Positions 1-38,711 of a stretch of DNA of 38,711 nucleotides are shown here, piece after piece (position 1 is the stretch's first letter; each line of letters begins with the position of its first letter). Origin of the DNA: Pelomonas sp. KK5 (GTDB taxonomy: Bacteria > Pseudomonadota > Gammaproteobacteria > Burkholderiales > Burkholderiaceae_C); contig NZ_LYVQ01000031.1 in NCBI RefSeq assembly GCF_001984095.1, positions 1-38,711 of the forward strand, in the 5' to 3' direction. Made by a program: the position numbers and the translations under genes. The notes under the pieces are model-generated. The model did no database searches. It was not told the DNA's origin and saw only the letters and a list, made by a program, of their open reading frames with translations.

Positions 1-98
1 GGGTCAGGGCATTCAGGCGCATCGAGGAGACCGGGTGGGCTTGTCGAAAGGGGGCGAGCTTAACCGCGGCGCCGGCCGGTCCCGCAAGTCATGCCGGC

Positions 99-1097
99 TC
101 AGGCGAACCGGGCTTCGCGCTTGATGATGCGGTCGATGTTGGTGGCGTCGACCACCTCGGCGCCGGTGTCGTAGTCGCTGGCCGGATAGCCGGACTCCAT
201 CTGCATGTCCAGTAGCGAGGAAGTCACCCAGCCCTGGGCGTAGGGGTTCTGCCCGATGGTCCATTGCGCGCCGCCGGTCTTGATCGCCTCCAGCACGCCG
301 GGCACCAGGTCGAAGCCGCCGTTGGCGATCTTGCCCTTCATGCCGTTCTGCTCCAGCCAGGGGCTCATGAACTGGTGGCCGGACACCATGTCGGTGAAGC
401 CCGCGAGCTTGCCGCCCAGGGCCTTGATCCGCGGCTCGATGCGCGCGATGGCGTCGCGCTGGATGTTCGAGGTCTGCAGCCGCTCGACGACGAAGGTCGT
501 GCCGTGCGCGCGGTTGTAGGCCTCGATGCCCTCCTGGGTGCCGCGGGCCCGCTCGTCGAGTGCAGTGGAGTTGATGGCGGGGAGGCCGACCAGGATCACG
601 CCGTCGCGGCGCCCGAGCTTGACGGCATGGATCGCCGCCTGCAGGCCGTTGATCCGGCCGGCGGGAATGAAGTCCTGGCCCACGAAGGCGTTCACGCCCA
701 GCTGCTTGTAGCCGGCGCTGGCGATGTTGAAGAGCACCAGCGGGATGCGCTGGTCGAGCGCCCGGCGGATGTTGTCCTCGAACGAGGTCTCGTTGATACG
801 CGTGAAGGCCAGTGCGTCGGGCTTGGCGGCGATCGCCTCGGCCTGGAAGCGGACGACGTCGGCGATCACCGGCGGCGTGCCCCGGGCCACGTACTGCATG
901 TCCCAGCCACGCAGGTTGCCGAAGTCGCGGAAGCCCGCCTTGACCTGGTTGAAGAAGGGAATCTCCGCGTGGGCGACGAAGATCACCTTGCGCTTCGCCG
1001 GTGCCGCGTGCACCGCCGGCGCGGCCAGCCCGCCCACCGCCACGCTGCCCAGGAAGCCGCGCCGGCCGGCGCCGCGGATCACATCGTCGCTGCTCAT
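99..1097 (-). CDS. Tat-exported sugar-type ABC substrate-binding protein, orphan
   Basis: 332 aa. The N-terminus carries a twin-arginine signal (RRGFLG, R12-R13) followed by a hydrophobic stretch and a likely AxA cleavage near residue 31, so it should be exported folded to the periplasm. The mature part resembles the Periplasmic_BP_4/RbsB-like family (VIFVAHAEIPFFNQVKAGF opening, then DALAFTRINE and a FNIASAGY segment), which binds sugars or similar small ligands. ATG at 1097 is chosen over an in-frame ATG at 1115 because a GAGGGGG ribosome site lies just upstream of it. It diverges from the tandem kinases across 138 bp. No permease or ATPase is adjacent on the visible side, so it may serve a distant transporter or act as a sensor partner of the kinases (inference). 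The ligand cannot be named. Confidence 0.88.
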   Translation of the reverse strand: MSSDDVIRGAGRRGFLGSVAVGGLAAPAVHAAPAKRKVIFVAHAEIPFFNQVKAGFRDFGNLRGWDMQYVARGTPPVIADVVRFQAEAIAAKPDALAFTRINETSFEDNIRRALDQRIPLVLFNIASAGYKQLGVNAFVGQDFIPAGRINGLQAAIHAVKLGRRDGVILVGLPAINSTALDERARGTQEGIEAYNRAHGTTFVVERLQTSNIQRDAIARIEPRIKALGGKLAGFTDMVSGHQFMSPWLEQNGMKGKIANGGFDLVPGVLEAIKTGGAQWTIGQNPYAQGWVTSSLLDMQMESGYPASDYDTGAEVVDATNIDRIIKREARFA

Positions 1098-1235
1098 CGA
1101 TTCCCCCTCGCGCATGGATTGCCGAGCGCATTGTTGAGGCGATCCGGCTTCCAGATCAATCGGTTGCCCTGCGCTGGATGCCGTGGTGTACTTGCCGCTG
1201 AACATAAGGGTTAGGAGGCCCGCCCGGGGAGGCGC
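1098..1235. promoter_or_regulatory. Divergent promoter region, binding protein / tandem kinases
   Basis: On the plus strand TTGCCC (1164-1169), a 17-bp spacer and TGTACT (1187-1192) form a plausible sigma-70 promoter for the kinase pair, about 45 nt before its start. On the minus strand a TTGATC-N17-AACAAT arrangement could drive the binding-protein gene. Both match consensus only partly. No clear operator palindrome is visible. Confidence 0.35.
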
Positions 1236-4200
1236 ATGCAAGCCACGATCCAGCTGCTGGAGTCCCTGTTCGCCGGGTGGTCGCTGGGCTTTCTGAGCGC
1301 CTGGGGCCGCCTGGCCGGCCTGGTGGGCGCCGTGCTGGTGGTGTGCGCCTATGGACGCCTGACCCTGCGCAGCGAGGGCCGCTGGCGGCTCGCTCGCGAT
1401 CCGCAGGCCTGGGACGCGCAGGCCTTCACCGGCATGCTGGCGAGCTTCGCGCTGGTGCTGCTGGCGGTCTTCGGTGACCTGAACTTCCCGGGCGTGGAGG
1501 GGCTGCAGCCGCTGGGGCCGGTGCGTGGCGTGGCGGTGTTCGTCTGCATCGCGCTGTGGGGCTATCCGGCGCTGGTGGGCATCCCGCCGGCCAGCCTGCT
1601 GGCGCACCTGATCGGTGGCGTGTCGCCGGACTTCGTCGCCGACTGGCTGGGCGGCTATTTCCTCTGGCCGGCCGTCGCCTGGATGGGCCGCCGCTGGATC
1701 CTCGGCGCGCAGGCGCCGGACTTCGGCCGCTGGCGCACGTGGGCGGGTTTCGCACCGTTCGCGCTGCTGGCGCTGCTGGTCGTGCCGGCGATGTGGGGCT
1801 GGCTCTGCGCGGACATCGTCGGCCCCCGGCTGGCCTACAGCGCGCTCGTGCCGAAGCTGCTCGTCACGCTGCTGGCGGCCTGCGTGCTGGCGCCCTTCGT
1901 GATGCTGGCGCTGCTGCCGCTGGCGCGGCGCCTGGGCCTGCTGCCGGCCGCGGGTGGGGCCGCCGGGCAGGCCGCGGCCGGCGCGATGCCGCTGCGCATG
2001 GCCCTGGGCGGCAGCCTGGCCGCCATGGTGCTGGCGGTCTCCTGCGCGGTGGCGCTGCTGGCACTGCGCAGCGGGGAGCAGGGCGCGACCAAGCTGGCGC
2101 AGCGGCTGAACCAGGAGCTGTCGGACAGCATCGACGTGCGCCTGGCCGACTACCTCGAGGACGCGGCGGCGATCCCGGAGGCCGAGCGGCTGCGGGGCAT
2201 GTCGACGCTGCTGTCGGGCCTGTCGACGCCGCCGGGCGGACGGGCGCTGGTGCTGGATCGCCAGGGGCAGGTCCTGGCCGGCAGCGTCGCGGGGGCGGGC
2301 GACCCGGTCGCCACTGCCGCGCTGGCTGCCTTGCGCGAGCAGGCGCCGGCGCTGCGCGAGCCGCTGGACTTCGGCTTCGCCGTGCTGAGCGAGCGGCCGC
2401 TGGGGCGCGAGAGCTGGCTGGCGCGCGCCACGCCGCTGGCGGACAAGCCCGGCCGGGTGGGCCTGGTGGAGCTGACGGCCTTGCCCGAGCGCTACTACCT
2501 GGCCGAGCTGCGCGCCGGCGTCGCCCGCGCGGCGCTGGTCTGCGCGGTGTCGCTGAGCCTGGCGATGCTGGTGGCCGCGGGCCTCGCCGCGCTGGTGGCG
2601 GCGCCGACCCGCCGCATCATCCAGGCCTCGCAGGCGCTGGCCCGCGGCGAGCTGGACCGGCCCGTGCCGGCCAGCCGGCTGGCCGAGATGGGCGCGCTGG
2701 CCGCGGCATTCAACGGCATGGCGCGGCAGCTCAAGGCCTCCCTGCTGGGCAGCCAGCGCACCAGCGAGACGCTGCAGGGCATCTTCGGCGCCTCGCCGGT
2801 GGCGATCGCGGTGTTCCGCGTGGGGTCGGGCGAAGGGCAGGGCGCCCCTCACGGCGGGGAGCTGTTCTTCGCCGACATCAATGCGGCCTGGGAGCGCACC
2901 ACCGGCCACAGCCGCGAGGCCACCATCGGCCGGCCGGGCGCGGCGCTGCAGCTCTGGATGGACATGAACGTGCGCCTGCAGTTCATCGGCCAGATGCGCG
3001 AGCTCGGCCGGGTGCGCCGGCTGGAGGCTCGCATGCGGCGGGCCGATGGCTCGGCCTACTTCGCGCAGGTGTCGGGCCAGGACGTGCGGGTCGGCGAGGA
3101 GCGCTTCAACGTCGTCGCCATCGACGACATCACCGCCCAGAAGGAGGCCAGCGACCAGCTGCAGGCGCTGAACCGCCAGCTCGGCGCGCTGCTGGACGCG
3201 GCGGTGGAGGTGGCCGTGATCGCCACCGATGCGCAGGGTCGGGTCACCGTGTTCAACCGCGGCGCGGAGCGCATGCTGGGCTACGCGGCGGCGGAGCTGC
3301 TCGGCGAGCCGGTGCTGCGGGTGCACCTGCCGGACGATATCGCCACCCAGGCGCCGGAGCTGGCGCTGGCCGGCGGCGCGGCCTTCTACGCCGGGCAGGC
3401 GCAGGACGGCGCGGCCCGCAACCGCATCCTGCGGCGCAAGGACGGCACGCCGGTGCAGGTGTCGATGGCGCTGTCCACGGTGCGTGACGCCCAGGGCGCC
3501 GTCGCCGGCTACCTGGGCATCGCGCGCGACATCACCGAGCAGCTGGCCGCCCAGGCCGGCATGCTCGAGCTGAACACCCGGCTGGAGCAGCGCGTGCGCG
3601 AGCGCAGCCAGTCGCTGGAGGCCGCGCGCAGCCGGCTGGAGCAGACGATGACCCATCTGCAGCAGATGCAGGGCAAGCTGGTGCAGTCGGAAAAGCTGGC
3701 CGGGCTCGGGCATATCGTCGCGGCGGTGGCGCACGAGCTGAACACGCCGATCGGCAACTGCGTCACTGTGGCCAGCACGCTGCTGGGCGATACGCAGTCG
3801 GTCAGCCGCGACGTGGCGGCGGGCACGCTGCGCAAGCAGCGCTTCGGGGAGTACCTGGCGGGCATGCAGTCCGGCACCGAGCTGCTGCAGCGCGCGCTGC
3901 AGGTGGCGGCGCGCCTGGTCAACAACTTCAAGCGCGTGGCCGACGATGCCGGCGGCGCCGAGCGCCGGCAGTTCGACCTGCGCGAGGTGATCGAGGACGC
4001 GGTGGCGCTGCTGCAGCCGATGTTGCGCAAGACGCCGTATCGCCTCGACATGGAACTGCCCGCCGGCATCGTGATGGACAGCCACCCGGGCGCGCTCGAG
4101 CAGGTGCTGAACAACCTGGTCAACAACGCCGTCCAGCACGCCTTCGCGGAGCGCTCGCACGGGCGCATGCTGCTGCGGGTCGAGCGGGGCGAGGGCCGGG

Positions 4201-4463
4201 ACGGCGAGCTGGTGCGGCTGATGTTCAGCGATGACGGCCGCGGCATGAGCGCCGACACGCTGGCCCGGATCTACGACCCCTTCTTCACCACCGCCCTGGG
4301 CAAGGGCGGCAGCGGCCTGGGCATGAACATCAGCTACAAGCTGGTCACGGCCCAGCTCGGCGGCGACATCGACGTGAGCAGCGTGCTGGGCCAGGGCAGC
4401 CATTTCACGCTGACGCTGCCGCTGAAGGCGCCCGAGCACGCAGCGGCGAGCCCGATCGGATGA
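1236..4463 (+). CDS. Membrane sensor histidine kinase (multi-TM, periplasmic loop, HAMP, 2 PAS), first of tandem pair
   Basis: 1075 aa. Order seen: about six hydrophobic helices (residues ~20-230); a further helix (~257-277); a ~150-residue extracytoplasmic, Cache-like sensor segment; a helix (~429-455); HAMP (~456-502); two PAS domains (~510-640 and ~645-775, the second with the FNRGAERMLGY signature); a coiled coil; a DHp domain with phospho-accepting H833 in HELNTPIGN; and a HATPase domain with N box (EQVLNNLVNNAVQHAF), G1 (DDGRGM), F box (YDPFFTT) and G2 (GSGLGM). It should autophosphorylate in response to an extracytoplasmic or membrane signal. ATG 1236 follows GGGGAGG. The stop overlaps the next kinase by 4 nt (ATGA), so the two are translationally coupled. 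There is no receiver domain and no response regulator nearby, so the partner must be encoded elsewhere. Confidence 0.93.
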   Translation: MQATIQLLESLFAGWSLGFLSAWGRLAGLVGAVLVVCAYGRLTLRSEGRWRLARDPQAWDAQAFTGMLASFALVLLAVFGDLNFPGVEGLQPLGPVRGVAVFVCIALWGYPALVGIPPASLLAHLIGGVSPDFVADWLGGYFLWPAVAWMGRRWILGAQAPDFGRWRTWAGFAPFALLALLVVPAMWGWLCADIVGPRLAYSALVPKLLVTLLAACVLAPFVMLALLPLARRLGLLPAAGGAAGQAAAGAMPLRMALGGSLAAMVLAVSCAVALLALRSGEQGATKLAQRLNQELSDSIDVRLADYLEDAAAIPEAERLRGMSTLLSGLSTPPGGRALVLDRQGQVLAGSVAGAGDPVATAALAALREQAPALREPLDFGFAVLSERPLGRESWLARATPLADKPGRVGLVELTALPERYYLAELRAGVARAALVCAVSLSLAMLVAAGLAALVAAPTRRIIQASQALARGELDRPVPASRLAEMGALAAAFNGMARQLKASLLGSQRTSETLQGIFGASPVAIAVFRVGSGEGQGAPHGGELFFADINAAWERTTGHSREATIGRPGAALQLWMDMNVRLQFIGQMRELGRVRRLEARMRRADGSAYFAQVSGQDVRVGEERFNVVAIDDITAQKEASDQLQALNRQLGALLDAAVEVAVIATDAQGRVTVFNRGAERMLGYAAAELLGEPVLRVHLPDDIATQAPELALAGGAAFYAGQAQDGAARNRILRRKDGTPVQVSMALSTVRDAQGAVAGYLGIARDITEQLAAQAGMLELNTRLEQRVRERSQSLEAARSRLEQTMTHLQQMQGKLVQSEKLAGLGHIVAAVAHELNTPIGNCVTVASTLLGDTQSVSRDVAAGTLRKQRFGEYLAGMQSGTELLQRALQVAARLVNNFKRVADDAGGAERRQFDLREVIEDAVALLQPMLRKTPYRLDMELPAGIVMDSHPGALEQVLNNLVNNAVQHAFAERSHGRMLLRVERGEGRDGELVRLMFSDDGRGMSADTLARIYDPFFTTALGKGGSGLGMNISYKLVTAQLGGDIDVSSVLGQGSHFTLTLPLKAPEHAAASPIG

Positions 4464-7400
4464 CGCGCCACATGCAGGACGTCCTTGCCTGGCTGGAGGC
4501 CCTGTTCGCCGGCCTGCCGCAGCCGCTGCTGGAGGCCTGGGGGCTGGTGGGCGTGGCGCTGGGCGTGCTGCTGTCGCTGCTGTGCTTCGGGCGGCTGACG
4601 CTGCGCGTGGGCCGGCGCTGGCGGCTCGGTCGCGAGCGCCAGGCCTGGAACGCGCGGGCCTTCTTCGCCGCCGGCTTGAGCTTCGTGCTGCTGCCGCTGG
4701 CGGGCTGGCTGGGCTCGGGCATCGTGCTGGTGGAAGGGGCGCAGACCTTCGAGTCGCTCAAGGACCTGGTGTTCTTCATGGCCGTGCTGCTGTTCGGCTA
4801 CCCGGCGCTGCTGGTGCTGCCGCCGGCCTACATGCTCTCGGACCTGATCGAGGGCACGCCGCCGCTGTGGGTGGCGGGCTGGACGCCGGGCTACTTCTTC
4901 CTCAGCGCCTATGCCTGGCTGGGCTGGCAACTGATCGGGCAGGACCCGGACTTCCGCCGCGCCCGCACCTGGGCGCTGTACGTCCCCTACGCGCTGGGCC
5001 TGGCCTTCTTCGATCCGGTCATGTGGGGCTTCATCAGCAGCGGCAGGTTCGCCGACGGCATCGCCTACCAGAGCGTCACGCCGGCCATGCTGGCCACCAA
5101 GGGCCTGACCTGGCTGCTGCTGCCGCTGTTCATGCTGGCCGGCCTGCCGCTGGCGCGCCGGGCCGGCCTGTTCTGGGCCGAGATCCCCGGCCATGTGAAG
5201 CGCCGCCCGCTGCGCGTGCAGGGCTGGACCTGGGAGACCCGCCCCCGCGGCAGCGACGACGAGGCGGTGCCGCGCGATGCGGTCAGCGACATGCCCGGGG
5301 CACCGCTGCGCGTGGTGCTGGCGGGCAGCTTCGTGGTGCTGGTGCTGGGCCTGGCCGGGGCGGTCGGCTTCGTGATGCTGGGCAGCGCCAATGCGGTGGC
5401 CAACAAGCTGGCCCTGCGCCTGCACCAGGACATCTCGGCCAACGTCGAGGCCCGGATGGACGACTACCTGGCCCATGCCGCCACCCTCACCGAGGGCGAG
5501 CGGCTGCGCGGCCTGAACGGCCTGCTCGCCACGCTGCCGATCGCCCGCAACGGCCGCGCCCTGGTGGTGGACGAGCGGGGCCGGCTGCTGGCCTCCAGCG
5601 CCGCCGGGGGCCGCGGCGAGCCCGTGGTGAACCTGGCGCTGGAGCAGCTGAACCAGCGCGTGCAGCATGCCGCCGATGCGACGGCGCAGGGCCTGAGCTT
5701 CCGCTTCGACGTGGTGAGCACCCGGCCGCTCGCGCGCGAGACCTGGCTGGCGCGGGCGGTGCCCTACACCGCCAGCTACCAGCACTGGATGCAGCTCACC
5801 GCCATGCCCGAGAGCTACTACCTGGCCGAGGTGGAGCGGGGCAACAGCGCGGCCGCGCTGCTGTGCGTGGCGGCCCTGGCGCTGGCGCTGCTGGGCGCCG
5901 GCCTGCTGGCCACCAGCGTGGCCTCGCCGCTGCGCCGCGTCACCGAGGCCGCCGGGGAGATGGCGGCCGGCCGGCTCGACCAGCGCGTGCGCGGCAGCGC
6001 GCTGGCCGAGGTGCAGGCGCTGGTCAGCGCCTTCAATGCCATGGCCGAGCAACTGCAGGCGGCCTTCCTGAGCCGCAAGCGCGTGGAGGAGACGCTGACC
6101 GGCATCATCGGCGCCTCGCCGGCCGCCATGGCCGTGTTCACCGAATCCGCGCAGCGCAGCGCCGGCAATGTGCTGGAAGGCCGCACCGTGCTGCGCGTCA
6201 ACGAGGCCTGGGAGCGCATCACCGGCCACCGCGCGCATGACATCGAGGGCCGGTCCAGCAGCCTGCTGAACCTGTGGTCCGACGTCGAGGCGCGCCGCCG
6301 CTACAACACGCTGATGTTCGAGAACCAGCAGGTGTCCGGCTTCGAGGCGACGCTGCTGCGCGTGGACGGCACGCCCTTCCAGGCCCAGCTGTCCGGCGCC
6401 GAGCTGCGCCAGCAGGACGAGGTGCTCACCCTGCTGGTGATCGTGGACATCACCGAGCGCAAGCATGCCGACGAGCAGCTGCGGGCCCTCAACCACCGCA
6501 TGCAGACGCTGCTGGATGCGGCCATCGAGGTGGCCATCGTCGCCAGCGACACCGAGGGGCGCATCACCGTCTTCAACCACGGCGCCGAGCGCATGCTGGG
6601 CCACGAGGCGGCGGCGATGCGCGGCCAGCCGGTGCTGGGCCTGCACGACGCGGACGACCTCGCCGCCGCACTGGGCGGCGCGCCGCTGCAGGATGCCTAT
6701 GCCGCGCTGACCCGCGACGGCGCCTCCTGCGTGCGCAACGGGCGGCTGCTGCGCGCCAATGGCGAGCCGGTGCAGGTGTCGATGTCGCTCAACGCGGTGC
6801 GCGACGAGCAGGGCGCCACGCTGGGCTACCTGTGCATCGCGCTGGACATCACCGAGCAGCTCGCCGCCCAGGCCGAGCTGCAGGAGATGAACGCCAGCCT
6901 CGACCGCCGCGTGCACGAGCGCACCGTGGCGCTGGAGGACGCCAACCGCGCGCTGGAGGCCAACTTCGAGCACCTGCGCCAGATGCAGGCCAAGCTCGTG
7001 CAGTCGGAGAAGCTCGCCGGCCTGGGCGAGATCGTCAGCGCCGTGGCCCACGAGCTGAACGGCCCGATCGGCAACGCCGTCACCGTCGCCAGCACCCTGC
7101 ACGGCGACACCACCGAGATCAACCAGGAGATGAGCGCCGGCACGCTGCGCAAGCAGCGCTTCGGCAGCTACCTGGAGGCGGCGGCCCAGGGCGCGCAGCT
7201 GCTGGAGCGCTCGCTGCAGCAGGCGGCGACGATGGTCAGCAACTTCAAGCGCGTGGCGGTGGACCAGGGCACGGCCACGCGGCGCCTGTTCGACCTGAAG
7301 AGCGCCGTGGACGACACGCTGATCCTGCTGCGCCCGACGCTGCGCAAGACGCCCTGGCAGGTGCAGTTCGACGTGCCGGCCGGCATCGAGATGGACAGCT

Positions 7401-7774
7401 GCCCCGGCGCGCTGGAGCAGGTGCTGGCCAACCTGATCGGCAATGCGGTGACCCATGCCTTCGCCGGCCGCGAGACCGGCGCGATGAAGCTGGACGCCCG
7501 CGTGCAGGGCGACGCGGTGGAGCTGCAGTTCAGCGACGACGGCATCGGCATGAGCCCGGCCACGCTGGCGCGCATCTACGACCCCTTCTTCACCACTGCG
7601 CTGGACCGCGGCAGCAGCGGACTGGGCATGCACATCACCTACAACCTCGTCACCGGCCCGCTGGGCGGGGAGATCGAGGTGTCGAGCGTCGAAGGGCAGG
7701 GCAGCGTCGTCACGCTGCGCCTGCCGCTGGTGACGCCGCAGCAGGCCGTCTCCACCACGCCGCTGGTCGGCTGA
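4460..7774 (+). CDS. Membrane sensor histidine kinase, second of tandem paralogous pair
   Basis: 1104 aa, collinear over its whole length with the preceding kinase: N-terminal multi-helix block, periplasmic sensor segment ending in the shared PESYYLAE element, helix, HAMP, two PAS domains, coiled coil, DHp with H864, and HATPase (NLIGNAVTHAF, DDGIGM, YDPFFTT, SGLGM). It arose by tandem duplication. Differences stand out: a basic 40-residue insert rich in R/D/E after the helical block (around residues 245-275), a divergent periplasmic part, and HELNGPIGN in place of HELNTPIGN beside the phospho-accepting histidine. The start ATG overlaps the previous stop. The pair may form homo- or heterodimers and sense related ligands (inference). 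The cognate response regulator is not in the window. Confidence 0.92.
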   Translation: MTRHMQDVLAWLEALFAGLPQPLLEAWGLVGVALGVLLSLLCFGRLTLRVGRRWRLGRERQAWNARAFFAAGLSFVLLPLAGWLGSGIVLVEGAQTFESLKDLVFFMAVLLFGYPALLVLPPAYMLSDLIEGTPPLWVAGWTPGYFFLSAYAWLGWQLIGQDPDFRRARTWALYVPYALGLAFFDPVMWGFISSGRFADGIAYQSVTPAMLATKGLTWLLLPLFMLAGLPLARRAGLFWAEIPGHVKRRPLRVQGWTWETRPRGSDDEAVPRDAVSDMPGAPLRVVLAGSFVVLVLGLAGAVGFVMLGSANAVANKLALRLHQDISANVEARMDDYLAHAATLTEGERLRGLNGLLATLPIARNGRALVVDERGRLLASSAAGGRGEPVVNLALEQLNQRVQHAADATAQGLSFRFDVVSTRPLARETWLARAVPYTASYQHWMQLTAMPESYYLAEVERGNSAAALLCVAALALALLGAGLLATSVASPLRRVTEAAGEMAAGRLDQRVRGSALAEVQALVSAFNAMAEQLQAAFLSRKRVEETLTGIIGASPAAMAVFTESAQRSAGNVLEGRTVLRVNEAWERITGHRAHDIEGRSSSLLNLWSDVEARRRYNTLMFENQQVSGFEATLLRVDGTPFQAQLSGAELRQQDEVLTLLVIVDITERKHADEQLRALNHRMQTLLDAAIEVAIVASDTEGRITVFNHGAERMLGHEAAAMRGQPVLGLHDADDLAAALGGAPLQDAYAALTRDGASCVRNGRLLRANGEPVQVSMSLNAVRDEQGATLGYLCIALDITEQLAAQAELQEMNASLDRRVHERTVALEDANRALEANFEHLRQMQAKLVQSEKLAGLGEIVSAVAHELNGPIGNAVTVASTLHGDTTEINQEMSAGTLRKQRFGSYLEAAAQGAQLLERSLQQAATMVSNFKRVAVDQGTATRRLFDLKSAVDDTLILLRPTLRKTPWQVQFDVPAGIEMDSCPGALEQVLANLIGNAVTHAFAGRETGAMKLDARVQGDAVELQFSDDGIGMSPATLARIYDPFFTTALDRGSSGLGMHITYNLVTGPLGGEIEVSSVEGQGSVVTLRLPLVTPQQAVSTTPLVG

Positions 7775-7786
7775 TCTTCCGCCGTC

Positions 7787-7842
7787 TTGTCATGCAAGCA
7801 AATGCTTGCCTATAATCTTCATGCAAGTATTTGCTTGCCTAT
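7787..7842 (+). promoter_or_regulatory. Sigma-70 promoter overlapped by two ArsR-type operator palindromes
   Basis: TTGTCA (7787-7792), 18 bp, then a perfect TATAAT (7811-7816) give a near-consensus promoter, with transcription expected near 7823. Two 22-bp near-identical repeats (7792-7813 and 7821-7842) each hold a palindrome: GCAAGCAAATGCTTGC (7794-7809, perfect) fills the spacer, and GCAAGTATTTGCTTGC (7823-7838, one mismatch) covers the start of transcription. Centres are 29 bp apart. This is the geometry of autorepression by the winged-helix protein encoded immediately downstream. Confidence 0.82.
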
Positions 7843-7858
7843 TGGAACGACTCTCCAC

Positions 7859-8209
7859 GTGACCCGCGGCCCCGACATCGACAAGGTCTTCAAGGCACTG
7901 GCCGACGCCAGCCGCCGCGCCTTGCTGGACAGCCTGCACGCGCGCGACGGCCAGACGCTGACCCAGCTCTGCGAAGGCCTGGCCATGAGCCGGCAGGCCG
8001 TCACCCAGCACCTGAACCTGCTGGAGGCGGCCAACCTCGTGGCCGTGCAGTGGCAAGGCCGCGAGAAGGTCCACTACTTCAACCCGGTGCCGATCCACGA
8101 GCTCTCGCGGCGCTGGATCAGCAAGTTCGACGAGCCCCGGCTGGACGCGCTGCATGCGCTCAAGACCCGGCTCGAATCACCGCCGCCCAGGAAAGGAAGG
8201 AAGCCATGA
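7859..8209 (+). CDS. ArsR-family winged-helix transcriptional repressor
   Basis: 116 aa from a GTG start. The ArsR-type winged helix runs from DKVFKALADASRRALLDSL through the recognition helix MSRQAVTQHLNLLEAANLV and the wing (QWQGREKVHYFN). It lacks the CxC metal-binding motif of ArsR/SmtB metal sensors and resembles the SdpR-like branch commonly paired with SRPBCC genes. The frame is open back to 7787, but the promoter predicts transcription starting near 7823, so GTG 7859 (MTRGPDIDKVF) is preferred. The ribosome site is weak (GGAACGA). The stop overlaps the next start by ATGA, making a two-gene operon, probably autorepressed through the upstream palindromes. The inducer is unknown. Confidence 0.9.
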   Translation: MTRGPDIDKVFKALADASRRALLDSLHARDGQTLTQLCEGLAMSRQAVTQHLNLLEAANLVAVQWQGREKVHYFNPVPIHELSRRWISKFDEPRLDALHALKTRLESPPPRKGRKP

Positions 8210-8652
8210 GCCAGAGCCGTTTCGTCTATGTCAGCTATATCCGCACCACGCCGGAGAAGCTGTGGCAGTCGCTCACCGACGCGTCATTCATCAAGCAGTT
8301 CTGGTTCGGCATGAATGTCGAATGCGAATGGAAGCCCGGCGCCTCCTGGGCGCTGCGCTTCCAGGACGGGCGGCTGGCGGACTCGGGCGAGATCGTCGAG
8401 TTCGACCCGCCGCGCCGGCTGGCCATCCGCTGGACCAACCAGTGGAAGCCCGAGTTCAGCGCCGAAGGCCCGTCGCTGTGCGTGATGGAGATCGAGCCGC
8501 ATCCGAGCGGGGCGGTGAAGCTGACGATCACGCACTCGATGGACAAGGCGGACTCCGGCCTGATCGGCGCCGTCGGCGGCGGCTGGCCGCTGATCATCTC
8601 CAATCTGAAGTCGCTGCTGGAGACCGGCACGGTGGCCGTGCCCGAGAAGTGA
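8206..8652 (+). CDS. SRPBCC (AHSA1-like) domain protein, ArsR partner
   Basis: 148 aa, a single SRPBCC/START-like domain of the AHSA1 (activator of Hsp90 ATPase homologue 1) type: the opening FVYVSYIRTTPEKLWQSLTDA, the WFGMNVECEWKPG turn, and a C-terminal helix ending GGWPLIISNLKSLLETG. Such proteins form a hydrophobic cavity that binds small ligands, and many are encoded next to ArsR regulators, but their biochemical roles are mostly undefined. It overlaps the ArsR stop by 4 nt after an AAGGAAGG ribosome site, so expression should be coupled. A role as ligand binder or detoxifier under ArsR control is inference. It lies only 4 bp from the convergent BMP-family gene. Confidence 0.9.
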   Translation: MSQSRFVYVSYIRTTPEKLWQSLTDASFIKQFWFGMNVECEWKPGASWALRFQDGRLADSGEIVEFDPPRRLAIRWTNQWKPEFSAEGPSLCVMEIEPHPSGAVKLTITHSMDKADSGLIGAVGGGWPLIISNLKSLLETGTVAVPEK

Positions 8653-8656
8653 TCGC

Positions 8657-9751
8657 TCAGATGATCGAGCCGACGACGCCGTCCAGCAGGTAGTTCATCC
8701 CGTCCAGCGAGGGGTCGTAGTTGCCGATGCCGGCCGGGATCACGACCTTGCCGGTGTTGTCCTTCAGCGGGCCGGCGTACATCGGCTTGCCGGCCTTCAG
8801 CGCCTTGACCGCCGCCAGGGCTGCGTTGCGCGCCTGCTCGGAGGCGCCGGCACCGAAGGCGGTGTTGGCCACCATGTCGGCGTCGTAGCCGCCGGTGAGC
8901 ATGTTCGGCAGCTTGCGGCCCTGCTGCAGGTCGGCGGCGTAGGCCTTGTAGATGGTCTCGTACTTCAGCTCGGCGCCGGTGATGAAGCCCTTGGGCGCCA
9001 GGCCCGCCTGCGAACAGTTGTGGCCGCAGCTCTTCGCGCCGCGGCGCTCGGCGGTGGCGACGATCACCTTGGGGCTGTCCACGTGGCTGGCGATCACGTC
9101 GCAGCCGGCGTCCACCAGCGCGTTGGCAGCCTCGGCCTCGCGCACCGGCGCCGACCAGTCGCCGGTGAACACCAGCTGCACGGTGGCGTTCGGATTGACC
9201 GAGCGGGCGCCCAGCAGGAAGGCGTTGATCGTGCGCAGCACCAGCGGGATCGGCTTGGCGGCGATGTAGCCGAGCTTGTTGCTCTTCGTGGAGAGGCCCG
9301 CGGCCACGCCGTCGATGTAGTGGGCCTGGTCGATGAAGCAGAAGTAGCTGCCGAGGTTGGCCGGGTGCTTGTTCCTGTCCCACAACGTGGTCGGGTGGCG
9401 GAATTCCACGTTCGGATACTTGCGCGCCAGGTCCACCATGAAGGGGTTGAAGTAGCCGAAGGAGGTGCCCAGGATCAGCCTGGCGCCGTCCTGCTGGATC
9501 ATCGACTCCATCGTCGAGACGACCGCCTTGGTCTCCGGCACGCGCTCCTCCTGCACGACCTTTACGCCCGGCACCGACTTCAGTACCTGGATCGCGCCGG
9601 CGTGGGCGTTGTTCCAGCCGAGGTCGTCCTTGGCGCCGACGTAGACGACGCCGACCACCAGTTCGTTCGCCGCCTGCGCCGCGGGCAGGAAGCCCGCACC
9701 GGCCACGGCGGCACTCTGGATCAGGAAACCGCGGCGGGACGTGTCGGTCAT
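8657..9751 (-). CDS. Tat-exported BMP-family (PnrA/Med-like) substrate-binding protein, orphan
   Basis: 364 aa. A twin-arginine signal (SRRGFLIQ, R6-R7) with a hydrophobic segment and AQA cleavage near residue 27 indicates Tat export. The mature part is a basic membrane protein (BMP) family binding protein: VVYVGAKDDLGWNNAHAGA near the start, then TSFGYFNPFM, FCFIDQAHYIDGVAAGL and DVIASHVDSP. The family is best known for purine nucleosides, but relatives bind other small molecules. ATG 9751 follows AAGGAG. No permease or ATPase gene is adjacent. It is divergent from the RHH-DUF1989 operon across an intergenic region with two palindromes, so it may deliver or report the substrate of that operon (inference). 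Confidence 0.9.
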   Translation of the reverse strand: MTDTSRRGFLIQSAAVAGAGFLPAAQAANELVVGVVYVGAKDDLGWNNAHAGAIQVLKSVPGVKVVQEERVPETKAVVSTMESMIQQDGARLILGTSFGYFNPFMVDLARKYPNVEFRHPTTLWDRNKHPANLGSYFCFIDQAHYIDGVAAGLSTKSNKLGYIAAKPIPLVLRTINAFLLGARSVNPNATVQLVFTGDWSAPVREAEAANALVDAGCDVIASHVDSPKVIVATAERRGAKSCGHNCSQAGLAPKGFITGAELKYETIYKAYAADLQQGRKLPNMLTGGYDADMVANTAFGAGASEQARNAALAAVKALKAGKPMYAGPLKDNTGKVVIPAGIGNYDPSLDGMNYLLDGVVGSII

Positions 9752-9782
9752 GGCAAAGCTCCTTGTGGGTTGGAAATCTCGT

Positions 9783-9801
9783 ATGCATGATTCGCATGCA
9801 T
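9783..9801. promoter_or_regulatory. Perfect inverted repeat, likely operator
   Basis: ATGCATG-ATTCG-CATGCAT, a perfect 7-bp-arm palindrome 32 bp upstream of the BMP-family start and in the divergent region shared with the RHH-DUF1989 operon. It is a candidate regulator site. The protein that binds it is not known. Confidence 0.5.
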
Positions 9802-9871
9802 GACCAGCCTTTAGCAATGCTTGTGCCAATCATCCATAGGAGTCAGGCATGGATACTGCTCTCATTGCGTG

Positions 9872-9890
9872 CGTGATCTAATTAATCACG
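9872..9890. promoter_or_regulatory. Inverted repeat CGTGAT-N7-ATCACG before the RHH-DUF1989 operon
   Basis: Perfect 6-bp arms around an AT-rich 7-bp centre (CTAATTA), ending 6 bp before the AAGGAG ribosome site (9896-9901) of the 56-aa gene. At this position it would overlap the promoter or the start of transcription. It could be the target of the ribbon-helix-helix protein encoded just downstream (inference). Confidence 0.5.
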
Positions 9891-9906
9891 TATACAAGGA
9901 GCGTCG

Positions 9907-10077
9907 ATGAATTCCCCCCACCGTGTCGTCCTGAGGCTCAACCAGCAGCAGCTCGAGCTGCTGGACCGCACCGCCGCCCGCGGCGTGGCGCCGGACCGCG
10001 CCGCGCTGGTGCTGCATGCACTGCGGGCGTACGCGGCGGCGCACCGCGACAAGGCGCAGCAAGGAGCGGCGAAATGA
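9907..10077 (+). CDS. Small ribbon-helix-helix protein, first gene of the DUF1989 operon
   Basis: 56 aa, easily missed because of its size. A beta strand (HRVVLRLNQQQLELLDR) is followed by two helices (APDRAALVLHALRAYAAAH), the strand-helix-helix pattern of MetJ/Arc-type DNA-binding proteins. These bind as dimers with the strands in the major groove. A strong AAGGAG lies 5 nt before ATG. The last codons overlap the DUF1989 start by ATGA, as is usual for co-translated genes. It is probably an autoregulator of this operon acting at the palindrome immediately upstream (inference). It is too short for an antitoxin with a toxin-binding tail, and no toxin gene follows. Confidence 0.75.
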   Translation: MNSPHRVVLRLNQQQLELLDRTAARGVAPDRAALVLHALRAYAAAHRDKAQQGAAK

Positions 10078-10979
10078 TCCAGCGCAAGCTCGTCGACAGC
10101 TGGGTGCTGGAGCCCGGCACCGGCAAGGCCATCGAACTGCTGCGCGGCCAGATCCTGCGCATCGAGCAGATCGAGGGCGGCCAGTGCGTGGACTTCAACT
10201 GCTTCAACCTGCACGACTACAAGGAGTACATGCACTGCGGCCGCACGCGCACGCTGCACGGCCTGCACCCGACCTGCGGGCACTTCATGTGGTCCGCCCC
10301 GCCGCGGGAGCGGGCGCTGGTCTACATCCTCGAAGACACCGCCGGCTGCAACGACGTGATGTTCCCGCGCTGCAGCGCCAACCTCTACGAGAGCGTCTAC
10401 GGCTTCGACGCCCACACCAACTGCCACGACATCCAGGCCGAGGCCCAGCGCGAGTACGGCCTGACGCCGGACGACGTGCACGACTCCTTCAACCTGTTCA
10501 TGAAGACCGGCGTGGATGCGGCCACCGGCAAGCCCTGGATCGATCGTCAGGCCAGCAAGCCCGGCGACCACGTGGACCTGCTGGCCCTGCACGACCTGCT
10601 GGCCGTGCCCAATGTCTGCGGGGCCGACATCATGAAGACCAGCAACTTCTCGATCAAGCCGGTGCGACTGACGATCTTCGAGGCGACCGAGGCGGATCTC
10701 GACGCCGTGCCGCCGCTGCGCGCCTGGGCCACGCAACGCACGCCGGCGGACTTCAAGGTCAAGAACATCAAGGCCGAGCGCGAGCTGCGGCGCGACCCGG
10801 ACTACCTGCCTTCATTCACCAACACGCCGATCGTCTACCAGGATCTGGTGGTGGAACTGTCCGCCGAGGATCATGCGCTGCTGAAGGCCCACGCGCTGAC
10901 CGAGCTCTACGGCGATGACGAGGGCGCCGCGCTGCGCGACATCGTCTTCAGCTGGTGGCACGAGACCTACGCGAGCTGA
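10074..10979 (+). CDS. DUF1989 / urea-amidolyase-associated family protein (carboxyguanidine deiminase-like)
   Basis: 301 aa. The DUF1989 fold is recognisable from LLRGQILRIEQIEGGQCVDFNCFN, the conserved EDTAGCNDVMFPRC block (C92, C100), HTNCHDI (C117, H118), DSFNLFMKTGVD, and the C-terminal IKPVRLTIFEA strand. Family members include UAAP1/UAAP2; related proteins, CgdA/CgdB, have been described as carboxyguanidine deiminase subunits in guanidine breakdown. This copy stands alone, with no carboxylase or allophanate hydrolase nearby, and is long, with about 60 extra C-terminal residues. It is the second gene of an operon and is followed after 4 nt by a flavin-reductase-like gene. A nitrogen-compound hydrolase or deiminase activity is likely by family; the substrate is unknown. 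Confidence 0.85.
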   Translation: MIQRKLVDSWVLEPGTGKAIELLRGQILRIEQIEGGQCVDFNCFNLHDYKEYMHCGRTRTLHGLHPTCGHFMWSAPPRERALVYILEDTAGCNDVMFPRCSANLYESVYGFDAHTNCHDIQAEAQREYGLTPDDVHDSFNLFMKTGVDAATGKPWIDRQASKPGDHVDLLALHDLLAVPNVCGADIMKTSNFSIKPVRLTIFEATEADLDAVPPLRAWATQRTPADFKVKNIKAERELRRDPDYLPSFTNTPIVYQDLVVELSAEDHALLKAHALTELYGDDEGAALRDIVFSWWHETYAS

Positions 10980-10983
10980 GCCC

Positions 10984-11610
10984 ATGGACTTCGACTTCTC
11001 CACGCTGAGCGAATACCAGCGCTACAAGCTGATGGCCAGCCTGATCGTGCCGCGGCCGATCGCGCTGGTGACCACAGTGGACGAGGCCGGTACCGTCAAC
11101 GCGGCGCCGTTCTCGATGTTCAACATGCTGGGCGAGGAACCGCCGCTGGTGATGATCAGCATCAACAAGCTCAAGGACGGGGCGCTGAAGCACACGGCGG
11201 CCAACATCCTGGCCAGCGGCGACTTCGTCGTGCACATCGCCGACGAGCCGATGGCGCTGCAGATGCACCGCTGCGGCGAGTCGATGCCGGCCGGCGTCAG
11301 CGAGCTGGCGGCGGTGGGGCTCACCCATGCGCCCTCGATGGCCGTGCGGCCACCGCACATCGTCGAGGCGCCGGTGGCCTTCGAGTGCAGGCTGCACGAG
11401 ACGCTGGAGACCGACAGCCGCTACATCTTCCTCGGCCGCATCGTCTGGCTGCATGCGCGCGACGGGCTGATCGACCTGGAGCGGCACCGCGTGCGGCTGC
11501 AGGAATACTTCCCGGTGGCGAGGTTCGGGGCGAGCTTCTACATCCGCACCCGCGATCGCTTCTCGATGGAAGAAGAGGGGAGCAACTCGACGCGAATCGA
11601 CGAGATCTGA
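10984..11610 (+). CDS. Flavin reductase-like (FMN-binding split-barrel) protein
   Basis: 208 aa. The opening YKLMASLIVPRPIALVTTVDEAGTVNAAPFSMFN is typical of the flavin reductase-like domain, which binds FMN in a split barrel and often supplies reduced flavin to a monooxygenase or acts as an FMN-dependent oxidoreductase. RYIFLGRIVWLHARDG follows in the second half. The gene starts 4 nt after the DUF1989 stop and is probably in the same operon. No flavin-dependent monooxygenase is encoded nearby, so the electron acceptor is unclear. The start is set by spacing from the upstream stop and by similarity of the N-terminus to the family. Confidence 0.88.
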   Translation: MDFDFSTLSEYQRYKLMASLIVPRPIALVTTVDEAGTVNAAPFSMFNMLGEEPPLVMISINKLKDGALKHTAANILASGDFVVHIADEPMALQMHRCGESMPAGVSELAAVGLTHAPSMAVRPPHIVEAPVAFECRLHETLETDSRYIFLGRIVWLHARDGLIDLERHRVRLQEYFPVARFGASFYIRTRDRFSMEEEGSNSTRIDEI

Positions 11611-11631
11611 GCCGAGGGCAAAATCCCGGCG

Positions 11632-13047
11632 ATGCTCCCCGATCGCCTCAAGTCCTTCTTCGTCGACAACCGCATCTCGCTGATCGTCGCCGCCGCCTTC
11701 TTCATGGAGACGCTGGACGGCAGCATCATCGTCACCGCGCTGCCCGCCATCGCCCACAGCTTCGGCGAGGCGACGCTGGCGCTCTCGGTGGCGATCAGCG
11801 CCTACATGATCGCGCTGGCGGTGTTCGTGCCGGCGGCCGGCTGGGCCAGCGAGCGCTACGGAGCGCGCCGGGTGTTCGCCTCGGCCGTCGCCGTGTTCAC
11901 CATCGCCTCGCTGCTGTGCGGGCTGAGCCCGAACTTCTGGAGCTTCATCGCGGCCCGCGTGCTGCAGGGCTCGGCCGCGGCCTTCATGTCGCCGGTGGGC
12001 CGGCTCGTGGTGCTGCGCGAGACGCCCAAGCACCGGCTGATCGAGTCGCTGGGCCTGATCGTCTGGCCGGCGCTGATCGGCCCGGTGGTGGGCCCGCCGC
12101 TGGGCGGCCTGATCGCCACCTACGCGAGCTGGCACTGGATCTTCTTCCTGAACCTGCCGATCGGCGCGCTGGGCCTGTGGCTGGTGCTGCGCTACGTGCC
12201 GGCGCACGAGCCGGCGGATGAGAGCAAGCAGCGCTTCGACGTCTACGGCTTCGCCATCACCTCGCTGGCCCTGGTGACGCTGCTGCAGGGCCTGGCCTTC
12301 ATCGCCGAGTCGCCGGCGCAGCGCTGGGCGGGGCTGGCGCTCGTCGTGGCCGGGCTGGTCGTGGGCGCGCTGGCGGTGCGGCATGCGCAGCGGCATCCGG
12401 CGCCCATCCTCAACCTGCAGTCGGCCCGCGAGCCGACCTTCGTGATGAGCACGCTGGCGGCCGGCTTCTGGGGCCGCGTAGCGATCAACACCGCGCCCTT
12501 CCTGCTGCCGCTCATGTTCCAGATCGGCTTCGCGGACAACGCGCTGCGCGCCGGCCTGATGCTGCTGGTCTACATGGCCGGCAACCTGGCGATGAAGGCG
12601 GCCACCACCTGGATGCTCAAGCAGCACGGCTTCCGCCGCGTGCTGGTCTACAACGGCTATGCGCACGCGGCCACGCTGCTCGGCTGCGCGCTGATGGGGC
12701 CGGGCTGGCCGCTGCCGGTGATCTGCGTGGTGCTGGTGCTGGCGGGCATGACGCGCTCCATGCACTTCACCGCGCTGAACACGATCGCCTTCGCCGACAT
12801 CCCGGCCAGCGCGCGGGGCGGGGCGACGACGCTGTCGGCCGTGTCCTCGCAGGTGGCGGCGGCGCTGGCGGTGGCCTTCGCCACGCTGGCCCTGGCGCTG
12901 GCCCAGCGCATCGCCGGCGGCGAGGGCCTGCAGCTGCGCGACTTCCAGATCGCCTTCGGCATCTCCGCGGCCTTGATGGCGGGCGCCTCGCTGTGGATGA
13001 TGCGGCTGGCGCACGATGCCGGCGCCTCCGTCACGGCCCGGGCCTGA
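11632..13047 (+). CDS. MFS transporter, DHA2 (EmrB/QacA-like) family
   Basis: 471 aa, with about 14 hydrophobic helices. The first helix carries the DHA2 signature ETLDGSIIVTALPAIAHSF, and the loop between helices 2 and 3 has GWASERYGARRVF (motif A). GPVVGPPLGGLIATYASWHWIFFLNLPIG is the conserved motif C and following segment of drug:H+ antiporters. It should export a small molecule from the cytoplasm using the proton gradient. It begins 21 nt after the flavin-reductase stop and is likely co-transcribed, so the cargo may be the substrate or product of the DUF1989/flavin pair (inference). The ribosome site is weak. Confidence 0.9.
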   Translation: MLPDRLKSFFVDNRISLIVAAAFFMETLDGSIIVTALPAIAHSFGEATLALSVAISAYMIALAVFVPAAGWASERYGARRVFASAVAVFTIASLLCGLSPNFWSFIAARVLQGSAAAFMSPVGRLVVLRETPKHRLIESLGLIVWPALIGPVVGPPLGGLIATYASWHWIFFLNLPIGALGLWLVLRYVPAHEPADESKQRFDVYGFAITSLALVTLLQGLAFIAESPAQRWAGLALVVAGLVVGALAVRHAQRHPAPILNLQSAREPTFVMSTLAAGFWGRVAINTAPFLLPLMFQIGFADNALRAGLMLLVYMAGNLAMKAATTWMLKQHGFRRVLVYNGYAHAATLLGCALMGPGWPLPVICVVLVLAGMTRSMHFTALNTIAFADIPASARGGATTLSAVSSQVAAALAVAFATLALALAQRIAGGEGLQLRDFQIAFGISAALMAGASLWMMRLAHDAGASVTARA

Positions 13048-13109
13048 TGTCGATTCCGATCGGTGTCATTCGTCGTGTCGACATGAACCATCAGCCAGGA
13101 GACTGAACC

Positions 13110-13553
13110 ATGCCCAGCACCATCCGCCTGCACCGCGTCATCAAGGCGCCGCCCGAGCGCATCTACCGCGCCTTCACCAATCCGGATGCCTGGTCCAAGT
13201 GGCTGCCGCCGCATGGCTTCATCGGCAAGGTCCACGAGATGGAGCCCCGGGTCGGCGGCCGCTACCGGATGAGCTTCATCAACATGAGCAACGACGCCGG
13301 CCACTCGTTCGGCGGTGAGTACCTCGAGCTGGTGCCAAACGAGAAGCTGCGCTACACCGCCGCCTTCGACGACGCCAACCTGCCGGGCCAGATGCAGACG
13401 ACGATCACGTTGCGCGAGGTCTTCTGCGGCACCGAGTTCACGGCGGTGCAGGAGGGCATCCCGGACATGATCCCGCCGGAGATGTGCTACCTGGGCTGGC
13501 AGGAGTCGCTGCAGCTGCTGGCTCAGCTGGTCGAGGCGAACGTGCCCGGGTAA
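13110..13553 (+). CDS. SRPBCC (AHSA1-like) domain protein
   Basis: 147 aa, a single SRPBCC domain: TIRLHRVIKAPPERIYRAFTNPDAWSKWLPPHGF at the N-terminus, the GGRYRMSF strand, LRYTAAFDD, and a C-terminal helix with YLGWQESLQLLAQLVE. The family binds hydrophobic ligands in a helix-grip cavity. A CAGGAG ribosome site lies 8 nt before ATG. It follows the MFS gene by 62 nt in the same direction and may be the last gene of that transcript. It is not a close copy of the other SRPBCC protein at 8206-8652. It lacks an adjacent ArsR gene. Function is not assignable beyond the fold. Confidence 0.88.
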   Translation: MPSTIRLHRVIKAPPERIYRAFTNPDAWSKWLPPHGFIGKVHEMEPRVGGRYRMSFINMSNDAGHSFGGEYLELVPNEKLRYTAAFDDANLPGQMQTTITLREVFCGTEFTAVQEGIPDMIPPEMCYLGWQESLQLLAQLVEANVPG

Positions 13554-13586
13554 GCGAGAAAATCCGTTCGGGATTCAGCTCGCGCG

Positions 13587-14366
13587 TCAGACCAGCAGCC
13601 GCCCCAGCTCCGCCGCGCAGCCGCGCAGCACCGGCAGGAAGCGCTCCAGCATGTCCTCGCGGCTCACCCGCGCCGCGTGGGCGCCGATATTGATGGCGGC
13701 CACCGCCTTGCCGCGCCCGTCGCGGATCGGCACGGCGATCGAGCAGACGCCGGCCTCCAGCTCCTGGTCGATCATCGCGTAGTCGTCCTCGCGGGCCTGC
13801 AGGATCAGCTTGCGCAGCCGCGTGACCGAACCCACCGTGCGGTCGGTGCGCGCCACCAGGCGCAGTCCGTCGAGATAACGGTCCAGCTCGACGGCAGGCA
13901 GCTGCGCCAGCAGCACCCGGCCCATCGAGGTGCAGTAGGCCGGCAGCCGGGTGCCGACGATCAGGTTGATGGACATGATCCGCGTCTCGGCCGAGCGGCA
14001 GATGTAGACGATGTCCTCGCCGTCCAGCGTGGCGATCGAGCAGGACTCGCGCAGCGTGCCGCTGACCCGGTCCAGGTGCGGCTGGGCGATGGCGGCCAGC
14101 GGCGTCGAGGCCAGGTAGCCGTGCGCCAGGGCCAGCACCTGGGGCCGCAGCGAGAAGCGCCGACCCTCGGGCTCCTCCTGCACGTAGCCGAGCTTCTTCA
14201 GCGTGTGCAGGCAGCGCATCACCGCCGCGCGGGACAGGCCGGTGGCCTGGCTCACCTGTGCCATCGTCAGCTGCCGGCGGAACTCCGAGAAGGCCCGCAG
14301 CACCTGCAGGCCGCGGGCCAGCGAGGTCATGAAATACGGGTCGGGCGTCGCTTCGGTGTCGTCCAT
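13587..14366 (-). CDS. pcaR: IclR-family regulator of the 3-oxoadipate operon (PcaR/PcaU/PobR type)
   Basis: 259 aa. N-terminal winged helix (FMTSLARGLQVLRAFSEFRRQLTMAQVS, recognition helix GLSRAAVMRCLHTLKKLGYV) followed by the IclR effector domain (VYICRSAETRIMS, TRLPAYCTSMGRVLLA, GVCSIAVPIRDGRGKAVAAINIG). PcaR/PcaU proteins bind 3-oxoadipate or protocatechuate, repress their own gene and activate pca genes. Divergent placement from pcaIJFD and the paired palindromes between them support this role. ATG 14366 is preferred over ATG 14462, because the longer frame would place the operators inside the gene. The symbol rests on family and context. Confidence 0.85.
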   Translation of the reverse strand: MDDTEATPDPYFMTSLARGLQVLRAFSEFRRQLTMAQVSQATGLSRAAVMRCLHTLKKLGYVQEEPEGRRFSLRPQVLALAHGYLASTPLAAIAQPHLDRVSGTLRESCSIATLDGEDIVYICRSAETRIMSINLIVGTRLPAYCTSMGRVLLAQLPAVELDRYLDGLRLVARTDRTVGSVTRLRKLILQAREDDYAMIDQELEAGVCSIAVPIRDGRGKAVAAINIGAHAARVSREDMLERFLPVLRGCAAELGRLLV

Positions 14367-14380
14367 CGTGCCGGCATGTT

Positions 14381-14413
14381 GTTCGATGATCGAACTGTAA
14401 TTCGATGATCGAA
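14381..14413. promoter_or_regulatory. Paired IclR/PcaR-type operators
   Basis: Two near-identical palindromes lie between pcaR and pcaI: GTTCGATGATCGAAC (14381-14395, perfect) and TTCGATGATCGAA (14401-14413, perfect), with centres 19 bp apart. Repeated short palindromes are the known binding pattern of PcaU/PobR-type IclR activators. They sit directly upstream of the pcaI -35 and 15 bp before the pcaR start, suiting activation of pca and autorepression of pcaR. Confidence 0.75.
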
Positions 14414-14414
14414 C

Positions 14415-14443
14415 TTGAAGCAAGGCGCTGCGCTCCTTAGACT
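14415..14443 (+). promoter_or_regulatory. Putative pcaIJFD promoter
   Basis: TTGAAG (14415-14420), a 17-bp spacer and TAGACT (14438-14443) give a moderate sigma-70 promoter (4/6 at each hexamer), as expected for an activator-dependent operon. The -35 abuts the second PcaR-type palindrome. Confidence 0.5.
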
Positions 14444-14473
14444 TTTCGCAACAGGAGTCCAAGGAGCAAGACC

Positions 14474-15169
14474 GTGATCGACAAGATCGTCCCCGACGTC
14501 CATGCCGCGCTGCGCGACGTGCCGGACGGCGCCACCGTGATGATCGGCGGCTTCGGCACCGCCGGCCTGCCCAACGAGCTGACCGAGGCGCTGATCGAGC
14601 AGGGCGCCCGCGAGCTGACCATCGTCAACAACAACGCCGGCAACGGCGACACCGGCCTGGCCGCGCTGCTGGCCGCGGGCCGCGTGCGCAAGATCATCTG
14701 CTCCTTCCCGCGCCAGGCCGACAGCCACCACTTCGACGCCCTCTACCGCAGCGGCAGGATCGAGCTGGAACTGGTGCCGCAGGGCAACCTGGCCGAGCGC
14801 ATCCGCGCCGCCGGCGCCGGCATCGGCGGCTTCTTCACGCCCACCGGCTACGGCACGCAGCTGGCCGCGGGCAAGGAGACGCGAGAGATCGATGGCCGCA
14901 TGTACGTGCTGGAGTCGCCCATCCATGCGGACTACGCGCTGATCAAGGCCGAGCGCGGCGACCGTTGGGGCAACCTGACTTACCGGATGACGGCCCGCAA
15001 CTTCGGGCCGGTGATGGCGATGGCGGCCAAGGTGACGGTGGCCAGCGTGCACGAGATCGTCGAACTCGGCGCGCTGGACCCGGAGGCCGTGGTGACGCCG
15101 GGGCTCTTCGTACAGCGCGTCGTGAAGATCGCCCGCGTGGCGACCACCGGTGGAGGTTTCAAGCAATGA
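14474..15169 (+). CDS. pcaI: 3-oxoadipate CoA-transferase, subunit A
   Basis: 231 aa. The SCOT-type alpha subunit motif GGFGTAGLP (25-33) binds CoA; NNNAGNGDTGLAALL, FTPTGYGTQLA and RGDRWGNLTYRMTARNFGPVMAMAA are conserved in the family. With PcaJ it transfers CoA from succinyl-CoA to 3-oxoadipate in the cytoplasm. Start is GTG 14474, 7 nt after AAGGAG. The stop overlaps pcaJ by ATGA, so the two subunits are translationally coupled. The whole family also contains acetoacetate CoA-transferases; the neighbours pcaF and pcaD and the IclR regulator point to 3-oxoadipate. Confidence 0.93.
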   Translation: MIDKIVPDVHAALRDVPDGATVMIGGFGTAGLPNELTEALIEQGARELTIVNNNAGNGDTGLAALLAAGRVRKIICSFPRQADSHHFDALYRSGRIELELVPQGNLAERIRAAGAGIGGFFTPTGYGTQLAAGKETREIDGRMYVLESPIHADYALIKAERGDRWGNLTYRMTARNFGPVMAMAAKVTVASVHEIVELGALDPEAVVTPGLFVQRVVKIARVATTGGGFKQ

Positions 15170-15801
15170 ATAAGTGGACCAAGGATCAGATGGCCGCGCG
15201 CGTGGCGCAGGACATCTTCGACGGCGCCGTTGTCAACCTCGGCATCGGCCTGCCGACGCGGGTGGCGAACCACCTCCCCGAAGGCCGCGAGGTGATCCTG
15301 CACAGCGAGAACGGCGTGATCGGCATGGGCCCGGCGCCCGCCGAAGGCGAGGAAGACTACGACCTGATCAACGCCGGCAAGCAGCCGGTGACGCTGCTGC
15401 CCGGCGGCTCCTTCTTCCACCATGCCGACAGCTTCGCGATGATGCGCGGCGGGCATCTGGACATCTGCGTGCTGGGGGCTTTCCAGGTCTCGGCCGGCGG
15501 CGACCTGGCCAACTGGCACACCGGCGCGGCCGATGCGATCCCGGCGGTGGGCGGCGCGATGGACCTGGCCATCGGCGCGAAGAAGACCTTCGTGATGATG
15601 GAGCACCTGACCAAGACCGGCGAGAGCAAGCTGGTCGAGCAGTGCAGCTACCCGCTGACCGGCGTGGCCTGCGTCAGCCGCATCTACACCGACCTCGCGG
15701 TCATCGACGTGACGCCGTCGGGCCTGAAGGTTATTGATATCGTCGAGGGCCTCGGCCGGGAGGAGCTGCAGAAGCTCACCGGCGCGCCCCTGCAGTTCTG
15801 A
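15166..15801 (+). CDS. pcaJ: 3-oxoadipate CoA-transferase, subunit B
   Basis: 211 aa. The beta subunit carries the catalytic glutamate in HSENG (E48), which forms the glutamyl-CoA thioester intermediate, after VNLGIGLPTRVANHLP. Downstream are LLPGGSFFHHADSFAMMRGGH and the conserved GAFQVSAGGDLANW and YPLTGVACVSRIYTDLAVIDV segments. It pairs with PcaI as a heterodimer or heterotetramer. The start overlaps the pcaI stop (ATGA). Length is normal for the subunit. Confidence 0.94.
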   Translation: MNKWTKDQMAARVAQDIFDGAVVNLGIGLPTRVANHLPEGREVILHSENGVIGMGPAPAEGEEDYDLINAGKQPVTLLPGGSFFHHADSFAMMRGGHLDICVLGAFQVSAGGDLANWHTGAADAIPAVGGAMDLAIGAKKTFVMMEHLTKTGESKLVEQCSYPLTGVACVSRIYTDLAVIDVTPSGLKVIDIVEGLGREELQKLTGAPLQF

Positions 15802-15823
15802 ATTCGATACGGAGACTCTGACG

Positions 15824-17028
<1,205 letters not shown>

Positions 17029-17032
<4 letters not shown>

Positions 17033-17820
17033 GCGGGGCCGTGACCGAGATCCACCGCGAGGTGGCGGGCCGGGACGGCGGCAAGGCCCCCGTCGTGCTC
17101 TCGCATGCGCTGGGGCTGGACGTGTCGATGTGGGACGCGCTGGCCGCCAAACTGGCTGCCGCGGGCCATCCGGTGCTGCGCTACGACCATCGCGGCCACG
17201 GCCGCTCCGGCGTGCCTGCGGGGCCGTACACGATGGACGACCTGGTCGCCGATGCGGCCGAGGTGATCCGCGACTGGGGCGTGGGCCCGGTCGTCTGGAT
17301 CGGCCTGTCGATGGGCGGCATGGTGGGGCAGGGCATGGCCATCCACCATCCGGAGCTGCTGCGCGGGCTCGTGCTGGCCAACACCACGGCGCAATACCCG
17401 CCCGCCGCCCAGTCGGGCTGGGCCGAGCGCATCGCCAAGGTCGAGGCAGGCGGCCTGGCGGCCATCGTCGAGACGGTGCTGGAGCGCTATCTGAACGCGA
17501 GCTTCCGGGCGGCGAATCCGGGGGTTGTCGATGCGCTGCGCCGCAAGGTGCTGAGCGTCGATCCTCGGGGTTATGTCGGCTGCTGCCATGCGGTATCGAA
17601 GGTGAACTGGCTGGATCGGCTGCACGAGATCCGCCGCCTGTCCACACTCGTCATCGCCGGCCGGCTCGATGCCGGCACGCCGGTGGCGATGGCGGAGGCG
17701 ATTCATCACCGGGTTGCCGGATCGCAGCTGACCGTGCTGGAGGATGCCTCGCATCTCAGCGTGGTGGAGCAGCCGGCGAGGTTCGAAGAGGTAGTGACAG
17801 GGTTCCTGGCGGGCTGCTGA
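17029..17820 (+). CDS. pcaD: 3-oxoadipate enol-lactonase
   Basis: 263 aa, alpha/beta hydrolase. The nucleophile is S94 in GLSMGGMVGQ, with D214 (GRLDAGTP) and H242 (EDASHLS) completing the triad; SHALGLDVSMWD and YDHRGHGRSG form the oxyanion and lid-proximal regions typical of PcaD. It hydrolyses 3-oxoadipate enol-lactone to 3-oxoadipate. The start is taken as GTG 17029, which overlaps the pcaF stop as GTGA and has a GAGCG upstream; a GTG at 17041 is the alternative. It is the last pca gene here. No pcaC, pcaB or pcaHG is in the window. Confidence 0.92.
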
Positions 17821-17860
17821 GTGGGCGCTTGAGCGCAGAGTGGATCGGGGATCGTTCGCG

Positions 17861-17890
17861 TTGACTTGGGTCAAGGGCGGTGTCTAGGAT
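17861..17890 (+). promoter_or_regulatory. Putative promoter with embedded FNR-like palindrome, ahead of the cassette-like cluster
   Basis: TTGACT (17861-17866), 18 bp, TAGGAT (17885-17890) makes a good sigma-70 promoter reading into the small-gene cluster. The -35 lies in TTGACTTGGGTCAA (17861-17874), which matches the TTGAY-N4-RTCAA pattern of CRP/FNR-family sites. Its centre, near -30, is unusual for class II activation, so the palindrome may be repressing or fortuitous. Confidence 0.45.
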
Positions 17891-17916
17891 GCCGAGATCC
17901 AGATTCTGATGAGACC

Positions 17917-17978
17917 GCTGACGCCATGAGCGCAGTCCAGCCGACGCGCAATGGCGCGGCTGAACGCAATCGCTAGGC
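17917..17978 (+). repeat. attC-like imperfect palindrome A
   Basis: 62 bp. The outer ends GCTGACG and GCTAGGC resemble RYYYAAC and GTTRRRY. Inner arms GCGCAGTCCAGCCGACGC and GCGCGGCTGAACGC pair almost fully around a short GCAAT-containing loop, with two unpaired A residues on one arm only. An unpaired spacer separates the outer and inner pairs. This outer box / spacer / inner stem with extrahelical bases is the architecture of integron attC sites. A small gene starts 14 nt downstream. Confidence 0.5.
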
Positions 17979-17991
17979 CTTCTCGCAAGCC

Positions 17992-18462
17992 ATGAGCCCA
18001 TATCTCGCCGCAGTGCTTCTTGGAGGGTCCATCGCGGGCGCGCTGGACATCATCTTTGCCATCTCGTTTGCCGCCTACAACGGGGCCACGCCGGCCCGTC
18101 TGCTGCAGACCGTTGCCAGCGGCCTGCTCGGCACCGCGGCCTTCACGGGTGGCGTGTCGGCCGCGGCCCTCGGTCTGGCACTTCACTTCTTCATGTCGTT
18201 TCTGTGGGCCGGCGTGTTCCTGGCTCTGGCGAGACTTCTTCCGGCGCTTGCACTGCATCCCGTCGTGTCCGGCATCGCCTTCGGCGTCGTGGTGTTCTTC
18301 TCCATGCGGCTCGTCGTCTTGCCGCTCTCCGCCTTTCCCTATCCAGTCACGTTCAAGCCGCTCGCTACCGCCCTTGATCTCTTGTCGCATGCACTGCTAT
18401 TTGGCGTTCCGATCGCTTGGGCGGTTCAGAGAGCGTTGCTCAATGTGCCGGGCAAGGCCTGA
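17992..18462 (+). CDS. Small four-helix membrane protein, unknown function (cassette-like)
   Basis: 156 aa, with four predicted membrane helices: ~5-28 (AAVLLGGSIAGALDIIFAISFAAY), ~42-65, ~66-86 (LHFFMSFLWAGVFLALARLL) and ~91-112, then a weaker C-terminal hydrophobic stretch. I do not recognise a named family; similar small integral membrane proteins occur as hypothetical proteins in proteobacteria. No catalytic motif is visible. It starts 14 nt after attC-like site A, and its stop codon lies inside attC-like site B, the layout of an integron gene cassette. There is no strong ribosome site. Confidence 0.75.
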   Translation: MSPYLAAVLLGGSIAGALDIIFAISFAAYNGATPARLLQTVASGLLGTAAFTGGVSAAALGLALHFFMSFLWAGVFLALARLLPALALHPVVSGIAFGVVVFFSMRLVVLPLSAFPYPVTFKPLATALDLLSHALLFGVPIAWAVQRALLNVPGKA

Positions 18463-18516
18463 TCCCTCCGTGAAGAGGACTGGCCTGCTGCCAGCCCCTC
18501 ACGTCGAACTAGCACC
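18456..18516 (+). repeat. attC-like imperfect palindrome B (degenerate)
   Basis: 61 bp, from GGCCTGATC at the stop codon of the preceding gene to the base before the next ATG. The inner arms CGTGAAGAGGACTGGC and GCCAGCCCCTCACG pair around CTGCT with two extra bases on the left arm only. The outer boxes are weak: GCCTGAT on the left, AACTAGC on the right. It could also act as a terminator hairpin, but no T-run follows. Confidence 0.35.
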
Positions 18517-19044
18517 ATGAAAATCGTCGTACATCACACGCTTGACGACTTCGAGTTGATCCGAGGAGTCATGGCGGCGCGGCAAGGCCCGATAGGCGTG
18601 CGGGCTTTGGTGCTCACCCTGGTCAGTGCAGCAACTACCTGCTTGCTTATGGCAGGCTGGGTACTTGTCGTGTCGAGTTGGATGCTCGCAGTCCCTGATC
18701 CGAAGATTTCGGTAAATTGGGCTGGCGTCCTAGTTTGCTCGTCCTTTGCTTTCGCATTTCTGGCCAGCTGCTTGCGAAGCCGATTCACGGAGCACCGGTT
18801 TCTCGGTGAATCTGGTGCAGCTGATGCCGAGTATGAGTTGAACGCCGAAGGCCTTGTGCGAACGACCAGGTCATCGCGGTCACTTTTTTACTGGACGCCC
18901 GAATTTTCGCTGGAGAGCGATACGCAGCGGTACTTTCTCAGTTTCGGGGCGGATGTCTTGCTTGTCGTTCCCGCAAGAGCCTTCACCACATATGCTGAGT
19001 TCGAGGCATTCGGTGTCACCGCCAACCAGCTTGCACATGGCTGA
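18517..19044 (+). CDS. YcxB-like membrane protein (cassette-like)
   Basis: 175 aa. Two membrane helices (~31-58 and ~66-85) are followed by a C-terminal domain with FYWTPEFSLESDTQRYFLSFGADVLLVVPARAFTTYAEFEAFG, which matches the YcxB-like C-terminal pattern (hydrophobic strand, VPxRAF, E-F). Function of the family is unknown. Base composition is visibly lower in GC than the surroundings, especially in the first 250 nt, and codon use includes rarer AT-ending codons, consistent with acquisition. It starts immediately after attC-like site B, and its stop lies in attC-like site C. Confidence 0.78.
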   Translation: MKIVVHHTLDDFELIRGVMAARQGPIGVRALVLTLVSAATTCLLMAGWVLVVSSWMLAVPDPKISVNWAGVLVCSSFAFAFLASCLRSRFTEHRFLGESGAADAEYELNAEGLVRTTRSSRSLFYWTPEFSLESDTQRYFLSFGADVLLVVPARAFTTYAEFEAFGVTANQLAHG

Positions 19045-19095
19045 CCCGCAGTTCCAGCCGGCGGCAAACGGCGCTGCTGAGCTGACTCGTTAGGC
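19039..19095 (+). repeat. attC-like imperfect palindrome C
   Basis: 57 bp. The right end is a perfect GTTRRRY box (GTTAGGC, 19089-19095) preceded by GCTGAGCTGACTC; the left end GGCTGACCCGCAGTTCCAGC is its imperfect complement, with single unpaired bases on one arm. The core GCCG...CGGC forms a short hairpin. The left end overlaps the upstream stop codon, as in gene cassettes. It is the best attC match of the three. Confidence 0.5.
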
Positions 19096-19135
19096 GTCCC
19101 CACCACCAGTCGCCCGTTCAGCAAAGCGCTCCACC

Positions 19136-19636
19136 ATGAAGTCCGCCGCTTCACCCCCCGCTTCCGCCGCCTCACCCGCGGAACAACTCGAAGCATTCAT
19201 CGCGAAGTTCGAGCCGGCAACGGCGGCGCTCATTCGCGAATGCAGGGCCGAGCTTCAAGCGCTCCTGCCCACCGCGATCGAACTTGTCTACGACAACTAC
19301 AACTTCTTCGTGATCGGCTACTGCGCCACTGAGCGCCCCTCCAGTTGCGTCGTCTCTCTCGCTGCGGCTGCCAATGGCGTGGGTCTTTCCTTCTATCGCG
19401 GGGCGTCGCTGCCTGATCCAGAGCAGCTTCTGCAGGGCAGCGGAAAGCAGAACCGCTTCGTGCGCCTTCCCAGCGCCGAGACGCTGCGCATCCCCGGGGT
19501 CCTGGCCCTCATCGCCGCCGCCGTCGCCCTGGCCGAGCCGCCGCTTCCCGCCAGGGGCGGCGGGCTGACTGTCATACAGTCCGTGTCGGCGAAGCAGCGC
19601 CCACGTCGCAAGGCTCAAGGAAAAGGGGCCGCCTGA
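19136..19636 (+). CDS. DUF1801 (YdhG-like) domain protein (cassette-like)
   Basis: 166 aa. An A/P/S-rich start is followed by a DUF1801-type segment: EAFIAKFEPATAALIRECRAELQALLPTAIELVYDNYNFFVIGY, then SLAAAANGVGLSFYRGASLPDPEQLLQGSGKQNRFVRL. The family has an SCP/CyaY-like small alpha/beta fold of unknown function. The C-terminus ends in a basic tail (KQRPRRKAQGKG). It lies 41 nt after attC-like site C in the same orientation as the two preceding genes. No full attC follows, only a GCCTGAC at its 3' end, so the cluster may be truncated here. Confidence 0.8.
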   Translation: MKSAASPPASAASPAEQLEAFIAKFEPATAALIRECRAELQALLPTAIELVYDNYNFFVIGYCATERPSSCVVSLAAAANGVGLSFYRGASLPDPEQLLQGSGKQNRFVRLPSAETLRIPGVLALIAAAVALAEPPLPARGGGLTVIQSVSAKQRPRRKAQGKGAA

Positions 19637-19660
19637 CCGGTATCTCGAAGCGAGGACACC

Positions 19661-20218
19661 ATGGGACTCCTGACCTTTGCCATCAACGTCACGCTGGACG
19701 GCTGCATCGACCACCGGGAGGGCGTCGCCGACGACGAGACACACGCCTTCTTCACCCGCCTCATGGACGAAAGCGGGGCGATGCTGTGGGGCCGCGTCAC
19801 CTACGAGATGATGGAGAGCTACTGGCCGGCGGTCGCCCGCGGCGACGCGCAAGCGCCGCCAGCGATGCGCGAGTGGGCGCTCAAGCTGGAGGCTAAGCCG
19901 AAGTACGTGGTGTCGTCGACGCGAAAGGACTTCCCGTGGACCAACAGCCACCTCGTCGGCGGCGACCTGGGCGCGGGCGTGCAGAAGCTCAAGGACACGA
20001 CGCCGGCCGGCGTGCTCCTCGGCAGCGGCAAGCTGGCGGCCGAACTGGACCGGCTGGATCTGATCGATGAGTACCGCCTGCTCGTCCATCCCAGGATCGC
20101 GGGTCACGGCCCGACCCTGTACGAGGGTGGGCTGCCCGGCACGCGACGGCTCGAGTTGATCTCGGCGAGGCCGCTGGGCAGCGGCGCGGTCGCCATGCAC
20201 TACCGGCGCGCGCGCTGA
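19661..20218 (+). CDS. RibD C-terminal / dihydrofolate reductase-like protein
   Basis: 185 aa. The fold of the RibD C-terminal domain is shown by the start LLTFAINVTLDGCIDHREG, then MLWGRVTYEMMESYWP, AKPKYVVSSTR, and GVLLGSGKLAAELDRLDLIDEYRLLVHPRIAGHGPTLYEGG. These proteins bind NADPH and reduce pterin- or pyrimidine-like substrates, but stand-alone members such as this one are rarely characterised. It starts 24 nt after the DUF1801 gene, with GCGAGG before ATG. It is not a folA gene, since it lacks the typical DHFR substrate residues. Confidence 0.85.
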   Translation: MGLLTFAINVTLDGCIDHREGVADDETHAFFTRLMDESGAMLWGRVTYEMMESYWPAVARGDAQAPPAMREWALKLEAKPKYVVSSTRKDFPWTNSHLVGGDLGAGVQKLKDTTPAGVLLGSGKLAAELDRLDLIDEYRLLVHPRIAGHGPTLYEGGLPGTRRLELISARPLGSGAVAMHYRRAR

Positions 20219-20240
20219 CCCGGATCGGAGATGGCTCATC

Positions 20241-20891
20241 ATGTTGCCTGAGCACCCCGCCGACACCCTCCTGCTGTACGGCGCCGCCGCCTCCGGATCG
20301 GTGGCCGTCGAAGCGGCGCTCAGCCTGCTCGACATCCCGTTCCGGCTCATCGAGGGCGAGACCTGGTCCTCCGAGGCCGCCCGCCTGCAGGTCGGCGCGC
20401 AGAACGTGATGCGCCAGATCCCGACCCTGGTGCTGCCCGGTGGCGAGACCCTCACCGAGAGCGCCGCGATCCTGCTCCACCTGGCCGACACCCATCCGCA
20501 GGCGAGGCTCTCGCCCGGCCTGGCGGACCCGTCGCGCGCCCAGTTCCTGCGCTGGATGTTCTTCGTCTCGTCGGCGATCTATGCGCTGCACTGGATCAAG
20601 CCGGACGTGGGCCGGATCGGCGCGCCGCAGTCGGCCCGGGACGATGTCGTCCGGGCGGTCCACGAGCGCATCGCCTTCTGCTGGCGCACGATGGATGGCC
20701 AGCTCGAGCCGGCGCGCTACCTGCTCGGCGACGAGCTGAGCGTGCTCGATATCTACGTGGCGGTGGTCTCGCGCTTCGGCCCCTGGCGCGAGCGCTTCTA
20801 CGCCGAGGCACCGCGCATGACGCCGGCGATCCAGCGCGTGGACGAGGATCCGCGTTTGAAACCGCTCTGGGCCAGCCGCTTTCCAGAGTAG
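20241..20891 (+). CDS. Glutathione S-transferase family protein
   Basis: 216 aa. N-terminal thioredoxin-like domain with LLLYGAAASGSVAVEAALSLLDIPF and the glutathione-binding QIPTLVLPGGETLTESAAILLHLADTHP (ESAAI), then an all-helical C-terminal domain (FLRWMFFVSSAIYALHWI; YLLGDELSVLDIYVAVVSRF with the conserved N-capping D). It probably conjugates glutathione to electrophiles or acts as a GST-like isomerase in the cytoplasm. It follows the RibD-C gene by 22 nt and precedes map by 26 nt, in the same direction, so the three may be one transcript. Confidence 0.92.
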   Translation: MLPEHPADTLLLYGAAASGSVAVEAALSLLDIPFRLIEGETWSSEAARLQVGAQNVMRQIPTLVLPGGETLTESAAILLHLADTHPQARLSPGLADPSRAQFLRWMFFVSSAIYALHWIKPDVGRIGAPQSARDDVVRAVHERIAFCWRTMDGQLEPARYLLGDELSVLDIYVAVVSRFGPWRERFYAEAPRMTPAIQRVDEDPRLKPLWASRFPE

Positions 20892-20917
20892 GCTCGCCCA
20901 CTCAGGAGAATCACCGC

Positions 20918-21664
20918 ATGACCATCGAAACCGAAGACGACGTCCTGGCGCTCAAGCGCATCGGCAGCATCGTGTCCCGCGTGCTGCAGCAGATGCTGGA
21001 CGCCGCGGAGCCCGGCATGACGACGCGCGAACTGGATGCCCTCGGCGCCCGGCTGCTCGACCAGCACGGTGCCCGCTCGGCGCCGCAGCTCACCTACAAC
21101 TTCCCTGGCGCCACCTGCATCAGCATCAACGAGGAGGCCGCGCACGGCATTCCGGGCGACCGGGTGATGCGCGCCGGCGATGTGCTGAACGTCGACGTGT
21201 CAGCCGAACTTGACGATTATTTCGCCGACACCGGCGGCACCCGCGTGCTGCCGCCCACCACGCCGCAGAAGACCCGCCTGTGCCACGCCACCCGCACGGC
21301 GCTGGCGCTGGCGATGAAGCGCGCCCGCGCCGGCGAGCCGATCAGCGGCATCGGCGCGGCCATCGAGCAGACGGCCCGCAACTACGGCTTCAAGGTGATC
21401 GAGAACCTCGGCAGCCACGGCGTCGGCCGCGCGCTGCACGAGGCGCCCGAGCACATCCCCGGCTACTTCGACCCGAAGGACCGGCGCCTGCTGAGCGAGG
21501 GCATGGTCATCACCATCGAGCCCTTCCTGTCGACCCGCAGCCGCATCGTGACCGAGACGGACGACGGCTGGACGCTGGTGGGCGCCGCCGGCAACCTGTC
21601 GGCGCAGTACGAGCACACGATGATCATCACGCGGGGCGAGCCGATCGTCGTGACCCGGCACTGA
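20918..21664 (+). CDS. map: Type I methionine aminopeptidase
   Basis: 248 aa. All five metal ligands are present at canonical spacing: D93, D104, H167, E201 and E232, plus substrate-proximal H76 (AAHGIPG) and H174. The enzyme removes the initiator methionine from nascent proteins. It lies outside the usual rpsB-tsf or ribosomal-protein setting and starts MTIETEDDVLALKRIGSIVSRVL without a zinc-finger extension. It is therefore probably a second, accessory MetAP, as found in many proteobacteria (inference). CAGGAG lies 9 nt before ATG. Confidence 0.92.
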   Translation: MTIETEDDVLALKRIGSIVSRVLQQMLDAAEPGMTTRELDALGARLLDQHGARSAPQLTYNFPGATCISINEEAAHGIPGDRVMRAGDVLNVDVSAELDDYFADTGGTRVLPPTTPQKTRLCHATRTALALAMKRARAGEPISGIGAAIEQTARNYGFKVIENLGSHGVGRALHEAPEHIPGYFDPKDRRLLSEGMVITIEPFLSTRSRIVTETDDGWTLVGAAGNLSAQYEHTMIITRGEPIVVTRH

Positions 21665-21677
21665 GCGCGCGGGCCGC

Positions 21678-22238
21678 TCAGGCCGAGAACTTGCGCACCC
21701 AGTTCAGGTACGTGTCCAGCCAGCCCTGCAGGAACTTGCGGCTGCCTTCGCCGATGTTGCCGTCGGCGTCGATCAGGCCTTCTTTCATCTGCACGAAAGC
21801 CTCGGGCTGGCCCAGCGTGGGCATGTCGAGATAGCCGAGGATCGGGCGCAGGTGGGCCTGCGCGAGCGCCGTGCCGATGGCGCCCGGCGAGGTGCCGATG
21901 ATGCCGGCCGGCTTGCCGGCCCAGGCGCTGCTGCCGTAGGGCCGCGAGCAGTTGTCCAGCGCGTTCTTCAGCACGCCGGGGATCGAGCGGTTGTACTCGG
22001 GCGTCACGAACAGCACGCCGGCGCTGGCGGCGATGTCCGCCTTCATCTGCTTGACGGCGGGCGCCTGGTTGGCATCGTCGTCCTGGTTGTAGAGGGGCAG
22101 GGCGCCGATGTCCAGGTGCTTGAAGCTGGCGCTGCCGGCCGGGGCCAGCTTCTCCAGCGCGAGCGCGAGCTTGCGGTTGTAGGAGTCGCGGCGCAGGCTG
22201 CCGACGACAACGGCGATCTGGAGGGGAGAGGAACTCAT
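21678..22238 (-). CDS. NADPH-dependent FMN reductase (ChrR/ArsH-type flavodoxin fold)
   Basis: 186 aa. Flavodoxin-like fold with the phosphate-binding VVVGSLRRDSYNRKLALAL near the start, FVTPEYNRSIPGVLKNALD (the characteristic PEYN motif) and GKPAGIIGTSPGAIGTALAQ. Members reduce FMN, quinones, azo compounds or chromate with NADPH, protecting against quinone stress. AAAGGA precedes the ATG at 22238. It is 21 nt downstream of the metallopeptidase gene in the same direction and could be co-transcribed with it. Substrate preference is not visible. Confidence 0.9.
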   Translation of the reverse strand: MSSSPLQIAVVVGSLRRDSYNRKLALALEKLAPAGSASFKHLDIGALPLYNQDDDANQAPAVKQMKADIAASAGVLFVTPEYNRSIPGVLKNALDNCSRPYGSSAWAGKPAGIIGTSPGAIGTALAQAHLRPILGYLDMPTLGQPEAFVQMKEGLIDADGNIGEGSRKFLQGWLDTYLNWVRKFSA

Positions 22239-22259
22239 GGATGCGGTCCTTTCTTTCGG

Positions 22260-23396
22260 TCAGGCGATCGGTGAGGTGATGGCGGGCTCAGTATGCCGCG
22301 CGGCGCGCCGGCGTGCGGGGCTGGCGCTGCGCCGCGTGCCGACCAGGCGGTGGATGAAGCCGAGCTTGTCCACCACCGGCGCCGGCAGCACGAAGGGATA
22401 GCTGTCGCGCGCACCCAGGCCGCGGTCCATCGCGTTGACGAACTGCGACAGCGGCAGCCACTGCTCGATCAGCTGCGCCGCCAGCGGCTGGCCCAGGTCC
22501 AGCGGCAGCGGCTGCACCGGCGCCGCCTCGCAGTGCTCGGGCAGCGCGCGGTCCAGCCGCAGGCCCCAGGCAGCGGCCGTCTCCAGCGCGTCCTGCATGT
22601 GCAGGTAATGGGCGAAGCATTCGGCCCAGTCCTCCCAGGGGTGGGAACTGGCGTAGGCGCTGACGTGGCGCTGGGGCCAGTCGGCCGCCGGGCCGGCCTC
22701 GTAGTGGCGTTGCAGCGCGGCGCCGTAGTCGGCCCGCTCGTCGCCGAACAGGCGGCGGAACTCGCCGATCCACTTCGGCCGGCCGCGCACCAGCCGGTCC
22801 CAGTAGTAGTGGCCGATCTCGTGGCGGAAATGGCCCAGCAGCGTGCGATAGGGCTCGTGCATGCTGGCGCGCATCTGCTCGCGGGTGGCGTCGTCGGCCT
22901 CGGCGATGTTGAGCGTGATGCGGCCGCCGGCGTGGCCGGTCAGCACGCTCTCGCCGGGCGCCAGCGGCTCCAGGAAGTCGAAGGCCAGGCCGGCCTGCTC
23001 GTCGTCTTCCTTGCTGGGCACGGGCAGCCGCAGGGCCAGCAGGCCGTAGATCAGGCGGCGCTTGGCCTGTTCGATGCGCGTCCAGGCCTGCAGGTTGCCG
23101 GGCTTGTCCAGCGCGGGGATGGTCGCCGTCGTGCGGCAGCTCAGGCACAGGCCCTCGGCTGAATCGGCCGGCAGCATCCAGTTGCACACCGGCATCAGCG
23201 GGCCGCCGTAGTTGGCGCAGGGCTTGTGCGCCGCGCCGGGGCCCAGGCGCTGCCAGGCGCCATCGGCCAGCGTGTCGTCGAAGGAGGCCATCGCCATTTC
23301 CGCCGGCACGAAGCCCAGCCGCGCGCCGCAGCCCTCGCAGACGGTGTTGTCGAAGAAGATCCGCTGGCCGCAGCGGCTGCAGGTCATCATCCGCAT
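22260..23396 (-). CDS. Zinc-ribbon putative metallopeptidase
   Basis: 378 aa. An N-terminal zinc ribbon (CSRCG and CEGCG, residues 6-24) is followed by a second set of cysteines (C60, C71, C84, C87: CANYG, CNW, CLSC), then a catalytic part with HFRHEIGHYYWDRL, where H192-E193-xx-H196 is a classic zinc protease motif, and SSHPWEDWAECFAHYLHM downstream supplies the probable third ligand. It belongs to the putative zinc-binding metallopeptidase group with an N-terminal zinc ribbon. Its substrates are unknown. ATG 23396 is used; ATGs at 23390 and 23387 are alternatives that leave the cysteines intact. Confidence 0.88.
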   Translation of the reverse strand: MRMMTCSRCGQRIFFDNTVCEGCGARLGFVPAEMAMASFDDTLADGAWQRLGPGAAHKPCANYGGPLMPVCNWMLPADSAEGLCLSCRTTATIPALDKPGNLQAWTRIEQAKRRLIYGLLALRLPVPSKEDDEQAGLAFDFLEPLAPGESVLTGHAGGRITLNIAEADDATREQMRASMHEPYRTLLGHFRHEIGHYYWDRLVRGRPKWIGEFRRLFGDERADYGAALQRHYEAGPAADWPQRHVSAYASSHPWEDWAECFAHYLHMQDALETAAAWGLRLDRALPEHCEAAPVQPLPLDLGQPLAAQLIEQWLPLSQFVNAMDRGLGARDSYPFVLPAPVVDKLGFIHRLVGTRRSASPARRRAARHTEPAITSPIA

Positions 23397-23426
23397 CGTC
23401 GTCGTTCCTGTTCTTCACAAACGAAT

Positions 23427-23450
23427 GCCCCATCCGGCTGCGGATGGGGC
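23427..23450 (-). terminator. Rho-independent terminator-like hairpin for the CsbD gene
   Basis: GCCCCATCCG, loop, CGGATGGGGC: a perfect 10-bp stem with a 4-nt loop, 30 nt beyond the csbD-like stop on the minus strand and followed there by ATTCGTTTG. It also insulates the metallopeptidase gene from read-through. Confidence 0.65.
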
Positions 23451-23479
23451 ATCGGCGGGTGTGCCGGATTGTGCGGCCG

Positions 23480-23668
23480 TCAGTGTGACTTGTTCATGGC
23501 GTCCTTGGCGGCCTCGCGGGCATCGCCGTAATTCTTCTGCGCCTTGCCCTCGGCCTGCTTCACGAGGCCCTTGGCCTGCTGGCTGGTGCTGCCGACCACC
23601 TGGCCGGCCTTCTGCTGGATCTTGCCTGCGGCGTCCTTGGCGGCGCCCTTCACCTGGTCCTTGTTCAT
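23480..23668 (-). CDS. CsbD-family stress protein
   Basis: 62 aa. The whole sequence is a CsbD-like domain: MNKDQVKGAAKDAAGKIQQKAG at the start (the NxDxxKGxxK pattern), then KGLVKQAEGKAQKNYGDAREAAK. It is small, lysine- and alanine-rich and probably helical or disordered until bound. CsbD proteins are induced by general stress in many bacteria; the molecular role is not known. AAGGAC lies before ATG 23668, and a strong hairpin terminator follows, so it is likely monocistronic and well expressed. Confidence 0.93.
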   Translation of the reverse strand: MNKDQVKGAAKDAAGKIQQKAGQVVGSTSQQAKGLVKQAEGKAQKNYGDAREAAKDAMNKSH

Positions 23669-23776
23669 GGCTTGTCCTTCAACAACAAAAACGAGGCGTC
23701 CAGCTTAGGCCGGCTGCCGTCGGGCGCGCTGCGGGACGAGGCCGGGCCCGTGCGTCGGCCTGCTCCTACCATCGCC

Positions 23777-23784
23777 GTCCTACG
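23777..23784 (+). promoter_or_regulatory. GTCCTACG element upstream of the Nramp-like gene
   Basis: GTCCTACG begins 65 nt before the ATG at 23842. The same GTCCTAC core lies 67 nt before the PRC-barrel gene and 63 nt before the glucanase-like gene, each in the direction of transcription. It is a candidate shared promoter element, possibly a -10 region of an alternative sigma factor (inference). Confidence 0.35.
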
Positions 23785-23841
23785 CGCCCACGCGGGCCGC
23801 GCCCACACCGCGGCACGCCGCTAACGCAAAGAATCAGCGGC

Positions 23842-25176
23842 ATGGCGAACCTGGACAGCGCAGCAATCGACGAAGCCCCCGAGGCCTCGCCCCGCCGCCG
23901 CGCCGGCTGGTGGCGCAAGCTGGGCCCCGGCCTGATCACTGGTGCTGCCGACGACGACCCCAGCGGCATCGCCACCTACTCGCAGGCCGGCGCGCAGTTC
24001 GGCTACGCCACCAGTTGGGTGCTGCTGCTGACCTGGCCGCTGATGGCCGGCATCCAGTTGGCCAGCGCGCGCATCGGCCGCGTCACCGGCAAGGGCCTGG
24101 CCTGCAGCTTCGCGCTGTTCTGCCCGCGCTGGCTGGTATGGGCGCTGGTGAGCCTGCTGCTGGTGGCCAACGTCATCAACCTCGGCGCCGACCTGAACGC
24201 GATGGGCGACGCCGCCAGCCTGCTGGTCTTCGGCGGCCATGCGGGCCACGCCGGCACGGTGGCCTTCGTGCTGGGCTTCGGCGCGCTGTCGCTGCTGCTG
24301 CAGGTGTGGCTGCCCTACCGGCGCTATGTGCAGTTGCTGAAATGGCTGACGCTGCCGCTGCTGGCCTATGTGGCGCTGGCCTTCGCGGTCCATGTGGACT
24401 GGCCGCAGGCGCTGCGCGCCACGGTCTCGCCCTGGCAGGCGCCCTGGGGCCAGCGCGACTACCTGACCGGCCTGGTCGCCATCCTGGGCACGACGATCAG
24501 CCCCTACCTGTTCTTCTGGCAGGCCTCGCAGGAGGTGGAGGAGATCGCCCGCGTGCCGCAGGACCACGCGCTGTGCGAGGCGCCCGAGCAGGCACGGCGC
24601 CAGAGCCGGCGCATGAAGCTGGACACCTGGGTCGGCATGGGCTTTTCCAACCTGATCGCCTTCTTCATGATCGTGGCCACCGCGGCGACCCTGCACGCCC
24701 AGGGCGTGCAGCACATCGAGAGCAGCACGCAGGCGGCCAGCGCGCTGCAGCCGATCGCCGGGCGCTGGGCCTTCCTGCTGTTCGCGCTGGGCGTGATCGG
24801 CACCGGCGCGCTGGCGCTGCCGGTGCTGGCCGGCTCGGCCGCCTACGCGCTGGCCGACCTCTGCGGCTGGCGCGCAGGGCTGGACCGCAGCCTAAGGCGC
24901 GCGCTGCCCTTCTACGGCGTGATCGCCGCGGCGATGCTGCTCGGTGCGGCCATCGGCAGCGCGGGCTGGAACCCGATCTCGGCGCTGGTCTGGTCGGCCG
25001 TGATCAATGCAGTGATCTCGGTGCCGATCATGGCGGCGGTGATGATCGCCGCCGCGCATCCCCGCGTGATGGGCAAGCTGCCGCTGGCGCCGCGCTGGCG
25101 CGTGCTCGGCTGGGGGGCCACGGCGGTGATGGCTTGCGCCACCCTCGCCATGGCCGTGCTCTCCCTGAGCAAATAA
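23842..25176 (+). CDS. Nramp-related divalent metal transporter with altered binding motifs
   Basis: 444 aa with about 11 hydrophobic helices. It aligns with the Nramp/MntH superfamily, but the first-helix DPGN motif is DDDPSGIATYSQAGAQFGY, and the sixth-helix MPH motif is replaced by TISPYLFFWQASQEVEEIA. The canonical methionine that selects Mn/Fe over Ca/Mg is therefore missing. Such divergent Nramp-related proteins include magnesium-type transporters, so the ion cannot be assumed to be manganese. The N-terminus is a short charged tail. The start ATG 23842 lacks a strong ribosome site. It converges on the 69-aa gene, whose stop lies 4 bp away. Confidence 0.88.
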   Translation: MANLDSAAIDEAPEASPRRRAGWWRKLGPGLITGAADDDPSGIATYSQAGAQFGYATSWVLLLTWPLMAGIQLASARIGRVTGKGLACSFALFCPRWLVWALVSLLLVANVINLGADLNAMGDAASLLVFGGHAGHAGTVAFVLGFGALSLLLQVWLPYRRYVQLLKWLTLPLLAYVALAFAVHVDWPQALRATVSPWQAPWGQRDYLTGLVAILGTTISPYLFFWQASQEVEEIARVPQDHALCEAPEQARRQSRRMKLDTWVGMGFSNLIAFFMIVATAATLHAQGVQHIESSTQAASALQPIAGRWAFLLFALGVIGTGALALPVLAGSAAYALADLCGWRAGLDRSLRRALPFYGVIAAAMLLGAAIGSAGWNPISALVWSAVINAVISVPIMAAVMIAAAHPRVMGKLPLAPRWRVLGWGATAVMACATLAMAVLSLSK

Positions 25177-25180
25177 CTCG

Positions 25181-25390
25181 TTATTTCAGTGGTCTGCGCT
25201 CGTGGCGCGGCCGGCGCCCGTCGGACTCGGCGAAGTGCCTGGCCCAGGCCGGCTTGCCGGCGCGCTGGCGGCGGCCGTCTTCGTCGACGAAGCGCTCCTC
25301 GTCGATGAAATCGGACAGCGGCTCGTCGTCGTGGTCCGCCTGACGGTTGAAGAGCGTCGGGTTCACGCCCGGGTACATCCTTTGTCCCAT
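25181..25390 (-). CDS. Small charged protein, unknown function
   Basis: 69 aa from ATG 25390 (GCGAGG upstream; an in-frame ATG at 25438 has no such site). The sequence starts MGQRMYPGVNPTLFNRQADHDDEPL, then an acidic block (DFIDEERFVDEDGR) and a basic tail (GRRPRHERRPLK). It has no signal peptide, membrane helix or cysteine and is probably largely disordered. Codon use matches the surroundings. I do not recognise a family. It lies among stress-type genes (CsbD, PRC-barrel), which hints at a similar setting only. Confidence 0.6.
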   Translation of the reverse strand: MGQRMYPGVNPTLFNRQADHDDEPLSDFIDEERFVDEDGRRQRAGKPAWARHFAESDGRRPRHERRPLK

Positions 25391-25490
25391 CGTCGGTGCC
25401 TCGCAGGGAATCAGTGGTGACAGGTGCCGCGCGGGCAAGTCGCGTGCCCGCGGCGGAGCGCAAGAATGACCGACAGGACTTTGCCGGCTC

Positions 25491-25498
25491 GTCCTACA
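25491..25498 (+). promoter_or_regulatory. GTCCTACA element upstream of the PRC-barrel gene
   Basis: GTCCTACA begins 67 nt before the ATG at 25558 and is itself half of GTCCTACAGGAC, a 12-bp near-palindrome. It matches the elements before the Nramp-like and glucanase-like genes in sequence, orientation and distance. Confidence 0.4.
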
Positions 25499-25557
25499 GG
25501 ACCGGCTGCTGCCGCCGCTGACACTGAAGGCAAGCGAATCCAGACAAGGAGTTCTCC

Positions 25558-26340
25558 ATGCTGAACAGCGTCAGCCGCATCCGCGGTACTCGAATCCATG
25601 CCGTGGACGGCGACATCGGCCAGGTGAGCGAGGCCTACTTCGACGATGACAAGTGGGTCATCCGCTACCTGGTGGTGGACACCGGGAGCTGGCTTGCCGA
25701 GCGCAAGGTGCTGATCTCACCGTATTCGGTCAAGCATCCGGTGGAAACCGGTGAACCGCTGAACCTGAGCCTCAGCCGCGAGCAGGTCCGCAACAGCCCC
25801 GACATCGACACCCACCAGCCGATCTCGCGCCGCCACGAGCGCGAGGTGCTGGGCTACTACGCCTACCCGGACTACTGGGACGGCGCCGACCTCTGGGCCA
25901 TGGGCGGCTACCCCTTCCTGCCCCTGATGCCAGTGGTGCCGGTGGCGGGGCAGCTCGCGCCGCCGGTCGACGAGAGCAAGATCCCGCCCGAGGAACTGCA
26001 CCTGCGCAGCTCCGCTCACGTGGACGGTTATGACATCCAGGCCACCGACGGCAGCATCGGCCACGTCAAGGACTTCGTCTTCGACGACGAGTCCTGGGCC
26101 ATCCGCTACCTGCTCGTGGACACGCGCAACTTCTGGCCGGGCGGCAAGAAGGTGCTGATCGCCCCGCAGTGGATCAAGGACATCAGCTGGACCGAGGGCA
26201 GCGTCGCCGTCAGGCTCAGCCGCGAGCAGGTGAAGGCCAGCCCCGAGTTCGACGAGAACATGGTGCTCGACCGGGACTACGAGCGCCGGCTGTACGCGGC
26301 CTACGGCCAGCGCGGCTACTGGGACGATCACGAGCCTTGA
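25558..26340 (+). CDS. Double PRC-barrel domain protein
   Basis: 260 aa with two homologous PRC-barrel halves. The first (residues ~5-85) has GTRIHAVDGDIGQVSEAYFDDDKWVIRYLVVDTGSWLAERKVLISP and ends LSLSREQVRNSPDID; the second (~150-240) has GYDIQATDGSIGHVKDFVFDDESWAIRYLLVDTRNFWPGGKKVLIAP and ends VRLSREQVKASPEFD. A proline/tyrosine-rich linker joins them. PRC barrels bind RNA or protein partners; this stand-alone type is often linked to stress, with no defined activity. AAGGAG lies 8 nt before ATG. The 3' end overlaps the convergent glucanase-like gene by 13 bp. Confidence 0.92.
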   Translation: MLNSVSRIRGTRIHAVDGDIGQVSEAYFDDDKWVIRYLVVDTGSWLAERKVLISPYSVKHPVETGEPLNLSLSREQVRNSPDIDTHQPISRRHEREVLGYYAYPDYWDGADLWAMGGYPFLPLMPVVPVAGQLAPPVDESKIPPEELHLRSSAHVDGYDIQATDGSIGHVKDFVFDDESWAIRYLLVDTRNFWPGGKKVLIAPQWIKDISWTEGSVAVRLSREQVKASPEFDENMVLDRDYERRLYAAYGQRGYWDDHEP

Positions 26341-27722
26341 TTGAGCCAGCCGCCCGTGAATCCGGCGCGCAGCAGGCCGCGGCGCAGCGGCTCGCAGCCG
26401 CGCATCAGCTTCCAGATCATCGCGCTGCGGTAGTTCTCGATCATCAGCACGGTCGGGCCCTCGTTGATGCCGAAGTGGTAGGGCGAGACCCAGCCGATGT
26501 CGTCGCTCGGGTCGCCGTGGAACACCGGGTTGAACGAGGCCTTGAAGCCATACGGGTTGGGCACCGACAGGTGCAGGCCGGCCATGTGGGTGATGGTGGG
26601 GGCGACGATCTCCGGCGCGAAGGGCAGGGAGGCGGCCACGGCCCAGGGGGCGATGGTGCCGTCGTCGGGCCCGTAGGGCGCGCCGCGGGCGATGTAGTCG
26701 TAGAAGCTGCGCTCGATGCCGTCGATCTTCTTCGTCATGCAGCCGGGGCCGTCGCTGGCGGTGATGCCCCAGACCAGCGGGCCCAGGTGCCGGAACCCCT
26801 GCGGATTGCGGATCGCGTACTGCTGCTGGACCAGCGTGGCGCGGCGGCTGTTCTCGAAATAGTCGCTGCCACGCTCGCGCATGAAGGCGTCGCGGATGCC
26901 GCGGAAGTCGCACCAGATGTGGGACATCTGGTGGATGAACAGCGGGCCGGCATAGAGGTGCTCGATGCCGTAGATGCGCTTCCACTCGTAGGTGGCGCAC
27001 CAGGCGGCGTAGCTCTCTGGCGGGATCGGATGGGTGGGCGAACCCAGGGCCAGCAGGTAGAGGATCAGCGCCTCGTCATAGCCTTCCCAGCGGAAGGGCA
27101 GGAAGCCGCCGGCCGTCTCGCCCGGCGGCCGCCAGCCGTGCCGCAGCGTCGGCCCGCCGTCCAGCATCCAGGCCCAGTCCACGCGCTCGTAGAGCTCGCG
27201 GCCGAGCCGGCGGATCTCGGCTTCCTCCGGGTCGTCCTCATGGTCGAAGAACTCGGCGGCGGCCAGCACCCCGGCGATCAGCAGGGCCGTGTCGATGCTG
27301 GACAGTTCGCACTGCCAGGCGCGGCGGCCGCTGTGCATGTCCAGGAAGTGGTAGTAGAAGCCGCGGTGTCCGGTGGCCTCGGGGCCTTCGCCCTGTTCGC
27401 TGGCGGCGAGGAAGCGCAGCATCGCCAGCGTCCGGGCGGCCGCGTCGTCGCGGGTGATGAAGTGCCGGCGCGCCCCGACCAGCCAGACGGTCAGCGCCAT
27501 GCCCATCGCGGCGATGCTGGCGGGCCAGTTGTCGCTGGTCTTGTCGAGCACCAGGCCCAGCTTGGGGTTGGTCTCCTCGACGAAGTAGTTGAAGGAGTTC
27601 ATCTGGAGGCGCCGCAGCGTGCGGGCGTCCAGCGAGTCGCCGAGCCGGTCGGGTGGCCCGGCCGAGGCGGGGGACAGGGTTCTCGCCGTTGCGACGCTAC
27701 TGCTCAATTCGTCGATGGCCAT
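26328..27722 (-). CDS. PF10091 'glucoamylase-family' protein (GH144 beta-1,2-glucanase-like)
   Basis: 464 aa. The (alpha/alpha)6 barrel family is recognised by MNSFNYFVEETNPKLGLVLDKT, NWPASIAAMGMALTVWLVGA, WEGYDEALILYLLALGSPTHPIP, FIHQMSHIWCDFRGI and the closing GPTVLMIENYRSAMIWKLMRG. Characterised relatives include GH144 endo-beta-1,2-glucanases and the C-terminal domain of cyclic beta-1,2-glucan synthases. No signal peptide is visible, so it may act in the cytoplasm, or export may use another route. The start ATG 27722 has GAGG 5 nt upstream; an in-frame ATG 36 nt earlier is possible. No glucan synthase is in the window. The substrate is inferred from family only. Confidence 0.82.
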   Translation of the reverse strand: MAIDELSSSVATARTLSPASAGPPDRLGDSLDARTLRRLQMNSFNYFVEETNPKLGLVLDKTSDNWPASIAAMGMALTVWLVGARRHFITRDDAAARTLAMLRFLAASEQGEGPEATGHRGFYYHFLDMHSGRRAWQCELSSIDTALLIAGVLAAAEFFDHEDDPEEAEIRRLGRELYERVDWAWMLDGGPTLRHGWRPPGETAGGFLPFRWEGYDEALILYLLALGSPTHPIPPESYAAWCATYEWKRIYGIEHLYAGPLFIHQMSHIWCDFRGIRDAFMRERGSDYFENSRRATLVQQQYAIRNPQGFRHLGPLVWGITASDGPGCMTKKIDGIERSFYDYIARGAPYGPDDGTIAPWAVAASLPFAPEIVAPTITHMAGLHLSVPNPYGFKASFNPVFHGDPSDDIGWVSPYHFGINEGPTVLMIENYRSAMIWKLMRGCEPLRRGLLRAGFTGGWLNQGS

Positions 27723-27777
27723 GGGTTCCTCGTGAGCGCTGACCGGCTGAATCATCGAGGCGCGGCCGCGCGCGCCT

Positions 27778-27785
27778 TGTAGGAC
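27778..27785 (-). promoter_or_regulatory. GTCCTACA element upstream of the glucanase-like gene
   Basis: On the minus strand GTCCTACA begins 63 nt before the ATG at 27722, the same sequence, orientation and distance as in front of the PRC-barrel gene. Confidence 0.4.
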
Positions 27786-27885
27786 TGGGCCTGCTTTGCG
27801 AGGGGGCAGATTCCCTTTGCATGGCCGCAGGACGGGCACGCCGAATGCCCCGCTGCGTTTTTCACCTGCTGCGGAGCATGCCGTC

Positions 27886-28131
27886 ATGAGCAAGAAATAC
27901 CGGGACCACGCCTACGTGGTCGAGGCGTTGCTGGACGGCGGCGTCTGGACCGGCCGCTACCGCCTGCTCGGCGACCCGGCCGCCGTGCCGGCGGGCCACG
28001 CGCAGAAATTCACCTGGGTCTCGATGGAGCACGGCTGGGCCACCCGGCAGGAGGCCGAGACCAATGCCGAGGAGGCCGCGCATGCCGCGATCGACGCGGT
28101 CTACGGCATCCCGGCGCGCATCGACATCTAG
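27886..28131 (+). CDS. Conserved-looking small hypothetical protein
   Basis: 81 aa: MSKKYRDHAYVVEALLDGGVWTGRYRLLGDP, then KFTWVSMEHGWATRQEAETNAEEAAHAAIDAVYG. The alternation of strand-like segments and a final amphipathic helix suggests a small alpha/beta fold. It lacks a signal peptide and membrane helices. I do not recognise the family. GCGGAG lies 10 nt before ATG. Its TAG stop shares a CTAG with the TAG stop of the convergent LysR gene. Codon use is normal for the window. Confidence 0.65.
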   Translation: MSKKYRDHAYVVEALLDGGVWTGRYRLLGDPAAVPAGHAQKFTWVSMEHGWATRQEAETNAEEAAHAAIDAVYGIPARIDI

Positions 28132-29045
28132 CCCGTCCTGCACGCCGCCCAGTGCGCGCCGTCCGCGATGACGAAATCGCGGAAGGCCGCCGGCACGCCG
28201 GCCAGCAGCGTGTCGCGCCGCTGGACGAAGCACCAGTCGATGGTCTTGGGCATGTCCACCACGTCCAGCACGGCCATCAGCCCGGCCTGAAGCTCCACCT
28301 GGAAGGTGTGGGCCGACAGGAAGCTGATGCCCATGCCGCACATCACCGCCTGCTTGATCGTCTCGTTGCCGGCCAGCTCCAGGCCGGCCTTGACCTGGAT
28401 CGCCTGGGACTGCAGCAACTGCTCGAGGAACTGCCGCGTGGCCGAGCCCGGCTCGCGGAAGATGAAATGCTCGTCGCGCAGGTCGGCCCAGCGCAGCCGG
28501 CTCCGCTGGGATAACGGGTTATCCGGATGGGCCACGATGCAGTGCGGGTGGCGGGCGAAGCTGGTGGCCTCCAGGTCGCTCTCGGAGGGCGGGTAGCCGG
28601 CGATGGCGATGTCCAGCCGGTGCTCGTTGAGCATCGCCAGCACCTCGCCGCGGCTGGCCACCGTGAGCTTCAGCCGCACCTCGGGGTGGAGCTGGTTGAA
28701 CGCATGCATCAGCCGCGGGGCGAAGTAGTGGGCGGTGGAGACCACGCCCAGGTGCAGCAGGCCGCGCTGGCCGCGCCCCTCCTGCGCGGTGTAGCCGGCC
28801 AGCGATTCCTCGGCCATGCGCAGCTGCGCGCCGATGATGCGGGCGTGCTGCAGCAGCTCGCGGCCGGCGTCGGTCAGGCGGCTGCGCTGCGGGCCGTCGA
28901 ACAGGGCCACCGCCAGTTCCGTCTCGAGCTGGCGGATCTGCATGGAGACGGCGGGCTGGGTCATGGCCAGCACCTCGGCGGCGCGCGAGAAGCTGCCATG
29001 CCCGGCCACCGCCTCGAAGACGCGCAATGCGCGCAGATTCATCAT
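28128..29045 (-). CDS. LysR-family regulator (CbbR-like), divergent from the rhamnose operon
   Basis: 305 aa. The winged helix is NLRALRVFEAVAGHGSFSRAAEVLAMTQPAVSMQIRQLETELAVALFD, with the usual LysR recognition helix; the effector domain has LHLGVVSTAHYFAPRLMHAFNQLHPEVRLKL and MCGMGISFLSAHT, close to the CbbR group. It starts at ATG 29045 (a second ATG follows directly). It is divergent across 160 bp from rhaD, the usual geometry for a LysR activator of the neighbouring operon. Known rhamnose clusters of this type are controlled by DeoR (RhaR) or AraC proteins, so control of rha by this LysR protein is inferred from position and would be unusual. Confidence 0.9.
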   Translation of the reverse strand: MMNLRALRVFEAVAGHGSFSRAAEVLAMTQPAVSMQIRQLETELAVALFDGPQRSRLTDAGRELLQHARIIGAQLRMAEESLAGYTAQEGRGQRGLLHLGVVSTAHYFAPRLMHAFNQLHPEVRLKLTVASRGEVLAMLNEHRLDIAIAGYPPSESDLEATSFARHPHCIVAHPDNPLSQRSRLRWADLRDEHFIFREPGSATRQFLEQLLQSQAIQVKAGLELAGNETIKQAVMCGMGISFLSAHTFQVELQAGLMAVLDVVDMPKTIDWCFVQRRDTLLAGVPAAFRDFVIADGAHWAACRTG

Positions 29046-29137
29046 CAGGAGTTTCCCGAGGTTTGGTGGGCCAAAGGGTCAGGTCTTGCTGGGCTATCGG
29101 TCAATTGCTGCAACTCTATATTGATTTGCTTATGGAC

Positions 29138-29151
29138 TGAATCAGGATTCA
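29138..29151. promoter_or_regulatory. Palindrome TGAATC-AG-GATTCA in the LysR/rhaD divergent region
   Basis: A perfect 6-bp-arm palindrome 55 bp upstream of the rhaD ATG, inside a wider TTGAT (29121-29125) / ATCAA (29151-29155) pair. A weak promoter TTGTCC-N17-TAGAGT (29156-29184) lies just downstream, placing the palindrome next to the -35, where an activator could contact RNA polymerase. Binding by the LysR protein is inference. Confidence 0.45.
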
Positions 29152-29205
29152 TCAATTGTCCCGATACGGCAGCCTGCCTAGAGTGCGCAGCCAGGAGACG
29201 ACGTG

Positions 29206-31311
29206 ATGACCGACGACAACAAACCCTTCCCGCGCTGGGACGACCAGCGCGCCGCCACGCTGGATGCACCGAACCTGCTGCTGTACCGGAGCAACCTGCT
29301 GGGCTCGGACCTGCGCATCACCAACTACGGCGGCGGCAATACCTCGGCCAAGCTGGTGCAGGCCGATCCGCTGAGCGGCGAGCCGGTGGAGGTGCTGTGG
29401 GTCAAGGGCTCGGGCGGCGACGTCGGCTCGATGAAGCTGGACGGCTTCTCGACCCTCTACATGGACAAGCTGCGCGCGCTGAAGAAGCTCTACCGCGGCA
29501 TCGCGCATGAAGACGAGATGGTCGGCTACCTGCCGCACTGCACCTTCAACCTGAACAGCCGCGCCGCGTCCATCGACACGCCGCTGCATTCCTCGCTGCC
29601 CTATGCGCATGTGGACCACATGCATCCGGACGCGGTGATCGCGATCGCCGCGATGGAGAACTCCGAGGCGATCACGAAGCAGGTGTTCGAGGGCACCGTC
29701 GGCTGGATGCCCTGGCTGCGTCCAGGTTACGAGTTAGGGCAGCAGCTGGCGGCCTATGACGCGGCCCACCCGGGGCTGCGCGGCATCGTGCTGGGCGGGC
29801 ACGGCCTGTTCAGCTGGGGTGATACGGCCAAGGCCTGCTACGAGAACACGGTGGACCTGATCGAGCGGGCCCAGGCCTGGCTGGAGCAGCAGCGCAGCGC
29901 GCGCAAGCTGCAGGTGTTCGGCGGCACGAAGCTGCAGGCGCTGGCGGATGCAGAGCGAGACGCCACGCTGGCGCGGCTGATGCCGGTGCTGCGCGGCCTG
30001 TCCGCCGAGGGCGGCTCGGCCAAGCTGCTGCACCTGGACACCTCGCCGGCCGTGCTCGAGTTCGTCAATTCGCAGCAGCTCGAGCCACTGGCGGCGCTCG
30101 GCACCTCCTGCCCGGACCACTTCCTGCGCACCAAGATCCGGCCACTGATCGTGCCCGAGTCGGTGTACGCGCAGACCGGCGCCGCGCTGCGCGACGGCCT
30201 GAAGCATCTGCTGGCCGGCTACCGTGCCGACTACGCCGCCTACTACGAGCGCTGCAAGCGCCCGACGAGCCCGCCGCTGCGCGACCCCAATCCGGTGGTG
30301 ATCCTGCTGCCACGCATCGGCATGGTGACGATCGCCAAGGACAAGGCCACCGCCCGCATCGCCGGCGAGTTCTACGTCAATGCGATCAACGTGATGCGCG
30401 ACGCCGATGCGGTGGACCGTTATGTCGGCCTGCCGGAGCAGGAGGCCTTCGACATCGAATACTGGCTGCTCGAGGAAGCGAAGCTGCAGCGGATGCCGAA
30501 GCCGAAGCCGATGGTCGGCAAGGTGGCGCTGGTGACCGGCGGGGCCGGCGGCATCGGCCAGGCGATCGCGAAGCGGATCCTGGCGGACGGCGGCTGCGTG
30601 GTGCTGGCGGACATCGATGCCGAAGCCTTGGGCAGCGTCGGCGCCGAGCTGGCCAAGGCCCACGGCAGGGACCACGTGCGCGGCGTCGCCTGCGACGTGA
30701 CGTCGGAGGCCAGCGTCATCGCCGCCTTCAACCGCGCCGCGCTGGAGTTCGGCGGCGTTGACATCCTGGTCAGTAATGCCGGCATCGCCTCGGCCGCGCC
30801 GCTGGAAGACACCTCGCTGGAACTCTGGAACCGCAACCAGAGCATTCTCGCCACCGGCTACTTCCTGGTGGGCCGCGAGGGCTTCCGGCAGATGAAGGCA
30901 CAGGGCACGGGCGGCTCGATCGTGATGATCGCCAGCAAGAACGGCATGGTGGCCAGCAACCAGGCCACGGCCTACTGCGCGGCCAAGGCGGCCGAGATCC
31001 AGCTCTCGCGCAGCTTCGCGCTGGAAGGCGCGCCGCTGGGCATCCGCAGCAACGTCGTCAACCCGGACGCGGTGATCCGCGGCTCCAAGATCTGGACCGG
31101 CAAGTGGAGCGAGGAACGCGCCGCCGCCAACAAGATCGACGAGCAGGACCTGGAGGCCTTCTACCGCGAGCGCTCGATGCTCAAGCGCAGCGTGTTCCCG
31201 GAGGACATTGCCGAGGCCTCGTACTTCTTCGCCGCGGAGCATCTCAGCGCGAAGAGCACCGGCAACATCCTGAACGTGGACGCGGGTAACCTCGCCGCCT
31301 TTACGCGATGA
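29206..31311 (+). CDS. rhaD: Bifunctional rhamnulose-1-phosphate aldolase / short-chain dehydrogenase
   Basis: 701 aa. The N-terminal ~400 residues are a class II aldolase domain with the metal-binding HVDHMHPDAVIA and GGHGLFSWGDTAK histidines. The C-terminal part is a short-chain dehydrogenase with TGGAGGIG (444-451), N-A-G (SNAG), and the catalytic Y590-x-x-x-K594 (YCAAK). The aldolase splits rhamnulose-1-phosphate into dihydroxyacetone phosphate and L-lactaldehyde; the dehydrogenase acts on lactaldehyde. The family is the rhizobial RhaD type. ATG 29206 lies 8 nt after AGGAG; GTG 29203 is an equally spaced option. It heads the rhamnose operon. Confidence 0.95.
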   Translation: MTDDNKPFPRWDDQRAATLDAPNLLLYRSNLLGSDLRITNYGGGNTSAKLVQADPLSGEPVEVLWVKGSGGDVGSMKLDGFSTLYMDKLRALKKLYRGIAHEDEMVGYLPHCTFNLNSRAASIDTPLHSSLPYAHVDHMHPDAVIAIAAMENSEAITKQVFEGTVGWMPWLRPGYELGQQLAAYDAAHPGLRGIVLGGHGLFSWGDTAKACYENTVDLIERAQAWLEQQRSARKLQVFGGTKLQALADAERDATLARLMPVLRGLSAEGGSAKLLHLDTSPAVLEFVNSQQLEPLAALGTSCPDHFLRTKIRPLIVPESVYAQTGAALRDGLKHLLAGYRADYAAYYERCKRPTSPPLRDPNPVVILLPRIGMVTIAKDKATARIAGEFYVNAINVMRDADAVDRYVGLPEQEAFDIEYWLLEEAKLQRMPKPKPMVGKVALVTGGAGGIGQAIAKRILADGGCVVLADIDAEALGSVGAELAKAHGRDHVRGVACDVTSEASVIAAFNRAALEFGGVDILVSNAGIASAAPLEDTSLELWNRNQSILATGYFLVGREGFRQMKAQGTGGSIVMIASKNGMVASNQATAYCAAKAAEIQLSRSFALEGAPLGIRSNVVNPDAVIRGSKIWTGKWSEERAAANKIDEQDLEAFYRERSMLKRSVFPEDIAEASYFFAAEHLSAKSTGNILNVDAGNLAAFTR

Positions 31312-31329
31312 ACGTTCCTCCGTTTGCCC

Positions 31330-31381
31330 TGAGGTATCGAAGGGCCCATGCGAATGTTCGGCTGAGGGCTTCGATACCTCA
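31330..31381. repeat. Intergenic REP-like inverted repeat between rhaD and rhaI
   Basis: Perfect 13-bp arms TGAGGTATCGAAG (31330-31342) and CTTCGATACCTCA (31369-31381) flank a 26-nt centre rich in GGCCC and TTCGG. The pattern (TATCGAAG ... CTTCGATA with GGCTGAG) resembles short extragenic repeats common in Burkholderiales genomes. As RNA it would fold into a strong hairpin that could stabilise the rhaD mRNA end or attenuate reading into rhaI. No T-run follows. Confidence 0.7.
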
Positions 31382-31439
31382 GCCCGGACGGACGGACGGC
31401 TGAGCCGCGAGAAGAAATCAAAGCCACAGGAGACAAGCC

Positions 31440-32729
31440 ATGGCACGCATCACTCAAGACCACATCGCCGCTCATAACGACAAACTTCAGCGGCACGTCA
31501 AGAACGACTACGAAACGCTGGGCGAACAGCTCGCCCGCCGCGGCGTGGACATCGAGACCGTCCGCGCCCAGGTCGCCGCCTACGGCGTCGCGATCCCGAG
31601 CTGGGGCGTCGGCACCGGCGGCACCCGCTTCGCTCGCTTCCCCGGCCAGGGCGAGCCGCGCAACGTCTTCGACAAGATCGAGGACTGCGGCGTCATCCAG
31701 CAGCTGGCCCGCGCCACGCCGACCGTCTCGCTGCACATCCCCTGGGACAAGTGCGGCGACTGGTCCGAGCTGCGCCAGGCCGCGGCTGCGCAGGGCCTCG
31801 CCTTCGACGCGATGAACTCCAACACCTTCTCCGACCAGAAGGGCCAGGGCCACAGCTACAAGTTCGGCAGCCTGAGCCATACCGATGCGGCGACACGGGC
31901 GCAGGCGGTGGAGCACAACCTCGAGTGCATCGCGATCGGCAAGGAACTGGGCTCGAAGGCGCTGACCGTCTGGGTCGGCGACGGCAGCAACTTCCCCGGC
32001 CAGAGCCACTTCCGCCGCGCCTTCGACCGCTATCTGGACAGCGCCCGCCAGATCTACGCCGCGCTGCCGGGCGACTGGCGCATGTTCCTGGAGCACAAGA
32101 TCGCCGAGCCGGCCTTCTACAGCACCGTGATCCAGGACTGGGGCAGCAGCTACCTGGCTGCCACCGCGCTGGGCCCGCAGGCGCAGTGCCTGGTAGACCT
32201 GGGCCACCACGCGCCCAACGTCAACATCGAGATGATCGTGGCCCGGCTGATCGCCGCGGGCAAGCTGGCCGGCTTCCACTTCAACGACAGCAAGTACGGG
32301 GACGACGACCTCGACGCCGGCAGCGTCTCGCCCTACCGCCTCTTCCTGGTCTTCAACGAGTTGGTGGCCGCGGCGCACGAGAAGGTGGCGGGCTTCGACC
32401 CGGCCTACATGCTGGACCAGAGCCACAACGTCACCGACCCGATCGAGAGCCTGATGAGCAGCGCCGTGCAGGTCTGCCGCACCTATGCGCAGGCACTGCT
32501 GGTGGACCGCGCCGCGCTCGACGCGGCGCAGGACGCCAACGACGCGATGACCGCCTCGCAACTGCTGAAGACCGCCTTCCAGACCGACGTGACGCCGCTG
32601 CTGCAGCGCGTGCGGCTCGATGCCGGCGGCGCGATCGACCCGGTCGCCTGCTACCGCGCCAGCGGCTATCGCCACCAGGCGGCCGAGGAGCGCCCGGCGG
32701 TGCAGGGCGGCGGTGGCGGCATCGTCTGA
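31440..32729 (+). CDS. rhaI: L-rhamnose isomerase (rhizobial/Pseudomonas type)
   Basis: 429 aa, TIM-barrel isomerase. Conserved metal-site elements are visible: FLEHKIAEPAFYSTVIQDWG (E-H-K), LVDLGHHAPNVNIEMIV (D-H-H) and AGFHFNDSKYGDDDLDAGS (H-N-D), with GDGSNFPGQSHFRRAFDRY upstream. It converts L-rhamnose to L-rhamnulose with a divalent cation. The sequence is the 'catabolic isomerase' type found with RhaD fusion proteins rather than the enterobacterial RhaA. CAGGAG precedes ATG 31440 by 7 nt. It is preceded by the REP-like hairpin and followed, after 73 nt, by rhaS. Confidence 0.94.
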   Translation: MARITQDHIAAHNDKLQRHVKNDYETLGEQLARRGVDIETVRAQVAAYGVAIPSWGVGTGGTRFARFPGQGEPRNVFDKIEDCGVIQQLARATPTVSLHIPWDKCGDWSELRQAAAAQGLAFDAMNSNTFSDQKGQGHSYKFGSLSHTDAATRAQAVEHNLECIAIGKELGSKALTVWVGDGSNFPGQSHFRRAFDRYLDSARQIYAALPGDWRMFLEHKIAEPAFYSTVIQDWGSSYLAATALGPQAQCLVDLGHHAPNVNIEMIVARLIAAGKLAGFHFNDSKYGDDDLDAGSVSPYRLFLVFNELVAAAHEKVAGFDPAYMLDQSHNVTDPIESLMSSAVQVCRTYAQALLVDRAALDAAQDANDAMTASQLLKTAFQTDVTPLLQRVRLDAGGAIDPVACYRASGYRHQAAEERPAVQGGGGGIV

Positions 32730-32802
32730 GCACCTGAAGAATCTGTACCAGGAGGGGCGCTGGACAACTGCCTCGCAACATCAATACCGGAGACCGAAGA
32801 CC

Positions 32803-33804
32803 ATGATGAAGAACAAGCGCAGCCTGCTACTGGGCACCGTCCTTTTTGCCGGCGTCACGATGCTGGCCCAACCCGCCTTCGCCGCCGACAAGATCGCGCT
32901 GGTCGTCAAGAGCCTGGGCAACGGCTTCTTCGACGCCGCCAACCAGGGCGCGCAGGACGCCGCCAAGGAGATCGGCGGCATCGAGATCATCTACACCGGC
33001 CCGGCCAAGGCCACCGCCGAGGGCCAGATCGAGATCATCAACACGCTGATCGCGCAGAACGTCAAGGCCATCGTCATCTCGGCCAATGACCCGGATGCGC
33101 TGGTGCCGGTGCTGAAGAAGGCGATGCAGCGCGGCATCAAGGTCGTCTCCTTCGACTCCGGCGTGCGCAAGGACGGCCGGCTGATGCACCTGGCCCCGTC
33201 CTCCACCGAGCTGATCGGCCAGAAGCTGGTGACCATGGCCGAGGACGCCGGCGGGAAGAACGCCGAGATCGCCGTGCTCTCCGCCACCGCGCAGGCCACC
33301 AACCAGAACGCCTGGATCGCCGTGATGAAGAAGGTGCTGGCCGAGCCGGCGCACAAGGGCCTGAAGCTGGACGCCGTGGTCTACGGCGACGACCAGACCG
33401 ACAAGAGCTACCGAGAGGCCCAGGGCCTGTTCAAGAGCCATCCGAACCTGAAGGTCATCGTCGCCCCGACGACCGTGGGCATCGCCGCCGCCGCCAAGGC
33501 GGTGCAGGACGAGAAGAAGGTCGGCCAGATCTTCGTCACCGGCCTGGGCCTGCCCTCGGAGATGGCCGGCCATGTGCACAGCAAGGCGGTCAAGAACTTC
33601 GCGATCTGGAACCCGATCGATCTGGGCTATTCGTCGATCTACGCGGCGCAGGCCTTCATCAAGGGCGCGAAGAGCGAGGCGGGAACCAAGATCTCGCTGG
33701 GCAAGGTGGGCACCGTGACCCTGGACAAGGAGAACGAAGCCGCCATGGCCGAGCCCTTTACCTACGACGAATCCAACGTCGACAAGTTCGCCAAGTTCTT
33801 CTGA
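32803..33804 (+). CDS. rhaS: Rhamnose ABC transporter, periplasmic binding protein
   Basis: 333 aa. A Sec signal peptide (MMKNKRSLLLGTVLFAGVTML, cleavage after AFA at ~27) precedes a Periplasmic_BP_4 domain: ALVVKSLGNGFFDAANQGAQDAA, IIYTGPAKATAEGQIEIINTLIAQ, KVVSFDSGVR, and AIWNPIDLGYSSIYAAQAFIKG. It matches the RhaS family that delivers L-rhamnose to RhaPQ in the periplasm. The start is ATG 32803 (a second ATG follows), with CCGGAG upstream. It is not the AraC-type regulator also called RhaS in enterics. Confidence 0.93.
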   Translation: MMKNKRSLLLGTVLFAGVTMLAQPAFAADKIALVVKSLGNGFFDAANQGAQDAAKEIGGIEIIYTGPAKATAEGQIEIINTLIAQNVKAIVISANDPDALVPVLKKAMQRGIKVVSFDSGVRKDGRLMHLAPSSTELIGQKLVTMAEDAGGKNAEIAVLSATAQATNQNAWIAVMKKVLAEPAHKGLKLDAVVYGDDQTDKSYREAQGLFKSHPNLKVIVAPTTVGIAAAAKAVQDEKKVGQIFVTGLGLPSEMAGHVHSKAVKNFAIWNPIDLGYSSIYAAQAFIKGAKSEAGTKISLGKVGTVTLDKENEAAMAEPFTYDESNVDKFAKFF

Positions 33805-33810
33805 AGAAGC

Positions 33811-35376
33811 ATGGAAGAGGCACCGAAGCCGCTGCTGACGCTGCGCGGCCTGCACAAGCGCTTCGGCGCCACCCATGCGCTGCGCGGCGTCGACCTGGAC
33901 CTGCATGCGGGCCAGGTGCTGGCGCTGATCGGCGAGAACGGCGCCGGCAAGAGCACGCTGGTCAAGACACTGACCGGCGTGCACCAGCCGGACGAGGGCG
34001 AGATCCGCTTGAACGGCGAGTCATGCGCCTTCGCCCGCGCCCAGGATGCGCAGGCCGCCGGCATCGTCGCCGTGCACCAGGAAACGGTGATGTTCGAGGA
34101 GCTGTCGGCCGCCGAGAACATCTATATCGGCCGCCAGCCGATGAAGCGCAGCTGGGCCGGCCTGCAGGTGATCGACTGGGCGCGGATGAACCGCGAGGCG
34201 CAGGCGGTGCTGGACCAGGTCGGCGCCGGCTTCGCCGCGACGACGATCGTGCGCGAGCTGAGCCTGGCGCAGCGCCACCTGATCGAGATCGCCCGGGCGC
34301 TGTCCCAGCAGGCGAGGGTGGTGATCCTCGACGAGCCGACCGCCGCGCTCTCGCACGCCGAGATCCATGATTTCTACGGCATCGTCCGCGGCCTGAAGGC
34401 CCAGGGCGTGGCCATCCTCTTCATCACCCACAAGTTCGACGAACTGTTCGCCGTCTGCGACCGCTACCTGGTGCTGCGCGACGGCGCCTCGGTCGGCGCG
34501 GGGCTGATGAGCGAGGCCGACGAGCCGGGCCTGGTCAGGCTGATGGCCGGCCGGGCGATCGAGCAGATCTACCCGCCGGTGAACAGCCAGCCCGCCGGGA
34601 CCGTCCTGCAGGTGAAGGGCCTCTCGCACCCGACCGAGTTCGAGGACCTGAGCTTCGAGCTGCGCAAGGGCGAGATCCTGGGCTTCTACGGCCTGGTCGG
34701 CGCCGGCCGCAGCGAGGCGATGCTGGCCCTGATGGGTCTGAACAAGGAAGCCAAGGGTCAGGTCTTGATCGAGGGCCGGCCGATCGACATCCGCGAGCCG
34801 GCCGACGCGATCGCCGCCGGCCTCGCCTACGTGCCCGAGGAGCGCCAGCGCCAGGGCGGCGTGCTGCCCTTCAGCGTGCGCCACAACATGAGCCTGGCCG
34901 CGCTGGCCGGGCCGCGGCATGCGCTGCATGGCCGCATGTCGCGCGGCGGCTGGCTATCGCCTCACCTGGAGCGCGCGTTCGCCGAGACGATGATCAAGCG
35001 CCTGTCGGTGCGCACCGCCTCCGACGAGGCGCCGCTGTCCTCGCTGTCCGGCGGCAACCAGCAGAAGGTGGTCATCGCCAAGTGGCTGGGCCTGGCGCCG
35101 CGCATCGTGATCCTGGACGAGCCGACCAAGGGCATCGACGTCGGTGCCAAGCAGGCGGTCTACCAGCTGATCGCCGAGATGGTGGAAAACGGGCTGGCGG
35201 TGATCCTGGTGTCCTCGGAGCTGCCCGAGGTGATGAACCTGGCGCACCGCGTGATCGTGATGCGGCGCGGGCGGCAGGTGGCGGAATTCGGCAAGGGCGA
35301 GGGTTCGGCCGAGGCGATCGTGGCCGCGGCCTCCGGCCTGGCCCATGCGGCGGTGGCCGAGGAGATGGCCGCATGA
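33811..35376 (+). CDS. rhaT: Rhamnose ABC transporter, double ATPase subunit
   Basis: 521 aa with two tandem ATPase domains. The first has a full Walker A (GENGAGKST, 41-49), a degenerate signature (LSLAQRHLIEIARAL) and Walker B VVILDEPTAALS. The second has the degenerate Walker A (GLVGAGRSE) normal for sugar ABC proteins, the signature LSGGNQQKVVIAKWL and Walker B IVILDEPTKGID. It drives import through RhaP and RhaQ at the inner face of the membrane. It begins 6 nt after rhaS and overlaps rhaP by ATGA. It is not the enteric RhaT permease of the same name. Confidence 0.95.
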   Translation: MEEAPKPLLTLRGLHKRFGATHALRGVDLDLHAGQVLALIGENGAGKSTLVKTLTGVHQPDEGEIRLNGESCAFARAQDAQAAGIVAVHQETVMFEELSAAENIYIGRQPMKRSWAGLQVIDWARMNREAQAVLDQVGAGFAATTIVRELSLAQRHLIEIARALSQQARVVILDEPTAALSHAEIHDFYGIVRGLKAQGVAILFITHKFDELFAVCDRYLVLRDGASVGAGLMSEADEPGLVRLMAGRAIEQIYPPVNSQPAGTVLQVKGLSHPTEFEDLSFELRKGEILGFYGLVGAGRSEAMLALMGLNKEAKGQVLIEGRPIDIREPADAIAAGLAYVPEERQRQGGVLPFSVRHNMSLAALAGPRHALHGRMSRGGWLSPHLERAFAETMIKRLSVRTASDEAPLSSLSGGNQQKVVIAKWLGLAPRIVILDEPTKGIDVGAKQAVYQLIAEMVENGLAVILVSSELPEVMNLAHRVIVMRRGRQVAEFGKGEGSAEAIVAAASGLAHAAVAEEMAA

Positions 35377-36344
35377 AGCGAATCAAACGTGAATGGATCC
35401 TGCTGGCGATCATCGCCGCGATCACGCTGGGCGTCGGCGCGCGCGCGCCGATCTTCCTGACGCTGCGCAACGCGCTGGACATCGGCAACGACTCGGCCAT
35501 CCTCGTGATCCTGGTGATGGGCCAGATGGGCGTGCTGCTGACCCGCGGCGTGGACCTGTCGGTGGCGTCCAACCTGGCGCTGACCGGCATGTTCTGCGCG
35601 CTGGCGGGCAAGGCCTGGCCCGGCATCGGCCTGCTTGAATTGCTCGTGATGGCGGTGACGATCGGTGCGCTGCTGGGCGCCTTCAATGGCTGGCTGATCA
35701 CCCGTTTCGCGCTGCCGTCCATCGTGGTCACGCTGGGCACGATGTCGCTGTACCGCGGGGCGATCTTCGTCGCGAGCCACGGCGCCTGGGTGTCCGACCA
35801 GGACATCCACCCGCTGATCAAGGGCCTGCCGCGCGATACGCTGCTGGGCCTGCCGATGCTGCTGTGGTTCGCCGCGGCGGTGGCCCTCGGCGCCGCCTGG
35901 CTGCTGCGCTGGCGGCGCGAGGGGCGGGAGCTGTATGCCTATGGCGGCAATCCGTCGGCCGCGCTCTACGCCGGCATCCCGGTGAACCGGCGGCTGCTGA
36001 TGGCGTACACGCTCTCGGGCGCGCTCGCCGGACTGAGCGGGCTGCTGTGGGTGGGCCGCTATTCGATCGCCTTCACCGAGCTGGCCTCGGGCTACGAGCT
36101 GACCGTGATCGCCGCCTGCGTGATCGGCGGCGTCAGCATCGGCGGTGGCGTGGGCACGGTGACCGGCGCGCTGCTGGGCGTGCTGTTCATCGGCGTCATC
36201 AACGGCGCGCTGCCGGTGATCCAGGTCTCGCCGTTCTGGCAGCAGGCGATCGCCGGCTTCGTGATCCTGGTGTCGGTGGCGCTGAATGCGCGCTCACAGC
36301 GGCAGGCGGGGCGGCAGATTCTCGAGCGGAGGGCAGTGGCATGA
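35373..36344 (+). CDS. rhaP: Rhamnose ABC transporter, permease subunit 1
   Basis: 323 aa with about ten hydrophobic helices. The BPD_transp_2 sugar-permease family is shown by [51 protein letters not shown] and [19 protein letters not shown], followed by [31 protein letters not shown]. It forms the membrane channel with RhaQ. It overlaps both rhaT (ATGA) and rhaQ (ATGA), so the stoichiometry is probably set by coupled translation. Confidence 0.94.
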
Positions 36345-37306
36345 AGGCGCTGGGCATGTGGGAGCGCGTGCTGATCGCGCTGATCGTGGCGGTGTATCTG
36401 GTCTTCGGCCTGGGCATCGAGGGCTTCCTCTCGCCGTATGCGATTGCCGACAGCACGACCAATATCAGCGAGAAGGCGCTGATCGCGCTGGCGATGGCGC
36501 TGCTGGTGATCGCCGGCGAGATCGATCTGTCGATCGCCGCGACGATGGCGCTGTGCTCGCTGGCGATGGGCAGCGCGATGCAGGCCGGTGCCGGGCTGCC
36601 GGTGATGCTGCTGGCCGCCGCGGGGACAGGTCTTGCCTGCGGGGCGCTGAACGGCTGGCTGGTGACGCGCTGGCGGCTGCCGGCGATCGTGGTGACGATC
36701 GGCACGCTGTCGCTGTACCGCGGCCTGGCGCTGGTCGTGCTGGGCGACCAGGCGATCACCGGCTACCCGGAGGCCCTGAGCACGCTGGGCAACGGCACGC
36801 TGGGCGACCTGCTCGGCGTGCCGGCCTTGATCGTGCCGATCGAATTCGTCGTCATGACGGTGATGGCCGTCGCCGTGGGCCTGTTCCTGCACCGCACCGT
36901 GCACGGCCGCCGCGTCTACGCGATCGGCGCCAACGCCACCGCCTCGCGCTTCTCCGGCATCGCCGTGGACCGCTACCGCTTCGGCCTCTTCATGTTCGCC
37001 GGCCTGATGGCCGCGCTGGCCGCCGTGCTGCTGACCGGCCGCATCGGCAGCACCCGGCCCAACCTGGCGCTGGGCTGGGAGCTGGATGCGGTGACCATCG
37101 TGATCCTGGGCGGCGTGGCGATCGAGGGCGGGCGTGGCAGCATCGTGGGCACGGTGCTGGCGGCGGTGCTGCTGGGCTGCTTCACCTTCGCGCTGGGCAT
37201 GCTGAACGTCTCGGGCATCGTGATGTCGATGATCGTGGGCGCCTTGCTGGTGGTGTCGATGGTGTTGCCGAAACTGGTCCCGAAGCTGAGAAAGGCCCAC
37301 GCATGA
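36341..37306 (+). CDS. rhaQ: Rhamnose ABC transporter, permease subunit 2
   Basis: 321 aa, same BPD_transp_2 family as Rha[70 protein letters not shown], and [33 protein letters not shown]. The two permeases are clearly paralogous but diverged, as expected for a heterodimeric channel. It overlaps rhaP and rhaU by 4 nt each. Confidence 0.94.
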
Positions 37307-37620
37307 CGACGAAGATCGCCTTCCGCATGTTCCTGAACCCCGGCCAGCGCGAGGAATACAAGCGCCGCCACGACGCCATCTGGCCCGAGCTGGTCGACCT
37401 GCTGAAGACCAGCGGCATCAGCGACTACAGCATCTTCCTGGACGAGGAGCGCGACGTGCTCTTCTCGGTGATGCGGCTGGCCGACGACCACACGATGGAC
37501 ACGCTGCCCCAGCATCCGGTGATGGGCCGCTGGTGGGTGTACATGGCCGACATCATGCGCAGCCACCCGGACGGCTCGCCGGTGATGGAGGCGCTGCCGC
37601 TGATGTTCCACCTCGACTGA
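37303..37620 (+). CDS. rhaU: L-rhamnose mutarotase
   Basis: 105 aa, the usual size (also called RhaM). [41 protein letters not shown] carries the catalytic histidine H23 (YKRRHD), and [15 protein letters not shown] is the conserved second half. It interconverts alpha and beta L-rhamnose so the isomerase receives the correct anomer. The start overlaps the rhaQ stop (ATGA), and rhaK begins 1 nt after its stop. Confidence 0.96.
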
Positions 37621-37621
37621 G

Positions 37622-38711
37622 ATGCAAGACCTGACCCTGGTCATCGACATCGGCAAGAGCAACGCAAAGCTCGCGCTGATCGACGCTGCCGGCGAGGTGC
37701 TGGCGTCGACGAAGACAGCCAACGTGTCCGTCCAGGATGAGCGTTACGGCTATCTGGCGCTCGGCACCGGGCGGCTCGCCGACTGGCTGCACGACGGCGT
37801 GCCCGCGCTGCTGGCCGGCCGCGTGCCGTCGAGGATCAGCGTCACGACCCATGGCGCCGCCTTCTGCGCGCTGGGCGACGATGGCCTGCTGCTGCCTCCG
37901 ATCGACTACGAGTGGGATGGCTACGGTGACACGACCGCCGGCTTCGAGGCCTCGCTGGCCAACTTCGCCCATCACGGCTCGCCGCGCCTGCCGCTGGGCC
38001 TGAACGCCGGCCGCCAGATCGACTACGTGGAGCGCCGCTGGCCCGAACTGCTGCCGCGGCTGCGCTGCTGGCTGCCCTATCCGCAGTACTGGGCCTGGTG
38101 GCTTGGTGGAGAGGCCGTCAGCGAGCTCAGTTCGCTGGGCTGCCACACGGGCCTGTGGGCGCCGGCCGAGCGTCGCTTCAGCGACTGGGCCCTGGCCCGC
38201 GGCGTGGCCGGCCGCTTCGCGCCGCTGCGCCAGGCCTGGGAGACGATAGCCACGCTGCGTCCCGCCCTGGCAAGGGCCTGGCGATTGCCGGAGACGGTCG
38301 AGGTGCTGGCGGGCGTGCACGACAGCAATGCCTGCCTCGCCCGCTACCTGCGCGAAGAGCCGGAGGCCACCGTGGTGTCCACCGGCACCTGGTGCATCGT
38401 GATGGCGCCCGGCGCCGATACGACGCGGCTCGCGCCGCAGCGCGACGAACTGGTCAACGTGGCCATCGACGGCCGGCCGGTGGCCACTGCGCGCTTCATG
38501 GGCGGGCGCGAGTTCGAAGCGATCTGCGACGGCGCCGATCCGGCCCTCGCCACCGCCCAGGCGCTGGCCGAAGTGCTGCGCGGCGGCTGGATGGCGCTGC
38601 CGGCCTTCGCCGATGGCGGGGGGCCGTTCATGGGCCGGCGGGGCAGCATCGTCGGTGGTGAGCCGCCCGAGCGGCTGCGCCCGGCGCTGGCCGCGCTGTA
38701 CTGCGCCGGGA
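37622..38711 (+). CDS. rhaK: Rhamnulokinase, FGGY family (3' end beyond window)
   Basis: The window holds the first 363 codons; the C-terminus is cut off. FGGY kinase features are visible: the phosphate loop VIDIGKSNAKLALID at the start, SVTTHGAAFCALGDDG, DYEWDGYGD, the second domain GVHDSNACLARYL and VSTGTWCIVMAPG, then FMGGREFEAI. It phosphorylates L-rhamnulose at O-1 with ATP. It has the short linker typical of the rhizobial RhaK type. ATG 37622 is 1 nt after the rhaU stop, so it is co-translated. No frameshift is seen in the visible part. Confidence 0.92.
   Translation, partial: MQDLTLVIDIGKSNAKLALIDAAGEVLASTKTANVSVQDERYGYLALGTGRLADWLHDGVPALLAGRVPSRISVTTHGAAFCALGDDGLLLPPIDYEWDGYGDTTAGFEASLANFAHHGSPRLPLGLNAGRQIDYVERRWPELLPRLRCWLPYPQYWAWWLGGEAVSELSSLGCHTGLWAPAERRFSDWALARGVAGRFAPLRQAWETIATLRPALARAWRLPETVEVLAGVHDSNACLARYLREEPEATVVSTGTWCIVMAPGADTTRLAPQRDELVNVAIDGRPVATARFMGGREFEAICDGADPALATAQALAEVLRGGWMALPAFADGGGPFMGRRGSIVGGEPPERLRPALAALYCAG

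Follow-up and report, generated by a model that had tools for sequence, protein, structure and literature searches.

The Pelomonas sp. KK5 contig analysed here (the window: contig C31, positions 1-38711) carries at about 17861-20252 what is, with a probability of roughly 90%, the eroded remnant of an integron cassette array, a fossil array kept as a small gene cluster. It belongs to a known kind of element (CALIN, decayed integron) met late in its decay: the recombination sites have decayed, while the genes they collected persist. The original prediction of a relict attC array without a linked integrase is supported by covariance-model matches at two sites (A and C), by the homology of a third (B) and by the absence of an integrase match on the contig. 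The extent it gave, 17917-19100, was too short, for the remnant takes in a putative promoter and a probable attI remnant on the left and the end of a RibD-C cassette on the right. The window is part of a 6.87 Mb draft genome in 619 contigs that is 99.67% complete. The elements of the remnant are as follows.

17861-17890, plus strand: promoter-like pair TTGACT - 18 nt - TAGGAT
17885-17915, plus strand: probable attI remnant
17916-17978, plus strand: attC relict A
17992-18462, plus strand: cassette gene 1, 156-aa hydrophobic protein
18457-18515, plus strand: attC relict B
18517-19044, plus strand: cassette gene 2, 175 aa, low GC, no family
19039-19095, plus strand: attC relict C
19136-19636, plus strand: cassette gene 3, DUF1801
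19640-20218, plus strand: RibD-C gene (19661-20218) with a 21-nt cassette leader
20225-20252, plus strand: 3' end of the RibD-C cassette

Results

Three sites homologous to attC

As predicted, a palindromic site precedes each of three same-strand ORFs. The attC check that had been proposed was run with a home-made covariance model, R1, built from 25 attC sites, eight from contigs C244 and C385 of the same genome and 17 from six integrase-bearing relatives, with no site from the window; training sites were picked from descriptor hits and their orientation was set by eye. Pairing in R1 covaries (0.208, against a shuffled mean of 0.077 and 0.021-0.055 for slid versions), a figure inflated by the kinship of the sequences. 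With filters off, R1 matched the window at site C (19039-19095; 45.5 bits, E 1.2e-8) and site A (17923-17978; 29.0 bits, E 8.1e-5), and the next match (12.2 bits, E 0.65) was the reverse strand of site C. Genome-wide, site C keeps an E-value of 2.1e-6 and site A a marginal 0.015. Site B was left unmatched by R1, even though the model includes the attC closest to it. Compared pairwise with the attC of a relative (G148; L065:11013-11072), site B scored 62, a value reached by none of 200 shuffles (maximum 42); judged by its letters, it is a decayed copy of a relative's attC.

A pairwise scan gave the same three places. The library comprised 76 attC-like strings from eight array loci, among them palindromic sites entered on both strands and others that are possibly not true attC, and was compared with 7,730 windows of 62 nt on both strands at a step of 10. 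Site A (76), site C (74) and site B (62) ranked at the top, followed by 44, with a mean of 26.9 and a standard deviation of 4.4. On sequence grounds, sites A, B and C are thus homologous to real attC sites of their own genome and family. An earlier library of 149 descriptor strings from all loci had its top place at 16141, inside the thiolase gene (104); this candidate was rejected, its score being taken as due to descriptor strings from relatives' thiolase genes. Elsewhere in the genome, C38:18116-18166 matched R1 at 27.9 bits but scored only 40 against the library.

The three sites are unevenly kept. In site A the right half is well preserved (R' GCTAGGC, 17972-17978), the left arm is disrupted and R'' is perhaps CGCTGAC (17916-17922). 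Site B has R'' GCCTGAT (18457-18463) and has lost R'. Site C has R'' GGCTGAC (19039-19045) and an intact R', GTTAGGC. The overlap of sites with the stop codon of the preceding gene was borne out for B and C, whose R'' boxes hold the stops of genes 1 and 2, but does not hold for A, since the pcaD gene upstream stops at 17820, some 95 bases before it. A 12-nt near repeat (11/12) occurs both in the disrupted left arm of A (17923-17934) and at the start of gene 1 (17989-18000), and may be a trace of the insertion that broke the site.

The consensus of attC boxes R''/R' is RYYYAAC/GTTRRRY, and a strict descriptor of this type found no site in the window, where only the R' of C is intact. Minimum-energy DNA folds of all three sites, on both strands, were no better than those of shuffled sequences (z -0.92 to +1.93). 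Decayed sites would give both results. A scan at gathering cut-offs returned no Rfam match, and no tRNA or tmRNA gene was found.

Near-intact arrays and the pattern of decay

Searching the genome at the DNA level with 17000-20400 as query turned up short repeats of sites A and C on two contigs, C244 and C385, which carry near-intact attC arrays. Other genes lie to the right of the array on C244 and to its left on C385; the ends of both contigs fall within an array, whereas the window sites sit inside their contig. These intact arrays (L048, 1-3621, on C244; L049, 1578-3391, on C385) comprise several small genes without a known function, whose GC content of 57-59% compares with 68-71% in the neighbouring DNA. 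On C385, an attI-like sequence at about 1512-1577 heads the cassette array; to its left, the 1.4 kb present contain a 290-aa ORF (539-1411) and no integrase. A further contig, C126 (L133), has half an attC at about 4750-4773 and a whole decayed attC at about 4891-4947, before a 162-aa ORF.

In the repeat search, all 11 copies of the left arm on C244 and C385 have TAAC in R''; the strict descriptor demands AAC and so provides no test of this reading in intact arrays. The corresponding letters in the window are TGAC (A and C), TGAT (B) and TGAG (RibD-C tail), and TGAC on C126. At least four ORFs on C244 end with TAA inside R'', and the stop in B and C is TGA. The exchange of TAA for TGA in R'' thus kept the stop codon in B and C, a pattern that AT-to-GC pressure under selection for the stop codon may have produced.

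The left end

Upstream of site A, a consensus scan found one promoter-like pair against 0.2 expected in shuffles; it is possibly the old cassette promoter (Pc). The stretch 17885-17915, which runs from the end of this pair to site A, resembles the attI regions of family integrons and of C385, and is probably an attI remnant. Among 20,904 windows of the own genome the left end scored best (42), followed by the attI of C385 (40), with the next elsewhere at 34; in the scan of 3,866 windows from the window it was again best, the next reaching 38. The targets came from 26 of 30 integrase loci (four had no motif) and were trimmed after a first, looser positional control had failed, in which the left end scored 46 and at least 15 of 1,288 windows scored 48-56. 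Family integrons whose attI the left end resembles have integrases 68-71% identical to the C60 integrase of this genome (see below). Against C385 alone, the similarity is weak (3 of 2000 shuffles reach the score).

The cassette genes and their setting

The reading frames of the cluster genes are open. Gene 1 weakly resembles DUF1440 (20 bits; cut-off 34.7). The label DUF1801 for gene 3 passes by the narrowest margin (27.3 bits; cut-off 27.2). The name YcxB-like for gene 2 found no support: PF14317 has no match in the genome up to E 10, Pfam gives only a sub-threshold COX8 and NCBIfam nothing. Gene 2 is indeed low in GC, with the lowest values of the eight genes measured (GC 0.559, GC3 0.614; window 0.693). 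GC3 is 0.61-0.76 in genes 1-3, against 0.875-0.95 in the thiolase, pcaD, GST and MAP genes.

Distribution among the 299 family genomes, own included, is patchy for gene 1 (8 genomes) and confined to the own genome for gene 2; gene 3 has matches in 30 at E 0.001, mostly distant, the best other one at 63% (G046). On plasmids, gene 1 matches four distant Rhizobium records and gene 2 has no match at E 0.01. No attC was found near homologues of gene 1 (8 loci) or gene 3 (19 loci), nor gene 3's own attC in the window. Purifying selection acts on the two genes tested, gene 1 (pS 0.537 and pN 0.138 against G007) and RibD-C (pS 0.24-0.26 and pN 0.06-0.075 against four relatives).

Gene 3 is followed on the plus strand by RibD-C (19661-20218) and GST (20241-20891). 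The best matches of pcaD are in two Rhizobacter metagenome genomes (60-66% identical), which points to the Burkholderiales as the probable order of the host. The order iclR-pcaIJ-thiolase-pcaD is kept in three of ten relatives' pcaD loci (L120-L122), and none of the ten, all from outside the genus, has genes 1-3 or RibD-C nearby. Given this absence and the model matches, neither of the two outcomes that would have refuted the original prediction came about. GST is also found in G030 and G187, there unaccompanied by the other window genes.

RibD-C as a cassette passenger

The RibD-C gene (58.9 bits) had been placed in the chromosomal flank; it is instead a cassette gene in relatives, and here it keeps its cassette end up to the R'' box. 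Of the 299 family genomes, 32 have homologues at E <=1e-60 (the own genome is counted in), and we examined 30 loci, 29 of them from other genomes. An R1 match (E <=0.1) lies within 200 bp of RibD-C in 8 of the 29 (L154, L156, L157, L162, L164, L169, L170 and L176) and within 1.5 kb in three more (L150, L158 and L165), with none at the remaining 18. In L176 the gene has attC on both sides; in the window only the R'' end is left. The same tail, which runs into GCCTAAC, is found in L154, L156 and L157. The window tail runs into a remnant R'' box, GCCTGAG (20246-20252), and ends where the GST frame begins; its 20225-20249 aligned to the L156 cassette end with a score of 28, against at most 24 in 2000 shuffles. 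The leader matches at 19 of 21 positions, a count given without a shuffle control. The tail is absent in L149 and L150, the two best-scoring relatives of RibD-C. A match to L169 (score 54) was judged a probable chance resemblance in GC-rich sequence.

GC3 of RibD-C is host-like (0.914). Genes 81-86% identical to RibD-C in DNA lie on Microvirga, Variovorax, Deinococcus and Sphingobium plasmids, a distribution suggestive of recent transfer over a wide range.

An integrase elsewhere in the genome

The statement that no integrase lies in the window stands, since the TIGR02249 profile has no match on contig C31; in the genome, the profile matches on C60, C230 and C181 only. The C60 match is a full-length integron integrase (C60:27385-28326; L009 12314-13333; 463.8 bits, cut-off 265, no stops); the ORFs on either side look by eye like those of an ABC transporter ATPase and a chloride channel. 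This integrase stands alone, with no R1 match on C60 among the 26 genome-wide matches listed. Such an integrase is present at E <=1e-60 in 65 of 150 family genomes, and 60 exceed the cut-off. Close relatives of the C60 integrase are accompanied by attI regions resembling the one on C385.

Discussion

Several other readings of these data deserve weighing. That the palindromes are ordinary intergenic structures, such as terminators or chance inverted repeats between unrelated genes, would agree with the unexceptional folds, the lack of an Rfam match and the empty strict descriptor search. It is nevertheless very improbable, because attC of the own genome are matched by sequence at all three sites and by model at two, far above background, and because the sole terminator-like site in 17780-19140, at 18945, lies away from A, B and C. 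Less probable still is a dispersed palindromic repeat family unrelated to integrons: the sites do recur on several contigs, but the copies on C244 and C385 follow genes in cassette fashion and in one orientation, and like sites adjoin relatives' integrase genes.

The strongest competitor, though itself unlikely, holds that cassettes entered singly at a non-attI site through an integrase acting in trans, so that the likeness to attI is chance and the locus was never an integron platform. The full integrase on C60 would suit it, as would the modest lead of the attI match in one scan (42 against 38), the failed looser control and the trimming of targets afterwards. Against it, the left end is the best of 20,904 windows with the C385 attI-like site second, it adjoins an independently found attC, and a promoter-like pair stands where Pc would be. 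We also regard as improbable that the array is alive, with the C60 integrase still able to move cassettes here, at least via site C. Excision of a cassette requires two working sites, which counts against a live array, as do the changes seen in the R'' of C and in both boxes at A and B. In its favour are the intact frame of the C60 integrase and the R' GTTAGGC kept in site C, and integrase-less arrays can be mobilised in trans according to a Xanthomonas study (PMC12444791).

Reading the locus as a fossil array, we infer its history, and likewise its expression and its loss of recombination, along these lines. Gene cassettes lacking promoters would once have been added one after another by an integron integrase, which acted on the folded bottom strand of the attC of each cassette; an attI site with its promoter probably stood ahead of them. 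Recombination of the bottom strand and Pc-driven expression are described in PMC2727003 and PMC11014356. With no integrase linked now, base changes and deletions would have spoiled the sites: damage or loss affects R' in A and in B, the left arm of site A, the greater part of the RibD-C attC and the attC of gene 3. What survives is a small same-strand cluster of open genes, which the old putative promoter could still drive. A wider scheme, to which we give tentative and rather doubtful credence, is a split integron, in which the lone intact C60 integrase serves in trans an attI-led array on other contigs, and older arrays (the window and C126) stand at graded stages of decay under selection for cassette stop codons.

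Like CALINs as characterised in PMC9024848, the window has at least two nearby attC in one orientation by model (R1 matches at 17923-17978 and 19039-19095, plus strand, from the home-made model and not that of IntegronFinder), no integron integrase on the contig by the TIGR02249 profile, and small orphan genes in one orientation. Unlike them, it keeps a promoter-like pair and a probable attI remnant, and its sites are far gone in decay, one of them escaping the model. A complete integron has an integrase gene adjoining attI, and contig C31 has none. Complete integrons of the family (for example G010:C4 and G145:C21) share the attC architecture, and their attI region resembles the left end of the window; in contrast to the window, their integrase adjoins attI and their attC boxes are sound. 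For the sedentary chromosomal integrons of Xanthomonas with inactivated platforms, PMC12444791 describes stable arrays after loss of integrase activity and further arrays away from the integrase, as here; about half of the Xanthomonas genomes carry arrays at a distance from the integrase locus, and these can be mobilised in trans. The present genome differs in that a full-length integrase remains, but alone. A search of titles and abstract beginnings found no paper on this array or on RibD-C as a cassette gene.

Arrays so decayed escape a strict box search, and their numbers in genomes are possibly underestimated. With near-intact and decayed attC of one sequence family in one genome, the losses can be read directly: TAA becomes TGA in R'', and R' boxes and stem arms go. 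The RibD-C reductase gene is a repeated cassette passenger in the family, and the cluster as a whole is a clearly bounded example of integron cassettes becoming ordinary genes of the chromosome.
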